A stretch of 64,000 bases of DNA. Origin: Nocardioides albus. Its GTDB lineage: Bacteria; Actinomycetota; Actinomycetes; Propionibacteriales; Nocardioidaceae. A program made the translations under genes and the position numbers. The notes below the pieces were generated by a model. That model did no database searches, had not been told where the DNA came from, and saw nothing but the letters and a program-made list of their open reading frames with translations. The DNA is taken from assembly GCF_014648255.1 (NCBI RefSeq), contig NZ_BMQT01000006.1:248001-312000 (forward strand). Direction: 5' to 3'. Positions 1-64,000 of the stretch are shown here, in pieces (position 1 is the stretch's first letter; every line of letters starts with the position of its first letter).

Positions 1-531
1 GACGAGCGGCTTCGGGGTGTCGCCGAGCGGGAACAGCGAGTGGCGCAGCTGATCCTGGTCGAGCACCCCGAGGACGTAGGACTGGTCCTTGCCGCCGTCG
101 ACGGCACGATGCAGCTCGACCAGCCCGTCGGCGTCCTCGCGCAGGGTCGCGTAGTGACCGGTCGCGACCGCGTCGAACCCGAGCGCGAGCGCCCGGTCGA
201 GCACGGCGGCGAACTTGATCTTCTCGTTGCAGCGCAGGCACGGGTTAGGGGTCCGACCCTCGGCGTACTCCGACATGAAGTCCTCCACCACATCCTCGTG
301 GAAGCGGTCGGAGAGGTCCCAGACGTAGAACGGGATCCCGATCACGTCGGCGGCACGGCGGGCGTCGTTGGAGTCCTCGATCGTGCAGCACCCGCGCGCG
401 CCGGAGCGGTAGGACGCCGGGTTGCGCGAGAGCGCCAGGTGGACGCCGGTGACGTCGTGACCGGCTTCCTTCGCGCGCGCGGCGGCGACGGCGGAGTCCA
501 CTCCCCCGGACATCGCGGCAACAACTCTCAT
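1..531 (-). CDS. mnmA: tRNA 2-thiouridine(34) synthase MnmA (3' end outside window)
   Basis: MnmA activates U34 of Glu/Gln/Lys tRNAs with ATP and inserts sulfur received from a cysteine desulfurase. The first 177 residues are visible, about half of the usual 360-370. They show the PP-loop SGGVDS at residues 8-13, the NPCLRC segment with the conserved Cys near residue 98, and TGHYA near 124-128. The ATG at 531 overlaps the stop of the upstream cysteine desulfurase gene by four bases (ATGA), so the two are probably translationally coupled. The neighbour is the plausible sulfur donor. Truncation is due only to the window edge. Confidence 0.93.
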
Positions 532-1712
532 CGCTGCAACCCCGCAGCCCGGCCGCGCTCGACCGCCGGCCCGATAGCCGCGACGAGCCGGTCCACGTCC
601 TCGGGCGTGGTGGTGTGGCCGAGCGAGAAGCGCAGCGAGGAGCGCGCCTGCTCGTCGGTCTGCCCCATCGCGAGGAGGACATGAGAGGCCTGAGGTACGC
701 CGGCCGAGCATGCCGCACCGGTGGAGCACTCGACCCCGGCGGCGTCGAGCAGCATCAGCAGCGAGTCACCCTCGCAGCCGGGGAACGCGATCTGGGCGTT
801 GTTGGGCAGCCGGTCGTGACCCAGCGGCGGACCGTTCAGGTGGGTGTCCGGCACCGTGGCGAGCACCTGCTCGACCAGTCGGTCGCGCAGCTCACCGACC
901 CGGATCGCGTACGCCTCCTGCTCCTTGACCGCGAGCTCGACGGCCGCCGCGAAACCGACGATGGCCGCGGTCGCGTGAGTGCCGCTGCGTACGTCTCGCT
1001 CCTGGCCGCCACCGTGGACCAGCGCGGTCAGCTCGAGCTCCCGGCGCACGACCAGTGCGCCCGCGCCGACCGGGCCACCGAGCTTGTGACCGGTCAAGGA
1101 GAGCGCGTCGACGCCGCTGGTCGCGAAGTCGACCGGCACCGCGCCTACCGCCTGGACGGCGTCGGTGTGGACGGGGATCCCGTGTTCGGCGGCGATCGCC
1201 GCGATCTCGGAGACCGGCTGAAGGGTGCCGACCTCGTTGTTGGCCCACATCACCGAGATGACCGCGACCGAGGCCGGGTCGCGCTCGATCGCCGCCTTCA
1301 TCGCCGCGAGGTCGAGGCGGCCGGTCGCGTCGCAACCGACGAGCTCGATGTCAGCACCCTCGGTGTTCGCCAGCCAGTGCAGCGGGTCGAGCACGGCGTG
1401 GTGCTCGACGGTGGTGGACAGGATCCGGGTGCGCGCGGGGTCCTGCGCGCGGCGGGCCCAGAAGGCACCCTTGAGCGCCAGGTTGTCGGCCTCGGTGCCG
1501 CCGGAGGTGAAGACGACCTCACCCGGCCGGGACCCGAGCGCCGCGGCGATCCGTTCGCGGGACTCCTCCAGCACCCGGCGGGCTCGGCGTCCCGATGCGT
1601 GCAGCGAGCTCGCGTTGCCGACCAGCGCCAGCTCCGCAGTCATCGCCTCGATCGCCGCCGGGGCCATGGGCGTGGTGGCGGCGTGGTCCAGATAGACGGT
1701 CCGGGGGTTCAT
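528..1712 (-). CDS. cysteine desulfurase (IscS/NifS family)
   Basis: A PLP enzyme of 394 aa that moves sulfur from cysteine to an active-site Cys as a persulfide. Visible hallmarks are HTDAVQ (about 182-187), which contacts PLP, the PLP lysine in TGHKLGGP (K210), and the catalytic Cys in TGAACSAG (C335). Length is normal for the family. It overlaps mnmA by four bases, which argues for a role in feeding tRNA thiolation, although it could also serve Fe-S assembly. No scaffold or SUF gene is adjacent. The start is the ATG preceding the conserved YLDHAATTP strand. Confidence 0.93.
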
Positions 1713-1778
1713 CGTCTACCAAGGGTACGGCGCACCCGGCCTCCCCCACGAACCGCGGGCACCACGGGTGGACCGCGC

Positions 1779-2963
1779 TCAGGCCGCGGCGATCGCGCAG
1801 CCGATCAGCACGGTCCGGATGAGCTGCTCGGTCGCGTCCTCGACCAGCTGGTAGCCCTGCGCCACCGCCGCCGACAGCGGCATCGGCACATTGAGGATGG
1901 AGGTGTACGAGCCGATGCCGACCTCGTGCACGCCGTCGGCACCCTCGCCCACACTGCCGGCCAGCGCGAGCACCGGCTTGCCCTGCAGCTTGGCGCGACG
2001 GGCGACCTCGGCCGGGATCTTGCCACGTGGGGTCTGGAAGTCGATCGCGCCCTCGGCGGTGATCACCAGGTCGGCCTCGGCGATCAGCGCGTCCAGGTCG
2101 ACGTGGTCGAACATCACCTCGAACCGCGGCAGCAGCCTGGCCCCGAGGCCACCGGACAGCCCTGCCCCCAGCCCTCCCGACGCACCGGTCCCAGGTCCGG
2201 TACGCAGGTCGTGGCTGCGGCCGGGATGACCGTCGCGTTCGAGCACGCCGGCCCAGGTGCTCAGCGCCCGGTCGAGCTGCTCGACCTGGTCCGCGGTGGC
2301 GCCCTTCTGCGGCCCGAACACCCTGGCCACGCCCTCGGCGCCGGTCAGCACGTTGTGCGGGTTGCAGGCCACCAGGATCTCGACCCCGGCCAACCGGTCG
2401 TCGAGTCCGTCGAGGTCGAGGCGGGCAAGGCCGGCGAGCGCGGCACCGCCTCGCCCGATGTCCTTCCCGGAGGCGTCGAGGACGCGTGCGCCGAGGGCCT
2501 GCAGAGCACCGGCGCCACCGTCGCAGGTTCCGGAGTCGCCGCAACCGACCAGGATCCGCTCGGCACCCTGGTCCAGCGCGGCCAGGATCAGCTCGCCCAC
2601 GCCGTACGTCGTCGTCGCGGCCGGGTCGCGATGACCGTGCGGGACCAGCGCGAGCCCCGCCACGGCGGCCATCTCGACCACCACGGTGCGCGGGCCCTCG
2701 CCACCGAGGACACCGATGTGGCTCGGCACGACGTCGCCGATCGGCCCCGTCGCAGGGACGGGCACGAGATGGCCACCGGTGGCTGCCGCGAGGGCCGCCG
2801 CCGAGCCTTCACCGCCGTCGACCAGCGGGGCGAGATCGATCCGGGCACCCGGGAGGGCACGGCGTACGCCTGCTCCGATCGCCTCGGCCACCTCGGCGGC
2901 CGAGAGGCTCTCCTTGAAACCGCTCGGTGCGATCAGGATGCGTTGCGGGACGGCGATGGTCAT
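1779..2963 (-). CDS. glycerate kinase (GlxK/GarK family)
   Basis: The 394-aa protein begins IAPSGFKESL and carries the glycine-rich segments DGGEGSAAAL and GCGDSGTCDGGAG typical of bacterial type-1 glycerate kinases, which make phosphoglycerate from glycerate and ATP. The same frame stays open far upstream. The ATG at 2963 was chosen because GAGGAG lies six bases before it and the family N-terminus begins there. The stop of a DASS-type transporter gene lies 38 bp upstream on the same strand, so the two probably form an operon for uptake and phosphorylation of an organic acid. That substrate link is inferred. Confidence 0.88.
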   Translation of the reverse strand: MTIAVPQRILIAPSGFKESLSAAEVAEAIGAGVRRALPGARIDLAPLVDGGEGSAAALAAATGGHLVPVPATGPIGDVVPSHIGVLGGEGPRTVVVEMAAVAGLALVPHGHRDPAATTTYGVGELILAALDQGAERILVGCGDSGTCDGGAGALQALGARVLDASGKDIGRGGAALAGLARLDLDGLDDRLAGVEILVACNPHNVLTGAEGVARVFGPQKGATADQVEQLDRALSTWAGVLERDGHPGRSHDLRTGPGTGASGGLGAGLSGGLGARLLPRFEVMFDHVDLDALIAEADLVITAEGAIDFQTPRGKIPAEVARRAKLQGKPVLALAGSVGEGADGVHEVGIGSYTSILNVPMPLSAAVAQGYQLVEDATEQLIRTVLIGCAIAAA

Positions 2964-3001
2964 GTCGTTCTCCTCTAGTCGGTCGGGTCGGTCGGTTGGG
3001 G

Positions 3002-4438
3002 TCAGGTGAGCGGAAGTCCGAGGTGCGGCCAGACCCAGAGGGCGAAGGCGAGCACGAGCGCGGCATGCAGCGGCATCAGCACGCGGGAGAGCCGGAGCAG
3101 GTCGGACCGGTCGTAGGTGTCGATGCCGTCGACGCGGGCAAAGACCGAGACCGGCTTGGCCGACGCTGGGAGGGTGTGGCAGAAGCCGGCCGCAGCTGTC
3201 GAGGCGAACGCGGCGGCAGCAGGCGCGAGACCGGCCGCCGGGGCGAGCGCCACCACGATGGGGACGAGCACCGAGGACCGCGCCGAGCGGGACTGCACGA
3301 CCAGGTGGAGCGCCGTCGAGAGGAGCACCACGACGGTCAGGAAGACGACGGGAGGAGCTGCGCTCAACGGCTCGAGCACCCGGCCGGCCAGCCAGGCGGC
3401 GGCGCCGGAGTCGATCAGTGCGGCACCGAGGGCGAGGGTGGCAGCGAGGAAGAGCAGCAGGCTCCAGGGCACCTCCTTCAGGGCGGGACCGATCGCGATG
3501 ACGCCGTGACGCGGAGCCGCGACGGCGAGGGCCCCGAGCAGGGCTACGACGGCCGGTGAGATCCCGTGCAGCGGCTCGCTGACCCACAGCGCGACCGTCC
3601 CGGCGAGCACGACCAGGGCACGCAGCTGGACCGTGCTGAGCGGCCCGGTGGGTCTCGACAGGCTCGACCACCGTTCGTAGACGAAGTCGTCGGGCGTGAT
3701 CCGGACCGCAGTGGCGCGGTCTTCGCGGGTGGTGAACATCCGCAGCAGGAGCTCGGCGGCCAGATGGGAGGAGACGACGGCCAGCGGCAACCCGAGCAGC
3801 AGCCAGCCGACGTACCCGATGCCGGTGCCTGTCGCCGCCGCCAGGATCTGGCTGGTCAGCAGGTGGGCGCCGGCGCCGAGCAGCGAGCCGACCGCCGAGA
3901 GCAGGATGACGGTCGGGAACAGCAGTGCCAGCGCCTTCACCAGCCGCGGACGAGCCGCCAGGACCGCGGCGAGGGCGACGAAGACCGGCACTGCCAGCAC
4001 CGCCCTCGCGGAGGTGGAGGGAACGACGTACGCCGTCACCACCAGCCCCACGGTCAGCAGGTGGACGAGCTGGCGAGGGCTCCTGGCGCGTACGGCCAGG
4101 GCGACCGCTGCTCTGGTCGCCAGTCCGGTGCGGGCGATCCCTGCCGCCATCACGAACGCGCCCAGCATCAGCCAGATCAGCTCGCTGCCGAGGGCGGCGA
4201 AGAGTTCCTCGGCGGGCAGCACGCCGACGACGATCAGGGCGAGGACCGCTGCCAGCGAGACGTACGTGTCGTCGAGACCGCTTCCCATCCACGCCCACAC
4301 GGCCGCGCCGAAGACGATCAGGGTCAGCAGGGCTGGCACGCTCGGCGGATCGGCGCTGCGGTGACCCGCATGCCAGGCGTACGTCCCGGCGACCGCGACC
4401 ACCGCCGCCCCTGCGACGACCTGCGCGGTGCTGCTCAT
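3002..4438 (-). CDS. DASS/SLC13-type anion transporter
   Basis: A 478-aa polytopic membrane protein with roughly 11-13 hydrophobic segments. Its PSTSARAVLAVP stretch resembles the Ser-Asn-Thr substrate motif region of the divalent-anion:sodium symporter family, and its second half shows the usual internal-repeat organisation. It would import dicarboxylate, sulfate or a similar anion. The downstream glycerate kinase suggests an organic acid such as glycerate, but nothing in the sequence proves it. Residues about 256-263 (WSSLSRP) are encoded by a 22-bp dispersed repeat also found in valS, so this loop is probably an acquired insertion. Confidence 0.75.
   Translation of the reverse strand: MSSTAQVVAGAAVVAVAGTYAWHAGHRSADPPSVPALLTLIVFGAAVWAWMGSGLDDTYVSLAAVLALIVVGVLPAEELFAALGSELIWLMLGAFVMAAGIARTGLATRAAVALAVRARSPRQLVHLLTVGLVVTAYVVPSTSARAVLAVPVFVALAAVLAARPRLVKALALLFPTVILLSAVGSLLGAGAHLLTSQILAAATGTGIGYVGWLLLGLPLAVVSSHLAAELLLRMFTTREDRATAVRITPDDFVYERWSSLSRPTGPLSTVQLRALVVLAGTVALWVSEPLHGISPAVVALLGALAVAAPRHGVIAIGPALKEVPWSLLLFLAATLALGAALIDSGAAAWLAGRVLEPLSAAPPVVFLTVVVLLSTALHLVVQSRSARSSVLVPIVVALAPAAGLAPAAAAFASTAAAGFCHTLPASAKPVSVFARVDGIDTYDRSDLLRLSRVLMPLHAALVLAFALWVWPHLGLPLT
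3651..3672. repeat. 22-bp REP-like repeat inside the DASS gene
   Basis: The sequence reads GGTCTCGACAGG followed by CTCGACCACC. It is identical to 55343-55364 inside valS and has one mismatch to 8290-8311 in the non-coding repeat block. It is read in frame on the minus strand as part of the transporter. Confidence 0.8.
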
Positions 4439-4518
4439 GCGGACGACCCCCGACGTGTCTGCGCCCGGGGCGTTCCCGAGGACACCGCTGACGATGTCGG
4501 TCGGTCGTGAGATCGTGA

Positions 4519-4546
4519 TGATGAGCAGATGAGAGGGTTCTCATCA
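4519..4546. promoter_or_regulatory. nested inverted repeat between the transporter and ppk2
   Basis: GATGAG and CTCATC (4528-4533 and 4540-4545) form a palindrome with six bases between them. An outer TGATGAG at 4519-4525 pairs with CTCATCA at 4540-4546. It lies in the 161-bp divergent region, about 55 bp before the ppk2 start, so it could be an operator. The cognate regulator is unknown. Confidence 0.4.
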
Positions 4547-4599
4547 GACCGAGCCGTGGCGCTACCTCGCGTTCACCTCGGCTGCCTAGGTTTCGGGTC

Positions 4600-5490
4600 A
4601 TGTCCCAGGGATTCCGCGAGTACATCGACAACCTGATCACCGAGGGCCACACGATCGGGGAGGACCACGACGACGACCCGGTCCTCCTGGACCCGGCCGG
4701 CAGGGCGGTCGACACCTGGCGCGAGAACTATCCCTATTCGGAGCGGATCGCCCGCGAGGTCTACGACGAGCAGAAGTACCTCCTCCAGGTCGAGCTGCTG
4801 AAGTTCCAGCGCTGGAACGACCGCGTCGGCGGCAAGCACGTGCTGCTCTTCGAAGGCCGGGACGCGGCCGGCAAGGGCGGCACGATCAAACGGTTCATGG
4901 AGCACCTCAACCCCCGCTACGCCCGCACGGTCGCGCTGTCCAAGCCGTCGGACCGCGAGTCGCAGCAGTGGTTCTTCCAGCGCTACGTCCAGCATCTGCC
5001 CACCGCCGGCGAGATGGTTCTCTTCGACCGGTCCTGGTACAACCGCGCCGGTGTCGAGCGGGTGATGGGCTTCGCCTCCGACGAGGAGTACGAGCAGTTC
5101 ATGCACCAGGTGCCGCTCTTCGAGCAGATGCTCGTCGACTCCGGCATCACACTCACCAAGTTCTGGTTCTCGGTCGCCCGCTCGGAGCAGCGGACCCGCT
5201 TCATCATCCGCCAGATCGACCCGGTGCGACAGTGGAAGCTCTCCCCGATCGACGTGCAGTCGCTGGACAAGTGGGACTCCTACACCGCCGCCAAGGAGGA
5301 GATGTTCCGCCGCTCCGACACCGACTGGGCCCCCTGGACCACCATCAAGTCCAACGACAAGAAGCGCGCCCGGCTCAACGCGATGCGCCACTTCCTCGCC
5401 ACCCACGACTATGACGACAAGGACCCCGACGTCGTCGGCTCCCCAGATCCCCTCATCGTCCAGCGGGGCATCGACGCCGTCGACGACTGA
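4600..5490 (+). CDS. ppk2: polyphosphate kinase 2 family protein
   Basis: A single-domain PPK2 of 296 aa that transfers phosphate between polyphosphate and a nucleotide. It shows the Walker A segment GRDAAGKGGT (86-95), the Walker B region LFDRSWYNRAGVE (about 141-153), and the long helical lid after it. The direction (ATP/GTP synthesis or polyP formation) and nucleotide preference cannot be read from the motifs. The gene is divergent from the transporter and convergent with the phosphotransferase gene 15 bp downstream. Length agrees with class I one-domain enzymes. Confidence 0.93.
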   Translation: MSQGFREYIDNLITEGHTIGEDHDDDPVLLDPAGRAVDTWRENYPYSERIAREVYDEQKYLLQVELLKFQRWNDRVGGKHVLLFEGRDAAGKGGTIKRFMEHLNPRYARTVALSKPSDRESQQWFFQRYVQHLPTAGEMVLFDRSWYNRAGVERVMGFASDEEYEQFMHQVPLFEQMLVDSGITLTKFWFSVARSEQRTRFIIRQIDPVRQWKLSPIDVQSLDKWDSYTAAKEEMFRRSDTDWAPWTTIKSNDKKRARLNAMRHFLATHDYDDKDPDVVGSPDPLIVQRGIDAVDD

Positions 5491-5505
5491 CCTCGGCGCT
5501 CTCGG

Positions 5506-6324
5506 TCAGCCCGGCCAGTCCATTCGCCTCAGGATGTCCTCGATCGCGTCCTCGAGCGCATCGGCCTCGTCCTTCCCCAGCGGAAGAACCGACTCGTACG
5601 CCGCGACGAACGCCCCACGCACCCCGACCGGCGTCGGCGCCCAGTCGTGGTAACGGGTCCCGAGGAGGACCGCGGCCTGGGCGAGGTCATCGACCCGGCG
5701 ACCGTACCGGACCTCCTCCAGGTCCAGCACCGCCGCGATCCTGCCGTCTGCCCAGAGGACGTTGGCCGACCTGAAGTCGCCGCCGACCAACTGCGTACGA
5801 GGCGTCTTCGGGTCGTCGGTGGGGACAGCACCCGGGTAGTCAGCCATCATGGCATGCATCGTCGCGAGCATCTCACCGGCCGCCTGCACCTGCGCGGGGT
5901 CGGTGATGTCCAACAGATCCCCGTCGATCACGTTCTGCAGACCGAGCGAGAACCCATCCACCTCGATCTGGACCCTGCCGTCCGTCGTCGGCCGCGGAGC
6001 CGAGACGGGCACCCCACGCTCATCGAGCCACGACGTGAGCCGCGCGATCGCCGCCAGGCGGGCGAACACCGGCTGACGCATCGACCACTTGGCGATCATC
6101 CGACGATCCTCGACCACGATCCACGCCAGACAGTTGGCGTCGCTGAGGACCAGCCGTTCGCAGGCATCCACCCGAAGCCCCCAGTGATCGGCGAGCACGC
6201 CCGCCACCCAGTCGACCGCTTCAGCCGCGGACCAGAAGCCGAACCGCTCCCCAAGCGCAGCGGCCGGATCCGCCGACTCCCACAGCATGCTGATCGGCAG
6301 CTCCACGTCCCGGGCGTCGGTCAT
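5506..6324 (-). CDS. APH-like phosphotransferase
   Basis: A 272-aa protein of the aminoglycoside phosphotransferase/choline kinase fold. The catalytic-loop equivalent is GGDFRSANVL near residue 160, keeping the Asp and Asn but lacking the usual leading His of HGDxxxxN. The metal-binding Asp is likely in AVLDLEEVRYG about 12 residues on. Substrate is unknown: it could phosphorylate a small alcohol, a sugar or a drug. A 15-bp palindrome lies 92 bp upstream of the ATG. The loss of His in the loop is common in divergent members and does not by itself mean inactivity. Confidence 0.75.
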   Translation of the reverse strand: MTDARDVELPISMLWESADPAAALGERFGFWSAAEAVDWVAGVLADHWGLRVDACERLVLSDANCLAWIVVEDRRMIAKWSMRQPVFARLAAIARLTSWLDERGVPVSAPRPTTDGRVQIEVDGFSLGLQNVIDGDLLDITDPAQVQAAGEMLATMHAMMADYPGAVPTDDPKTPRTQLVGGDFRSANVLWADGRIAAVLDLEEVRYGRRVDDLAQAAVLLGTRYHDWAPTPVGVRGAFVAAYESVLPLGKDEADALEDAIEDILRRMDWPG

Positions 6325-6620
6325 GACGTGGAGTCAAGCACAGGGGTGTCGGTGATCGGGGCCTGTCACATGCTGATCATGCTTGTCTGCGGCTGCGGCG
6401 GGGTTGACGACACCTTGTGACTCGGTCACATGGGTCGGCCGATGCTGCGGACACCTGGGAGGGCAGGGACTCTCTCACCTCCGGGACATGCTGAAGGACC
6501 CGTGGGGATGAGGAGCGGTCTGTACGAGTTGGTGATCGCCGGAAGGCCTGGGACCTCGGGGCACGTGCAGGTGCCCGCGGCAGGCGGGATGGCCGTGCGG
6601 GGTGAGCTCACGCTGCGGGT
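6325..6620. other. intergenic region without a convincing gene
   Basis: These 296 bases hold the upstream region of the phosphotransferase gene and the 3' flank of the HNH gene. A plus-strand frame from 6430 is open but runs antisense into the HNH gene and has no homology-like features. Apart from the palindrome at 6416-6430, nothing functional is seen. Confidence 0.5.
6416..6430. promoter_or_regulatory. TGTGACTCGGTCACA palindrome
   Basis: TGTGA and TCACA are separated by five bases, resembling a CRP/FNR-family half-site arrangement with one base less than the usual spacer. It is 92 bp upstream of the phosphotransferase start. A related TGTCACATG occurs at 6364-6372. A CRP-type regulator is one candidate. 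Confidence 0.35.
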
Positions 6621-7895
6621 TCAGGGCCGTCGGGTGAACCGGATGGTGCCGTCGGGCAGCCGCTCGTGCGTGTACCCGGGAGCATGGGCCAGGCGGTGAT
6701 GGTGGGGACACAACAGGACCCCGTCGTTCAGGTCCGTTCTTCCGCCGACGGCCCAGGGGTTGAGATGGTGCGCATCGCACCATTCCGGGGGCATGTCGCA
6801 GCTCTCGGCCTGGCAGCACTTCTGCGTCAGCCGGAGTGCTTTGCGTTGGATGGGTTGGAAGAACCTGCTCTCCCTGCCGGCGTCGAGGACCACGCTGTCC
6901 CCGCCCAGCACCCAGGGGATGATGGTGGCGTTGCACGCCATCCGCCGGGCCTCGGCGGCGGTGATGGTGGTGCCGTTGGTCTCGTCGTAGCCCAGCGTGG
7001 CGATGCCGAGGTCCTTGCGGAGCTCCTCGAGCGAGATCACCACGTTGACGACGGTCGCGTCACCACCATGACGAGGCAACGTGCTGGGGTCGATGGTCTC
7101 GATCAACCTGGCGAACCCTTGCCCCATGAGCCGTTCCCACGGCGACAACGGGGCGCCTTTGACGACGAGCTGCTGCTTACGGGGTTGTGCCCACGCCTCG
7201 ACCAGGGTCTTGAACCGCATCCCGATCGCGGTCGGCAGCACACCGTCGAACCCGATCGTCCCGTCGTGGTTGTCCCAGACCCGTAGCGCGGTCTTCTGCT
7301 GGGCCCGTTCCTCCTCGGCCAGGAGGGCTTTGGCCTCGGCCTCTTCGAACCGGACAGGGTCGACCTCGACCAGGATCCGTTTGCCCACGATCCGCAGCTC
7401 GTTGGCGGTCATCTCTGCGGCGTACTCGACCAGCAGCTTCTCCGCCAGGACCAGGTCCTCGCCGGTAGCGACCGGATCAGCATCGACCTTGTCGAGCGCA
7501 CGAGTGATGACCCGGGCCTTGTCCTGGGAGACGACACCCTCAGCCAAGCCGGCAGCGACCAGCTCATACCGAGCCACGGCAGCAGCGAGCTTGATCTGGG
7601 CGCGGGCGGCACCTTTGTCGACAACCAGCTCGGCCCGCATCCAGGCCGAGGCGTCCTTGTCACCGGTCTCAGCAGCAATGTCACCCGAGGAAGCCAGGAC
7701 CCGCAGCCTCAACGCGGCCTGCCGGGCTTGGAGTTTCTCGACCCGGGCCAGGAAGTCCTTCTTCTGCCTGGTGCGCCAATAGTCCGGGTCCATCGCAAGC
7801 AACCCAGCGAGGGAGGTTTCGATGGCGTCAAGAGCCGCTCCGATCGCATCAGCGGGGTTGGTGCCCCAGTGATCGATGCTGCTGTCCAGACTCAT
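6621..7895 (-). CDS. DUF222 and HNH endonuclease (13E12 repeat family)
   Basis: A 424-aa protein with a long helical DUF222 region (about 20-310) and a C-terminal HNH nuclease: CDAHHLNPWAVGG, then LNDGVLLCPHHH, near residues 375-405, with the Cys/His ligands intact. The family is abundant and often multi-copy in actinobacteria, including the 13E12 repeat proteins of mycobacteria; its biological role is unsettled. The ATG at 7895 follows GGGAGG. The gene sits beside a 1-kb repeat block, which fits the mobile, repeat-associated habit of the family. No frameshift is visible, so it appears intact. Confidence 0.85.
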   Translation of the reverse strand: MSLDSSIDHWGTNPADAIGAALDAIETSLAGLLAMDPDYWRTRQKKDFLARVEKLQARQAALRLRVLASSGDIAAETGDKDASAWMRAELVVDKGAARAQIKLAAAVARYELVAAGLAEGVVSQDKARVITRALDKVDADPVATGEDLVLAEKLLVEYAAEMTANELRIVGKRILVEVDPVRFEEAEAKALLAEEERAQQKTALRVWDNHDGTIGFDGVLPTAIGMRFKTLVEAWAQPRKQQLVVKGAPLSPWERLMGQGFARLIETIDPSTLPRHGGDATVVNVVISLEELRKDLGIATLGYDETNGTTITAAEARRMACNATIIPWVLGGDSVVLDAGRESRFFQPIQRKALRLTQKCCQAESCDMPPEWCDAHHLNPWAVGGRTDLNDGVLLCPHHHRLAHAPGYTHERLPDGTIRFTRRP

Positions 7896-8142
7896 CGCCG
7901 CCCTCCCTTCCGAGCTGTTCGAAGGCGTGTCGTGATGGGTCTGATTCTACCCTTCATAAACCCGCGAATCCATCTATTTCCCCAGGTCAAACACGTTTTT
8001 CGCGGTTAGCGAACGAGCATCGGATCTGTGGACGTTAAGTGGCCCGAAGGGCCACCCTCCCACCTCCACGACAGCACCTTCCGAAGCATGATTCCGCTGC
8101 GCCACACCCGGGCCGCCGCCCCGATAGCCAGCCAAATATTTT

Positions 8143-8228
8143 CTCGACGGGCCCCGGTGTCAAGGACCGCGGTAGCGGCCGGCGTAGCCGGCGGCCGAAG
8201 GCCGTCCTTTACTCCGGGGTCCGTCGAG
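8143..8228. repeat. 86-bp inverted-repeat element, copy A
   Basis: The 25-base arms at 8143-8167 and 8204-8228 match at 22 positions. Both ends read CTCGACGG in opposite orientation. A second hairpin (GCCGGC, then GGCCGAAGGCC) fills the centre. The structure is cruciform-capable and repeats at 8538-8623. Confidence 0.85.
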
Positions 8229-8289
8229 AAGACCGTAGAACTCGGGTCGGCGGCCCTGCCGGCCGAAGAAGAACCCTCCCGGCAGGGAT

Positions 8290-8311
8290 GGTCTCGACAA
8301 GCTCGACCACC
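8290..8311. repeat. REP-like 22-bp repeat (copy in repeat block A)
   Basis: Identical to the repeats inside the DASS gene (3651) and valS (55343) except for one G to A change. A shorter relative, GGGTCGACAAGCTCGACCAC, occupies 8685-8704 in block B. Confidence 0.8.
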
Positions 8312-8378
8312 GGTGGCCAGACGATCCGGCAGAGAACCGTGTTGGTCTCGACACGCCTCCGCCTAGCGGCTCCGGCGG

Positions 8379-8842
8379 CTCGACCAGCGGGGCAAAAGAG
8401 GGTCTCAACCAGCATCAGACCTGTGGACGCTAAGTGGCCCGAAGGGCCACCCTCCCGTCCCCACGACAGCACCTTCCGAAGCATCATTCCGCTGCACCAC
8501 ACCCGGGCCGCCGCCCCGATAGCCAGCCAAATATTTTCTCGACGGACCCCGGAGTCAAGGACCGCGAAAGCGGCCGGCGAAGCCGGCGGCCGCAGGCCGT
8601 CCTTTACTCCGGGGCCCGTCGAGAAGACCGTAGAACTCGGGTCGGCGGCCCCGCCGGCCTCAGAAGAACCCTTCCGGCAGGGAGGGGTCGACAAGCTCGA
8701 CCACGAAAGTGACCGTGTTGGTCTCGACACGCCTCCGCCTAGCGGCTCCGGCGGCTCGACCAGCGGGGCAAAAGAGGGTCTCAACCAGCGGGCAAGGAGA
8801 TCTCGACCAGCGGGGCAAAAGGGGGTCTCGACCAGCGGGGCA
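8379..8842. repeat. four copies of a 16-bp direct repeat
   Basis: CTCGACCAGCGGGGCA occurs at 8379-8394, 8755-8770, 8802-8817 and 8827-8842. The last two are almost adjacent and form the ragged end of the tandem block, suggesting slippage or unequal exchange there. Confidence 0.85.
8538..8623. repeat. 86-bp inverted-repeat element, copy B
   Basis: Arms at 8538-8562 and 8599-8623, 395 bp after copy A. Base differences between the copies at the ends swap which arm carries GGACCCC or GGGCCCC, keeping one near-match per hairpin. Confidence 0.85.
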
Positions 8843-8935
8843 AGGAGGCCGCGACAAGCCCGACCACCGAAACCCCAAGATCACTAGATCCGAGCCCGGC
8901 GCCGAGCAGCCGTTCGGCTACCTCAAAGCTCCGCC

Positions 8936-9445
8936 CTAGTCGTCGGTCTCCAGGATGTTGGCCGTCCACAGCCCGAGGACGAGCGGAAGGAGTACGCCCC
9001 AGTGCGGCTGTAGGTCGGCGAACCCCTCCGGCGAATCACCGATCACGATCAACCAGCACGACAGTGTCACGACCGCCCCGACACCCGCCGCGATCCCGGC
9101 GGCGACGCGGGCCGCGCCACCCCGTTGCACGGCCAGGACGATGGCGAGCACCGGCGCCGAGACCACGAACAGGAGCGCCACATAGAGCGCGATCGCGAGC
9201 CAGGCGTACGACGCGGGCAGACCGTCGGAGGCGTCCTGTGCGTCTGCGATCCACTGGATGGCTGCCCAGATGTTGAGCTGGCGGTCGAGGTCCGCATCGT
9301 CGTCCGCCAGCCGGACCACGGGAGCCGCGAGGGTGGCGACCACCAGCGCGAGCACACCGAGCAACTGCGTACGGCGCAACCGCGAAGCGGTCTCCTCGTT
9401 CCCGCGAAGCGCCGAGCGAATCAGACCGTCCGAGTTGTTCGTCAC
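8936..9445 (-). CDS. hypothetical membrane protein
   Basis: A 169-aa protein with about four hydrophobic segments (roughly 28-48, 78-105, 112-135 and 145-163), joined by short polar loops, and an acidic N-terminal exit loop (RLADDDADLD). No family is recognised. It starts with GTG at 9445 and follows the EEP phosphatase gene by nine bases in the same orientation, so it may be the last gene of a proB-EEP-membrane protein run. Codon use matches the neighbours, which supports a real gene. Confidence 0.6.
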   Translation of the reverse strand: MTNNSDGLIRSALRGNEETASRLRRTQLLGVLALVVATLAAPVVRLADDDADLDRQLNIWAAIQWIADAQDASDGLPASYAWLAIALYVALLFVVSAPVLAIVLAVQRGGAARVAAGIAAGVGAVVTLSCWLIVIGDSPEGFADLQPHWGVLLPLVLGLWTANILETDD

Positions 9446-9454
9446 GGCCGCAGG

Positions 9455-10429
9455 CTACCCCTCCGGGGAGCCGAGGTAGGCGACCAACGCCAGGTGGTCC
9501 GACCCGGGCACCTCGACCGTCTCGGTCGCCAACGCGACCAGGGCGTCGCCGATCAGCACATGGTCGATCGCGGTCGCCGGGGGGAGCGGTATGCCGGCGA
9601 AGCCCTCAGTCGGCCAGGTGGGCTGCCAACCGGCGTTGCTCGCCCGGGCCGCGTCCTGCAGGTCCGCATCGTCGAGCAGCCGCCGGATCGTGTGGTGGTC
9701 GAGGGACGCGTTGAGATCACCCAGGATGAGGTCCGGCTTCTCCGCAGCCGCCTCCTCGATGATCGTCTCCTGCTCGGCGGGCCACTCCGCGAGCGTGGGC
9801 GGGGCGGGATGGGCGACGATGACCCGCCACTCCCCCACATCGGCCGCCCACGACCCCATCGACGTCTCGATCCGGCGTGCCTTGGTGATCGGGCGGTCGG
9901 CGAAGAGCATCGTGCCCGTGGTGCCGTCCGCCGCCTCACCCATCCGGTAGGGCAGCTGATCCCCCAGCGCGACCGACAGCTTCCCGAACGCCTCCCCGGT
10001 GATCTCCTGAAGCGCCAGCACGTCGACCTTGTCGGCGCGCACGGCATCCACCACCGCGTCGATGTCGCCCTGGCCCTCGAAGAGGTTGGTGGTCATCACG
10101 GTCAAGGGTTCACCGGCGCTGGTCGCCCGGGATCCGGCATGGAACGGCGCCTGCCAGGCGACGTGCACCGCGAGCAGCAGGGCTACGACCCCGGCGACGA
10201 CGGCGAGCCTGATCCGACCACGCCCGGCCGCCATCCAGACCAGGACGAGGATCGCGACCAGGCACAAGGCGTACAGGACGAGGCCGAAGGGCGCGAACGC
10301 GGCCAGCCGGACCGCCCGCAGATCCGTGCTCGCCAGCGCCCGCGAGAGCGTGATCGCCAGCGCGGGGATCCCACAGAGGACCAGCACGCCCCAAGCCAAC
10401 GCGAGCGGCACCCATCGCGCCCGGTTCAC
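9455..10429 (-). CDS. membrane-anchored endonuclease/exonuclease/phosphatase (EEP) family protein
   Basis: A 324-aa protein with three N-terminal membrane segments (about 7-30, 45-68, 75-92), then an extracytoplasmic EEP domain. Visible family motifs are MTTNLFEG, LQEITG (metal-binding Glu), LILGDLNA, AIDHVLIG and a terminal SDHLALVA (catalytic His). The fold hydrolyses phosphodiester bonds in nucleic acids, phospholipids or inositol phosphates; the actual substrate is unknown. The GTG start overlaps the proB stop by four bases, implying translational coupling. A second EEP protein is encoded at 28293. Confidence 0.82.
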   Translation of the reverse strand: MNRARWVPLALAWGVLVLCGIPALAITLSRALASTDLRAVRLAAFAPFGLVLYALCLVAILVLVWMAAGRGRIRLAVVAGVVALLLAVHVAWQAPFHAGSRATSAGEPLTVMTTNLFEGQGDIDAVVDAVRADKVDVLALQEITGEAFGKLSVALGDQLPYRMGEAADGTTGTMLFADRPITKARRIETSMGSWAADVGEWRVIVAHPAPPTLAEWPAEQETIIEEAAAEKPDLILGDLNASLDHHTIRRLLDDADLQDAARASNAGWQPTWPTEGFAGIPLPPATAIDHVLIGDALVALATETVEVPGSDHLALVAYLGSPEG

Positions 10430-11544
10430 GATGACAGAACCACCAGGTCGTCGCGGTGGATGACCTCCCGAGCGTACGCAGCCCCCAGGTTGGCCTCGAG
10501 ATAGCCGGAGGAGCGCCCGGCCAGCCGCGGGATCTCGTCGGCGTCGTAGTTCACCAGACCGCGGGCGACGGCCGCTCCCGAGGGATCGACGACATCGACC
10601 GGGTCACCGGCGTGGAACGCACCCGAGGAACCGGTGACCCCCGCGGCGAGCAGCGAGGCCCCGCGGCGACTGATCGCGGCGACCGCACCGGCGTCGACGG
10701 TGATCGAGCCGACCGGCTCGGTGGCGTGCTGCAGCCACAGCAGCCGAGCCGGGCGCCGCTTGCCGACGGCATGGAACAGGGTGCCGACCGCCTCTCCCGC
10801 GAGCGCGTCCCCTGCCTGCGCGGCAGAGGTCAGCACGACCGGGACGCCGTCGTCCACAGCGATCCGGGCCGCTTCCAGCTTGGTCACCATGCCACCGGTG
10901 CCGACACCGGCGGCACCGGCCTTGCCGATGGTCACCCCGGCGAGGTCGGCCAGCGAGGCGACCTCATCGATCCGGTTCGAGCCGGGCTGGGACGGCGGGG
11001 CGTCATAGAGCGCGTCGACGTCGCTGAGCAGCACCAGCAGGTCGGCCTTGACCAGATGGGCCACCAGCGCCGCGAGCCGGTCGTTGTCGCCGAATCGGAT
11101 CTCGGAGGTGGCCACCGTGTCGTTCTCGTTGACGATCGGCAGCACACCCAGGTCGAGCAGCTTCGACAGCGTCGCGTCGGCGTTGCGGTAGTGCGCCCGC
11201 CGGTTCAGGTCGTCGACCGTGAGCAGCACCTGGCCGGCGATGATGCCGTGGCGGGCGAGCTCGTCGGTGTAGCGGTGCACCAGCAGTCCCTGGCCCACGC
11301 TCGCCGCTGCCTGCTGCTTGGCCAGCGCCCGCGGACGCTTGGCCAGCCCCAGTGGCGAGAGTCCGGCCGCGATCGCGCCCGAGGAGACCAGCACGACCTC
11401 CGTGCCGGTCGCCCGAGTCTTGGCGAGCACGTCGACCAAGGCACTCAACCGGTCTGGGTCGATACCGCCCGCGGCCGTGGTCAGGGAGGACGACCCGACC
11501 TTGACCACCACCCGGCGTGCCCCGGTCACGACCTCGCGCTGCAC
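10426..11544 (-). CDS. proB: glutamate 5-kinase
   Basis: ProB phosphorylates glutamate as the first step of proline synthesis. The 372-aa protein has the amino-acid-kinase domain (VVKVGSSSL near 13-21, VLVSSGAI near 50, NENDTV near 139-144) and a C-terminal PUA domain (about 280-355). The GTG at 11544 lies just after GAGGGGG. It follows obgE with a 98-bp gap, the usual actinobacterial order, and overlaps the EEP gene. proA is not in the window. Confidence 0.94.
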   Translation of the reverse strand: MQREVVTGARRVVVKVGSSSLTTAAGGIDPDRLSALVDVLAKTRATGTEVVLVSSGAIAAGLSPLGLAKRPRALAKQQAAASVGQGLLVHRYTDELARHGIIAGQVLLTVDDLNRRAHYRNADATLSKLLDLGVLPIVNENDTVATSEIRFGDNDRLAALVAHLVKADLLVLLSDVDALYDAPPSQPGSNRIDEVASLADLAGVTIGKAGAAGVGTGGMVTKLEAARIAVDDGVPVVLTSAAQAGDALAGEAVGTLFHAVGKRRPARLLWLQHATEPVGSITVDAGAVAAISRRGASLLAAGVTGSSGAFHAGDPVDVVDPSGAAVARGLVNYDADEIPRLAGRSSGYLEANLGAAYAREVIHRDDLVVLSS

Positions 11545-11642
11545 CGATCCCCCTCGTACGTCAGCCTGTGCTCCTGCTGCGCCGGATCCTACCGGCGCCG
11601 ACGCCGATCGCCCCGCCGGTTTCCGCCGGTCGGGCGGAGCTG

Positions 11643-13205
11643 CTACTCCCCCGTGCGCTGACCCGAGTCAGCCGACGGGTCGTTCTCGGCCCAGTCGCTG
11701 TCCGGGTCGTCCTCGCCACCGATCTCGTACGACACCGGGCCGGCGCCGTCACGCAGCCGGCGAGCGACGTCGGCGCGGGCTTCGTACTCTTCCTTGGTCT
11801 CCATCCCGGCGTCGATCTCGCGACGGCGGGAGGCAGCGGGACGCTCCTCGTAGAAGCGCTGGTCCTCGCCGCGGCGGCCGAGCATCTCGGCACCGGTGTC
11901 GATCGAGGGGCGGAAGTCGAAGACGACTGCGTTCGCCGGGTCGCCGATGATGACGGTGTCGCCCTCCTGGGCGCCGAGCTCGACCAGGCGCGTCTCGACG
12001 CCGAGCCGGTTGAGGCGGTCGGCGAGATAGCCGACGGCCTCCTCGTTCTCGAAGTCGGTCTGCCGCACCCAGCGCTCGGGCTGCGGGCCGCGGACGAGGT
12101 ATTCGCCGTTCTTCGACACCTTGACCGTGAAGCCGTTCTTGCCTTCCACGCCCTCCGGACGCAGCACGATCCGGGTCGGCGGCGTCACCGGGACTTCCTT
12201 GCGAGAGGCGGCGACGATCTCGGCCATCGCGTAGATCAGCTGCTGGGTGCCCTCACCGGAGGCGGCGGAGATCTCGAAGACCTTCATCCCCCGCTTCTCG
12301 AACTCGCCGATGGTCATCTCGGCGATCTCGCGACCGTCCGGGACGTCGACCTTGTTCAGTGCGACCAGCCGCGGCCGGTCCTCGAGGCCGCCGTGGCGGG
12401 AGAGCTCGTTCTCGATGACGTCGAGGTCGTCGATCGGGTTGCGTCCCGGCTCGATGCTCGCCGTGTCGATGACGTGGACGAGCGCGGCACACCGCTCGAT
12501 GTGGCGCAGGAACTCGTGGCCGAGACCGCGGCCGTCGGCCGCACCCTCGATCAGGCCCGGCACGTCCGCGACGGTGAAGGTGATGTCGCCACCCTTCACG
12601 ACGCCGAGGTTCGGCACCAGGGTGGTGAACGGGTAGTCGGCGATCTTGGGCCGAGCCCGCGAGATGGCCGCGATCAGCGAAGACTTGCCCGCGCTCGGGA
12701 AGCCGACCAGCCCGATGTCGGCGACGACCTTGAGCTCCAGGCCGATCTCACGCGCCTCGCCCGGCTCACCGAGGAGCGCGAAGCCGGGGGCTTTGCGCTT
12801 GGAGGAGGCCAGCGCCGCGTTGCCGAGTCCGCCCCGGCCGCCTTCGGCGATGACCAGCTCGGAGCCCGCCCCGACCAGGTCGGCGAGGACGTTGCCGTTC
12901 ATGTCGGTCACCACGGTGCCGTCGGGGACGGAGAGCACCATGTCCTCGCCGTGGGCGCCGTTCTTGTGGTCACCGGCGCCCTGGCCGCCGTTAGGGGCCT
13001 TGCGCTTGGGGCTGTGGTGGTAGTCGATCAGCGTGGTCACGTCGGGGTCGACGCGCAGGATGATCGACCCGCCCGGACCTCCGTTGCCGCCGTCGGGACC
13101 GCCCAGCGGCTTGAACTTCTCGCGGTGCACCGACGCCACCCCGTGTCCGCCGCGACCGGCCTCGACGTGGAGGGTGACACGGTCGACAAAGGTGGGTACA
13201 GCCAT
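11643..13205 (-). CDS. obgE: Obg-family GTPase
   Basis: A ribosome-associated GTPase (also CgtA) acting in 50S maturation and growth control. The 520 aa comprise the glycine-rich Obg fold (1-160; [18 protein letters not shown]), the G domain with GFPSAGKSS (G1, 169-177) and DVPG (G3, about 214-217) plus LNKVD (G4), an OCT domain (about 350-430), and an acidic, charged tail. The tail makes it somewhat longer than many homologues. In most actinobacteria it directly follows rpmA; here an opposite-strand oxidoreductase gene intervenes, so it must have its own promoter. Confidence 0.95.
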
Positions 13206-13270
13206 GGCTCCAGCCTACCGACGGCACGCTCTGGAGTTGCTATCCGCGATCGGCCGACCCGCGGGCCTGC

Positions 13271-13338
13271 CGAGTCGGCGCATCTTGACGCCTTGGGGCG
13301 AAGCGAAGCGAGCGAGGCGTCAAGATGCGCCGCCTCGG
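13271..13338. repeat. 23-bp inverted repeat between obgE and the LLM gene
   Basis: Arms at 13271-13293 and 13315-13337 match at 22 of 23 positions around the core GGCGCATCTTGACGCCT. The loop is GAAGCGAAGCG-like. The flanking genes diverge, so it is not a simple terminator. It overlaps the false ATG at 13325. Confidence 0.9.
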
Positions 13339-13354
13339 CACTAAGTTGAGTCCC

Positions 13355-14209
13355 ATGCGAGTAGGAACAGTGATGTGGCCGATCGAGGACTGGCCCGCGA
13401 TGGGCGAGCGATGGGCACAGGCCGAGCAGCTCGGCTTCGAGACGGCGTGGGTCTATGACCATCTGGCCTGGCGTGGGCACAGCCCGTGGGAGGAGGCGTT
13501 CACGTCGATGGCCGCGGCCGCGGCCCTCACCTCGACGATCCGGCTCGGGACGCTGGTGACCACCCCCAACTTCCGTACGCCGATCCCGACCGCCGCGGCG
13601 ATCCGCAGCCTCGACCGCATCTCCGGTGGGCGCATCACGATCGGCATCGGTGCCGGCGGTGACGACCACACCTCCGACGGCGACGTGCTCGGGCGGGAGT
13701 TCACGCCCCGCGAGCGCGCCGACCGGTTCGCGGAGTGGACCCGCACGGTCGACCGGTTGCTGCGGGAGTCACCGGTCACGATCGACGGCGAGCACTGGCA
13801 GACCCGCGAGGTCACCGTCTCCCCGGGCCAGGTCCAGCAGCCTCGTACGCCGCTGTGGCTGGCCGGCAACGGCCCCCGCGGCATCCGGCTCACCGCCGAG
13901 GTCGGAGACGGCTGGATCGCCAACCCGCGTGGCGAGGACCCGAGGGCGTACGTCGCCCAACGGCTCGAGATGCTCCGGGAGGCCTGTGAGCAGGCCGGTC
14001 GGGACTATGCCGCGATGCCGAAGCTGTTCATGTCCGGTTTCACCGACGAGCCGTGGACCGAGTCGGCCGACGCGTTCGAGGACCTCGCCGGTTCCTACGC
14101 CGAGATCGGGATCACCGACATCGCGATCCACTGGCCCCGGGCCGGAACCCAGTGGGAGGTCTCGCGGCAGGTCTTCGAGGCGATCGCCCAGCGCGCGGCG
14201 TACCTGTGA
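13355..14209 (+). CDS. LLM-class flavin/F420-dependent oxidoreductase
   Basis: A 284-aa luciferase-like (TIM-barrel) oxidoreductase. It begins MRVGTVMWPIEDW and contains WVYDHLAW, SGGRITIGIGAGG and the PLWLAGNGPRG strand of the family; members use F420 or FMN. Substrate is unknown. An upstream ATG at 13325 lies inside a hairpin, so the ATG at 13355 is preferred. The gene sits on the opposite strand between rpmA and obgE, usually consecutive genes, and is bracketed by an inverted repeat and REP-like DNA, suggesting insertion. Confidence 0.85.
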   Translation: MRVGTVMWPIEDWPAMGERWAQAEQLGFETAWVYDHLAWRGHSPWEEAFTSMAAAAALTSTIRLGTLVTTPNFRTPIPTAAAIRSLDRISGGRITIGIGAGGDDHTSDGDVLGREFTPRERADRFAEWTRTVDRLLRESPVTIDGEHWQTREVTVSPGQVQQPRTPLWLAGNGPRGIRLTAEVGDGWIANPRGEDPRAYVAQRLEMLREACEQAGRDYAAMPKLFMSGFTDEPWTESADAFEDLAGSYAEIGITDIAIHWPRAGTQWEVSRQVFEAIAQRAAYL

Positions 14210-14220
14210 CCCTGAAATAG

Positions 14221-14257
14221 CCGAAAGGCCCTCTCCCTGAGGAGAGGGCCCTTTCGG
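14221..14257 (+). terminator. intrinsic terminator-like hairpin after the LLM gene
   Basis: CCGAAAGGCCCTCTCC and GGAGAGGGCCCTTTCGG form a 16-bp stem with one bulged G and a four-base loop, 11 bases after the stop codon. Confidence 0.8.
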
Positions 14258-14266
14258 AAACTGTGT

Positions 14267-14322
14267 GGGTCTCGACCCGCAGTCGCGGCTTCGCAAGCTC
14301 AGCCGCGCGCTCGCTCGACCCC
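14267..14322. repeat. REP-like element after the LLM gene
   Basis: It starts GGGTCTCGACCC and ends GCTCGACCCC, resembling the GGTCTCGACACG to GCTCGACC units at 8344-8386 and 8720-8761 in ends but not in centre. It separates the LLM terminator from the rpmA terminator. Confidence 0.5.
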
Positions 14323-14329
14323 ATCGCGT

Positions 14330-14353
14330 TTGGCCGGCGCAAGCGCCGGCCAA
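14330..14353 (-). terminator. terminator-like hairpin after rpmA
   Basis: TTGGCCGGCGC and GCGCCGGCCAA are perfect 11-bp arms with two bases between them, ten bases beyond the rpmA stop codon. Confidence 0.75.
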
Positions 14354-14362
14354 GGCTCAGGC

Positions 14363-14620
14363 TCAGGCGTCAGCCGGAACGATGTTGATCACGCGGCGGC
14401 CGCGGCGCTTGCCGAACTCGACCGCACCCGGCTGCAGGGCGAACAGGGTGTCGTCGCCGCCACGACCGACGTTGGTGCCGGGGTGGAAGTGGGTGCCACG
14501 CTGGCGGACGATGATCTCGCCGGCGCCGACGACCTGGCCGCCGAAGCGCTTCACGCCGAGGCGCTGGGCGTTGGAGTCGCGACCGTTCTTGGTGCTTGCC
14601 GCACCCTTCTTGTGTGCCAT
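14363..14620 (-). CDS. rpmA: 50S ribosomal protein L27
   Basis: An 85-aa L27 beginning [16 protein letters not shown] and containing [10 protein letters not shown] and [13 protein letters not shown], nearly invariant in the family. L27 reaches the peptidyl-transferase centre with its N-terminus. No cleavable N-terminal extension, as in Firmicutes, is present. It lies 35 bases after rplU in the standard order and ends at a hairpin. Confidence 0.97.
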
Positions 14621-14655
14621 CTTCTCAGTCCTTAAGTGTCTCTAGAACGCCGGAA

Positions 14656-14958
14656 TCAGGCGTTGATCGCGGTGACCTTGACCTGGGTGTACTTCTGACG
14701 GTGACCCTGGCGCTTCTTGTAGCCGGTCTTGTTCTTGTACTTCTGGATGATGATCTTCGGGCCCTTGGAGGCACCGACGATCTCAGCAGCGACCGAAGCC
14801 TTGTCGAGGCCGGTCGTGGTGACGTTCTCACCGTCGACGAGCATGACCACGGGCAGCGAGATCGCAGCACCGGCCTCGCCGTCGAGGCGGTCGATCTCGA
14901 TGACGTCGCCGACAACGACCTTCTGCTGCTTGCTGCCAGCCTTCACGATCGCGTACAC
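14656..14958 (-). CDS. rplU: 50S ribosomal protein L21
   Basis: A 100-aa L21 with YAIVKAGSKQQKVVVGD and the C-terminal GHRQKYTQVKVTAI, binding 23S rRNA. I place the start at the GTG at 14958: AAGGAG lies six bases upstream, and family members start directly at (M)YAIV. The ATG at 14973 has only a poor site and would add MKETA. The frame is open back to 15066 but the extra N-terminus is not L21-like. It is the first gene of the rplU-rpmA pair. Confidence 0.93.
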   Translation of the reverse strand: MYAIVKAGSKQQKVVVGDVIEIDRLDGEAGAAISLPVVMLVDGENVTTTGLDKASVAAEIVGASKGPKIIIQKYKNKTGYKKRQGHRQKYTQVKVTAINA

Positions 14959-15245
14959 CGCGGTCTCCTTCATTGCTCCGAACTCAAAGTCTTGTGTCGC
15001 CCCGCGGCAAAGCAGACCGGACCCCGAAGCGATAGGTGCCAGCAGATGCCTGCAGGAACGGCGCACTGCGCACGCCGAGATTCAATCTTACGTACGCGGC
15101 CAGGTAGCCGCAAAACGCCGCGACACCGTCCGCCCGGACGACGTCGGGGACATTGTGCACCCGAAGGCCCAGATTCGACCAACCGGGCGCCCGGTTCGGT
15201 GTCGCGCGCTGTGAACCGGGCACAATTCCGGGCATGATGGCGCCC

Positions 15246-16025
15246 ATGACCTCGACCGAGGAGTCGCACTCGCGCCAGCGGCAGGAGGAGATCCTCGCCC
15301 GCGCGCGCTCGACAGGGCGGGTGTCCGTCACTGATCTCGCACCCGATCTCGGGGTGAGCGTCGAGACGATCCGGCGCGATCTCAAGGTGCTCGCCGACCG
15401 CGGCGTGGTGGAACGGGTCTACGGCGGCGCGGTCGCTCTGGAGAGCGGCAGCTTCGAGACCTCGCTCGAGTTCCGCGCAGGCCGGGACATCGACGAGAAG
15501 CACCGGATCGCCCGGGCGGCCCTCCAGCACCGCCACGGCGCGGAGACGATCTACATCGACGAGGGCACGATGCCGCAGTTCCTGGCCGAGGAGCTCTTCG
15601 GTCAGGGGCCGGCGACGATCATCACCCCCTCGCTCCCGGTGGCCTCGCGGCTCTCTGCGGACCCGGAGCTCACCGTGATCGTCCTGGGTGGCCGCGTCCG
15701 CACCATCACCCGGGGCGTCGTGGACCAGTGGGCCACCCGGATGCTGGCCGACCTGGTGATCGACCTGGCCTACATCGGCGCCAACGGGATCTCCCGCGAG
15801 CAGGGGCTCACCACCCAGGACCCTTCGGTGGCCGCGGTCAAGCGCGCCGCCATCGAACGCTCCCGCCGCCGGATCTTCTTCGGCGCCCACACCAAGTTCG
15901 GGGCCTCCAGCCTGTGCCGGTTCGCGGGCGTACGCGACTTCGAGGTGCTCATCACCGGCACCGAGCTGCCGGCCACCGAGGCTCGCCGGTTCGCCGTCCT
16001 CGGGCCCCGCGTCGTCCGCGCCTGA
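15246..16025 (+). CDS. DeoR-family transcriptional regulator
   Basis: A 259-aa regulator with a winged helix (about 10-62, containing VSVETIRRDLKVLADRG) and a DeoR C-terminal sensor domain that binds a phosphorylated sugar or polyol. Family motifs IYIDEGTM and GRVRTITRGVVD are visible. In-frame ATGs also exist at 15234 and 15237; the start at 15246 gives the usual short N-terminus but none has a strong ribosome site. It precedes the polyol transport operon in the same orientation with a 121-bp gap and is its likely regulator. Confidence 0.87.
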   Translation: MTSTEESHSRQRQEEILARARSTGRVSVTDLAPDLGVSVETIRRDLKVLADRGVVERVYGGAVALESGSFETSLEFRAGRDIDEKHRIARAALQHRHGAETIYIDEGTMPQFLAEELFGQGPATIITPSLPVASRLSADPELTVIVLGGRVRTITRGVVDQWATRMLADLVIDLAYIGANGISREQGLTTQDPSVAAVKRAAIERSRRRIFFGAHTKFGASSLCRFAGVRDFEVLITGTELPATEARRFAVLGPRVVRA

Positions 16026-16146
16026 GAGACGGCCTGAGAACGGGCAACAACCGGGCGCTCCGGGCGCATCGACCGGGCTAGGGGTTCCGGCCGATTCTGG
16101 GACATCGTGGTCGGTGACGACAGTCACACTGCGAGGAGGCAGATCT

Positions 16147-17523
16147 ATGCGGGCACGGCGACGGACCCCCGCAGCGCTGACGGCACTCTCACTGGCCACC
16201 GTGTTGTTGACGGCCTGTGGGACGGGCGGGCTCGGCGCCGGCGGAACGAGCGCGGGTGAGCACAGCATCACGGTGCTGATGGTCAACAACCCCCAGATGC
16301 TCGAGCTCCAGGAGCTCACCGCGGAGCACTTCACGAAGGAGACCGGGATCGAGGTGAACTTCGTGGTCAAGGTCGAGCAGGACATGCGCGACACCGCGAG
16401 CACCGAGTTCGCCAACCAGTCCGGGATCTACGACGTGGCGACGCTGTCCAACTTCGAGATCCCCTACTACGCCGAGGCCGGCTGGATCTCGGACATGGAG
16501 AGCATCGCCGACGATCCGGAGTTCGACCAGGACGACATCCTCCCGCCGATGACGGAGGCGCTCTCGGCCAACGGCAAGGTCTATGGTCAGCCGTTCTACG
16601 GCGAGTCCTCGTTCCTGATGTACCGCAAGGATCTCTTCGAGAAGCACGGCCTCGAGATGCCGGCCAACCCGACCTGGGACCAGGTCGCGGGCTTCGCCGC
16701 CAAGATCAACGAGGCCGAGGCCGACATGCGCGGCATCTGCCTGCGTGGCCTGGCCGGCTGGGGCGACAACCTCGCCTCGATCACCACGGTGGTCAACACC
16801 ATGGGCGGCACCTGGTTCGACGAGGACTGGAATGCCCAGGTCAACAAGGGCGGCTTCAAGAAGGCGGCCAACTTCTACGTCGACCTGGTCCGCGAGCACG
16901 GCGAGGCCGGCGCCGCGACCTTCAGCTTCCCGCAGTGCCTCAACGCCATGCAGCAGGGCAAGGTCGCGATGTGGTACGACGCCACCTCGGGTGCCGGGTC
17001 GCTGGAAGCACCCGAGTCGCCGGTCAAGGGCAAGGTCGGCTACGTCGCCGCCCCGCACGACCAGACAGAGAACGCAGGCTGGCTCTACACCTGGGCGTGG
17101 GCGATCCAGAAGGCCTCGCGCCACCAGGAGGACGCCAAGGAGTTCGTCGCCTGGGCCTCCAGCAAGGAGTACGAGCAGCTGGTGATGGCCGACACCGAGA
17201 ACGACACCGGCGGTCCGACCAACGTACCGGCGGGCAAGCGGGCCTCGACCTATGAGAACCCCGAGTACCTCGAGGTCGCCGGCTCCTTCGCGACCCCGAC
17301 CGTGAACGCGATCAAGAACGCCCAGGCCGACGACCCCGGGGTCCAGAAACGGCCCTACACCGGGATCCAGTTCGTCGGTGTCCCCAGCTTCACCGACTTC
17401 GGCACCGAGTGCGCCAAGCAGCTCTCGAGCGCCATCTCGGGCTCGAAGACCACCGACGCGGCCCTCGACCGGTGCCAGTCCCTCGCCCAGGAGTACGGCG
17501 ACGTCCAGAAGGAGAAGCAGTGA
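16147..17523 (+). CDS. polyol/sugar ABC transporter substrate-binding lipoprotein
   Basis: A 458-aa extracytoplasmic binding protein. It has an Arg-rich signal peptide and lipobox LLTAC (Cys24), then an extended family-1 solute-binding domain with TVLMVNNPQM, GKVYGQPFYGESS and AMWYDATSG. It resembles sorbitol/mannitol binding proteins such as SmoE. The ATG at 16147 follows GAGGAGG; the open frame upstream is not coding. The stop shares one base with the next gene (TGATG). The downstream polyol dehydrogenase supports a polyol substrate; which polyol is unknown. Confidence 0.88.
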   Translation: MRARRRTPAALTALSLATVLLTACGTGGLGAGGTSAGEHSITVLMVNNPQMLELQELTAEHFTKETGIEVNFVVKVEQDMRDTASTEFANQSGIYDVATLSNFEIPYYAEAGWISDMESIADDPEFDQDDILPPMTEALSANGKVYGQPFYGESSFLMYRKDLFEKHGLEMPANPTWDQVAGFAAKINEAEADMRGICLRGLAGWGDNLASITTVVNTMGGTWFDEDWNAQVNKGGFKKAANFYVDLVREHGEAGAATFSFPQCLNAMQQGKVAMWYDATSGAGSLEAPESPVKGKVGYVAAPHDQTENAGWLYTWAWAIQKASRHQEDAKEFVAWASSKEYEQLVMADTENDTGGPTNVPAGKRASTYENPEYLEVAGSFATPTVNAIKNAQADDPGVQKRPYTGIQFVGVPSFTDFGTECAKQLSSAISGSKTTDAALDRCQSLAQEYGDVQKEKQ

Positions 17524-18473
17524 TGGCCTCTGTGACCGCACCACCTCCCACCGCGACGGAGCCGGCGGCGGGGCGGCCGCCTGAGGCGTACAAGAAGTGG
17601 GGTCGTGAGTCCTGGAAGCTGCGCGCACCGTTGCTGCCGGCGCTGATCTTCCTGATCGTGGTGACACAGCTGCCGTTCGTGGCGACGCTGGTGATGTCGT
17701 TCATGAGCTGGAGCGCCCAGCCCGACGCCCCGGAGCGCAGCTTCGCCGGCCTCGACAACTTCAAGACCGTGTTCACGACGCCGGCCTACCGTACGGCCGT
17801 CCTGAATACGATCGAGATGACCGTGGTCGTCGTCGGGGTCAGCGCCGTGCTCGCCCTCGGGATCGCGATGCTGCTCAACCACGCCTTCATCGGCCGCGGT
17901 CTGGTCCGCACGATGATGATCGCGCCGTTCCTGATCGTGCCGATCGCAGCCGCGGTCTTCTGGGGCAACGGCATCCTGATGACCGGGTTCGGCCTGGTCG
18001 ACGGTGTGCTCGGTCAGCTCGGGGTGCCAGGTGCTCAGGACATCGCGTTCCTCACCGACCATCCCAAGCTCGCCATCGAGATCGAGCTGATCTGGCAGTG
18101 GACGCCGTTCATGATGCTGATCCTGCTCGCCGGCCTGCAGTCGCAGGACCCTGAGGTGCTGGAGGCGGCGAGCATCGACGGCTGCAGCGGGTGGCAGACG
18201 TTCGTGCACATGACGCTCCCCCACGTACGCCGCTATCTCGAGCTCTCGATCGTGCTCGGCACGATCTTCATCGTCCAGAACTTCGACTCGGTCCTGGGCA
18301 TGACCGGCGGGCTGAACTCCACCAACGTCCCGTTCGCGGTCTACGAGACGTTCTACTCGGCCAAGGACTACGGGGTCGCTTCGGCCCTGGGCGTCGTCGT
18401 GGTCATCGGATCGCTGATCATCGCGACCTTCGCGCTGCGCGTCGTGTCGTCCCTGCTCGAGGAGGAGAACTGA
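17523..18473 (+). CDS. polyol/sugar ABC transporter permease 1
   Basis: A 316-aa inner-membrane permease of the MalF/SmoF type. It has about six membrane segments and the cytoplasmic EAA loop containing EAASIDGCSGW (about 215-225), which docks to the ATPase. The N-terminal 38 residues are Pro/Ala-rich and cytoplasmic. The start overlaps the binding-protein stop by one base, and its own stop likewise overlaps the next permease. It forms a heterodimer with that product. Confidence 0.9.
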   Translation: MASVTAPPPTATEPAAGRPPEAYKKWGRESWKLRAPLLPALIFLIVVTQLPFVATLVMSFMSWSAQPDAPERSFAGLDNFKTVFTTPAYRTAVLNTIEMTVVVVGVSAVLALGIAMLLNHAFIGRGLVRTMMIAPFLIVPIAAAVFWGNGILMTGFGLVDGVLGQLGVPGAQDIAFLTDHPKLAIEIELIWQWTPFMMLILLAGLQSQDPEVLEAASIDGCSGWQTFVHMTLPHVRRYLELSIVLGTIFIVQNFDSVLGMTGGLNSTNVPFAVYETFYSAKDYGVASALGVVVVIGSLIIATFALRVVSSLLEEEN

Positions 18474-19309
18474 TGCGCACATGGAACCGGCGACGGGTGG
18501 CGAAGATCGCCATCCCGCTCGCGGCCTGGCTGATCGGCATCGTCTTCGTGATCCCGATCCTCTACATGGTGCTCACCTCGCTGCACCACCCACAGGACGC
18601 CCAGACCTATCCGCCGAGCTGGGGTGCGCCGCTGACGCTGGAGAACTACGCCGGCCTGTTCACCTCGGCGAGCCCGATCACACCGGCACTCATCAACTCG
18701 GTGATCACCAGCGTGCTCTCGACGCTGCTCGTGCTCGCCCTGGCGATCCCCGCGGCGTACGCCCTGGCGATCAGGCCGGTGAAGAAGTGGTCGGACGTCA
18801 TGTTCTTCTTCCTCTCGACCAAGATGCTGCCGATGGTCGCGGGCATCCTGCCGCTCTACCTGTTCACGACGAAGGTGATCAACATGCCCGACAACGTGAT
18901 CATCCTGATCCTGATCTACACCGCGATGAACCTTCCGATCGCGGTCTGGATGATGCGCTCGTTCCTGGTCGAGGTGCCACCCGCGATCATCGAGGCGGCC
19001 TCGATCGACGGCGCCAGCACGTTCCGCATCCTGACCCGCATCGTGGCCCCGATCGCCATGCCCGGGGTCGCCGCCACCTCGCTGATCTGCTTCATCTTCG
19101 CCTGGAACGAGCAGCTCTACGCCAAGGTGCTCACCTCGGTCGCGGCACAGACGGGCCCGGTCTACGTGAACACCCTGATCCAGACCGAGCACGCCTACCT
19201 GGCCGAGCTCGCCGCCGGCGCGACGCTGATCTCGCTGCCGGTGCTGATCGCCGGCTTCGCTGCCCAGGACAAGCTCGTCCAAGGCCTCTCCCTGGGGGCG
19301 GTCAAGTGA
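18473..19309 (+). CDS. polyol/sugar ABC transporter permease 2
   Basis: A 278-aa MalG/SmoG-type permease with six membrane segments and EAASIDGAST in the ATPase-docking loop (about 180-189). The ATG at 18473 overlaps the previous stop by one base; the frame open from 18191 is an artefact of the previous gene. No ATP-binding subunit gene follows, so a shared MsiK-like ATPase encoded elsewhere must energise the system (inference). Its last bases overlap the dehydrogenase start. Confidence 0.9.
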   Translation: MRTWNRRRVAKIAIPLAAWLIGIVFVIPILYMVLTSLHHPQDAQTYPPSWGAPLTLENYAGLFTSASPITPALINSVITSVLSTLLVLALAIPAAYALAIRPVKKWSDVMFFFLSTKMLPMVAGILPLYLFTTKVINMPDNVIILILIYTAMNLPIAVWMMRSFLVEVPPAIIEAASIDGASTFRILTRIVAPIAMPGVAATSLICFIFAWNEQLYAKVLTSVAAQTGPVYVNTLIQTEHAYLAELAAGATLISLPVLIAGFAAQDKLVQGLSLGAVK

Positions 19310-20799
19310 GCGGGCATCAGCGGGTACGCCAGCCGCGGCTGGCGACAGACAGGCTCGGCGAGCTCGCCGGCTCCGTTGCGGTCCCCACGTACGACCGGAC
19401 GGCCGTCACCCCGGGGATCGTGCATCTCGGGGTCGGTGGCTTCCACCGCGCCCACCAGGCGCGCTACGTCGACGACCTGCTGGCCTCGGGCGTCAGCGAC
19501 TGGGGCATCGTCGGCGTGGGGCTGATGCCCCAGGACGTACGCATGCGGGATGCTCTCGCCGCCCAGGACCACCTCTACACGCTCGTCGAGCGTGCCCCGG
19601 ACGGGGACGTCCGGGGTCGGGTGATCGGCTCGATCATCGACTACCTCTTCGCGCCCGACTCCCCCACGGCCGTGCTGGACCTGCTCACCGACCCACGGAT
19701 CCGGATCGTGTCGTTGACCATCACCGAGGGCGGCTACCACGTCAACCAGGCGACCGGCCGCTTCGACGCCTCCGACCCCGGCATCCAGGCGGACCTGCGG
19801 CCGGGTGCGGTGCCGTCGACGGCCTTCGGGTACGTCGTGGAGGCGTTGGCGCGTCGTCGTGCCGCCGGGGTGGCACCGTTCACGGTGATGTCGTGCGACA
19901 ACATCGCCGGAAACGGCGAGGTCGCCCGCGCGATGCTGTCCTCGTTCGCACGGTTGCGCGACCCGGCGCTCGGAGCCTGGATCGAGTCCGAGGTGGCCTT
20001 CCCGAGCTCGATGGTCGACCGGATCACCCCGGCCACCACCGATGTCGACATCGAGGAGGTCGGCTGGCGGTTCGGGATCGCGGACGCCTGGCCGGTGGTC
20101 AGCGAGCCGTTCACCCAGTGGGTGCTCGAGGACCACTTCCCCCGAGGCCGACCACCGTTCGAGCAGGCCGGCGTCGAGATGGTGCCGGACGTCGAGCCGT
20201 ACGAGCTGATGAAGCTGCGGCTCCTCAACGCCAGCCACCAGGCCCTGTGCTACCTCGGCTATCTCTCCGGCTACCGCTACGCCCACGAGGTCTGCGCCGA
20301 TCCGCTTTTCGTCGACTTCCTGCTCGGCTACATGTCACAGGAGGGCACCCCGACGCTGCCTCCGGTGCCTGGCGTGGATCTGGCGGCCTACCAGCAGGAG
20401 CTGGTCTCCCGCTTCGCCAACCCTCACATCCGCGACACCCTGGCCCGGCTGTGTGCCGAGAGCTCCGACCGGATCCCCAAATGGCTCGTACCCGTCATCT
20501 CGGCTCAGCTCGCCTCCGGCGGCTCGGTGCGCCGTTCGGCGCTCGTCGTCGCTTCCTGGGCCCGCTACGCCGAGGGGGTCGACGAGCAGGGATCCCCCAT
20601 CGACATCGTCGACCGGCGCCGGGCCGAGGTGATGAGCCGTGCGATGGCCCATCGCGAGGATCCCCTCGCCTTCCTCCGCGACCCCGACCTCTTCGGCGAC
20701 CTCGTCGACTCCCCTGAGTTCACCGAGCCGTACGCCGAGGCGCTGGCGTCGTTGCACGCGGTCGGGGCGCGGAAGACCCTCGAGTCCTGGGAGACCTGA
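19306..20799 (+). CDS. mannitol dehydrogenase-family polyol dehydrogenase
   Basis: A 497-aa long-chain NAD(P)-dependent polyol dehydrogenase (mannitol, arabinitol, fructuronate type). The Rossmann start is IVHLGVGGFHRAHQARY, and the family catalytic signature K-x4-N-x2-H is KLRLLNASH (about 306-314). GTG at 19306 overlaps the permease stop by four bases (GTGA), so it ends the operon as its catabolic enzyme, oxidising the imported polyol to a ketose. No ketose kinase is adjacent, so the product must enter metabolism via genes elsewhere. The substrate cannot be fixed from sequence. Confidence 0.9.
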   Translation: MSGHQRVRQPRLATDRLGELAGSVAVPTYDRTAVTPGIVHLGVGGFHRAHQARYVDDLLASGVSDWGIVGVGLMPQDVRMRDALAAQDHLYTLVERAPDGDVRGRVIGSIIDYLFAPDSPTAVLDLLTDPRIRIVSLTITEGGYHVNQATGRFDASDPGIQADLRPGAVPSTAFGYVVEALARRRAAGVAPFTVMSCDNIAGNGEVARAMLSSFARLRDPALGAWIESEVAFPSSMVDRITPATTDVDIEEVGWRFGIADAWPVVSEPFTQWVLEDHFPRGRPPFEQAGVEMVPDVEPYELMKLRLLNASHQALCYLGYLSGYRYAHEVCADPLFVDFLLGYMSQEGTPTLPPVPGVDLAAYQQELVSRFANPHIRDTLARLCAESSDRIPKWLVPVISAQLASGGSVRRSALVVASWARYAEGVDEQGSPIDIVDRRRAEVMSRAMAHREDPLAFLRDPDLFGDLVDSPEFTEPYAEALASLHAVGARKTLESWET

Positions 20800-20815
20800 C
20801 ACACAGTTCGTGTGG

Positions 20816-20902
20816 TCTGGGCAGGGCGGCGCCGAATTGGGGTTGAACCGTGTGCATCGATGCACCAGGTTGATCCCATCCCGGGCAACCGACCTGCCCA
20901 GA
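20816..20902. promoter_or_regulatory. large palindromic element before the AbiEi-type gene
   Basis: The 14-bp perfect palindrome GTGCATCGATGCAC (20852-20865) is flanked by AACC and GGTT (20846-20849, 20868-20871). Ten-base arms TCTGGGCAGG and CCTGCCCAGA enclose it (20816-20825, 20893-20902). It could terminate the polyol operon, act as an operator for the next gene (starting at 20924), or both. Confidence 0.6.
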
Positions 20903-20923
20903 CGCCGAACCTCGAGGTGAACC

Positions 20924-21823
20924 GTGTGCGCCGCGCCCGCCCTGACAGATGTCCTCCGCGTACGCGGCGGGGCCACCACCCGCAAGGAGCTGCTCGACCT
21001 GGGCCTCCGCAACGAGCTCGACACGGCTCTGTCTGCCGGGCAAGCCGTCGCGCTCACCGGTGCCCGCGTGGCACTTCCCGGGCTCCCCGACGACAAGTCG
21101 GCGGCACTCGCAATCGGAGGTGTCGTCTCCGGTCTCAGCGCCGCGCGTGTGTGGGGCTGGTCACTCAAGCACGAGCCCACCAAGATCGAGGTGACCGTGC
21201 CGCGCAACAGCTCGCGCAAGGCGCGACCAGGTGTGGTCGTACGCCGCCGCGATCTGCCCAGCGACGCCGTCGGCCCAGGCGCGATCACTTCCCGCGCCCG
21301 GACCGTCGCGGACTGCGCCCGGCAGCTCCCGTTCGACGAGGCGCTGTGCATCGCCGACTCCGCGCTGCGGGACGGCTTGGTCACTGGCCTGACCCGCCGC
21401 GACCTGATCGCCGAGGCAGAGGCCCTGCCTCGGACCGGGCGACAGCGTGCGTTGGACGTCATCGCCGTCGCCGACCAGCGGGCAGCGAACGCATTCGAGT
21501 CGGTGACGCGGGCGATCGTGCTGCCGATCGCAGGGCTCTCGGTCACGCCCCAGGGCGACCTGGGCTTCAGCGATGCCGGCGCAGAGCAATACGGAGACCT
21601 CGTCGATGCCCGCCTACAGCTTCTCATCGAGTGCGAGTCGTGGGCCTACCACTCCGGCGAAGAACCGTTCCGGCGCGACATCCGCCGCTACACCGACCTC
21701 GTCGCGCGTGGCTGGACCGTCCTCCGCTTCGTCTGGGAGGACGTCATGCAGAGACCGGAGTACGTACGCAGGCAGGTCGAACGGGTCGTCACCCGGCTCA
21801 GCACGACGGCACGGCTGCGGTAA
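20924..21823 (+). CDS. AbiEi-like antitoxin / DUF559-type protein
   Basis: A 299-aa protein of a common actinobacterial orphan family. An N-terminal winged-helix region (about 1-60, TTRKELLDLGL) resembles AbiEi antitoxins. The C-terminus looks like a Vsr/DUF559 nuclease-fold segment with LVDARLQLLIECES, then AYHSGE, DIRRYTDL and GWTVLRFVWEDV (about 226-285). The role is unknown; AbiEi proteins usually autorepress and pair with a nucleotidyltransferase toxin, but none is nearby. GTG at 20924 is the chosen start; no strong ribosome site is present. Palindromes flank the gene. Confidence 0.65.
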   Translation: MCAAPALTDVLRVRGGATTRKELLDLGLRNELDTALSAGQAVALTGARVALPGLPDDKSAALAIGGVVSGLSAARVWGWSLKHEPTKIEVTVPRNSSRKARPGVVVRRRDLPSDAVGPGAITSRARTVADCARQLPFDEALCIADSALRDGLVTGLTRRDLIAEAEALPRTGRQRALDVIAVADQRAANAFESVTRAIVLPIAGLSVTPQGDLGFSDAGAEQYGDLVDARLQLLIECESWAYHSGEEPFRRDIRRYTDLVARGWTVLRFVWEDVMQRPEYVRRQVERVVTRLSTTARLR

Positions 21824-22225
21824 ACCTGCATCACACCACGTCAAGCAAGTCGTCGACCGACTTCGAACCTCTGCACCCGGGCGATACTCCTCCCGGGAGG
21901 TACCTCACGCAGATGCTGGGTCAGCATCTTCTCGCTGACGCCGGGCAGGCCGCGGCTCAGCTCGGCGAGGCGGCGTACGCCATGGGTCCGAGGTCCCACA
22001 GGATCAGCCCGTTCCACTTGCACGTGGAGTCAACCGTCGCGCCGTTGAGCGGTGATACCCGAGCGCATCGGGCGAACCCGTGTGTATCAACGCACACATG
22101 GCGCGCCTCTCCTCTATGAGCCGCTCCGCAGAAAGAGGCCCTGCGACCCGAACTGTGTGCATCGGCCACAAGACCGGTCGTGGTCTTGAGCCCGTGGCCT
22201 GAGAAACCCGAGTGGCGAAGCACAG
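21824..22225. other. intergenic region with repeated GTGTGyATC motifs
   Basis: 402 bases without a convincing gene. Motifs related to the upstream palindrome recur: GTGTGTATCAACGCACAC at about 22080-22097 and GTGTGCATCGGCCAC at about 22156-22170. They may be part of a repeat family associated with the preceding gene. Confidence 0.5.
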
Positions 22226-22269
22226 CACGATGCCCCGGCGTCCGCTGGAGCGGACACCGGGGCATCGTG
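22226..22269. terminator. hairpin downstream of rne
   Basis: The 21-base arms at 22226-22246 and 22249-22269 match at 20 positions (CACGATGCCCCGG arm start) with only GG between them. It begins seven bases beyond the rne stop. No T-run follows, as often in actinobacteria. Confidence 0.8.
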
Positions 22270-22275
22270 GTTGGG

Positions 22276-25200
22276 TCAGCTGTCCTCAGACTGCGTGGTG
22301 TCGCGGCTCGCGCCGCCACGGGTGCGGGTCACGACCTTCGGCGCCGGGGCCGAGGTGGTGCCGTTGCTGATGACCGGCGCCTCGGACTTGGTCGCGGTCA
22401 TCACCGTGCCCTCGCCGGTGCTCACGACCTCGCGGCGGGCTCCGCGGCGCTGCCGGGTGACCACCTTCGGCTTGGAGTCGATGGGCTCGGCCTTCACCGG
22501 CTCCACCTCGACTGCCTCGGGCTCGGTCGTCTCGGGCTCGACCGGAGCCACGGGGGCAGGCTTCTCTTCAGAGACCGGCTCAGCGGCGACCGGCTCAGCG
22601 GGCGCCGGCTCCGACGCCACCGGCTCCGGCTTCGGCTCCTTGACGGACGAGCTGCCGACGACGGCAGCCAGGACCGGGCGACCGGTCGTGGCGGCGCGGC
22701 GGGTGCGCGTACGGGTGGTGACCTTGGGAGGCTCCGGGTCCGCAGCGGGCTCGACCGGGGTCTCAGCCGGCGCCTCAGCCTTGGTCTCGGTCGTGGGCTC
22801 GGCCGGAGCCGAGGCCTTGGACCGGCGAGAACGCGAGCGCGTGGTGACCTTCGGCGCCTCGACCTCCTCGGGCGTGGCCTCGACGGGCTCGGCGGTCTCG
22901 ACGGGCTCGACAGTCTCGGCGGTCTCGGCCACCGTGGGCTCGGCCGGCTTCGAGGCCTTGGACCGGCGAGAACGCGAACGGGTCGTGACCTTCGGCGCCT
23001 CCGGGTCGACGACCGGGGCAGGCTCGGCGGCCTCCGCCTCGGGCGCAGGCTCGGCCACCGGGGCGGCATCGGTGTGCGCGACCATGGCGGCGAACTCGGC
23101 AGGCGACGGCGTCTTGGCGGACTCCTCGACAGTCTCGCTGCCGGTCTCGTCCTTGCCCTTGCCCTTGCCGCCACGACCACCGCGACGGCGCGAGCGCGGC
23201 TCGTCGGGCGCGACGCCGGACGACTTGCCGGCCTCGACCGGGTGCTCGTGGATCACGAGACCGCGCCCGGCGCAGGCGTCACAGTTCTCGGAGAACGCCT
23301 CGAGCAGACCGGTGCCGATCCGCTTACGAGTCATCTGCACCAGGCCCAGCGAGGTGACCTCGGCGACCTGGTGACGGGTACGGTCGCGGCCCAGGCACTC
23401 GACCAGGCGACGGAGCACCAGGTCACGGTTGGACTCGAGGACCATGTCGATGAAGTCGACGACAATGATGCCGCCGATATCGCGCAGCCGGAGCTGGCGC
23501 ACCATCTCCTCGGCCGCCTCGAGGTTGTTCTTGGTGACCGTCTCCTCGAGGTTGCCGCCGGAGCCGGTGAACTTGCCGGTGTTGACGTCGACGACGGTCA
23601 TCGCCTCGGTGCGGTCGATGATCAGCGAGCCACCCGATGGCAGCCAGACCTTGCGGTCCAGGCCCTTCGCGATCTGCTCGTCGATCCGGTACGCGGCGAA
23701 GGCGTCGACCTCGCCGTCGTACTTCTCCACCCGCTCCTCGAGGTCGGGAGCCACCGACTGGACGTAGTCCTTGACGGTCTCCCACGACGAGTCGCCGGCG
23801 ATGACGAGCTTGGCGAAGTCCTCGGTGAAGAGGTCGCGGACGACCTTCAAGGTCAAGTCGGGCTCGCCGTAGAGAAGCTGCGGCGCATTGCCGCCCGCCT
23901 TCTTCTCGATGTCTTCCCAGCGGGCCTTGAGGCGCTCGACGTCGCGGGTCAGCTCGTCCTCGGCGGCGCCCTCCGCGGCGGTGCGTACGATCACGCCGGC
24001 CGTGTCGGGGACGATCTCCTTCAGGAGGGTCTTGAGGCGGTTGCGCTCGGTGTCGGGCAGCTTGCGGGAGATGCCAGAGGTGGTGCCGTCGGGCACGTAG
24101 ACCAGGAATCGGCCGGCCAGCGAGATCTGCGAGGTCAGGCGGGCGCCCTTGTGGCCGATCGGATCCTTCGTCACCTGGACGAGCACCTTCTGGCCGGAGG
24201 TCAGCACCGACTCGATCTTGCGGGGCTGGCCCTCCTTCCAGCCGAGCGAGGCCCAGTTGACCTCACCGGCGTAGAGGACGGCGTTGCGGCCCTTGCCGAT
24301 GTCGATGAAGGCGGCCTCCATCGAGGGAAGCACGTTCTGGACGCGGCCGAGGTAGACGTTGCCGATCAGGCTGGTCTGCGACTCGCGGGCGACGTAGTGC
24401 TCCACGAGCACCTTGTCCTCGAGCACCGCGATCTGGGTGAGGTCCTCGCGCTCACGGATCACCATGACCCGCTCGACCGACTCACGGCGGGCCAGGAACT
24501 CGGCCTCGCTCACGATCGGGGCGCGACGACGACCGGCCTCGCGGCCCTCGCGGCGGCGCTGCTTCTTGGCCTCGAGACGGGTCGAGCCCGCCAGCGCGGT
24601 GATCTGGTCGTCGCCGGTGCGGCTCTGACGGACCCGGGTGACGGTGTTCTCCGGATCGTCCCCGGCGTCACCGGAAGCCTCGCCGGCCCGACGACGACGG
24701 CGACGACGACGGGAGGTGCCGCCCTCGCCCTGCTGCTCGGCGTCGGAGTCCTTACCGGACTCTTCGTTGTCGGTCTCGGAGTCCTCGGACTTGCTGTCGG
24801 AGTCGGCGTCGGGACCGTCGTCACCGTTGGCACCCTTGCGACGGCGACGGCCGCCACGGCGACGACGGCGACGGCCGTTGCCGCCACCCTCACCATCGTC
24901 GGCGGAGCTCTCGTCGGACTCGGTCTCGGCCTCGGTGTCAGACCCGGTGTCTGTGTCGGTGGCGGTCTCGGACTCGGCGGCAGGCTCGGCCTGCTCCTCG
25001 TCTGCGGACTTCTCCTCGGCCGGCGCTGCGCTGCGGCCGTTGCGCCTGCGGGAGCGGGCCGGAGCCTTCTCCGTGGCGGGCTCGACGGCGACCTCAGCGG
25101 CGACCTCAGCGGCGGGCTCAGCAGCCGGCTCGGCGGTCTGCTGCTCGTCCACCGCGGGCGTCTCGGCGGCCTGGACAGGCTCCGCGACGGGCTTCGGCTC

Positions 25201-25815
25201 GGCCGTCTTACGGGTGCGGCGCCGGGTGGTCGTCTTCGTCGGCGGCTGGAACAACACCGCGGGAGCCACCGGACCGGCCTGCTCGGCCTCGGTCGCCTCG
25301 TCGGTCTCGTCGGTCTCGTCGGCCACAGGGGCCCCGACGGGCTCGACGACCGGAGCGGCCTTCTTGGCGGTGGACTTCTTCGCGGCTGCCTTCTTGGCAG
25401 TGGTCTTCTTCGCCGCGGTCTTCTTGGCCGGAGCCTCGGCGGGAGTCTCGGGGGTCTCGGTCGCCGGGGCAGCGGCCTCGGCGGCGGTCTCGACCTCGGC
25501 CGGCGCCGGAGCGGCGACCTTCTTGGTCGTACGCTTGCGGGTCGTCTTCTTCGCCGCGGTCTTCTTCGCCGGCGCCTCAGCGTTCTCGGCGGTCTCAGCG
25601 GCCTCGTCGGCGGGAGCCTCGACGGCCTCCGCCGGAGCAGCGGCCTTCTTGGTGGTGCGCTTGCGCGTGGTCTTCTTCGCCGCGGTCTTCTTCGCCGGAG
25701 CAGTCTCGCCGGTCGCTTCCGCGTCGGTCGTGGGGGTGGTGGGGGTGTCGGACACCGGAGCCTGCGCCGATTCAGCGCCGTTCTCGGGGTTCTCGACAGT
25801 GGTCTCGTCGGCCAT
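22276..25815 (-). CDS. rne: ribonuclease E/G
   Basis: A 1179-aa endoribonuclease for RNA decay and rRNA/tRNA processing. The catalytic core occupies about 445-865: S1 part with IGNVYLGRVQNVLPSMEAAF, the DNase-I-like part with VVDVNTGKF and GGIIVVDFIDM (metal-binding Asp), and CDACAGRG (zinc link). The N-terminal 440 residues are Ala/Lys/Glu-rich with repeated KKTAAKKTTRKRTTKK blocks; the C-terminal tail has five PKVxTRxRxxR repeats. These tails are probably disordered and scaffold RNA or degradosome partners. ATG 25815 follows GAGGAG; the upstream extension is not coding. Confidence 0.95.
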   Translation of the reverse strand: MADETTVENPENGAESAQAPVSDTPTTPTTDAEATGETAPAKKTAAKKTTRKRTTKKAAAPAEAVEAPADEAAETAENAEAPAKKTAAKKTTRKRTTKKVAAPAPAEVETAAEAAAPATETPETPAEAPAKKTAAKKTTAKKAAAKKSTAKKAAPVVEPVGAPVADETDETDEATEAEQAGPVAPAVLFQPPTKTTTRRRTRKTAEPKPVAEPVQAAETPAVDEQQTAEPAAEPAAEVAAEVAVEPATEKAPARSRRRNGRSAAPAEEKSADEEQAEPAAESETATDTDTGSDTEAETESDESSADDGEGGGNGRRRRRRGGRRRRKGANGDDGPDADSDSKSEDSETDNEESGKDSDAEQQGEGGTSRRRRRRRRAGEASGDAGDDPENTVTRVRQSRTGDDQITALAGSTRLEAKKQRRREGREAGRRRAPIVSEAEFLARRESVERVMVIREREDLTQIAVLEDKVLVEHYVARESQTSLIGNVYLGRVQNVLPSMEAAFIDIGKGRNAVLYAGEVNWASLGWKEGQPRKIESVLTSGQKVLVQVTKDPIGHKGARLTSQISLAGRFLVYVPDGTTSGISRKLPDTERNRLKTLLKEIVPDTAGVIVRTAAEGAAEDELTRDVERLKARWEDIEKKAGGNAPQLLYGEPDLTLKVVRDLFTEDFAKLVIAGDSSWETVKDYVQSVAPDLEERVEKYDGEVDAFAAYRIDEQIAKGLDRKVWLPSGGSLIIDRTEAMTVVDVNTGKFTGSGGNLEETVTKNNLEAAEEMVRQLRLRDIGGIIVVDFIDMVLESNRDLVLRRLVECLGRDRTRHQVAEVTSLGLVQMTRKRIGTGLLEAFSENCDACAGRGLVIHEHPVEAGKSSGVAPDEPRSRRRGGRGGKGKGKDETGSETVEESAKTPSPAEFAAMVAHTDAAPVAEPAPEAEAAEPAPVVDPEAPKVTTRSRSRRSKASKPAEPTVAETAETVEPVETAEPVEATPEEVEAPKVTTRSRSRRSKASAPAEPTTETKAEAPAETPVEPAADPEPPKVTTRTRTRRAATTGRPVLAAVVGSSSVKEPKPEPVASEPAPAEPVAAEPVSEEKPAPVAPVEPETTEPEAVEVEPVKAEPIDSKPKVVTRQRRGARREVVSTGEGTVMTATKSEAPVISNGTTSAPAPKVVTRTRGGASRDTTQSEDS

Positions 25816-26227
25816 GCCGTTCTCCTCATCCAGCACCTTCACAGGTGCCGGATAGTCAGGTGCCGGGAAACGGGCGCTGCGCAGTATCGATCTTTGTTCC
25901 ACGTAGCAGCCGCGTCGCGGCGCAAAGCTTGTCAGGGCGGCGGCATCCTCCGCAGCGGTGCGTCACAAGCGGCGGTTCGTCACCTGCCGCGGTCGCTCGG
26001 CCGTCCGGGACCTTCCCGGGCGAGTCGCTCTCACTGACCTGCTAGGCCTGCGTCGCGGTCTGGTGACGCCCTACCTCCTGCGTGCCGGAGTGCGGCCCCG
26101 GAGGACCCACGCCGGCGAGGCGTCGTCGGACTTTTCATTCCTCGGGTCGGGCCCGAATGAATGAGCAGTCGTCTCGGAGTATCGCATACACCCTGTCGAC
26201 AGACCGATATCCGGACATCAACAAGGC
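25816..26227. other. 412-bp region upstream of rne
   Basis: No gene seen. It must hold the rne promoter and probably a long 5' leader. An imperfect inverted repeat (TCATTC and CGGG pairing with CCCG and AATGA, 26135-26160) lies about 320 bp before the start. Several small open frames here lack ribosome sites and are rejected. Confidence 0.5.
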
Positions 26228-27424
26228 TCAGGGAAGCACGGCTTCTTTCATCTGGCGCGACTTGTAGACATTCACGATCAGAACGCCGTCGAGCCACTCG
26301 GTGAGCCGCTCGGCCTCGACCGCCAACGCCTTCCGCCCGGCATCGCCGATGTCGTGGCGGACGATCGGCTGCACCCGGCCGTCCTCGGCCTGCGCCCACG
26401 CCCCCACGATCCGGCCGTCCCACCAGGCGGTGTTGCCGGCGTTGCCGTTGGAGTCGAAGAGGTACGCCACATCCTCCGCGTCCAGATAGAACCCGCGTTC
26501 CTTCCAGCCCATGACGGTGGGGTCGAGAGTGGGCAACAGCGCGGCCCACGGCTCGACCTCGGGCTCGGGCGAGGTGGCGATCGGATCCTCCGGGAGCACC
26601 CATCCGGTGCCTCCGCCCTCGAGCCCGACCTGCACGGCCCCGACCGCGGCGAGCGCGGCGCGTGTCGCCGACTTCGTGGAGCCGAGCCACCAGACCAGGT
26701 CGGTCTCGGTGCCCGGACCGAAGGTCCCCAGCCAGCTGCGTACGAGGGTTGCGTACCCCTCCGCGGCAGGAGACGGAGCGGGCATCTCACCCAACCACGT
26801 CTCCGCCAGAGTCCAGGTCGGCTTGTTCAGCCGCCAGTGGCCGATGTTGTTCGCCCGCATCAGTCGCCCCTGCGCGGCGAGAGTGCCGATCACCCAGCGC
26901 CCGATCGCGAACTCGCCACCCCACTTCTTGTCCGGCGCTCCCATCCGGAACCGGAGGTCGAGCTCCGGCACCAGCTCACGCAGCTGCGCCGTCGTCCGCG
27001 GCACTCCGTCTGCGAGCGCCGCCAGGGTCGCCGCGTACGCCTTCTCGATCCAGCCGTCCTGGTCCGCCTCGATGCCACCCGCGGTCAGCCACTTGTGGAG
27101 GTTCTTCTCCTCCTGAGCCGCCACCCGGGCCGAGGCGCTGCCCCAGGCCGCCGGGACCAGGTCACGCGGAAAGGCGAAGAGCGTACGCCGCATCGCCAGC
27201 TGCTTGACCAGCGACCGCTCCTCGTAGAGCGCCCGCTCGACGTCCTCGACCCGGAGGTCGTGCACCCGCGCGTGCAGCGCGAGGTGGACCGTGGCCGCCT
27301 CGGTCGCGTGCCAGGCGGTCATCGCCTGCGTCGCGGCGGCCACGTCGGCGTACCTGAGGGCGGGGGCGAGCCCGTGCCGGCGGGCCAGCCTCGCCCGGCG
27401 TTCGCGGTCGGTGACCGTTCTCAT
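26228..27424 (-). CDS. winged-helix DNA-binding (HTH_42) protein, AlkZ-related
   Basis: A 398-aa protein of the HTH_42 superfamily: tandem winged-helix domains with the family motif SLVKQLAMRRTLFAF near residue 70. Relatives include the AlkZ/YcaQ DNA glycosylases, and many actinobacterial paralogues of unknown role. Whether the glycosylase residues are present was not established. Start ATG 27424 was chosen over the GTG at 27445; GAGAG lies eight bases before it. It ends 412 bp before rne in the same direction. Confidence 0.75.
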   Translation of the reverse strand: MRTVTDRERRARLARRHGLAPALRYADVAAATQAMTAWHATEAATVHLALHARVHDLRVEDVERALYEERSLVKQLAMRRTLFAFPRDLVPAAWGSASARVAAQEEKNLHKWLTAGGIEADQDGWIEKAYAATLAALADGVPRTTAQLRELVPELDLRFRMGAPDKKWGGEFAIGRWVIGTLAAQGRLMRANNIGHWRLNKPTWTLAETWLGEMPAPSPAAEGYATLVRSWLGTFGPGTETDLVWWLGSTKSATRAALAAVGAVQVGLEGGGTGWVLPEDPIATSPEPEVEPWAALLPTLDPTVMGWKERGFYLDAEDVAYLFDSNGNAGNTAWWDGRIVGAWAQAEDGRVQPIVRHDIGDAGRKALAVEAERLTEWLDGVLIVNVYKSRQMKEAVLP

Positions 27425-27463
27425 CGGCACAGCTCTCGTCGGCACAGCCTCATCGAAGGCAGG

Positions 27464-28192
27464 TTAGTGGAGCGGGTCGGCGATCGTGCCGGATTCCTCG
27501 TCGAAGACGCCCTGGGTGAGCCGGGTCAGCAGCGGGAGCCCGCCGTGCTCGGGGCCGACCTTCAGCCCGCCGATGCGTTCCAGGCCGGTGACCACGTCGT
27601 CGGGACGTACGGCCGGGGTGCCGTGCTTGAGCAGGAGCTCCAGCCGCGATCCGCCCTCTCGCGGCGCTGCGGCGAGGCGTACGACCGCGGCCCGGGCGTC
27701 GAACTCACGCAGTCCCTTCTTGGTCATCCGGGACACGATGACCTCCTCGGCACCGACGAACGCCTCGACCGCAGCGGCGGCGTCCTCCGGCGACGTCGGC
27801 AGGTCGATGATCCACTCGCTGCCGGTGAGCAGGTCGGCCAGCGCGCCCTTGGGCGAGCCGGCCGTGTCGACGACGTCGATCAGGTCGAGGCCGTCGGGCA
27901 TGACCTCGTCCAGTGCAGCCTTCGTCGCGGCCGGGTCGACGACCTCGCGCAGCCCCAGCTCGACGTACTCGGCCTCGCTCGCCGCGCCCGTCGGCGCCGC
28001 GCCGGCGTAGGAGATCCGTGGGTGCGGGTTGAACCCCGACGAGTAGGCCACCGGGATCCGGGCCCTGGCGACCGCGCGCTCGAAGGCGCGACTGAAGTCG
28101 CGGTGGCTGGTGAACCGGAGCCGGCCGCGCTTGGCGTAGCGGATGCGGAGACGCTGGACCGGTGGGGCCTGCTGTTCGGGCTGTTGACGCAC
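27464..28192 (-). CDS. TIGR03936-family (DUF2344) radical-SAM-associated protein
   Basis: A 242-aa protein beginning after a GTG and containing KRGRLRFTSHRDF, SSGFNPHPRISYAG and PTGAASEAEYVE, the N-terminal signature of DUF2344. The family normally neighbours or is fused to the TIGR03960 radical-SAM protein, here encoded at 31835-33814, and often precedes rne. The role is unknown; an RNA or ribosome modification is usually suspected. The frame is open far upstream but the family begins at the RYAKRG region, so GTG 28192 is used. Confidence 0.85.
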   Translation of the reverse strand: MRQQPEQQAPPVQRLRIRYAKRGRLRFTSHRDFSRAFERAVARARIPVAYSSGFNPHPRISYAGAAPTGAASEAEYVELGLREVVDPAATKAALDEVMPDGLDLIDVVDTAGSPKGALADLLTGSEWIIDLPTSPEDAAAAVEAFVGAEEVIVSRMTKKGLREFDARAAVVRLAAAPREGGSRLELLLKHGTPAVRPDDVVTGLERIGGLKVGPEHGGLPLLTRLTQGVFDEESGTIADPLH

Positions 28193-28292
28193 GGAGTCGA
28201 TTATGGCTGCCCTGGGGCGCGATGACCCACACGGCGAACGGGCGGCCAACTGGCGGTAACGGTTTGCGGGCGAAAAATGGGAGACTCGCGCG

Positions 28293-29273
28293 GTGAGCCA
28301 CCACAGAAGCAGGCAGTTCTCGGTACGCCTCAAAGAGCTGTTGCCGATCCTCGCTGTTGTCCTCACCGTCGGCGCGATCGCCGCCCTGACCGTTCTCGCG
28401 CCCCGGCTGGGCGACTCGAAGCAGGCCTCCGCCGATGCCTCCCCCTCACCGAGCGTCGAGCCGGTCGAGGCCAGCCCGTCGTCCGAGCCGGAGCCGCTGC
28501 CGAAGTTCAAGACGCTCGAGGCGCCGCCCGTGATCAACAGGATCCCGAAGAAGCCGAAGATCGACCCGTGCGCGGTCCCGCGCAACCTGACCGTGATGAC
28601 CTTCAACATCAAGGGCGGCAAGGTCTCCCCGGGCGAGCTCGGCGGCATCGCTGGCGTGATCCGCGACGCCGGCGCCGACATCGTGCTCCTCCAGGAGGTC
28701 GACCAGAATCGCCGCCGGTCGGGCAACGTCGACCAGCCGGCGGTCATCGCCTCGCAGCTGGGGATGCAGTCCGTCTTCGGCGCCAACGCCTACATCACCG
28801 ACCGCGGCGGCTACGGCACCGCTATCCTGTCCCGCTTCCCCATCGACGGCTACGACAACACCCACCTGCCCAACAGCGGCGGCAAGGAGCAGCGCGGACT
28901 GCTGCGGGCGAACATCATCGTCGAGGGCCAGCGGCTGGTCGTCTTCAACACCCACCTCGACCACACCTCGGACTCGCTCCGACAGGCGCAGATCGGTGCG
29001 GTGATGGCCAAGGTGAACGCCTACGACGGAGCCAAGCTGCTGGGCGGCGACCTCAACGCCGGTTCCGGCTCCGGGGTCCTGGGCACTGCGCTGGCCTCGT
29101 TGTCCGACGCCGGCGCCTCCCTCGGCGCCAGCCACGACGGTGGCGGCCGCGTCGACTACCTGCTGCCCAACTCCTGGCTCGCCGCCGGCGACGGTGACGT
29201 CGACCCCACCGGTCTGTCCGACCACCACGCCGTCACCATCGACTTCTCCATGCGCGGCGCCGCGGACTGCTGA
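28293..29273 (+). CDS. secreted/anchored endonuclease-exonuclease-phosphatase family protein
   Basis: A 326-aa protein with one N-terminal membrane segment (about 17-36), a Ser/Pro/Glu-rich spacer (45-75), and an EEP domain: MTFNIKGG, LLQEVDQN (metal Glu), VFNTHLDHT, LGGDLNAGSGSG and LSDHHAVTI (catalytic His). It probably acts outside the membrane on a phosphodiester. Cys residues near 93 and at the C-terminus could form a disulfide. GTG 28293 is the only reasonable start. It is divergent from the TIGR03936 gene and is a second, separate EEP gene in this window. Confidence 0.83.
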   Translation: MSHHRSRQFSVRLKELLPILAVVLTVGAIAALTVLAPRLGDSKQASADASPSPSVEPVEASPSSEPEPLPKFKTLEAPPVINRIPKKPKIDPCAVPRNLTVMTFNIKGGKVSPGELGGIAGVIRDAGADIVLLQEVDQNRRRSGNVDQPAVIASQLGMQSVFGANAYITDRGGYGTAILSRFPIDGYDNTHLPNSGGKEQRGLLRANIIVEGQRLVVFNTHLDHTSDSLRQAQIGAVMAKVNAYDGAKLLGGDLNAGSGSGVLGTALASLSDAGASLGASHDGGGRVDYLLPNSWLAAGDGDVDPTGLSDHHAVTIDFSMRGAADC

Positions 29274-29314
29274 GCCCGACCCGGGCCAGGTGTTGGCGTG
29301 AGAGACTTCCGGCC

Positions 29315-29737
29315 GTGATCGAGCTTCGTCCGGCGACAGTTGCCGACGTCCCAGCAATCCTCGAGCTGTGGGAGGTGGCGGCGGAGAACGACTCGCGTCC
29401 GGCTGACTCCTCGACCAAGGTGGCGTCGCTGATCGCACGCGACCCCGACGCCTGCACGGTCGCGGTGACCCCGGACGGCCGGGTCGTCGGCTCGCTGATC
29501 TCCGGCTGGGACGGCTGGCGCGCCCACCTCTATCGGCTGGCGGTCCACCCCGACGTACGCCGCCAGGGGCTTGCCCGCCGGCTCCTGGCCCACGCCGAGG
29601 ACCGGCTCGTCGCCCTGGGCGCGAGCCGGGTCGACGCGATGGTCCTGGAGGGCAATGAGCTGGGGCAGTCGCTGTGGAAGGGCTCGGGCTACGAGTCTCA
29701 GGAGGACTGGCGCCGCTGGGTCCGCCCCGTCGGCTGA
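29315..29737 (+). CDS. GNAT-family N-acetyltransferase
   Basis: A 140-aa single-domain GNAT: IELRPATVADVPAI at the start, LAVHPDVRRQGLARRLLAH (acetyl-CoA loop, about 76-93), and a C-terminal LWKGSGYE. Substrate is unknown. The N-terminal arrangement is that of RimI-like small acetyltransferases. It starts with GTG at 29315, 41 bases after the EEP gene, same strand, so co-transcription is possible. Confidence 0.85.
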   Translation: MIELRPATVADVPAILELWEVAAENDSRPADSSTKVASLIARDPDACTVAVTPDGRVVGSLISGWDGWRAHLYRLAVHPDVRRQGLARRLLAHAEDRLVALGASRVDAMVLEGNELGQSLWKGSGYESQEDWRRWVRPVG

Positions 29738-29793
29738 GGCCGCCGTCGAAGTAATCATTCGCGCGTCTGCACAGCCAGGTCTACCTTCGCCCA

Positions 29794-30177
29794 ATGGATT
29801 TCGTGACCCCCGACGACCTTCCCGCCCCTGCCGGCTACAGCCACCTGGTGATCACCGATCCCGGCGCCAGACTGGTGGTGATCTCCGGGCAGGTGGGCGT
29901 CTCCGCCGACGGGGCCGTTGCCTACGGCTGGGAGGCCCAGACCCGGCAGACCTTCACCAACCTCGGCGTCGCACTGGCTGCGGCTGGCGCCACCTGGGCA
30001 GCCCTGGTCAAGCTGACCTACTTCGTCGTCTCCACCACGGACCTGCCGATGATCCGGCGCGTACGCGACGAGTTCGTCGACGTCGAGCATCCGCCCGCCA
30101 GCTCGTTGGTCCAGGTCTCCGGCCTCTTCCGCCCCGATGTGCTCATCGAGATCGAAGCGACCGCCGCGATCAGCTGA
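29794..30177 (+). CDS. RidA-family (YjgF/YER057c) protein
   Basis: A 127-aa RidA-type protein with LVVISGQVGVSADG, QTRQTFTNLGVAL and a C-terminal RPDVLIEIEATAAI. The arginine that binds the imine carboxylate in true RidA enzymes appears as LFRPDVLIEIE. It may hydrolyse reactive enamines/imines from PLP enzymes, but several subfamilies do other things. It follows the GNAT gene by 56 bases. Confidence 0.85.
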   Translation: MDFVTPDDLPAPAGYSHLVITDPGARLVVISGQVGVSADGAVAYGWEAQTRQTFTNLGVALAAAGATWAALVKLTYFVVSTTDLPMIRRVRDEFVDVEHPPASSLVQVSGLFRPDVLIEIEATAAIS

Positions 30178-30401
30178 GCGGTCACCCAGATCGGGTACGC
30201 CGATCCATCCCGGGACGCCGGTCGGCCGAGCTACGGCCGCCACATTCCCGCAAGTGAGCGCTAATGGTCGCTGAAGTCACACCGATCGCTGCTATTTCGA
30301 TGCACATGTGGAAAAGTGACAGTCCGGCTCGTGTCGTTCGGTTGTCCGATCGGCCGATACGAGGCAGGCGTCGCTCGCCAAGACCTACCGGAGTGACCGA
30401 G

Positions 30402-30632
30402 ATGAGTTCTGAGATGGCCCCTGACGAGGAGTACGAGTTCTACGCCGACCCGGCCAACCAGGAGCCAGCCGGTCGTCCCCGCGGCCGCGAAGCGCGGCTC
30501 ACCTCCCCGATTCCCGTACGCTTCCCCACCGACGGCCTCGCCGAGGCCAAGCGCCGCGCCGACGCCGATGACCGATCGGTCTCCTCCTGGATCCGACGCG
30601 CAGCCGAGCACGAGCTCGGTCGCTCCGCCTGA
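30402..30632 (+). CDS. small ribbon-helix-helix-like protein
   Basis: A 76-aa protein. The acidic N-terminus (EEYEFYADPA) leads into a C-terminal IPVRFPTDGLAEAKRRADA segment, then SVSSWIRRAAEHEL, a pattern of CopG/Arc-type ribbon-helix-helix proteins. ATG 30402 follows GGAG at a good distance; GTG 30393 sits too close. It is followed by a GNAT-type frame almost overlapping the stop, an arrangement reminiscent of RHH-GNAT toxin-antitoxin pairs. An antitoxin role is an inference. Confidence 0.6.
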   Translation: MSSEMAPDEEYEFYADPANQEPAGRPRGREARLTSPIPVRFPTDGLAEAKRRADADDRSVSSWIRRAAEHELGRSA

Positions 30633-30649
30633 GGTGTTCAGTCCAGACC

Positions 30650-31060
30650 TTGACTGGACCGACGAGCTTGAGTCGATCCTCCCCGCAGCCCGCAGCCTGC
30701 AGCCCCGGCACCGTCATCCCGCGCTACGTCACGCAGGCTGACACCCGGATGTGCGGTTGGCTGGACGGCACGGCTCTCGTGGTCGCGGCCGGGTTGATGG
30801 TCAGCGACAGATCCGTTGAGATCGGCCACATCGCAACACGGCACGATCGACGACGGCAGGGCTACGCCGCTCGACTCATCCGATCAGTCGCGTCCGAGGT
30901 GGCGCCGCTCCCCCTGTTTGCCGAAACGGATGACGACGCCGTCGACTTCTATCGCCGGGTCGGATTCACCGTAACCGTCGTCGACTCTCCATGGCCGACG
31001 AACCGTTATCGCTGTGTGCTTGAATCGGACACGCAGCCTCGTGCACAGCCACCTTACTAA
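30650..31060 (+). CDS. GNAT-like acetyltransferase, possibly frameshifted
   Basis: The open frame (136 aa from a TTG) has GNAT features in its second half: VEIGHIATRHDRRRQGYAA (acetyl-CoA loop) and AVDFYRRVGFTVTV. Its first 24 residues are poor. A GTG at 30634, two bases after the RHH stop, opens a better N-terminus (SPDLDWTDELESILPAARS) in another frame that stops after 35 codons. Removing one C from CCCC at 30703-30706 would join the two. Either a real frameshift, a sequencing error, or a start at ATG 30749 is possible. Confidence 0.5.
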   Translation: MTGPTSLSRSSPQPAACSPGTVIPRYVTQADTRMCGWLDGTALVVAAGLMVSDRSVEIGHIATRHDRRRQGYAARLIRSVASEVAPLPLFAETDDDAVDFYRRVGFTVTVVDSPWPTNRYRCVLESDTQPRAQPPY

Positions 31061-31091
31061 GAATGTCGGCGCCCCCGGCAACAATCGTCTC

Positions 31092-31673
31092 GTGAACACC
31101 GAGCAGCCGGATTTCGTTCTCCACGCGTGGGTTGATGAGTCGATCCATGTCGACGCCGGCTTCTATCTGTTAGCCGCAAGTATCGCCGATCCGCGGGAGT
31201 GCGACGCCCATCGCGATGCTGTGCGAGCCGCTGCACCCTCAGTACGCCGGCGGATTCATTGGCGCGAGGAAGAGCACAAGGATCGTCTCCGCATCGCGGA
31301 GGCTTTCAGCTATCTTGACGTGGCGCACACGATCGTCGTTGCCAGCCCGATCGATGCCAAGAAGCAGGAACGAGCCCGGCGTAAGTGCCTGGAACGTCTC
31401 CTTCACGAACTCGAAACCCTCGGCGTGACCCGCGCGAAGTTCGAGTCCCGCACCCAGCCACTCAATCGGCGCGACACCAGGATGGTTGATTCCATGCGTG
31501 GCGCCGGAGCGCTCACAGGCAAGCTGCGCGTCGAGTTCGAAGACCCGAATCTCGAGCCGATGCTCTGGATCCCCGATGCAGTCGCTGGCGCCGTCGGGGC
31601 AGACCGACTCGGCGTACCTGGATACCGTCAGGCGCTGTCAGTCGCCATCGACGCCATCGAGCTCGACCTCTAG
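31092..31673 (+). CDS. DUF3800-like protein
   Basis: A 193-aa protein with an early Asp/Glu segment (HAWVDESIHVDAGFYLLAAS), a central RRIHWREEEHKDR and LDVAHTIVVAS strand, and a C-terminal Asp-rich end, resembling DUF3800 (RNase H-like, often near mobile or defence genes). Function is unknown. Codon use is less GC3-biased than the neighbours, which suggests transfer. GTG 31092 is used; it follows the GNAT frame by 31 bases. A hairpin at 31686 ends the run. Confidence 0.6.
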   Translation: MNTEQPDFVLHAWVDESIHVDAGFYLLAASIADPRECDAHRDAVRAAAPSVRRRIHWREEEHKDRLRIAEAFSYLDVAHTIVVASPIDAKKQERARRKCLERLLHELETLGVTRAKFESRTQPLNRRDTRMVDSMRGAGALTGKLRVEFEDPNLEPMLWIPDAVAGAVGADRLGVPGYRQALSVAIDAIELDL

Positions 31674-31685
31674 CCAAAAGCGCGA

Positions 31686-31720
31686 AACCCGGGTCCCGTA
31701 CTGCGGCGGTATCCCGGGTT
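31686..31720. terminator. hairpin between convergent genes
   Basis: AACCCGGG at 31686-31693 pairs with CCCGGGTT at 31713-31720. It lies 12 bases after the DUF3800 stop and before the radical-SAM stop, so it may serve both strands. Confidence 0.65.
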
Positions 31721-31834
31721 CACTTCCCCACACCCCAGCGGGGGGAGGCTCAGCACTACCTTACACCTTCAGCCCTGACCGCCATACTGAGCGGGTTGGC
31801 CGCAGGTGAATCTGCGATCGGCCGGGCCGAACGA

Positions 31835-33814
31835 TCACACCACGCTGAGCGGGAGCAGCTTCTGACCCGTGGGGCCGATCTGGATCTCGGTGTTGAGCTC
31901 CGGGCACACGCCACAGTCGTAACAAGGCGTCCAGCGGCAGTCCTCGACCTCGATGTCCTCGCCGTTGGCGACAGCGAGGGCGTCCTCCCAGTCGGCCCAG
32001 AGCCAGTCCTTGTCGAGACCGGAGTCGAGGTGGTCCCAGGGGAGGATCTCGTCGTACTCACGCTCGCGGGTGGTGTACCAGTCGAGGTCGACGCCGGTGC
32101 CTGCCAGGCCCTTCTCGGCGGCGGTCATCCAGCGGTCGTAGGAGAAGTGCTCGCTCCAGCCGTCGAAGCGGCCGCCGTCGCGCCAGACCTCCTCGATGAT
32201 CCGGCCGACTCGGCGGTCGCCCCGCGAGAGCAGGCCCTCGACGATGCCGGGCTTGCCGTCGTGGTAGCGGAAACCGATCGCCCGGCCGAACTTCTTGTCG
32301 GAGCGGACCGTGTCGCGCAGCTTCTGCAGGCGCGAGTCGGTGGTCTCGTGGTCGAGCTGGGAGGCCCACTGGAAGGGGGTGTGCGGCTTGGGTACGAAGC
32401 CGCCGATCGAGACGGTGCAGCGGATGTCGTTGCGGCCCGACACCTCGCGGCCCTTCGCGATGACCTTCTTCGCCAGCTCGGCGATCTGGAGGACGTCCTC
32501 GTCGGTCTCGGTCGGGAGGCCGCACATGAAGTAGAGCTTCACCTGACGCCAGCCGTGGCTGTAGGCGGCACCGACGGTGCGGATCAGGTCCTCCTCGGTG
32601 ACCATCTTGTTGATCACCTTGCGCATCCGCTCGGAGCCACCCTCGGGCGCGAAGGTCAGGCCGGAGCGACGGCCGTTGCGGGAGAACTCGTTGGCGAGGG
32701 TGATGTTGAAGGCGTCGACGCGCGTCGAGGGCAGCGAGAGCGAGACGTTGGTGCCCTCGTAGCGGTCGGCCAGGCCGGTCGCGACGTCACCGATCTCGGT
32801 GTGGTCGGCAGAGCTCAGCGAGAGCAGCCCGACCTCCTCGAAACCGGACTTCCGGATCCCGTTCTCGACCATGTCACCGATGGTGGTGATCGAGCGCTCG
32901 CGCACCGGTCGGGTGATCATCCCGGCCTGGCAGAAGCGGCAGCCGCGGGTGCAGCCTCGGAAGATCTCCACCGAGAACCGCTCGTGGACGGTCTCTGCTA
33001 GCGGCACCAAGGGATTGCGCGGGTAGGGCCAGGCGTCGAGGTCCATCAGGGTGTGCTTGCGCACCCGCCACGGGATGTCGGGGCGGTTGGGGACCACGGC
33101 CTCGATCTGGCCGTCGGCGGCGTAGTTCACGTCGTAGAACTTCGGGACGTAGACGGCCCCCGAGACGGCGAGTCGCCGCAGCACCTCGTCGCGGCCACCG
33201 GGGCGACCGTCCTGCTTCCACTCGCGCACGACCTCGGAGATCTTGAGGACGACCTCCTCACCGTCACCGAGCACGGCGGCGTCGAGGAAGTCGGCGATCG
33301 GCTCCGGGTTGAACGCGGCGTGGCCGCCGGCGAGAACGATCGGGTCGTCGTCGCCGCGGTCGACCGCGTGCAGCGGGATCTGCGCCAGCGACAGCGCGTT
33401 GAGCATGTTGGTGTAGCCGAGCTCGGTCGAGAACGAGAGCCCGAACAGGTCGAACGCCTTCACCGGACGGTGCGCGTCGACGGTGAACTGCGGGATCGGC
33501 CCCTGCTCGTCGCCCTCGCGCATGATCTTCTCGAGGTCCGGCCACACGGCGTAGGTGCGCTCCGCAGCGATCCAGTCACGCTCGTTGAGCACCTCGTAGA
33601 GGATCTGGACACCCTGGTTGGGCAGGCCGACCTCGTAGGCGTCGGGGTACATCAGCGCCCAACGGACATCGACGTCGTTCCACTCCTTGACGGTCGAGTT
33701 GAGCTCGCCGCCGACGTACTGGATCGGCTTGGAGACCAGCGCGAGGCGCGGCTCCAGCCGAGGGAACACGGATTCAGGAACGAGGTCGCTCTGGGCGACG
33801 GTCACGATGGGCAC
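31835..33814 (-). CDS. TIGR03960-family B12-binding/radical-SAM protein
   Basis: A 659-aa protein. The N-terminal part (about 10-230) has a corrinoid-binding-type domain (FDLFGLSFSTELGYTNML). The radical-SAM cluster motif is RGCTRGCRFCQAG near residues 286-295 (C-x3-C-x2-C). The C-terminus has further conserved Cys (CRWTPCYDCGVC) that may hold another cluster. It partners with the TIGR03936 protein, encoded 3.6 kb away rather than adjacent. The reaction is unknown. Start ATG 33814. Confidence 0.88.
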   Translation of the reverse strand: MPIVTVAQSDLVPESVFPRLEPRLALVSKPIQYVGGELNSTVKEWNDVDVRWALMYPDAYEVGLPNQGVQILYEVLNERDWIAAERTYAVWPDLEKIMREGDEQGPIPQFTVDAHRPVKAFDLFGLSFSTELGYTNMLNALSLAQIPLHAVDRGDDDPIVLAGGHAAFNPEPIADFLDAAVLGDGEEVVLKISEVVREWKQDGRPGGRDEVLRRLAVSGAVYVPKFYDVNYAADGQIEAVVPNRPDIPWRVRKHTLMDLDAWPYPRNPLVPLAETVHERFSVEIFRGCTRGCRFCQAGMITRPVRERSITTIGDMVENGIRKSGFEEVGLLSLSSADHTEIGDVATGLADRYEGTNVSLSLPSTRVDAFNITLANEFSRNGRRSGLTFAPEGGSERMRKVINKMVTEEDLIRTVGAAYSHGWRQVKLYFMCGLPTETDEDVLQIAELAKKVIAKGREVSGRNDIRCTVSIGGFVPKPHTPFQWASQLDHETTDSRLQKLRDTVRSDKKFGRAIGFRYHDGKPGIVEGLLSRGDRRVGRIIEEVWRDGGRFDGWSEHFSYDRWMTAAEKGLAGTGVDLDWYTTREREYDEILPWDHLDSGLDKDWLWADWEDALAVANGEDIEVEDCRWTPCYDCGVCPELNTEIQIGPTGQKLLPLSVV

Positions 33815-33923
33815 CTCAAAGCTCGGGAACGATCAACCCCAAGGGTACGCCGCCCCCTGACTCCCCCACCAAACCTCGCGTCGTCGGGTGATCTCCCCCG
33901 CCTCAGCAGGTAAGAATGTCGCC

Positions 33924-34592
33924 ATGGCATTGCGAACGTGGGCAGAACAGTTCGCCGGAGGCGCCGTGCCGGAGGCGATGGCAGCGCTCAACGCGCGTCA
34001 CCCCTGGAGTCACAACGACCACTTCCACAGCTGGATCCTGGCGAACCTTCCGGCCGGGCGACGCACCGCGCTGGACGTGGGCTGCGGCCAGGGCGGGCTG
34101 CTGGCCGCGCTGGCGTCGCGGTTCACCGCCGTCCACGGGACCGATCGCGACGGCGCCATGAGGGGCCGGGCCGCTACCCGTTGCGCCGGCCTGCCGAACG
34201 TCTTCATTCATGACGGCACCTGGATCGACGGGCCGGTCGACCTGGTCACGATGGTCGCGGTCCTGCATCATCTCGACGTCGCCGACGCCCTTGAGCGGGT
34301 GCGCAGCATCCTCGAACCCGGTGGACGGTTCCTGGCGATCGGGCTCGCCCCACCTCAGGACGTCACCGACCATCTGTGGGATCTCGCCTCGATCGTGACG
34401 AACCCGGCGATCGGCTACGTGAAGCATCCCTGGCCCAGTGTCGATGGGGCCTCGGGGCCGGTCGTCCCGGTCAAGGATCCGACGATGTCGTTCGCTGAGC
34501 TGCGGGAGATCCTCGCCGACGTCATGCCTGGCGCCGCCATCCGACACCGCCTCGGCTTCCGGCACACCATCGCCTGGACCAAGCCGTCGTAG
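33924..34592 (+). CDS. class I SAM-dependent methyltransferase
   Basis: A 222-aa Rossmann methyltransferase. The SAM motif I is ALDVGCGQGGLLAAL (about 49-63), motif II VHGTDRDGAM, and motif III LVTMVAVLHHLDVADAL. The hydrophobic FRHTIAWTKPS end and short length suggest a small-molecule substrate, which cannot be named. ATG 33924 is preferred to a codon 36 bases earlier. It is divergent from the radical-SAM gene. Confidence 0.83.
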   Translation: MALRTWAEQFAGGAVPEAMAALNARHPWSHNDHFHSWILANLPAGRRTALDVGCGQGGLLAALASRFTAVHGTDRDGAMRGRAATRCAGLPNVFIHDGTWIDGPVDLVTMVAVLHHLDVADALERVRSILEPGGRFLAIGLAPPQDVTDHLWDLASIVTNPAIGYVKHPWPSVDGASGPVVPVKDPTMSFAELREILADVMPGAAIRHRLGFRHTIAWTKPS

Positions 34593-34608
34593 CAGATGTA
34601 AATGAGGT

Positions 34609-34638
34609 GTGGGGCCGTCCCCTCCCGGACGGCCCCAC
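34609..34638. terminator. bidirectional terminator hairpin
   Basis: GTGGGGCCGTCC and GGACGGCCCCAC are perfect 12-bp arms with a six-base loop, between the methyltransferase stop and the convergent subtilase stop at 34649. Confidence 0.85.
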
Positions 34639-34648
34639 CAGTCTCAGT

Positions 34649-35866
34649 TCAGAACAGTGTGGTGAGCAGCAGGTTCGGGGAACCGGTGCCCGGGTTGGTG
34701 ACCAGGTCGGGGGTGGCCGCGCCGGTCAGGCCCGTGGCGACGTCGGCCGGGGTGGCCGAGGGGTTCGCCTCGAGGAAGAGCGCGGCCGCTCCGGCGACAT
34801 GCGGGGTCGCCATCGACGTACCGGAGATGGTGTTGGTCGCACCGTCGTTCCAGGCCGAGGTGATGTCGACGCCGGGGGCGAAGAGGTCGAGGCACTCGCC
34901 GGTGTTGGAGAAGTCGGCGGTGGCGTCGCTGTCATCGGTGGCACCGACGGTGATCGCCTCGGGAACTGCTGCGGGCGAGGAACCGCAGGCGTCGGCGCTC
35001 TCGTTGCCGGCAGCGACGGCGTAGGTGACGCCGTCTGCGATCGAGGCCTGGACGGCCGCGTCGAGAGCGGGGTCGTTGCCGCCTCCGAGCGACATGTTGG
35101 CGACGGCCGGGCCGTCGGTGTGGTTCTCGGTGACCCACTCGATGCCCGCGACGACGCCCTCGGTGGTGCCGGAGCCCTGGTCGTCGAGGACGCGGACCGG
35201 AACGATCGTGGCCTCCTTGGCCACGCCGTAGGTGGTCCCGGCGACGGTGCCCGCGACGTGCGTGCCGTGGCCGTTGCCGTCGGCCGGGTCGGTGTCCCCG
35301 TCGATCGCGTCGAAGCCCTCACCGATCCGGCCGCTGAACTCCGAGTGGTCGGTCGCGACACCGGTGTCGATGATGTAGGCGGTCACGCCCGCACCGGTCT
35401 GCTCGTAGTGGTAGTTCTTGTCGAGCGGCAGCGCTGCCTGGTCGATCCGGTCGAGGCCCCAGGTCGGGTCGGCCTGGTCACCCTGGGTGGTGTAGCGGTG
35501 GTTGGCCTGCACGTAGGCGACGTCCGGGTTGTCGCGGACCTCGGCGAGCGCGTCCTTGTCGAGCGAGGCCGAGAAGCCGTTGAACGCGGTGTTGAAGACC
35601 TCTCGTACGTCGCCGCCGGCCTCGCGGGCGTCGCCTCGGACCGACTTGGCCTCGGACTTCGCCACGTCGCTGCGGCCCTGCTTCTTCATCACGACGATGT
35701 ACTGACCCTCGATTGCGGTCGAGGCGTTCGCGCCGCGCAGTGGTGCCGGACCGTCCGCGGCGCCGGCCGGGCCGGTGAAGGCGATCGCCGAGGCTGCTGC
35801 TCCCACAGCTACGGCGGTGACGACTGCCGGCGCCTTGAAGGCCCGGTTCTTGATGGTTCGGTTCAC
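34649..35866 (-). CDS. secreted S8 family peptidase (subtilase) 1
   Basis: A 405-aa prepro-subtilase. A signal peptide (about 1-37, ending AGAADG) precedes an I9 propeptide (about 50-122, GQYIVVMKK), then the S8 domain with catalytic Asp in AYIIDTGV (D167), His in NGHGTHVAG (H200), Asn in AVAAGNES (N288) and Ser in GTSMATPH (S351). GTG 35866 follows GGGAG. It is a paralogue of the gene immediately upstream on the same strand and lacks that protein's C-terminal domain. Both share an upstream motif. Confidence 0.92.
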   Translation of the reverse strand: MNRTIKNRAFKAPAVVTAVAVGAAASAIAFTGPAGAADGPAPLRGANASTAIEGQYIVVMKKQGRSDVAKSEAKSVRGDAREAGGDVREVFNTAFNGFSASLDKDALAEVRDNPDVAYVQANHRYTTQGDQADPTWGLDRIDQAALPLDKNYHYEQTGAGVTAYIIDTGVATDHSEFSGRIGEGFDAIDGDTDPADGNGHGTHVAGTVAGTTYGVAKEATIVPVRVLDDQGSGTTEGVVAGIEWVTENHTDGPAVANMSLGGGNDPALDAAVQASIADGVTYAVAAGNESADACGSSPAAVPEAITVGATDDSDATADFSNTGECLDLFAPGVDITSAWNDGATNTISGTSMATPHVAGAAALFLEANPSATPADVATGLTGAATPDLVTNPGTGSPNLLLTTLF

Positions 35867-36025
35867 GAACTGACTCCCGTCATCGTGCGGCCCGATCGGG
35901 CCACAACCATTCATTGCACCGGACTTGGGAACCCCCTGTAGGTGGTCCCACGTGCAGCCCTCACACGCGCCGGCTGAACGCCCTGCGCCCTCCCTACGGC
36001 CGCAACCCGAAGCGTTCGGGCAACC

Positions 36026-36042
36026 ACGTAACCACGTTACGT
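36026..36042. promoter_or_regulatory. ACGTAAC-N3-GTTACGT palindrome
   Basis: Perfect seven-base arms with CAC between, 160 bp upstream of the subtilase 1 start codon. A further GTAACG lies at 36050-36055. A regulator site is plausible. Confidence 0.45.
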
Positions 36043-36061
36043 AGTGCCCGTAACGACCCAA

Positions 36062-36087
36062 CTCTTCGCATTGCAGCAACGTGCAGG
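36062..36087 (-). promoter_or_regulatory. shared upstream motif, copy 1
   Basis: A 26-base segment (contains TGCAGCAAC and TGCAGG) that matches 38010-38035 at 23 positions, about 196 bp upstream of the subtilase 1 start. It was probably carried along in the gene duplication. Confidence 0.55.
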
Positions 36088-36210
36088 CAGCGAAGGTGAA
36101 CACCTGTAAACAGCGTGGAAACAGGGCATAAAAGCGTGCCCAAAACCAGCACTCCGGGCCGCCCGCGTTACGCGAGCGACCCGGCTGAGCCGATGACGGA
36201 ACTGTTCAGA

Positions 36211-37890
36211 TCAGGCGATCGAGGTGTCGTCGATCAGGAAGCTGGTCCCGAGCGAGGAGTCCTCGGTGCCGGTGAACGTCAGCGTGACGGTGCTACCTGC
36301 GTAGGCCCCGAGGGAGAACGACTTCAATGTGTACGAGGAGGTCTCGTTCAGGTTGGAGTAGGTCGCCAGGGTCGTCGAGCCGATCTTGACGGTCAGCTTG
36401 TCGTACGCCGTCGTCGTGGTGGTCTCGCTGGAGATCACCCGAAGGTAGAACGACAGCGTCTTACCCGTTGCGGGCAGCGTCACCGACTGCGAGAGCGTGT
36501 CGGTGCGGGTGGAGCCATAGCCGTTCAGCCATGCCTTGTAGGAGCCCGATCGCGCCGGGGCATCGGTCGAGTTGTCGATGACGCCCGAGGAGGTGCTCCA
36601 GCCGGTCGCACCCGACTCGAAGCCCGGGTTGGCCAGCAGGTTGCCGGTGGGCGGCGGGTCCGTCGGGTCGGTGCCACCGCTCCACAGCGAGTAGAGGAGG
36701 CGGTTGGGCGAACCGGTGCCGGGCGAGGTGACCACGCCGGTCGTGGCGTTGGAGACGATCGCCGAGGCTACGGACGAAGCAGACGCCGACGGGTTCGCCT
36801 GCAGGTAGAGCGCAGCCACGCCGGCGACGTGCGGGGTCGCCATCGACGTACCGGAGATCGTGTTGGTCGCGGTGTTGGAGGTGTGCCAGGCCGAGGTGAT
36901 CGACGAGCCCGGAGCGAACAGGTCGAGGCACGAGCCGATGTTGGAGAAGCTGGAGCGGGCGTCGCTGTTGGTCGTCGACCCGACGGTCAGCGCCGCAGCG
37001 ACCCGGGACGGCGACCCGTTGCAGGCGTTCGCCCCGGAGTCGTTGCCCGCTGCCACGGCATAGGTGACGCCGTCTGCGATCGAGCTCGAGACCGCGGAGT
37101 CGAGGGTCGTGGAGACCCCACCACCGAGCGACATGTTGGCGACGGCGGGACCGGAGGTGTGGTTGGAGGTCACCCAGTTCACCCCCGCGATCACGCCGGC
37201 GGTCGTGCCGGATCCGGCGGCGTCGAGCACGCGGACGGGAACGAGCGTGACGCCCTTGGCGACTCCGTAGGTCGACCCGCCGACGGTGCCGGCCACGTGC
37301 GTGCCGTGGCCGTTCTCGTCCTCGGTGCTGGAGCCGATGGCGGTGTAGCCCGAGGTCACCCGACCGCCGAAGTCGGCGTGCCCGGAGCGGATGCCGGTGT
37401 CGAGGATGTACGCCTTCACCCCAGAGCCGGTGTAGTCGTAGTGGTAGTTCGAGTTCAGCGGCAGGTTGCGCTGGTCGATGCGGTTGAGGCCCCAGGTGGG
37501 GTTGGCCTGGTCACCGCTGGTCTTCACGACCTGGTTGGCCTCGACATAGTCGACGTCGGGGTCGTTGCGGAGCGCGTCGAGCGCGTCGGCGTCGAGCGTG
37601 GCGGAGAAGCCGGTGATCGCCTTGTCGTAGGCGTACTTCACCGAGCCGCCCTTCTTCTTGGCGAGCGCACGGGCGTCGGCCGCGTTGGCCTTCGCGTCCG
37701 CACCCTTGCCCTTCATCACCACGATGTAGGAGTTGTCGATGACGGTCGACTTCTCGGCACCGATCAGCGGTGCCGGGCTGTCGGCGGCGGCCGGGCCGGA
37801 CATGGCCAGGATGGTGGTAGCCGCACCGACGGCGGTCACCGTCGCGGCAGCCAGCGCGCAGAGGCGCTGGGTTCTGTGGGGTCGGTTCAT
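36211..37890 (-). CDS. secreted S8 family peptidase (subtilase) 2 with C-terminal domain
   Basis: A 559-aa subtilase. Signal peptide about 1-36, I9 propeptide about 50-125, S8 domain with D164 (AYILDTGI), H195 (NGHGTHVAG) and S349 (GTSMATPH). After about 405 a PTDPPPTG linker leads to a C-terminal domain of 150 aa, starting NLLANPGFESGATGW, a galactose-binding/jelly-roll-like fold that may anchor the enzyme to a glycan. ATG 37890 follows GGGAG. It ends 344 bp before subtilase 1; the two form a tandem paralogous pair. Confidence 0.92.
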   Translation of the reverse strand: MNRPHRTQRLCALAAATVTAVGAATTILAMSGPAAADSPAPLIGAEKSTVIDNSYIVVMKGKGADAKANAADARALAKKKGGSVKYAYDKAITGFSATLDADALDALRNDPDVDYVEANQVVKTSGDQANPTWGLNRIDQRNLPLNSNYHYDYTGSGVKAYILDTGIRSGHADFGGRVTSGYTAIGSSTEDENGHGTHVAGTVGGSTYGVAKGVTLVPVRVLDAAGSGTTAGVIAGVNWVTSNHTSGPAVANMSLGGGVSTTLDSAVSSSIADGVTYAVAAGNDSGANACNGSPSRVAAALTVGSTTNSDARSSFSNIGSCLDLFAPGSSITSAWHTSNTATNTISGTSMATPHVAGVAALYLQANPSASASSVASAIVSNATTGVVTSPGTGSPNRLLYSLWSGGTDPTDPPPTGNLLANPGFESGATGWSTSSGVIDNSTDAPARSGSYKAWLNGYGSTRTDTLSQSVTLPATGKTLSFYLRVISSETTTTTAYDKLTVKIGSTTLATYSNLNETSSYTLKSFSLGAYAGSTVTLTFTGTEDSSLGTSFLIDDTSIA

Positions 37891-37986
37891 GATCTTGCTG
37901 CTCCCGTCGTCAAGCAGCCTCGGGTTGAGGCTGCAAGGGGTCACACGGATGCCCTGTAGGGCAACCGGGAGGGAACGTAATCGAGT

Positions 37987-39210
37987 TTAATTTCGATGGA
38001 ACGCGGCATCTTTTCGCACTGCAGCAACCTGCAGGCGATCACGCGAGCGGAGGTCCTGAAGTGGTCCGGACCGGTCCAGACCGGTGCGCCGCGAGCGGCC
38101 CGAGATGCCGAGCAGCAGACCCACCGCCAGCAGGGTCGCGATCATCGAGGATCCGCCGTAGGAGAGGAACGGCAGCGGCACCCCGGTGACGGGCATGATG
38201 CCCAGGCACATCCCGATGTTCTGGAAGCTCTGGATGCCGAGCCAGCACACGATCCCAGCGGCGGCCACCCGTCCGAACAGGTCGTCGGTGCGCGCCGCGA
38301 TCCGCAGCCCGCGCCACAGCACGACTCCGATCAGCCCGATCACCAGCAGCGAGCCGACCAGCCCGAGCTCCTCCCCCACGACCGTGAAGATGAAGTCGGT
38401 CTGCTGCTCGGGGACGAAGCCCGCACGGACCTGCGATCCCTGGAACAGACCCTGCCCGAAGATGCCGCCGTCCCCGATCGCGATCCGCGCCTGCTGCACG
38501 TTGTAGCCGGCCCCCCTCGGGTCCAGCGACGGATCGGTGAACGCCATGAACCGGTTGATCTGGTATTGCTTCAGCACCCCGGCCGCGACCACGGTCGTGG
38601 CCCCCGATGCGCCGATCAACGCCAGCAGTGCCAGCCACCGTCGCGGTGTCCCCGCCGCCGCGAGGACGCAGAAGACCGTCACGCCGAGCACCAGGGTCGT
38701 GCCGAGGTCCGGCTGGAGCAGGACCAGTGCGATCGGCACCGCAGCGACCAGGATCATCGCCACCACGTCACCCAGCGACACCCGTGCCTGCCAGCGACCC
38801 TCGCTGCGCTCGGCGAGCACCAGAGCCATCGCGATGACCACGGCCAGCTTGGCCAGCTCCGAGGGCTGGACCTGGACCGGTCCGAGCACCACCCACGACT
38901 TAGAGCCGTTGATCGTGGAGCCCATCACGAGCACCAGCACGAGCCCGACCACCGCACCCAGGTAGACCACGGGCGTCAGCAGGCGGACCCAACGATGGTT
39001 GATGGCGACCACGCCCACCATCAGCACCAGTCCGGCGGCCACGTTGATCATCTGCTTGCGCATGTAGGCGGTCGTGTCGCCGCCGGTGATCGCGTCGCGG
39101 TGGATGGTTGCGGACCAGACCAGCAGCACCGACAGCGACACCAGGAGCAGCACCGCGCCGAGGAGGACCAGGTCGATGCGGCGTACGAAGGCCATCACGT
39201 CGTTCTTCAT
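37987..39210 (-). CDS. rodA: rod-shape SEDS peptidoglycan polymerase RodA
   Basis: A 407-aa SEDS-family glycosyltransferase with about ten membrane segments and conserved WSWVVLGPVQVQPSELAKL-like and FVPEQQTDFIF regions. It acts with PBP2 to polymerise lipid II during elongation. It lies 21 bp after pbp2 in the usual order. Its last codons overlap the motif shared by the subtilase upstream regions. The C-terminal tail is polar and Arg-rich, and may be cytoplasmic. Confidence 0.94.
   Translation of the reverse strand: MKNDVMAFVRRIDLVLLGAVLLLVSLSVLLVWSATIHRDAITGGDTTAYMRKQMINVAAGLVLMVGVVAINHRWVRLLTPVVYLGAVVGLVLVLVMGSTINGSKSWVVLGPVQVQPSELAKLAVVIAMALVLAERSEGRWQARVSLGDVVAMILVAAVPIALVLLQPDLGTTLVLGVTVFCVLAAAGTPRRWLALLALIGASGATTVVAAGVLKQYQINRFMAFTDPSLDPRGAGYNVQQARIAIGDGGIFGQGLFQGSQVRAGFVPEQQTDFIFTVVGEELGLVGSLLVIGLIGVVLWRGLRIAARTDDLFGRVAAAGIVCWLGIQSFQNIGMCLGIMPVTGVPLPFLSYGGSSMIATLLAVGLLLGISGRSRRTGLDRSGPLQDLRSRDRLQVAAVRKDAAFHRN
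38010..38035 (-). promoter_or_regulatory. shared upstream motif, copy 2
   Basis: Matches 36062-36087 at 23 of 26 bases. It lies inside the last rodA codons, about 120 bp before the subtilase 2 start, so it might be part of that gene's promoter. Confidence 0.5.
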
Positions 39211-39231
39211 GCTCGTGCGTTCACCTCGTCC

Positions 39232-41334
39232 CTAGTCTTTCGGCGCGACGATCGAGCCGTCGGTGCCGAACACCGGAAGGTTCCGTGGCGGGTCGATGCC
39301 CTTGATCGCGGCCTTGTCGGGCCGGACCTCGGCACCGCCCTCCTCGACTCCGTAGAGCGTCTCCCACAGCTTGCGTACGGAATCGCCGACCGAGCCCGAG
39401 CCGGTGCCGCCCTGGGAGATCGTCATGATGACGACGTACTTCTTGTTGTACGTCGCGACCCAGCCGGTCGTCTGCTTGCCGGTGACCTCCGCGGTGCCGG
39501 TCTTGCCGCGCACCTTCACCTCGTCGAGCGGGAACCCGCCGAACTTCCAGGCCAGGGAGCCCGACTGGGGCGTGCCGAGCAGCGCCTCGTTGACGTAGTC
39601 GATGCTCTTGGCCGACATCTTGACCTTGCCGGCGACCTTCGGGTCGATCTTCTCGACCACGGTGCCGTCACCGCTGACGACCGCCTTCCCGATCCGGGGC
39701 TCGTAGAGAGTGCCGCCGTTGGCCAGCGAGGCGTAGGCGCGGGCGAGCTGGATCGGGGTGACCATGGTGTCGCCCTGGCCGATGGAGAAGTTCACCGCGT
39801 CGCCGGTGCGATAGTAGTTGCCCTCGATGCAGAACTCGTGGGCGAACAGCTGCAGGAACTGGGACGGAGCGTTCTTCTTCTCGTCCATCCGGCAGTAGTA
39901 GCCCTTCATGGCCTGGTAGTATTCGGCCTTCCACTTCCGGTCCGCGATCCGGCCCGTCGACTCCCCCGGCAGGTCGATGCCAGTGCGCTTGCCGAAGCCA
40001 AAGGCCTTGGCGGTCTCCACCAGCGGGTCCTTGGCGTTCACGTCGGCGGGGTTGGAACCGTACTTCTGCCAGTAGTGGACCCCGACCTGGTAGAAGAACG
40101 TGTTGCAGGAGACCTGGAGCGCCTTGGCGAAGTCGATGAACCCGTAGGCGCCCGACTCGTAGTTCTTGAACACCCGGTTGCCCACCTGGAGCCCGCTGGA
40201 GCAGTTGAGCAGGGTGTCGCGGCTGTAGCCGTTGTTGAGCGCGCCAACGGTCATGAACGGCTTCCATGTCGACCCGGGGGCGAACTGGCCCTGCGTCGCC
40301 CGGGGCAGCAGCGGGTAGCCGGCCTTCTCGGAGTAGAGCCGGTCGAGCTGCTTCTGGGTGATCCCGCCGACCCACTCCTCGGGGTCGTACGTCGGCTGGT
40401 TGGCCATCGCGACCAGTCGGCCGGTCTGCGCCTCCATGACCACGACCGAGCCGGAGTCGGCCTCGAAGTTGCGGCCAGAGATCTTGTCGAAGGTGTTGCG
40501 GGCGGTCTCGATCGACTCGGCGAGCAGCTTCTCGGCGCGGCCCTGCACCTTGGCATCGATGCTGGTCACCAGGGTGTCACCGGGCTGGGAGGCGACCGAG
40601 TCGCCACGACCGATCTCACGCCCGAGCGAGTCGACCGTGACCGTGTCGTAGCCGGGCATCCCGCGCAGCCACTGGTCGTACTGCTTCTCGACACCGGAGC
40701 GGCCCACCATCGAGGTGATGTTGAGCGACTCGTCGCCGCGCTTCTTCGCGTCCTTGTTCTCGTCCTCTGTGATCGGGGAGAGATAGCCGAGGACGCCGGC
40801 GGCGTTGATGCCGTGAGGGCTCGGGTAGGAGCGCAGAGTCTGCTTCTCGGCGACCACCCCGGGGAAGTCCTCCGGCTGCTCGAGGATGCGCAGCGCGGTC
40901 GACTCGGAGACGTCGGTGGCGATCGGCACCGGCTGGTAGCGGGTGCCGGACCAGTTGGCGATCGCGTCGTTCTGCTTCTTCGGGGACACGTCGACGGCCT
41001 TGGCCACGCGCGCCATCAGCGTCTTGCGGTCCTCCTCCTCGAGCCCGTCGAGCACGCCCTGGTCGAGACTGACCACCCAGGCCGAGCGGTTCGTCACCAT
41101 CGGCCGGCCCTGGGCGTCGACGATGATGCCGCGCACCGGCTGTCGAACGACCTCACGCTTCGACTGGGAGGCCGCGGCTGCCTGGTAGGCGTCACCGTGC
41201 CGCACCTGGAGGTAGAAGAGCCTGACCCCGAGGGTGGCCAGCAGCGAGAAGACGAGTGCCTGGATCACGATCAGCCGTAGTCGGCTGACCTGCGCGGTAG
41301 GCAGCCGTGCCCTCCGTGACCTGCCCAGTGCCAT
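39232..41334 (-). CDS. mrdA: penicillin-binding protein 2 (MrdA)
   Basis: A 700-aa class B PBP. One N-terminal membrane segment (about 18-40) precedes the pedestal domain, then the transpeptidase domain with STWK (355-358, acylated Ser), SCN (409-411) and KTG (about 614, in RGKTGTAEVTG). It cross-links septum-independent (elongation) peptidoglycan with RodA. The ATG at 41334 is one base after the mreD stop. The C-terminal end, after DSVRKLWETLYG, is a short Pro/Asp-rich tail. Confidence 0.94.
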   Translation of the reverse strand: MALGRSRRARLPTAQVSRLRLIVIQALVFSLLATLGVRLFYLQVRHGDAYQAAAASQSKREVVRQPVRGIIVDAQGRPMVTNRSAWVVSLDQGVLDGLEEEDRKTLMARVAKAVDVSPKKQNDAIANWSGTRYQPVPIATDVSESTALRILEQPEDFPGVVAEKQTLRSYPSPHGINAAGVLGYLSPITEDENKDAKKRGDESLNITSMVGRSGVEKQYDQWLRGMPGYDTVTVDSLGREIGRGDSVASQPGDTLVTSIDAKVQGRAEKLLAESIETARNTFDKISGRNFEADSGSVVVMEAQTGRLVAMANQPTYDPEEWVGGITQKQLDRLYSEKAGYPLLPRATQGQFAPGSTWKPFMTVGALNNGYSRDTLLNCSSGLQVGNRVFKNYESGAYGFIDFAKALQVSCNTFFYQVGVHYWQKYGSNPADVNAKDPLVETAKAFGFGKRTGIDLPGESTGRIADRKWKAEYYQAMKGYYCRMDEKKNAPSQFLQLFAHEFCIEGNYYRTGDAVNFSIGQGDTMVTPIQLARAYASLANGGTLYEPRIGKAVVSGDGTVVEKIDPKVAGKVKMSAKSIDYVNEALLGTPQSGSLAWKFGGFPLDEVKVRGKTGTAEVTGKQTTGWVATYNKKYVVIMTISQGGTGSGSVGDSVRKLWETLYGVEEGGAEVRPDKAAIKGIDPPRNLPVFGTDGSIVAPKD

Positions 41335-41335
41335 G

Positions 41336-41875
41336 TCAGTCCCCCTTACCGATCAACCACAGCAGCATCGGGATCAGAAGCGGCGCCAGCAGAAGGTCGT
41401 AGCCGACGCTGATCAGCACGGTCGGCAGCAGCGTCGTCGGTGCCTCGCCGAGGATCAGGCCGCTGACCGCGAAGATGCTGACCCCGATGAACGAACAGGC
41501 GGCGACCGTAACCATCACGGTCAGCGCGTTGGGGCCTCCGGGGCCGTTGTGGGCCGTGCTGTTCTCGCGTACGCGGCCGGCGACGTAGCCCACGATCAGG
41601 AGCGCGAGCGCCCACCGACCCGCAGTGTGATCGGCCGGCGGCGCCAGATCCAGGAGTACGCCCGCCGCGAACCCGGCCACCAGGCCGGCCTGGCCACCGC
41701 GGGCGAGCGCGACCGCGACCACGACCAGGAGGGCCAGGTCGGGGGTGATGCCGCGGATGGCGAAGGCAGGCGCCACGCTCAACTGAAGCACGACGGCGAT
41801 CACGACCAGCAGCCCGATCAGCACGTTGCGCAGCACCGGGGCGGCCCCCGAGCCCCGCGCCTCCATCTCGCTCAT
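41336..41875 (-). CDS. mreD: rod-shape-determining protein MreD
   Basis: A 179-aa membrane protein with about five hydrophobic segments and the start VLIGLLVVIAVVLQLSVAP, as in MreD. It is part of the elongasome between MreC and PBP2/RodA. ATG 41875 overlaps the mreC stop by four bases (ATGA). A polar hairpin near 105-115 (STAHNGPGG) is expected in the cytoplasm. Confidence 0.88.
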   Translation of the reverse strand: MSEMEARGSGAAPVLRNVLIGLLVVIAVVLQLSVAPAFAIRGITPDLALLVVVAVALARGGQAGLVAGFAAGVLLDLAPPADHTAGRWALALLIVGYVAGRVRENSTAHNGPGGPNALTVMVTVAACSFIGVSIFAVSGLILGEAPTTLLPTVLISVGYDLLLAPLLIPMLLWLIGKGD

Positions 41876-42897
41876 CGCAGCTCTCCTTCCGGAGTGACCA
41901 CGGCGCGGTCGCTCACGGTGTCGTTGGGCACGACCACACCGACGACGTCGAGCGAACCGAAGTCGACGTACGGCTTGATCCGCACCGTCCGCGAGGAGTC
42001 CCGCACGCTCTCGAAGGTGTCGGTCACCTCACCGATCGGCAGCCCCGAGACGTACGGAGCGGCCCGGCCGTCACCCCAGGTGATGACCGTCTCGCCCTTG
42101 AGCGGGGCGGCGGTCTGGTCGACGAGGTCGAGGGTCAGCAGCCCGGCGTCGGAGCGGCCGGCGACCACCCCGGAGCCCCGGACCATGCCGACCTGGCCCG
42201 ACTTCTTGCCGGCGCTGTCGGCGCCGCCGACGCGGCCGCCGACGACGGAGGCGGCATCGACGATCAGCAGGACCGTGGCCGAGGTCTTCGTCACCCGCAG
42301 CACCCGGCCGACGAGACCGTCCCCGGTCACGACCGACATGTCGGACCTGATCCCGGCGGCGCTGCCGGCGTCGATGGTGACGGTGCGGTTGAAGGTCTGC
42401 GCGGGACCGAAGGCGGTGACCCTCGCCGGGACGAGGGCGTAGCCGAGGTCGTCGGCGGCACGGGTGATCGACTCGTACTCGGCGAGCTTCGCCCGGCCGT
42501 AGTCGTTGACCTCGACCTGGCGGCGCAGCGTCGAGTTCTCGGCCTCGAGCTTCGTGAGCCGGTCACGCAGGTCGTCGCGGGTGTCGAACCATTCCGGGAC
42601 GCCGGTGAACGGGCGGGCGACCATCGCCGCGCCGGTCTCCAGCGGGGAGAGCACCTCGCCGACCGCGGTGCGGGCCGGCTCCAGGACGGGGGTCTGGTCG
42701 AGCGTGGCCAGGGTTGCGCAGCACAGCACGAGCACGATCAGCCAGGAGCGCTTCGGGCCACCGCCACCGGCGCTCGTCTCGAGGCTGCCGCGGCGGTTGA
42801 GCCTCTCCCGCGGCGTACGGACCATGGGTTTGGGACCCTTGCGTTGTTCCAGCCCCTTGCGAAGACGCTCGCTGGGGCGGGGGCTCAGCAACGACAC
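41872..42897 (-). CDS. mreC: rod-shape-determining protein MreC
   Basis: A 341-aa bitopic protein. A basic N-terminal tail (about 1-45) precedes one membrane segment (about 48-66), a coiled-coil (LRDRLTKLEAENSTLRRQVE, about 115-135) and a beta-rich periplasmic MreC domain (DMSVVTGDGLVGRV, near 185-200). It scaffolds PBP2 and MreB. One base separates it from mreB. Confidence 0.93.
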   Translation of the reverse strand: MSLLSPRPSERLRKGLEQRKGPKPMVRTPRERLNRRGSLETSAGGGGPKRSWLIVLVLCCATLATLDQTPVLEPARTAVGEVLSPLETGAAMVARPFTGVPEWFDTRDDLRDRLTKLEAENSTLRRQVEVNDYGRAKLAEYESITRAADDLGYALVPARVTAFGPAQTFNRTVTIDAGSAAGIRSDMSVVTGDGLVGRVLRVTKTSATVLLIVDAASVVGGRVGGADSAGKKSGQVGMVRGSGVVAGRSDAGLLTLDLVDQTAAPLKGETVITWGDGRAAPYVSGLPIGEVTDTFESVRDSSRTVRIKPYVDFGSLDVVGVVVPNDTVSDRAVVTPEGELR

Positions 42898-42898
42898 G

Positions 42899-43924
<1,026 letters not shown>

Positions 43925-44134
43925 ACGTCCTCGCGTTCCCGGGGCGCCGCGTCGGGGTTCCGTGGTGCAGGATGCGGGCCTGCCGACGAGGCTACGAAGG
44001 TCCGAGCCTCAAACCGGAGAGGCTCGCCGAAAGCGCAACGATACGGGGTCCATCCACGCCGCCGAACCAGGGGATGCCTGTGTTCACCTGGTGTTGCGGA
44101 ACGGCTCACGCGCACCTTCTCGACCACAAATGAA

Positions 44135-44164
44135 AGATCGCGCCGGTAGCTACCGGCGCGATCT
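44135..44164 (-). terminator. 30-bp perfect palindrome after ndk
   Basis: AGATCGCGCCGGTAG and its exact reverse complement are fused without a spacer. In the minus direction it is followed by TTTCATTT, a good intrinsic terminator for ndk, 46 bases past its stop. Confidence 0.85.
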
Positions 44165-44210
44165 CAGGGTCAAGCGATCCGCGCCTCGCGCGGTCACTTC
44201 CTCGGTCGTC

Positions 44211-44615
44211 TCAGACGCTGAACCAGAGCTTGATCTCACGGTCGGCCGACTCGGGCGAGTCGGAGCCGTGGACGAGGTTCTCGCGGTTGGAGAGCGAGAA
44301 GTCGCCGCGAATGGTCCCGGGCGCGGCCTTGCGGCCGTCGGTGGCGCCGTTGAGCGCGCGGACGACCTCGATCGCCTCGTCGCCCTCGAGCACGGCCGCA
44401 ACGAGCGGGCCGGAGGTGACGAAGTCCCGCAGTGGCGGGTACCACGGCTGCTCGACGTGCTCGGCGTAGTGCTCGTCGGCCATGCCCGCGTCGATGGTGC
44501 GGTGCTCCAGTTTCACGATCGAGAGGCCCTTGGCCTCGTAGCGGGACAGGATCTCCCCCACCAGGCCCCGGCGGACGGCGTCGGGCTTCAGGATCACGAA
44601 CGTGCGCTGCGTCAT
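44211..44615 (-). CDS. ndk: nucleoside diphosphate kinase
   Basis: A 134-aa NDK: TFVILKPDAVRRGLVGEI at the start, and the catalytic His in NLVHGSDS (H116), with SDSPESADREI after it. It balances NTP/dNTP pools. ATG 44615 fits the family N-terminus (MTQRTF); the frame open to 44729 is not coding. It lies upstream of mreB by 286 bp with its own terminator, and diverges from tex. Confidence 0.96.
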   Translation of the reverse strand: MTQRTFVILKPDAVRRGLVGEILSRYEAKGLSIVKLEHRTIDAGMADEHYAEHVEQPWYPPLRDFVTSGPLVAAVLEGDEAIEVVRALNGATDGRKAAPGTIRGDFSLSNRENLVHGSDSPESADREIKLWFSV

Positions 44616-44713
44616 GGGTCGAGGGTATCGGGGCAGGCCCGTCCCGGCACGTTCGGGCCGGGTCGTCGAGCCGTCGATGAGATTGTCGGTGGCGTACGGC
44701 AGGATGGCGCCCC

Positions 44714-47170
44714 GTGACAGCAACTCCATCAGCTCCGACGCTCGCAGACTCGATGGCCGCGATCCCGGCCCGCATCGCCGAAGATCTCGGGGTGCGCCCG
44801 GCGCAGGTGACCGCCGCGGTCGCCCTGCTCGACGAGGGTTCGACGGTGCCGTTCATCGCGCGCTACCGCAAGGAGGTGACCGGCGGCCTCGACGACGCCC
44901 AGCTGCGTACGTTGGAGGAGCGGCTCGGCTATCTGCGCGACCTGGAGGAGCGGCGTGCCGCCGTCCTGGCCGAGATCGCGAAGCAGGACAAGCTCACCCC
45001 CGAGCTGCAGGCCTCGATCCTCGCCGCCGACACCAAGGCCCGGCTGGAGGACATCTACCTGCCGTTCAAGCCGAAGCGGCGCACCAAGGCGATGATCGCC
45101 CGCGAGAACGGGCTCGAGCCGCTGGCCGACGGGCTGCTGGGCGACCCTTCCTTGGATCCGGTGGTGGTGGCTGAGGGCTTCCTCGGCGAGAACGTCCCCG
45201 ACGTGAAGGCCGCGCTCGACGGCGCCCGTGCGATCCTGGTCGAGCGGTTCGGCGAGGACGCCGACCTGATCGGCACGCTGCGGGAGCGGATGTGGACCAC
45301 CGGCCGGCTGGTCACCCGCGTCCGGGAAGGTCGCGAGAACGACCCGGCGGCGGCGAAGTTCTCCGACTACTTCGAGTTCTCCGAGTCGTACGCGTCGCTG
45401 CCGTCGCACCGCACGCTGGCCGTTCTCCGTGCGGAGAAGGAGGAGGTGCTCGACGTCACCCTGTCCCCCTACGCCGAGGAGCCGGAGGCGGGCGAGGTGA
45501 CCGACTACGAGCGCTCGATCGCTGCTCGTTTCGGGATCGTCGACTCCGGGCGTCCGGCAGACAAGTGGCTGGCCGAGACGGTGCGGTGGGCGTGGCGTAC
45601 GCGGATCCTGTTCCGCCTCGAGCTCGACATGCGCACCCGGATCCGCACCGCGGCCGAGGAGGGCGCGATCTCGGTCTTCGCCTCGAACCTGCGGGATCTG
45701 CTGCTGGCCGCGCCGGCCGGCACGCGGGCCACGATGGGTCTGGACCCGGGCATCCGGACCGGTGTGAAGGTGGCCGTCGTGGACGCGACCGGGAAGGTGG
45801 TCGACACCTCGACGGTCTACCCGCACGAGCCGCGGCGCGACTGGGACGGATCGCTGTCGACGTTGGCGAAGCTGTGCGCGAAGCACAAGGTGGACCTGAT
45901 CGCGATCGGCAACGGCACCGCCTCGCGCGAGACCGACAAGCTCGCCGCCGACCTGCTCAAGCTGCTGCCGGACCTGAAGATGACCAAGGTGATGGTCTCC
46001 GAGGCAGGCGCCTCGGTCTACTCAGCCTCCGCCTATGCGTCGGCCGAGCTCCCGGACCTCGATGTGTCGATCCGTGGCGCGGTCTCGATCGCCCGCCGGC
46101 TGCAGGACCCGCTGGCCGAGCTGGTGAAGATCGAGCCGAAGTCGATCGGCGTCGGTCAGTATCAGCACGACCTTCCGGAGTACGGGCTGTCGAAGTCGCT
46201 GGACGCGGTCGTCGAGGACTGTGTGAACGGAGTCGGTGTCGACCTCAACACCGCCTCGGCGCCGCTGCTGCGCCGGGTCTCCGGCATCACCGAGTCGCTC
46301 GCCTCGGCGATCGTCGCGCACCGCGACACCAACGGCCCCTTCCGGACCCGTCGGGAGCTCACCAAGGTGGCGCGGCTCGGGCCGAAGGCGTTCGAGCAGG
46401 CGGCCGGGTTCCTTCGGATCCGCGGCGGCGACGACCCGCTCGACATGTCCGGCGTGCACCCGGAGGCCTATCCGGTGGTCAACCGCATCCTCGACAAGGC
46501 GTCGGCGGACATCGGGTCGCTGATCGGCAACACCGCAGCCCTGAAGTCGCTGAAGCCGTCGGAGTTCGTCGATGACACGTTCGGCCTGCCGACGGTCACC
46601 GACATCCTCGCCGAGCTCGAGAAGCCCGGCCGCGACCCGCGCCCGGAGTTCAAGACAGCGACCTTCGACGACTCGGTCCACGCCGTCTCCGACCTGCGAC
46701 CGGGCATGGTGCTGGAGGGCACGGTCACCAACGTCGCCGCCTTCGGTGCCTTCGTCGACATCGGTGTCCACCAGGACGGTCTGGTCCACATCTCCGCGAT
46801 GTCGGACAAGTTCGTCGAGGACCCCCGCGACGTGGTCCGCTCCGGTGACGTGGTCCGGGTGAAGGTGATGGAGGTCGACGAGTCCCGCAAGCGGATCTCG
46901 CTCACGCTCCGCCTCTCCGACGACGCTCCGGCGGGTGCTCCCGCCAAGGGCGAGTCTGACGGACGTTCGGGTCGGCCCGGCGGTGGCCATCGCGGCCAGG
47001 GCAAGGGCAAGGGCGGATCCACGAGTGGCGGCAACGGGGGCGGCAACGGGGGCGGCAAGGGCGGCGGACGCCCCGGCGGCAACCGTGGGGGCCAGGGCGG
47101 CGGGCGTGGCTCGTCCGCCCCTGCCAACAGCGCCATGGCCGACGCTCTGCGGCGCGCCGGGCTCAGCTGA
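44714..47170 (+). CDS. tex: Tex-family RNA-binding protein
   Basis: An 818-aa transcription accessory factor. It has an N-terminal helical HTH (about 10-190), a YqgF/RNase H-like domain (about 330-460; GLDPGIRTGVKVAVVD), a helix-hairpin-helix (about 505-560), an S1 RNA-binding domain (about 661-730; VTNVAAFGAFVDIGVHQDG) and a Gly/Lys-rich tail with GGNGGG repeats. Its start GTG 44714 lacks a strong upstream site. It diverges from ndk. A paired-hairpin element follows its stop. Confidence 0.93.
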   Translation: MTATPSAPTLADSMAAIPARIAEDLGVRPAQVTAAVALLDEGSTVPFIARYRKEVTGGLDDAQLRTLEERLGYLRDLEERRAAVLAEIAKQDKLTPELQASILAADTKARLEDIYLPFKPKRRTKAMIARENGLEPLADGLLGDPSLDPVVVAEGFLGENVPDVKAALDGARAILVERFGEDADLIGTLRERMWTTGRLVTRVREGRENDPAAAKFSDYFEFSESYASLPSHRTLAVLRAEKEEVLDVTLSPYAEEPEAGEVTDYERSIAARFGIVDSGRPADKWLAETVRWAWRTRILFRLELDMRTRIRTAAEEGAISVFASNLRDLLLAAPAGTRATMGLDPGIRTGVKVAVVDATGKVVDTSTVYPHEPRRDWDGSLSTLAKLCAKHKVDLIAIGNGTASRETDKLAADLLKLLPDLKMTKVMVSEAGASVYSASAYASAELPDLDVSIRGAVSIARRLQDPLAELVKIEPKSIGVGQYQHDLPEYGLSKSLDAVVEDCVNGVGVDLNTASAPLLRRVSGITESLASAIVAHRDTNGPFRTRRELTKVARLGPKAFEQAAGFLRIRGGDDPLDMSGVHPEAYPVVNRILDKASADIGSLIGNTAALKSLKPSEFVDDTFGLPTVTDILAELEKPGRDPRPEFKTATFDDSVHAVSDLRPGMVLEGTVTNVAAFGAFVDIGVHQDGLVHISAMSDKFVEDPRDVVRSGDVVRVKVMEVDESRKRISLTLRLSDDAPAGAPAKGESDGRSGRPGGGHRGQGKGKGGSTSGGNGGGNGGGKGGGRPGGNRGGQGGGRGSSAPANSAMADALRRAGLS

Positions 47171-47203
47171 GCCCGGCGCACGTTCACCGAGTTACCTCAG
47201 TGG

Positions 47204-47245
47204 AGTGGCGCTTCCTTCGTCGAACTCCGCGAAGGAAGCGCCACT
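47204..47245. terminator. hairpin 1 of the paired element
   Basis: AGTGGCGCTTCCTTCG and CGAAGGAAGCGCCACT are perfect 16-bp arms with a ten-base loop. Located 34 bases after the tex stop, it may terminate tex. Confidence 0.75.
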
Positions 47246-47363
47246 GACCGGGTTACCTCGGTGAACATTCCGCGGCAGCGCCCAACCCGCGACCCGGCGC
47301 GACCCTCTCCAGCACCAGGGCCGGCTACGCCGACGTCCGTCCACCGAGCTACCTCGGTCCAGT

Positions 47364-47399
47364 GGCACCTCCTTCGTGGAACTCCACGAAGGAGGTGCC
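47364..47399. terminator. hairpin 2 of the paired element
   Basis: GGCACCTCCTTCGTGGA and TCCACGAAGGAGGTGCC are perfect 17-bp arms, loop AC. Two base pairs are changed on both sides relative to hairpin 1, keeping pairing. It lies 12 bases beyond the PNPOx stop on the minus strand, where it would serve as terminator. Confidence 0.75.
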
Positions 47400-47410
47400 C
47401 ACCGACCGAG

Positions 47411-48118
47411 TTACCTCGGTGAACATTCCGCGGCAGCGCCCAACCCCGTGGCGCGGCGTACGACATCCTCCGGGGGTGCCCCCTGCGCGTCCTCGGCCGT
47501 CACCGGGGCGTCGGCGACGCGGTGGATCGGGATCACGCCCGCCCAGATGCCGGCCTCGATGTCCTCCGGGTCGTCGACGGGACCCTCGGCTCGCGCCTTC
47601 ATCGACGCCTCCGCGAGCGGGAGGGCGAGGACGGCGGTGGCGGCGAGCTCCTTGCGGGTGGCCGGCCTCAGCGTCGCCCAGCGCCCGGGGATCATCTGGT
47701 CGACGACCAGCGCCAGGGCGTGCTCACGCTCGTCGGGCTCCTCCACCAGGCGCGGGCGGCCGATGACGACGGCCGAGCGGTAGTTCATCGAGTGGTGGAA
47801 CCCGCTGCGCGCGGCGACCAGGCCGTCGAGCTCGGTGATCGTGACGCACACGTCGCGCTCCAGCGCCTTCGCGAGCCAGCCGGCAGCCACCGAGCCGTGC
47901 AGATAGAGCGAGCCACCGGCGTCCGGGCCGTCGAGGTCGAAGCCGTACGCGGTGGGCAGCACCACCGGGTGGGCGTCCTCGCCCGATCCGACGGTGACGC
48001 CGAGGTGGGCGACGAGCGCGTCGCCGAGGAAGGCGTGCAGGCGCTCGCGGTCGGGGACGGCGCGGTTCTTGCCTCGGCTGATCTGGGTGCGTGGGGTGGG
48101 TGACAACGTCGTGCTCAT
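47411..48118 (-). CDS. pyridoxamine 5'-phosphate oxidase-like FMN-binding protein
   Basis: A 235-aa split-barrel protein of the Pyridox_ox_2 type: HPVVLPTAYGFDLDG, GSLYLHGSVAAGWL, and SGFHHSMNYRSAVVIGRPR. It is divergent from a MocR/PdxR regulator, a common pairing, so it may act in vitamin B6 or related redox metabolism. ATG 48118 fits. Its last 11 residues (GLGAAAECSPR) and stop are encoded by repeat copy 2, so the C-terminus was probably altered by the repeat. Confidence 0.8.
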   Translation of the reverse strand: MSTTLSPTPRTQISRGKNRAVPDRERLHAFLGDALVAHLGVTVGSGEDAHPVVLPTAYGFDLDGPDAGGSLYLHGSVAAGWLAKALERDVCVTITELDGLVAARSGFHHSMNYRSAVVIGRPRLVEEPDEREHALALVVDQMIPGRWATLRPATRKELAATAVLALPLAEASMKARAEGPVDDPEDIEAGIWAGVIPIHRVADAPVTAEDAQGAPPEDVVRRATGLGAAAECSPR

Positions 48119-48139
48119 GGCACCATCCTCGGAGAGAAG

Positions 48140-48183
48140 TGGCCTGCACGCACAGGCCAATTCCGACCGAATCTGACAGGCCA
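48140..48183. promoter_or_regulatory. candidate MocR operator repeats
   Basis: TGGCCTG (48140-48146) faces CAGGCCA (48153-48159), and a second CAGGCCA is at 48177-48183, 24 bases further as a direct repeat. They occupy the 73-bp divergent gap between the PNPOx-like and MocR genes. Confidence 0.65.
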
Positions 48184-48191
48184 TTCGAACG

Positions 48192-49577
48192 ATGCTCCCC
48201 GTGACTCTCGATCGCACCTCCAGCGAGCCGCTACCCGCCCAGCTCGCCGAGCAGGTCCGCTCCCTGGTTCTGTCCGGCACCCTCAGGACCGGCGACCGGG
48301 TCCCGTCGAGCCGCGCGCTCGCCACCGACCTGGGCGTCTCGCGGGCGGTGATCGAGCAGGCCTACGACCAGCTCGCCGCCGAAGGGTGGCTCGAGGCACG
48401 CCGCGGGTCCGGGACGTACGTCACCACGACCCGTGCCGCCGCGGCCGCACCGCAGGTGACCACTCGACCGACGCGCGTGACGTCTCGGGCGACGCGCGTG
48501 ACGTCTCGGGCGACGCCAGTGACGCCTCGGCGCTTCCCGCGGTCACTCCCTCGCCTGGATACGGGCACGCCGTTCTTCGACCCGCGGCTGGAGCCGGGAT
48601 GGCGGCGGGCGTGGCGAGAGGTCTCGGTCGCCGCGCCTCCCCGCGGGTACGACGACCCGCTGGGTCTGCCGGAGCTGCGCGAGGCGCTGGCGGCGCGGCT
48701 CGGACGCACCCGCGGCATGGACCTCCACCCGGACGAGATCATCGTGACCGCGGGCACCACCGACGGGCTTCGCGCCGTCCTTCCCGAGCTGCGCCCGGGC
48801 CCGGTCGCGGTGGAGGATCCCGGCTACCGGGCCGCCGCCGAGACGGTGCTCACCTACGGACGCGAGGTCATCGACCTGCCTGCCGTGGAGACGGTCGGCG
48901 ACCTGGGTGATGCGGTGGCTGCGTACGTCACCCCGGCCCACCAGCACCCCCTGGGACGGGTCATGCCTGCCGCCGACCGGCTGGCGCTGATCGCGGCGGC
49001 TCGGAAGGCGGACGCGGTCGTGATCGAGGACGACTACGACTCGGAGTTCCGCTACGACGTCGCTCCTGTGCCCACGATGGCCACGCTAGATCGTGACCGC
49101 GTGGTCTATCTCGGCACCGCGGCGAAGTCGGTCGTCCCGACCCTTCGCCTCGGCTGGCTGGTCGCACCACCCGATCTGCACGAGCTGATCCTGCACCGTC
49201 GCACGATCACCCACGCCGGGGCGGCCTGGCCCTCGCAGCGCGCTCTGCTCACCCTGCTCCGCGACGGCTGGCTGGACCGGGCGGTTCGCTCGGCCCGACG
49301 CGTCTACGCCGAGCGTGCCCCGCGCGTTGCCGAGGCGATGAGCCCCTACGCCACGCTCGCCGGCCCGCTGGCCGGCATGTACTCCACGTGGTTGCTGCCC
49401 GAGCCGGACGCTGTCCGGGCCCGCGCCGCGGCGAGAGCCGCCGGCTTCGAGATCAATCTGCTCTCCACCTACGCCCGGACCAGCGGGCTGACCGGCCTGG
49501 TGGTCGGCTTCGGCGGGATCAGCGACACCGAGCTGGACCAGGCGCTCGCGGCCGTCACCGGGGCGCTCGGGCGCTAG
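48192..49577 (+). CDS. MocR/PdxR-type GntR regulator with aminotransferase domain
   Basis: A 461-aa regulator. N-terminal GntR winged helix (about 12-75, VPSSRALATDLGVSRAVIEQ), a linker with 7-residue repeats (about 88-115), then a fold-type I aminotransferase domain: VIEDDYDSEFRYD (PLP-contact Asp) and TAAKSVVPTLRLGW (K318-type PLP Lys). PdxR regulators sense PLP and control pyridoxine synthesis. The divergent PNPOx gene is the likely target. Its stop TAG shares CTAG with the next convergent gene. Confidence 0.9.
   Translation: MLPVTLDRTSSEPLPAQLAEQVRSLVLSGTLRTGDRVPSSRALATDLGVSRAVIEQAYDQLAAEGWLEARRGSGTYVTTTRAAAAAPQVTTRPTRVTSRATRVTSRATPVTPRRFPRSLPRLDTGTPFFDPRLEPGWRRAWREVSVAAPPRGYDDPLGLPELREALAARLGRTRGMDLHPDEIIVTAGTTDGLRAVLPELRPGPVAVEDPGYRAAAETVLTYGREVIDLPAVETVGDLGDAVAAYVTPAHQHPLGRVMPAADRLALIAAARKADAVVIEDDYDSEFRYDVAPVPTMATLDRDRVVYLGTAAKSVVPTLRLGWLVAPPDLHELILHRRTITHAGAAWPSQRALLTLLRDGWLDRAVRSARRVYAERAPRVAEAMSPYATLAGPLAGMYSTWLLPEPDAVRARAAARAAGFEINLLSTYARTSGLTGLVVGFGGISDTELDQALAAVTGALGR
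48453..48515. repeat. 21-bp minisatellite in the MocR linker
   Basis: Units at 48453-48473, 48474-48494 and 48495-48515; the latter two are identical (start CGCGTGACG). Encoded heptads are QVTTRPT, RVTSRAT and RVTSRAT, then a degenerate PVTPRR. Confidence 0.9.
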
Positions 49578-49840
49578 CGGCCCGGCCCGTCCTCCTCGAT
49601 CAGGTCGAAGAGGTTCTCCAGGCTGTCCGGGTCGTCCTCGCCGCCACCGACGGCCCACCCGCTGCTGGTACGCCGCAGCTGCGCGCCGACGAGCCGACAC
49701 GACTCTCCGGCCTTGTGCGCGTAGTGAGCCGTCCGGGTCCGTGGCCGCCGCAGCACCAGGGCGTTCCCGCACGCCGGGCACAGCGCCCAGTCGACCGCCG
49801 CCTCGTCCGTCGCCATCTGCAGCTCGTCGCGCTCGTCCAC
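49574..49840 (-). CDS. small zinc-ribbon-like hypothetical protein
   Basis: An 88-aa protein with CPACGNALV (Cys pair, about 21-24) followed by RRPRTRTAHYAHKAGESC, hinting at one zinc site with Cys/His, and an acidic C-terminal end (EDDPDSLENLFDLIEED). No family was recognised. Starts: GTG 49840 or ATG 49816. It ends tail-to-tail with the MocR gene, sharing CTAG. Ten bases separate it from the DUF4233 gene on the same strand, so it may be the end of the folC operon. Confidence 0.6.
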   Translation of the reverse strand: MDERDELQMATDEAAVDWALCPACGNALVLRRPRTRTAHYAHKAGESCRLVGAQLRRTSSGWAVGGGEDDPDSLENLFDLIEEDGPGR

Positions 49841-49850
49841 GTCCGCAAAC

Positions 49851-50270
49851 CTACCTGGGCTCGGCGTCTTCCCCGGTCGATTCCTCGGTCGATTCGTGGG
49901 CGAGGATCTGGTCGAACGCCTCGAAGGCGGCAGCGCGCTCGCGCTCGATCTTTCGGCCGAGGAAGTCGGCCATGCCCCACAGGAACGCGAAGATCACGCC
50001 GACGACGAACATGATGGAGATCAGGAAGCCCATCCCGATCGCGACGACCTGCAGCGCCCAGCCGAGCCAGTAGGCCCACGGGCGACGCAGGAGACCGGCC
50101 ACGATGATGCAGGCCACGAAGAAGCCGAGGCCCAGCGGGAGCGCCAGCCAGGCGGGCACCCCGCCGATCGAGATCATCACCGGCGCGGCCAGCGCGACCG
50201 CGAGCCCTTCCATCGACACGATCGCGGCGCACATCCCGCGCCGCGGCGACTTCTCCCGTTCAGTCGTCAT
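49851..50270 (-). CDS. DUF4233 membrane protein
   Basis: A 139-aa protein with about four hydrophobic segments (about 15-110: VALAAPVMISI, LALPLGLGFFVA, YWLGWALQVVAI, ISIMFVVGVIFAF) and a charged C-terminus. DUF4233 genes commonly follow folC in actinobacteria; function is unknown. ATG 50270 lies inside the 3' end of folC (11-base overlap), so they are co-translated. Confidence 0.8.
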   Translation of the reverse strand: MTTEREKSPRRGMCAAIVSMEGLAVALAAPVMISIGGVPAWLALPLGLGFFVACIIVAGLLRRPWAYWLGWALQVVAIGMGFLISIMFVVGVIFAFLWGMADFLGRKIERERAAAFEAFDQILAHESTEESTGEDAEPR

Positions 50271-51702
50271 CTGCGTCGGCCTCCAGATACGCCTCCAGCT
50301 CCGGGTCCGAGGTCGGCACGACCCGAGCGGTCGCGGCCGAGACACCGGACGAGCTGCGCGTCCCGAGCAACGTACGCGCCTCCCCCGCGGTCACCACGGA
50401 GCCGGTCACGAGCACCGCACCCTCGGAGATCGAGCCGCCGGCGGAGGACTCCGACAGGCCCATCGCCGCGTCGATGGCGTCGGCGAGGCGGGGCACCACC
50501 GATACCCGCTCCTCGCCGTAGAGCTCGACGGCGATCTTGGCGAGCTCGACCGCGGGAAGGGCTCGCTCGGTGGAGTTCTGGGTGACGACGAGATGCTCGA
50601 GCACCGGTTCGAAGGCCGCGAGCAGACCCTCGACGTCCTTGTCCGCCATCACGCCGATGACACCTACGACACCGGAGAAGGAGAACGAGTCCTCGAGGGC
50701 GGCGACGGTCGCCTCGGCACCGGCCGGGTTGTGGGCGGCGTCGAGCAGGATCGTCGGGGACGATCGCACGATCTCAAGCCGTCCCGGCGAGTCGACCTTG
50801 GCGAAGGCGTCGCGCACGAGCTCGTCCCCGAGCACGGTCTCGCCCAGGAACGCCTCGACCGCGGCCAGCGCCGCTGCCGCGTTCTGTGCCTGGTGGGCGC
50901 CGTAGAGCGGCAGGAAGAGATCCTCGTACGTCCCGTGCAGCCCGCGCAGCGTGATGATCTGCCCGCCCACGGCCGGCGTCCGGGACACGACCGCGAAGTC
51001 GGTGCCCTCCCAGAGCAGCCGGGCGCCGACCTCGGCGGCGTGCTGGTCCAGCACGGCAGCGACATCGACGCCCTGTTCGGCGATCACCGCGACGCCTCCG
51101 GGCTTGATGATCCCGGCCTTCTCCCGGGCGATCGCGACCGGTGTCTCACCGAGGTACTTCGCGTGGTCGATCGAGATCGGGGTCACGACCGCCACATCGG
51201 CGTCGGCCACGTTCGTGGCGTCCCAGCCGCCGCCCAGCCCGACCTCGACGACGGCGACGTCGACCGGAGCCTCGGCGAACTTCGCGTACGCCATCCCGAC
51301 CGTCGTCTCGAAGAAGGAGAGCGGGTGCGGCTGGTCGTCGTCGACCAGGCTCAGGTAGTGGGCGACGTCGTTGAACGCGGCGACGAAGTCGTCGTCCGAC
51401 AGCGGCTCGCCATCGATCGAGATCCGCTCGTTGATCCGCTCCACGTGCGGCGAGGTGAACCTCCCCACCCGCAGGTCCAGGGACCGCAGCAGCGTGTCGA
51501 TCATCCGAGAGGTGGAGGTCTTGCCGTTGGTGCCGGTCAGCTGGATGATCCGGAAGGCGTCCTGCGGATCACCGAGGATCTCGAGCAGGGCACGGATCCG
51601 GTCCAGGGAGGGCTCGAGGCGGGTCTCGGGCCAGCGCGACTGCAGCGCTTCCCAGACCTCCTCGATCGTGGCCGCCAGGCGCGGTGCGGGAGTCTCACTC
51701 AT
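50260..51702 (-). CDS. folC: bifunctional folylpolyglutamate/dihydrofolate synthase
   Basis: A 480-aa Mur-ligase-like enzyme that attaches glutamate to folates. It has VTGTNGKTSTSRMI-like ATP loop (reads QLTGTNGKTSTS near 57-68), VGLGGGWDATNV (about 153-164), and the C-terminal DAAHNPAG segment. Length is slightly above usual because of an extended, acidic C-terminus (about 455-480). The ATG at 51702 fits the MSETPAPRLA N-terminus. folC normally sits after valS; here an M48 protease and a GNAT gene lie between. Confidence 0.92.
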   Translation of the reverse strand: MSETPAPRLAATIEEVWEALQSRWPETRLEPSLDRIRALLEILGDPQDAFRIIQLTGTNGKTSTSRMIDTLLRSLDLRVGRFTSPHVERINERISIDGEPLSDDDFVAAFNDVAHYLSLVDDDQPHPLSFFETTVGMAYAKFAEAPVDVAVVEVGLGGGWDATNVADADVAVVTPISIDHAKYLGETPVAIAREKAGIIKPGGVAVIAEQGVDVAAVLDQHAAEVGARLLWEGTDFAVVSRTPAVGGQIITLRGLHGTYEDLFLPLYGAHQAQNAAAALAAVEAFLGETVLGDELVRDAFAKVDSPGRLEIVRSSPTILLDAAHNPAGAEATVAALEDSFSFSGVVGVIGVMADKDVEGLLAAFEPVLEHLVVTQNSTERALPAVELAKIAVELYGEERVSVVPRLADAIDAAMGLSESSAGGSISEGAVLVTGSVVTAGEARTLLGTRSSSGVSAATARVVPTSDPELEAYLEADADDD

Positions 51703-51808
51703 CGGGGTCGAGTCTAGGCTCTGCACGCCTCCCCGCGAATTGCCAGACCCGCTACCCTCCCACTGATCTCGGACTGATCCCCCCCATCCCCCACAAGGTC
51801 CACCATTC

Positions 51809-53641
51809 ATGCGTACGCTCCGGACTGCTCTCGCGGTCTCGCTCCTGACGGGTGCCTATCTGCTGGCTGCCGTCGTCCTCGTCGGCCAACAGGTGCTCCC
51901 ACGGCGCCGCGCCAGGACCGCGGCCGACCCCGGTGGACTGGTGCTCACCGAGCAGGATCAGCCGGCGCTGTGGGCGGACGTCCGCCAGCTGGCTGCGACG
52001 GCCGGGACCCGCGCCCCCGACGAGATCCGCCTGGTGGCAGACGCCAACGCCGCGGTCAGCGACGAGACCAGCATCCTCGGGCTCCGTTCGGGCACCCGGC
52101 GCATGTTCCTCGGCGTACCTCTCCTCCAGGGGCTCTCCCGCAACCAGCTGCACGTGGTTCTCGCCCACGAGCTGGGTCACCACAGCACCACCCGCTCCCG
52201 GCTCGGCGCCCTCGTGCACCGCAGCCGCCTGGCGATCGCGGAGGTCGCCGCCGGCCTCACCAGCCCGTTGACGAAACGGCCCTTCCGGACGTACGCCCGG
52301 ATCTTCTTCGCCCTCACCCGCCCGCTCGCACACGCCCATGAGCTGGACGCCGACCGGGTCAGCGCGCAGGTCGCCGGTCCGCAGACCGCCGGGGTCACCC
52401 TGCGTACGCTCCCCGCACTCGACGCCGCCTGGCGCATCTACCTGGAGCAGTACGTCGAGGCGGGCGCCCATTACGGGCTGCGGCCCACGCGCTTCTTCGA
52501 CAGCTTCACCCACCTGATGAGCGACCCCGAACGGCTCGAGGAGCTCGCCAGGATCAGTGCGGCGCCCGCCGAGACGACGGCGTCGGCTTACGACTCCCAC
52601 CCGCCCCTCGCGGAGCGGATCGAGCGACTGGAGTCGATGGCCTCCACGGACGAGACGGACAGGTCCGGAAACGCCGCGAGCATCCTGCGCTACCCGCAGC
52701 AGACCTTCCTCGCGCTCGAGGACAAGACGTTCGCGGGCTCGGGGCTGACCGCAGCACCGATGACCGAGATCGTGGCCGTCGCCGGTGCCCGTGCCGCGAC
52801 GATCGATGCCGAGATCCTCCTCAATGCGATGCGGGAGAACCAGATCGTGCCGGCCACCGCCCGGGGCGCACTCGACCTGATCGCCTCCGGCAACCTTGAC
52901 ACCCTGCTCGGCCTGGTCGAGGTCGAGTCCACCACCGCCGATGAGGCCGGCGACACGGCAGGCGAGACGCGACGCCGGACCATCGCCCGCCTCCTCGGAG
53001 CCGCCATCGCCCACGAGCTGGTCGGCGAGGACAAGGCCCGCTACGAGCTCAGCTGGGCGGGCCCGTGGCGACTGATCGACATCGCCGGCCAGGAGGTCGA
53101 CGCCGAGAGCCTCGCCTACGAGGCCCTCGACTCCCCCGGCTACGCCGCCGCGCTGCGCGCCTGGGTGCACCAGCTCGACGCGCAGGTCGACACCGAGACG
53201 CAGGAGCGCGCCTCGTCCGACACGCAGACCCCGGCGCCGCCCGACGGCTTCATCGGCGCCCTGGCACCGATCTCCGGCGACGGCTTCCGTACGCTCCTGG
53301 TGACCGACACCGGCCTGATGATGCTCAAGCCCTCAGGCTCCGACCGCCTCGCCACCGGCCTGGCCTCGGTCACCTCCGGCTCGCCCGGCAGGAAGCTGAT
53401 CCAGCGCGCCCTGGACAGGTCCCCCGCCGAGCTCGCCGCTGCCTCGAACACCGCCTACATCCCCTGGAACCAGATCCGCGCCCTCCACCTCAAGCAGAGC
53501 AGCAGCGGCCGCCGCTCCGCCGACATCACCACCGCCACCGGCATCGGCTGGTCCCTGCACTGGACCGACGCCGCCGAGGTCGAGGGTCACATCTGGCCGG
53601 CCGTCGACCACTACCTCGGCCGCCGCTTCACCGTCGACTGA
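51809..53641 (+). CDS. M48 family metallopeptidase with long C-terminal region
   Basis: A 610-aa protein. An N-terminal membrane segment (about 5-27), then an HtpX/Ste24-like metalloprotease with HELGHH (HExxH; about 119-124) and a second ligand region HELDADRVSAQ near 175-185. The last 320 residues are not the usual M48 core: an alpha-helical part (290-450) and a beta-rich end (GFRTLLVTDTGLMML) with no recognised domain. Likely a membrane-associated quality-control protease. It lies divergent from folC. Confidence 0.8.
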   Translation: MRTLRTALAVSLLTGAYLLAAVVLVGQQVLPRRRARTAADPGGLVLTEQDQPALWADVRQLAATAGTRAPDEIRLVADANAAVSDETSILGLRSGTRRMFLGVPLLQGLSRNQLHVVLAHELGHHSTTRSRLGALVHRSRLAIAEVAAGLTSPLTKRPFRTYARIFFALTRPLAHAHELDADRVSAQVAGPQTAGVTLRTLPALDAAWRIYLEQYVEAGAHYGLRPTRFFDSFTHLMSDPERLEELARISAAPAETTASAYDSHPPLAERIERLESMASTDETDRSGNAASILRYPQQTFLALEDKTFAGSGLTAAPMTEIVAVAGARAATIDAEILLNAMRENQIVPATARGALDLIASGNLDTLLGLVEVESTTADEAGDTAGETRRRTIARLLGAAIAHELVGEDKARYELSWAGPWRLIDIAGQEVDAESLAYEALDSPGYAAALRAWVHQLDAQVDTETQERASSDTQTPAPPDGFIGALAPISGDGFRTLLVTDTGLMMLKPSGSDRLATGLASVTSGSPGRKLIQRALDRSPAELAAASNTAYIPWNQIRALHLKQSSSGRRSADITTATGIGWSLHWTDAAEVEGHIWPAVDHYLGRRFTVD

Positions 53642-53661
53642 CCCGCCGAGTCGGCAGGTCA
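53639..53661. terminator. hairpin spanning two stop codons
   Basis: TGACCCGCCGA and TCGGCAGGTCA pair at 10 of 11 positions around one G. The left TGA is the M48 stop; the right TCA is the stop of the convergent GNAT gene. Confidence 0.6.
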
Positions 53662-54540
53662 GGGGACGATCGTGTGGTTGGCCATGTCGACGACGGGGCG
53701 GTAGCCGATCTTGGCGTAGACGTGGTTGGAGACGGGGTTGTCGACGTCGGTGAACAGGCACAGCCGGGTGCCGTCGGCGCCGAGGAGACGTGAGGCCGCG
53801 GCGGTCACCGCGGTGCCGTAGCCGTGGCCCCGCTGCTCCTTCGGCGTGTAGACCGGCGCGATCCGGACCACGCCGTGCGCCGGCAGGGTCGCGCCGCACA
53901 GGGACACGATCTCGCCGTCGACCTCCCACAGCAGCAGGAACTCCTCGATCCGGCGGCGCACCTCGTCCTCGCCGACAGCGGCGTGCTCATGGGCGTAGGC
54001 CTTGTTCGTGGACTGTTCCCGGGCGGCGCGCCCGAAGTCGGCCAGCCATGCGCGGCACAGCTCGAGATCGTCGTACGTCGCCGGGCGGGCGCGCCCAGGA
54101 ACGCCCGCCGGCATCACCAGCGTCCCGAGCTCGTGCAGACGCGACGCCATCGCCACGCTCACCCGCCCGCCGGTGAGCCGGACCGTCTCCTCGGCCACCG
54201 TCCGTGCCGCAGGAAGCGCGCCGTTGGACCCACCGGCGTACTCGCCGCGCTCGTGCAGCCGACGGGCCAGGTCCACCGCCGCCGCCTCCGGCATCGGGCA
54301 GACGTAGAGCGGGTACGGCTCGAAGTCGGCCGTCCGCATCGCCGCCCCCACGACGTGGTCACCCTCCCGAGCGATCGCGAACCAGCGATAGGGCCCGCCC
54401 TGCTCGACCCGGGTCGCCTTCTCGGCGTTGGTGGCGAGCACGTTGGCGACCATCGGCTCCCTGGCGAGGTAGTCCTCCGCGACGGCGAGGAACTCGGCTG
54501 GATCGGTGAAGAACTCGATGGTGCCCACGCACCGAAGCAT
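53659..54540 (-). CDS. GNAT-family N-acetyltransferase (tandem GNAT-type)
   Basis: A 293-aa protein. The C-terminal half is a GNAT fold with [20 protein letters not shown] (acetyl-CoA loop) and [16 protein letters not shown]; the N-terminal half ([20 protein letters not shown]) appears to be a degenerate second GNAT-like lobe. Substrate unknown. Starts ATG 54540 or GTG 54528 are both possible; neither has a clear ribosome site. It is divergent from valS. Confidence 0.75.
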
Positions 54541-54608
54541 GGCGAGTGCGCAACGCCGTTCTCAACCGGTTTCGCGCCAGGAACCGCGCGCCCATAGGAT
54601 TTGGTCCC

Positions 54609-57257
54609 ATGACTGAGACCACGCCCACGCAGACCGCACCGGAGACGACTACGCCCGCTGAGCAGCGCGTAGTCGCCGTACCGGACAAGCCGGTCCTGGA
54701 GGGCCTGGAGGCCAAGTGGGCCGAGCGCTGGAAGGACGACAAGACGTACGCCTTCGACCGCACCCAGCCGCGCGAGAACGTCTACTCGATCGACACCCCG
54801 CCGCCGACCGTCTCCGGCAGCCTGCACGTCGGCCACGTCTTCTCCTACACCCACCCCGACCTGATCGCCCGCTTCCAGCGGATGAACGGCAAGTCGGTCT
54901 TCTACCCGATCGGCTGGGACGACAACGGCCTGCCGACCGAGCGCCGCGTCCAGAACTACTTCGGCGTCCGCTGCGACCCGAGCCTGCCGTACGACCCGGA
55001 CTTCACCCCGCCGGAGAAGCCGGACCCGAAGCGCCAGATCTCGATCAGCCGGCCGAACTTCGTCGAGCTGTGCAACCAGCTGGTCGTCGAGGACGAGAAG
55101 GTCTTCGAGGACCTGTGGCGCACCCTGGGTCTCTCCTTCGACTGGGACCAGCAGTACACGACCATCGGCAAGGCCTCCCAGACCGCCTCCCAGAAGGCGT
55201 TCCTGCGCAACCTCGCCCGCGGTGAGGCCTACCTGCAGGAGGCGCCGACCCTGTGGGACGTCACCTTCCAGACCGCCGTCGCCCAAGCCGAGCTCGAGGC
55301 GAAGGACTACCCCGGCTTCTTCCACCGCGTCGCCTTCCACCGGGTCTCGACAGGCTCGACCACCGCGGTCGACCCGGTCCACATCGAGACCACCCGCCCC
55401 GAGCTGATCCCCAGCGTCGTCGCACTGATCGCGCACCCCGACGACGACCGCTACAAGGACCTGTTCGGCAGCACCGTCACCAGCCCGATCTTCGGCGTCG
55501 AGATCCCCGTCCTGGCCCACGAGGCGGCGGAGATGGACAAGGGCGCCGGCATCGCGATGTGCTGCACCTGGGGCGACCTCACCGACGTCCAGTGGTGGCG
55601 TGAGCTCAACCTTCCCGCCCGCGCCCTGATCGGCCGCGACGGCCGCTTCTCCCGCGAGACCCCGGAGTGGATCACCACCGAGGCCGGGATCGCTGCGTAC
55701 GAGGACCTGAAGGGCAAGACCGTCCACTCGGCCCGCGAGGCCGTGGTCGCGATGATCCGCGAGTCCGGCGACCTCGTCGGCGAGCCGAAGAAGACCCAGC
55801 GGATGGCCAACTTCTACGAGCGTGGCGACAAGCCGCTGGAGATCGTCGCCAGCCGGCAGTGGTACATCACCAACGGCGGCCGCAACCCCGAGCTGCGCGA
55901 GCGTCTGCTGGCCCGTGGCGGCGAGCTGACCTGGCTGCCCGAGCACATGCGCCACCGCTACGACAACTGGGTCGGCGGCCTCAACGGCGACTGGCTGATC
56001 TCCCGCCAGCGCTTCTTCGGCATCCCGTTCCCGGTCTGGTACGCGCTCGACGCCGAGGGCAACCCCGACTACGACAAGCCGCTGCTGCCGAGCGAGGACC
56101 AGCTCCCGATCGACCCCTCGACGGACGTCCCGACCGGCTACGAGGAGGCGCAGCGCGGCAAGCCCGGCGGCTTCCAGGGCGACCCGGACGTCATGGACAC
56201 CTGGGCGACCTCCTCGCTGACCCCGCAGATCGCGGGCGGCTGGGAGGCCGACCCCGACCTGTTCAGCCGGGTCTACCCGATGGACCTGTGCACCCAGAGC
56301 CACGAGATCATCCGCACCTGGCTCTTCGGCCGCATCGTCCGCGCCCACCTCGAGGACGGCACCGTCCCGTGGAGCCACGCGATGATCGCCGGCTGGATCC
56401 TCGACCCCGACCGCAAGAAGATGTCGAAGTCGAAGGGCAACGTCGTCGTCCCGACCGAGATCCTGGAGAAGTTCGGCGCCGACGCGGTCCGTTGGCGTGC
56501 CGCGCTGACCCGTCCCGGCATGGACTCGCCGTTCGACGAGACCCAGATGAAGGTCGGTCGCCGGCTGGCGATGAAGATCCTCAACGCCTCCAAGTTCGTC
56601 CTCGGCAACGTCGGAGCGACCACGATCAACCCGGTCGCGATCACCCAGCCGGTCGACTGCGCTCTGATGGCCCGCCTCAAGGAGACGATCACCAAGGCGA
56701 CCGACGCCTTCACGGCCTACGACTACGCAGGCGCGCTGGAGGCCTCGGAGAAGTTCTTCTGGGAGTTCTGCGACGACTACCTCGAGCTGGTCAAGGAGCG
56801 TGCCTACGACGAGGACGGCGGCCTCGCCACCGAGTCCGCCCGCGCGACCCTGGCCACGGCGCTCCACGTCCAGCTGCGCCTGCTGGCCCCCTTCCTGCCG
56901 TACGTCACCGAGGAAGTCTGGTCGTGGTGGCAGACGGGTTCGATCCACACCTCCGCATGGCCGCGTGAGCTCGAGCTCGGCACCGCTGCCGCAGCAGACC
57001 CGGCGGCGCTCGACGCCGTCGCGGCGACCCTGACCGGAATCCGGGGCGCGAAGTCGACCGCGAAGGTGAAGATGCGGCACCCGCTGGCCAAGGCCGAGGT
57101 CACCGGGCCCGCGAAGCTGGTCAAGGATGCCGAGGCTGCCGCTGCTGACCTCAAGCGGGTCGGCAACATCGTCGGCGACCTGTTCTTCACCGTCGACGAG
57201 AACGCCACGGACATCTCCGTGACCGCAGAGCTGGCCGAGGTGCCCGAGCAGGCCTGA
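54609..57257 (+). CDS. valS: valine--tRNA ligase
   Basis: An 882-aa class I aminoacyl-tRNA synthetase. HIGH motif is HVGH (73-76) and KMSKS lies near 602 (KKMSKSKGN); [13 protein letters not shown] follows the first. The CP1 editing domain contains HIETTRPEL. Just before it, residues 245-252 (RVSTGSTT) are encoded by a 22-bp dispersed repeat. An anticodon-binding domain lies after about 690. The C-terminal coiled coil typical of many ValS is short. ATG 54609 fits; the extra upstream frame is not coding. Confidence 0.95.
55343..55364. repeat. 22-bp REP-like repeat inside valS
   Basis: Identical to 3651-3672 in the DASS gene. It is read in frame in the editing domain of ValS as part of a short loop. 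Confidence 0.85.
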
Positions 57258-57278
57258 GAGACGCAGTCCCGAAACGGA

Positions 57279-57313
57279 GCAGGCCCCGGACCGCGTTGCG
57301 GTCCGGGGCCTGC
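57279..57313 (+). terminator. strong hairpin after valS
   Basis: GCAGGCCCCGGACCGC and GCGGTCCGGGGCCTGC are perfect 16-bp arms with a three-base loop (GTT), 21 bases after the stop codon. Confidence 0.9.
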
Positions 57314-57398
57314 TTCGTCCCTCACTCCGGCCCAGCGTCCGGGGGGATTCGCTCGGCCGGTCACTCTGGCGTGGTGCTGGTCGCCGTCGGAGTGATCC

Positions 57399-58331
57399 CT
57401 ACTGCACCGAACTCTCGGCGCAAGTCTTGTCGTGCTTGCTGCCGTCCTTCGGCTCCTGCTCCGGCTCCGGTGCCTCCGTCGTCCCAGCGTTGGACTGTTC
57501 GGTGTCAGACGGCACATCAGAATCGGTGGCGGCCTCGGGGTCGGCTGCGGGCGACGACCCTACCGGGGTCTTCGGCTCAACGCACGCCTCGCCGCATTCC
57601 GGCGTGGCCCGCGGGTCGGGTGCCTCGCTCGCTCCCGGCAGGTCCTCGACGTCCTCGGCGATCGCGGCGGTGAGCTCGCAGGCGTCCTCGATGACCTGCT
57701 CGGCCTCGGACTCGTGCTCGTCGGGCGCCGGCTCAGGCTCCTTCACGTCCTTGGCCGGCTCGTCCTTCTTCCGGTCCTCCTCGGGCACCTCCACAGGAAG
57801 CTCCTCGACCGGGACGCCGGCACCAGCCGCGATCAGCTGGCGCAGGAACATCGGCACAGCCTTGTCGACCGGTCTGGCGTCCTCCTCGGAGACGAACGGC
57901 CACAGCAGCGGCGCCATGATGCCCGGGATCGGCCCCACGGACGGCACCAACATCGGCGGCTGGTCCTCGCCGTCGTCCTCACCAGGGTCGGTCGGCTCGG
58001 CCGGCGTCTCCGGGGCGGGCGCGTCCGGCTGCTCAGCGGGTGGCGGGGGCGATGCCTTGTCCGGCTTCTCCTCCGCCTGCTCCGCGGGCTCGGCGGCGTC
58101 GTCGTGGTCGTTGCCCGGCTTCACCTTCGGCTCGGCGCTGGGAATCGTCGACACCCCAGAGACGCCGGGGCTCGGCGCCGGGGGGACCACAGTGAACTCG
58201 GCCTGGCCGGAGAGCGTACGAGGCACTCGATGCAACGAGGAGTCGTCCGGGCCGAGGGTCTGGACGATGACGAGTAGGCCGATGAGCACGACGGCGGCAT
58301 AGGCCATCACCGGGCCCCTCTGGAACCTCAC
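57399..58331 (-). CDS. acidic, Pro/Glu-rich membrane-anchored hypothetical protein
   Basis: A 310-aa protein with one N-terminal membrane segment (about 9-26), followed by a long acidic low-complexity region rich in Pro, Glu, Asp and Ala. Cys residues near the C-terminus (ATPECGEACVEP) could form disulfides if the tail is outside. No domain recognised. The opposite strand is also open here (57427-58302), but its product is Ser/Gly-only and lacks a signal, so the minus strand is preferred. It lies 125 bp after clpX on the same strand, with a hairpin between. Confidence 0.55.
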   Translation of the reverse strand: MRFQRGPVMAYAAVVLIGLLVIVQTLGPDDSSLHRVPRTLSGQAEFTVVPPAPSPGVSGVSTIPSAEPKVKPGNDHDDAAEPAEQAEEKPDKASPPPPAEQPDAPAPETPAEPTDPGEDDGEDQPPMLVPSVGPIPGIMAPLLWPFVSEEDARPVDKAVPMFLRQLIAAGAGVPVEELPVEVPEEDRKKDEPAKDVKEPEPAPDEHESEAEQVIEDACELTAAIAEDVEDLPGASEAPDPRATPECGEACVEPKTPVGSSPAADPEAATDSDVPSDTEQSNAGTTEAPEPEQEPKDGSKHDKTCAESSVQ

Positions 58332-58400
58332 GCGCCCACTTCCCTACCGAGTGCCGGAGCTGGAAAGGTACAGATGATCATCAGTGCGTATTGTGTCCGA

Positions 58401-58428
58401 CCGTCCGGGCCGAAACCGACCCGGACGG
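58401..58428 (-). terminator. hairpin after clpX
   Basis: CCGTCCGGG and CCCGGACGG are perfect nine-base arms with a ten-base loop, 28 bases beyond the clpX stop. Confidence 0.7.
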
Positions 58429-58456
58429 CGAAAATGACCCAAAAGGGCTACGCCGC

Positions 58457-59749
58457 CTAGGCGGACTTCTTCTTCGTCTCCTTCTCACGAGGCACGAGCG
58501 TCGGCATCTCGCCGTCGTCGACCACCTCGCGGGTGACGATCACCTTGCCGACGTCGCCACGGGAGGGCACGTCGTACATCACGTAGAGGAGGACCTCTTC
58601 GATGATCGCCCGCAGGCCACGGGCGCCGGTGCCCCGCTCGAGGGCCTTGTCGGCGATGGCGGTGATCGCGTCCTCGGTGAACTCGAGCTCGACGCCGTCG
58701 AGGTCGAAGAGCTTCTGGTACTGCTTGACCAGGGCGTTGCGCGGCTCGGTCAGGATCTGCACCAGCGCGGCCTGGTCGAGCTTCTCGACGCTCGCGATCA
58801 GCGGCAGCCGGCCGATGAACTCCGGGATCAGCCCGAACTTGGTGAGGTCCTCGGGACGCACCAGCTTGAGGAGGTCCTCGGACTCCTTCTCGGCCTTGCC
58901 ACGCACCTCGGCGGTGAAGCCGAGGGTCTTCTTGCCGACCCGCTGCTCGATGATGTGCTCCAGACCGGCGAAGGCTCCGCCCACCACGAAGAGGATGTTG
59001 GTGGTGTCGATCTGAATGAACTCCTGGTGCGGGTGCTTGCGGCCACCCTGTGGCGGCACCGAGGCGGTGGTGCCCTCGATGATCTTCAGCAGCGCCTGCT
59101 GCACGCCCTCACCGGAGACGTCGCGCGTGATCGAGGGGTTCTCCGCCTTGCGGGCGACCTTGTCGATCTCGTCGATGTAGATGATGCCGGTCTCGGCCTT
59201 CTTGACGTCGTAGTCGGCGGCCTGGATCAGCTTGAGGAGGATGTTCTCGACGTCCTCACCGACGTATCCGGCCTCGGTCAACGCGGTGGCGTCCGCGATC
59301 GCGAACGGGACGTTGAGCATCCGCGCCAGCGTCTGCGCCAGATAGGTCTTTCCGCAGCCGGTCGGGCCGATCACCAAGATGTTGGACTTGGCGACCTCGA
59401 CCTGCTCCTCCTTGGCGTGCTTGCCGGGGCCCTGCGGGCCTCCGGGCTGCAGGCCGGCCTGGACGCGCTTGTAGTGGTTGTAGACGGCCACGGCGAGCGA
59501 CTTCTTCGCCTGCTCCTGACCGATGACGTAGGAGTTGAGGAAGTCGAAGATCTCCTTCGGCTTGGGGAGATCGGCGATCTCCACCTCGGAGCCCTCGTTG
59601 AGCTCCTCCTCGATGATCTCGTTGCAGAGGTCGATGCACTCGTCGCAGATGTAGACGCCGGGACCCGCGATGAGCTTCTTGACCTGCTTCTGGCTCTTCC
59701 CGCAGAAGGAGCACTTCAGCAGGTCACCTCCGTCGCCGATGCGTGCCAC
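58457..59749 (-). CDS. clpX: ClpX ATPase subunit
   Basis: A 430-aa AAA+ unfoldase. The zinc-binding domain has CSFC (13-16) and CDEC (35-38); Walker A is GPTGCGKT (128-135), Walker B YIDEID (191-196). [19 protein letters not shown] is the pore/sensor region. It recognises tagged substrates for ClpP1P2. It lies after clpP2, with a 100-bp gap containing a hairpin, so it may have its own promoter. Confidence 0.97.
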
Positions 59750-59804
59750 GAGTGGCCTTCCTTCCCCGACTTGTGCTGCTAGGTCCGAATAGTTACTGAC
59801 GGTA

Positions 59805-59841
59805 CCCCGCGCCGCGCGCTCGATGTGGGAGCGGCGCGGGG
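59805..59841 (-). terminator. hairpin between clpP2 and clpX
   Basis: CCCCGCGCCGC and GCGGCGCGGGG are perfect 11-bp arms around a 15-base loop, nine bases past the clpP2 stop. Confidence 0.7.
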
Positions 59842-59849
59842 CCCGATGG

Positions 59850-60455
59850 TCAAACGAGCGCCGGCGTCTTGAGCGACTCGAGCACCGAGTCGATCAGGCC
59901 GTACTCCACCGCTTGCGCGGCGGTGAGGATCTTGTCGCGCTCGATGTCGTGGCTGACCTCGTCCATCGACTTGCCGCTGTGGTCGGCGATCATCTTCTCC
60001 AGCAGCTCACGCATCCGGAGGATCTCGTTGGCCTGGATCTCGATGTCGGAGGTCTGGCCGAAGGTGCCCTCGGTGTAGGGCTGGTGGATCAGGATGCGGC
60101 TGTTGGGTAGCGCCATCCGCTTGCCGTGCGCACCAGCGCCGAGCAGGATCGCGGCGGCCGAGGCGGCCTGGCCGATGCAGACGGTCTGCACGTCCGGCTT
60201 GATGAACTGCATCGTGTCGTAGATCGCGGTGCAGGCCGTGAACGAGCCACCGGGGCTGTTGATGTAGATCGAGATGTCCTGGTCCGGGTTCATCGACTGC
60301 AGGCAGAGCAGCTGGGCGATGACCGCGTTCGCGACATCGTCGCTGATCGGGGTGCCCAGGTAGATGATCCGGTCCTCGAAGAGCTTGGCGTAGGGGTCGA
60401 TCCGGCGGACGCCGTACGACGTACGCTCCTCCCACTGCGGGATGTAGTAGTTCAT
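59850..60455 (-). CDS. clpP2: ClpP protease subunit 2
   Basis: A 201-aa ClpP with catalytic Ser in GQAASAAA (S99), His in ILIHQP (H124) and Asp near 174 (DIERDKI). Start ATG 60455 ([11 protein letters not shown]) fits ClpP2 homologues; four bases separate it from the clpP1 stop, so they are coupled. ClpP1 and ClpP2 form a mixed heptamer pair in actinobacteria. Confidence 0.95.
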
Positions 60456-60459
60456 GTCC

Positions 60460-61128
60460 TCAGTCCTTCTTGTGGGCGGGGCGGCCTTCGTCGGAGGCTT
60501 CCTTGGCACTCCTGATGACCTGGTCGACCAGGCCGTAGTCGAGTGCTTCGGCGGCGGTGAACCAGCGGTCGCGGTCGGCGTCCGTGGTGACCTGCTCGAC
60601 GCTCTGGCCGGTGTGGTCGCTGATCAGCTCGAGCAGCACCTTCTTGATGTGCAGCGACTGCTGGGCCTGGATCTTGATGTCGGAGGCCGAGCCACCCATG
60701 CCCGAGGAGGGCTGGTGCATCATGATCCGCGCGTGCGGCAGCGCGTAGCGCTTGCCCTTCGCGCCGGCGCACAGCAGGAACTGGCCCATCGAGGCGGCCA
60801 GGCCCATGCCGACGGTGGCTACGTCGTTGGGGATGTAGTGCATCGTGTCGTAGATGGCCATCCCGGCATCCACCGAGCCACCGGGCGAGTTGATGTGAAG
60901 GAAGATGTCGGCCTCGGGGTCCTCCGCGGAGAGCAGCAGGAGCTGCGCGCAGATCGCATTGGCGTTCTGGTCGCGGACCTCGGAGCCGAGGAAGACGATG
61001 CGCTCCCGCAGCAGTCGGTTGTAGATGTTGTCGTCGAGAAGGCTCAGACCGCCGCCGTTGCCGCCCAGGCTCGGGGAGAGCCCTGGGGCACCGGCATGAG
61101 CGTCAGCCGCGCTGGAGTCGATGTTCAC
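60460..61128 (-). CDS. clpP1: ClpP protease subunit 1
   Basis: A 222-aa ClpP with Ser in GLAASMGQ (S113), His in IMMHQP (H138) and the Asp in TTDADRDRW. The start is uncertain: GTG 61128 gives an N-terminus closer to homologues and leaves room for the candidate ClgR site; GTG 61164 would add 12 residues. Neither has a strong ribosome site, and leaderless translation is possible. It is the first gene of the clp run. Confidence 0.93.
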
Positions 61129-61179
61129 AGGATCGACACTAGCCGCCGAAGCCAGTTGTTCCACGGCTGGTGTGCCGTT

Positions 61180-61197
61180 GTTCGCCGACGGCAGAAC
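61180..61197. promoter_or_regulatory. candidate ClgR-type box before clpP1
   Basis: GTTCGCCGACGGCAGAAC is a near-palindrome resembling the ClgR sites that control clp genes in actinobacteria, with one or two mismatches to the usual half-site. It lies 51 bp upstream of GTG 61128. This match was made by eye. Confidence 0.35.
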
Positions 61198-61220
61198 TGT
61201 GCTGTCGGCGATCGCCGCCG

Positions 61221-62240
61221 TCAGGCGAGCCAGCGCAGCAGGGCGTCGTGCACCGCCGGGTGGTTCGACAGCGGCGTCTCGGCGGTCGAGAGCGAGAAGC
61301 GCTCTGCGGTCGGGAAGAGGTCACGCACCCGACGTGACCGCAGCGGTGCCTTGTGTCGCCACCACAGCACCTCTCCGAAGAGGCGCCCGACCCGATTGGG
61401 TCGTGAGGTCGCCTTGTCGGTGACCAGCAGGTAGTCCACATCGGGCCGCGGCGGCAGCATCGCCTCGTCCGGCCCGACCACCGCGATCCCGGCGAGATGC
61501 TCGTCGATCTGCTTGCCGACCCCGCGTGAGATCGGCGCGGAGGTGACAGCATAAGGAGTCGTGCCCAGGGCGATCAGCTCGGAGACGTACGCCGTCCACG
61601 GCCGGATTCCGGGAGTGGCCACCCCGAGCGCGTTGCGAGCGATCAGTCCACCACCGGCGTACCCGACCAGGACGATCCGCGGCGAGCCGTCGGCGTCGAC
61701 GTGCGGCTCCGCCGCCAAGGCATCCACGCACTCCTGGATACGGCTGCTGAGCGCGACCGCGGCGGATACCGACGTGGTGCCGGCCGACACGTGCAGGTGC
61801 AGCGGCAGCCAGCCGAGCAGACCGGCGAGCCGGTCGGCGTACGTCGCACCGGTCGACTGCGACCCTTCGTCCCACACGGTCTCGTCCTTGCCCGTCGGCG
61901 GGACCAGGACCAGGACTCGGGGGCTCCCGGTGTGCTGGTGCGCGGCGGCCCACTCCTGCGGGCTGACCACGCGACCGTCGTGGAGCACTGCGACGGCAGG
62001 CGCGGACTCGGTGCCGGCCACACCGCGGACGATCGGTGTCGCGAGCGCGAACGGTGCCACGAACGGACGCCGCGCGAAGGCCGTGATGCGCCAGGCGAAC
62101 CTCGCCAGACCGACGAGGCCAGCCACCGTGCCCTGACCACGGGCGAGCTCACGGTCGAGCCTCTCGTCGGCTTCGGGATCCACCGGGGCGTCCTCGACGT
62201 TGAGGACCACGGCGCGGACGGTCTCGGGGCTGGAGCTCAC
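61221..62240 (-). CDS. alpha/beta-hydrolase-like protein lacking the nucleophile Ser
   Basis: A 339-aa protein with hydrolase-fold features: [12 protein letters not shown] after a strand, a central [16 protein letters not shown] elbow (G-Y-A-G-G-G; Ala where Ser is normal), and a C-terminal [14 protein letters not shown] with a His. The N-terminal 100 residues ([16 protein letters not shown]) may be a membrane-associating helix. Without the Ser the lipase/esterase activity is doubtful; it may bind a lipid. GTG 62240 is chosen; GTG 62279 is possible. Confidence 0.65.
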
Positions 62241-62448
62241 GCTGGAAGCGTAGGGCCTGAGCTCGACCGGAAGGCTCACCTGTGCCGCTCACCAGGCAGG
62301 TCTGTGTCTCAGATCACACCTTCTTGTCCGTGTTCAGTACGTTTGCGTTCACTCGCGCGTATGGTGTCTGTGATGCTGTTGTTACGGATGTTGCGTGACG
62401 ATGGCGGTCTTCCCGGCTACCGTCGGATGGGAAGGGGGTGTCGGTCCG

Positions 62449-63204
62449 GTGAGCGAGGAGAACGAGTCGCAGTGCCCGTCGTGCGGTGACCCACTGACGC
62501 CCGGGGCCGTCTACTGCATCTCCTGCGGCGCCCCGCTGCTGGCTCCCCCTGAGCAGCACCGCCCGCTCTTCGTGGACGAGGTCCGCGGCGAGACAGCCGT
62601 CCCCCGCGGCACGCGCGGCTTCTTCTTCGACGACGCTCCTCAGCCGCCGCCGGCCCGCAGCAAGGGCCGCACCGCTCCGATCCTGGTCACGATCGCAGTG
62701 CTCGTGCTCGTGGCCGGCGTGCTCGGGTTCATCTTCGGCAAGGACGGGATCGGCCCGGCCCGGCCCGAAGCGGACCCGTCGACCGGCCCCGCCGCGAGCG
62801 AGCCCACGACCACGCTCTCGGTGAATCCGGACGCGCCCCCGGAGAACCAGCTGCTCCGCATATCTCGCCTCGACACCGAGTCCGCCAGCAAGCTCATCGG
62901 CACCTGGATCCCGCAGCTCGCGGCCGTCGGCGCCGGCGAGGGTGGCGACGCCGACTGGCACAAGGCGCTGAACCGCTATCAGGAGATCAAGTCCGACCAC
63001 CCCGACGTGCTGCTCCTCGACACCGGCGAGTGGCCCAGCTCGTACGCGAAGTCGGGGATGTACGCCGTCGTCGTGCCCTATCCCAGCGACACCTCCGGTC
63101 CCGCCTTGGAGTGGTGCGTGGAGCAGGGACTGTCCCGGACACACTGCGCCGCCAAGCACCTCGAGGTCTCGGGCGACCCGACGGACAACTACGACGCTCA
63201 GTAG
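62449..63204 (+). CDS. zinc-ribbon membrane protein
   Basis: A 251-aa protein. It has an N-terminal zinc ribbon (CPSCGDPLTPGAVYCISCG, about 9-27), a Pro-rich cytoplasmic segment, one membrane segment (about 77-97) and an extracytoplasmic region (YAVVVPYPSDTSGPALEWC) with two Cys. Such ribbon-TM-domain proteins are common in actinobacteria, with unknown roles. GTG 62449 is chosen after GGGAAGG; ATG 62401 would add 16 residues. It shares a terminator with convergent tig. Confidence 0.7.
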   Translation: MSEENESQCPSCGDPLTPGAVYCISCGAPLLAPPEQHRPLFVDEVRGETAVPRGTRGFFFDDAPQPPPARSKGRTAPILVTIAVLVLVAGVLGFIFGKDGIGPARPEADPSTGPAASEPTTTLSVNPDAPPENQLLRISRLDTESASKLIGTWIPQLAAVGAGEGGDADWHKALNRYQEIKSDHPDVLLLDTGEWPSSYAKSGMYAVVVPYPSDTSGPALEWCVEQGLSRTHCAAKHLEVSGDPTDNYDAQ

Positions 63205-63242
63205 ATGACGCTCACTAGATCCGCTCGACGTCGAAAACGAAA

Positions 63243-63271
63243 CCGCCCCTGCCCGGATCGGGCAGGGGCGG
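63243..63271. terminator. bidirectional terminator hairpin
   Basis: CCGCCCCTGCCC and GGGCAGGGGCGG are perfect 12-bp arms with a five-base loop, between the zinc-ribbon gene and tig. Confidence 0.85.
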
Positions 63272-63285
63272 CGTACGTCTGATGA

Positions 63286-64000
63286 TCAGGCGTCGGCCTT
63301 CTCGGTGGCCTCGTCGCCATCGACGACCTCGTCGGTCGCCTCGGCCTCGGGCTCGGGCTCGCCGATGGTGCCGTCAGGGCGGAGGTTCTTCAGCTCGACG
63401 TGGTTGCCGGACTGGTCGGTGACCGTGGCGGCCTCGACCAGCTGGGCGAGCGCCTTGCCGCGCAGGATCTCCTGGACCAGCTCGGGCACGTGGTTGTGCT
63501 CGAGCATGTGGTTGACGAACTCCTGCGGGTCCTGACCGGACTGCTGCGCACGGCGCATCATGTGCTCGGTCAGCTCCTGCTGCTCGACCCCGATCTCCTT
63601 CTCCTTGGCGATCTGGTCGAGGATCAGCTGGGCCGCGACAGCGTCGCGAACGCGGCGCTCGAGGTCAGCCTCGAACTCCTCGATCGTCTGCTCCTCGTCC
63701 TCGAGGTACTTCTCGAAGGTGAGGCCAGCGAAGCCGAGCTGCTGCTCGATGCCCTCACGGCGCGCGTTGAGCTCGTCGGCGACGATGGTCTCCGGGAGCG
63801 GGATCTCGACCTTGGCCAGGAGCGCCTCGAGGACGGCGTCACGGGCGGCAGCGGCCTGCTCGAGGCGCTTGCCGTTGCCGAGGCGGGCGCGAACGTCCTC
63901 CTCGAGCTCCTTGACGGTGTCGAACTCGCTGGCGAGCTGGGCGAACTCGTCGTCGTACTCCGGGAGCTCCTGCTCCTGCACCTGGTTGACGGTGACGTTG
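63286..64000 (-). CDS. tig: trigger factor (C-terminal part, 5' end outside window)
   Basis: The visible 237 codons cover the end of the PPIase-linker and the chaperone C-terminal domain: PEYDDEFAQLASEFDTVKEL, ELNARREGIEQQLGFAG, HMMRRAQQSGQDPQEFV. Trigger factor binds nascent chains at the ribosome exit. The acidic tail (PEPEAEATDEVVDGDEA) is typical in actinobacteria. It precedes clpP1 with two genes between, while in many relatives it is adjacent. The 5' end is beyond 64000. Confidence 0.95.
   Translation of the reverse strand, partial: NVTVNQVQEQELPEYDDEFAQLASEFDTVKELEEDVRARLGNGKRLEQAAAARDAVLEALLAKVEIPLPETIVADELNARREGIEQQLGFAGLTFEKYLEDEEQTIEEFEADLERRVRDAVAAQLILDQIAKEKEIGVEQQELTEHMMRRAQQSGQDPQEFVNHMLEHNHVPELVQEILRGKALAQLVEAATVTDQSGNHVELKNLRPDGTIGEPEPEAEATDEVVDGDEATEKADA

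Follow-up and report, generated by a model that had tools for sequence, protein, structure and literature searches.

The block of repeated DNA that lies beside a 13E12-type nuclease gene in Nocardioides albus (contig NZ_BMQT01000006.1, positions 248,001 to 312,000; this whole stretch of 64,000 nucleotides is called the window below) is probably the promoter-side terminal region of an element resembling an insertion sequence (IS), whose sole gene encodes a DUF222-HNH nuclease that would act on the terminal hairpin. The window copy has this promoter-side end twice in tandem and shows no recognisable opposite end. Actinobacterial genomes often contain DUF222-HNH genes in several copies. Taken together, the conserved hairpin end, the complete elements, the empty sites and the REP partner lead to a concrete hypothesis that offers an idea of the role of this little-studied family: the hairpin module would be the substrate and the HNH protein the enzyme, acting on a strand that the hypothesis names and that can be tested.

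The two units of the block are spaced by 395 bp (Table 1). Positions 8012-8291 and 8407-8686 are 93% identical over 280 ungapped nucleotides, and the gapped alignment of both units gives 89% over 402 columns, which bears out the tandem 395-bp element of the first-pass annotation, whose REP-like pieces and ragged repeated end are likewise present. Each unit holds, as had been claimed, one large inverted repeat, with arms of 30 nt that match at 87% in the first (8141-8170/8201-8230) and at 90% in the second (8536-8565/8596-8625), but the proposed size of 86 bp was too small: the inner stem is enclosed by an outer helix of 14 pairs (GGGCCGCCGCCCCGA / TCGGGTCGGCGGCCC), and the whole palindrome, composed of outer helix, asymmetric internal loop and long inner stem, occupies 147 nt per unit. 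When folded as single-stranded DNA, the palindromes reach -54.6 and -57.9 kcal/mol (z -7.6 and -8.3), and 0 of 200 dinucleotide shuffles folded as well for each unit; these shuffles and the stem covariation described below rule out a chance palindrome. Plasmid and phage searches with positions 8012-8842 gave no match.

Table 1. Features of the repeat block and its neighbouring gene (positions in the window)
Feature	Position	Strand	Basis or remark
Possible far-part remnant (tentative)	6406..6433	.	One short local 28-nt match, to an internal site of copy L031
DUF222-HNH (13E12-type) nuclease gene, 424 aa	6621..7895	-	Paralogues, HNH residues
Putative leader/promoter region between gene and module	7896..8101	-	Sequence
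Unit 1 (395 bp)	8012..8406	+	Self-comparison, genome matches
Terminal hairpin module 1	8102..8254	+	Outer helix 8110-8124/8242-8256, inner stem about 8141-8230
Short REP (GGTCTCGACAAGCTCGACCACCG)	8290..8312	+	
Long REP copy 1	8336..8392	+	GTGTT end toward module
Unit 2, diverged tandem duplicate	8407..8782	+	
Terminal hairpin module 2	8497..8649	+	
Long REP copy 2	8712..8768	+	
Ragged tandem array of REP-tail repeats	8755..8847	+	

The membership of the window gene in the DUF222 (13E12) family is established through its paralogues. The 13 closest of them in the genome (A-type) are 60-94% identical to it, and ten of these are among the Pfam DUF222 (PF02720) matches over the cut-off of 24.4 bits, so that the 13E12 assignment made at first pass holds; the 94% identical paralogue on contig C1 scores 51.9 bits. 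The window protein itself gave no match to Pfam DUF222, and its HNH match (PF01844; E 0.0047, 17.5 bits) is below the curated cut-off of 21.4 bits, which three paralogues exceed. Its HNH/zinc-type residues (C361, C366, H377, G384, G385 and C396) are intact, and the same six are invariant across 24 proteins. No RuvC-type domain was listed by Pfam in four DUF222-HNH proteins. The structure model of the protein is poor (mean pLDDT 59.6), and a fold search with it returned no match at E 0.001, the best having E 0.15. Among plasmids, five records matched the window protein, all partially (21-31% covered) and at less than 60% identity.

Searched against its own genome, the 395-bp unit gave 58 matches at E 0.001. 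Of 58 full modules, 56 were kept for alignment A1 (one of the two excluded carries a 24-nt insert) and used to build a covariance model of the module (R1), the matches of which were set against those of tblastn and Pfam DUF222. Of 29 full modules found in this genome, 27 adjoin a DUF222-HNH gene and two are solo. The genome-wide hairpin search proposed at first pass therefore returned the suspected link to DUF222-HNH genes, and within the Nocardioides clade the block is neither single-copy nor unlinked to them. Because 27 of the 29 modules are gene-linked, the companion idea of a separate non-autonomous element merely lying beside the gene is rejected in favour of a promoter-side end, here tandemly duplicated, of a unit that carries the gene. 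Full promoter-side modules number 22, at 21 genes (the window gene has two), and one further gene, on contig C5, has a truncated one. The five downstream modules lie in inverted orientation past a DUF222-HNH gene; the covariance-model search of the genome found no terminal module on the far side of the window gene. The genes with promoter-side modules fall into two subfamilies with about 21% protein identity between them. The four DUF222 repeats of group C are without such a module; the likeness among their copies begins about 465 bp before the start codon and ends just beyond the stop. Direct repeats were seen at 3852-4157 of L034, beyond a truncated promoter-side module.

Non-autonomous derivatives may nevertheless occur elsewhere in the genome, in the form of the two solo modules and possibly of dispersed REPs. 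The solo copies, of ~435 bp each (L039 2840-3278 and L040 2539-2972, contig C3), are 87% identical over 441 aligned columns and, judged by their sequence, may be short non-autonomous elements. Both also hold several GAATGAACGTTCATTC-like palindromes resembling regulator operators.

In the named relatives (Nocardioides sp. YR527, N. turkmenicus, N. luteus and MAG-46; 28 loci), a full upstream module is present at 22 of the 24 loci with upstream DNA, one of the other two having a partial module (L112) and one none (L092); the remaining four loci start at or near a contig end. The complete architecture is found in the single-contig genome G001, in which nine of 15 loci (L169-L177) consist of two outward-facing inverted modules around one DUF222-HNH gene, with the modules about 1.68-1.83 kb apart and an overall length of ~1.9 kb. 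The other six loci hold one full module or partial ones only; the stretches of L180 and L181 end inside the gene, and no partner module is listed for either. A full downstream module also occurs at six of the 28 loci of the named relatives, as it does at five genes of the window's genome. Complete copies thus have the IS-like order of module, gene and inverted module, and the terminal inverted repeats by which insertion sequences are recognised exist in G001, the window copy having only one end. Two observations count against the IS-like reading at this point: a number of copies lack a second module and cease to be alike directly after the stop codon, and the group C repeats do the same.

Insides of some copies carry further features. 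Palindromes of the form TTGTGAA..TTCACAA, which are possible candidates for internal binding sites, lie past the stop codon and before the downstream module, or what remains of it, in L031, L032, L034 and L078. In genome G050, an IS110-family element (assigned by Pfam DEDD_Tnp_IS110 and Transposase_20, scanned on L131) cuts the HNH motif of three DUF222 genes (L131, L136, L137) at the identical position, after ..CDAH, and the gene match of L187 and L188 stops at the same residue. An rve-type integrase/transposase gene stands between the promoter-side module and the DUF222 gene of L129, also in G050.

Movement was assessed by joining the flanks of six G001 elements and searching them in eight genomes, counting the genomes where the two flanks were found near each other or on either side of an element. 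On this basis, the L175 site is empty in five of five genomes (G000, G011, G015, G050, G063), the L177 site in three of five (G011, G015, G063; filled in G000 and G050) and the L176 site in two of five (G011, G015; filled in G000, G050 and G063). The L174 site is filled wherever its two flanks occur together (G000, G015, G050, G063), and the L171 and L170 sites are filled or show gaps of other sizes, with no clean empty site. A further site, L045, is empty in G001 and filled in the window's genome and in YR527, where the element stands just after a stop codon. The comparison of empty sites in relatives, also suggested at first pass, accordingly gave empty orthologous sites at four loci (L175, L177, L176 and L045), and this alternation of occupied and empty sites is best read as movement. 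Such movement is rare, because copies stay long at orthologous sites, a point against the IS-like reading. No target-site duplication was recognised by eye, with element ends placed to within about 30 bp, and this too counts against an IS-like element; TGA flanks both sides of one site, which could be chance. Two seemingly empty sites were rejected, as G011 holds an apparent collapsed relic of both ends at the L031 site, and the 46 bp between the flanks of the L037 locus in G015 include an element-end-like motif. At the L044 site of G001 (L122), about 3.2 kb separate the flanks, and DUF222 gene and module were not detected.

Elements are often at the same site in several species, and some sites hold different subfamilies across species. 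HNH nucleases include homing enzymes, and such repeated occupation would fit a free-standing homing endonuclease gene whose product cuts the empty allele and so lets the gene home into fixed intergenic sites, the modules being carried-along flank. That explanation is very unlikely, given that each genome has many different sites, among which no shared target sequence was noticed in a non-systematic look, and that inverted modules with covariation are left unexplained by it.

The same occupation has to be weighed together with the relatedness of the copies. Same-site genes are 66-86% identical across species (29 pairs), and within one genome the closest paralogue reaches 86-96% identity, L036 being the exception at 83%. 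In a tree of 54 genes, from which short or broken ones (L112, L114, L116-L119) and several G001 loci were excluded, the 35 genes at 11 shared loci require six changes of genome label (least possible five) and 29 of locus label, with some shared-locus labels resting on one flank. By their sequences, then, shared-site copies group by genome and not by site, a pattern that could be explained by gene conversion or by repeated insertion at the same sites. This pattern and the presence of copies at orthologous sites across species are what would be expected if recombination alone were at work, that is, if these were old dispersed repeats spread by ordinary duplication and host gene conversion, the hairpin being a regulatory or terminator structure and neither it nor the nuclease having a role in movement. 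A precedent lies in the REP13E12 regions of Mycobacterium tuberculosis, described in a preprint as hotspots of gene conversion among copies (PMC13061034). Recombination alone is nevertheless unlikely in view of the empty sites at four loci and of the outward-facing inverted modules kept at nearly constant spacing around one gene. It is also at odds with the L031 site, where the genes of the window's genome and YR527 are only 67% alike between flanks that are mostly 87-91% alike (one 222-bp piece, 78%). Flanks of L094 and L115 in MAG-46 are exchanged relative to the window's genome (compared with the window and L042), which may reflect recombination between copies or a join in the MAG assembly.

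The stem of the module is conserved by compensatory changes, as read from aligned copies. Scored over 55 distinct modules, covariation reaches 0.194, compared with 0.068 (sd 0.006) for shuffles, with 0 of 500 as high, and 0.020-0.047 for slid controls. Parsimony, mapping the modules of these related copies on the gene tree (46 genes), counted 34 double changes between Watson-Crick pairs, and changes from Watson-Crick pairs led to G-U in 20 cases, to A-C in two and to other mismatches in 20, the last being no fewer than those to G-U, which counts against the IS-like reading. Among single-step changes, G-U outnumbers A-C by 14 to 2 (two-sided binomial p 0.004). The same holds for alignment cells, with G-U versus A-C at 52 versus 7 in promoter-side A-type modules, 27 versus 1 in downstream ones and 14 versus 0 in B-type ones, the G-U excess lying on the strand that reads outward at both element ends. 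This suggests that the selected form is a single outward-reading strand, DNA or RNA, since a duplex cruciform would treat G-U and A-C alike; a strand bias of mutation is possible, and the copies are related.

On the promoter side, the strand that tolerates G-U runs antisense to the gene, and the Rfam search gave no match over the gathering score (one match at E 0.11 had 23.8 bits versus 142), for which reasons a riboswitch in the gene's own leader was rejected. Scaffold RNAs work with IscB or TnpB, and the tolerance of G-U on one strand, as well as the partial conservation of unpaired sequences beside the stem, would also agree with a module transcribed outward into a structured RNA partner of the HNH protein. 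Such an RNA is very unlikely: the scanned proteins contain only DUF222 and HNH, bar one weak match below cut-off, the antisense orientation and the Rfam result speak against it as well, and single-stranded DNA would give the same bias.

The long REP has 64 occurrences in the window's genome (up to two mismatches; 0 for the reversed control). It lies 40-101 nt outside 21 of the 22 promoter-side modules, in a single orientation, and at none of the five downstream or two solo modules, about 0.04 being expected in 150-bp windows. Six pairs of matches, 6-20 bp apart, form inverted doublets. In YR527 a different REP core is in the same place at five of ten loci with a full upstream module, and the long REP is absent from the 110 nt beyond each end of the nine complete G001 elements; because the core differs in the one and the long REP is missing from the other, the REP is not essential to the element.

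The sequences show the architecture of the element, its presence and absence at orthologous sites and the conservation of its stem. The IS-like reading preferred here admits a sequence of steps in which the outward-reading strand would be exposed as single-stranded DNA and fold into the hairpin, which the HNH protein would recognise, nicking nearby; we infer that repair could then copy the element into a target, giving a new insertion, or from a sister copy, giving gene conversion. The solo modules would travel as passengers mobilised in trans, as perhaps would the REPs. A broader proposal, in which a new class of elements would have DUF222-HNH proteins as its mobility nucleases, recognising the single-stranded hairpin of the outward strand at each end and also dispersing REPs in a genome without a RAYT, is possible though rather doubtful. 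Should it hold, the mechanisms of mobility known for bacterial REPs would gain another, with an HNH enzyme in the role that a tyrosine transposase has elsewhere among bacteria.

Several known systems share parts of this organisation. As far as the available portions of the sources describe them, REPtrons with RAYT (TnpA-REP) and REPINs likewise combine a single nuclease gene with neighbouring palindromes and REPs, with dispersed REPs, some in inverted doublets, and with a single-strand hairpin logic (PMC3733652, PMC8266576, PMC3116915). REPs of fixed orientation by the gene and dispersed copies, which characterise REPtrons, are both found in the window's genome. Unlike them, the Nocardioides element has an HNH protein and not a Y1/HUH transposase, and a large terminal module of ~150 nt; Y1_Tnp (PF01797) had 0 matches in the window's genome (98.4% complete, 28 contigs). 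TIRtrons are similar in having a single gene and long terminal inverted repeats that are also dispersed, but their gene (TIRYT) is a tyrosine transposase and not an HNH one (PMC3733652). Elements of the IS200/IS605 group with IscB or TnpB have hairpins near their ends, and the IscB branch has an HNH nuclease. The Nocardioides modules differ from these in being inverted at two ends, around a DUF222 gene with no RuvC or Y1 transposase found.

REP13E12 of M. tuberculosis consists of repeated DUF222/HNH genes (PMC10589994), is an integration site for other mobile DNA, phiRv1 (PMC9317374), and is said in the preprint to be without defined biological function (PMC13061034). Compared by description only, and from partial texts, it shares with the Nocardioides element the repeated DUF222/HNH genes, probably gene conversion, and the role of target for other mobile DNA, the IS110-family insertions of G050 being comparable to phiRv1; terminal hairpin modules go unmentioned in those portions. 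In the parts seen of the open-licence literature on DUF222-HNH, 13E12, REP13E12 and RAYT/REP there was no description of hairpin ends or of such an element, and no RAYT with REP in actinobacteria was found in the open-licence literature.

Across the order, a search of 117 genomes, with 26 candidates per genome scored, found the module in at least four, namely the window's genome and three that belong to a different family in the order (G170, G108 and G019). Each of these three has one module-like palindrome (L141, L142 and L143, respectively), with no DUF222 match within 17 kb, which is a further point against the IS-like reading. The three palindromes carry similar CCGATGACCAGCC and GTCAAGGG motifs.
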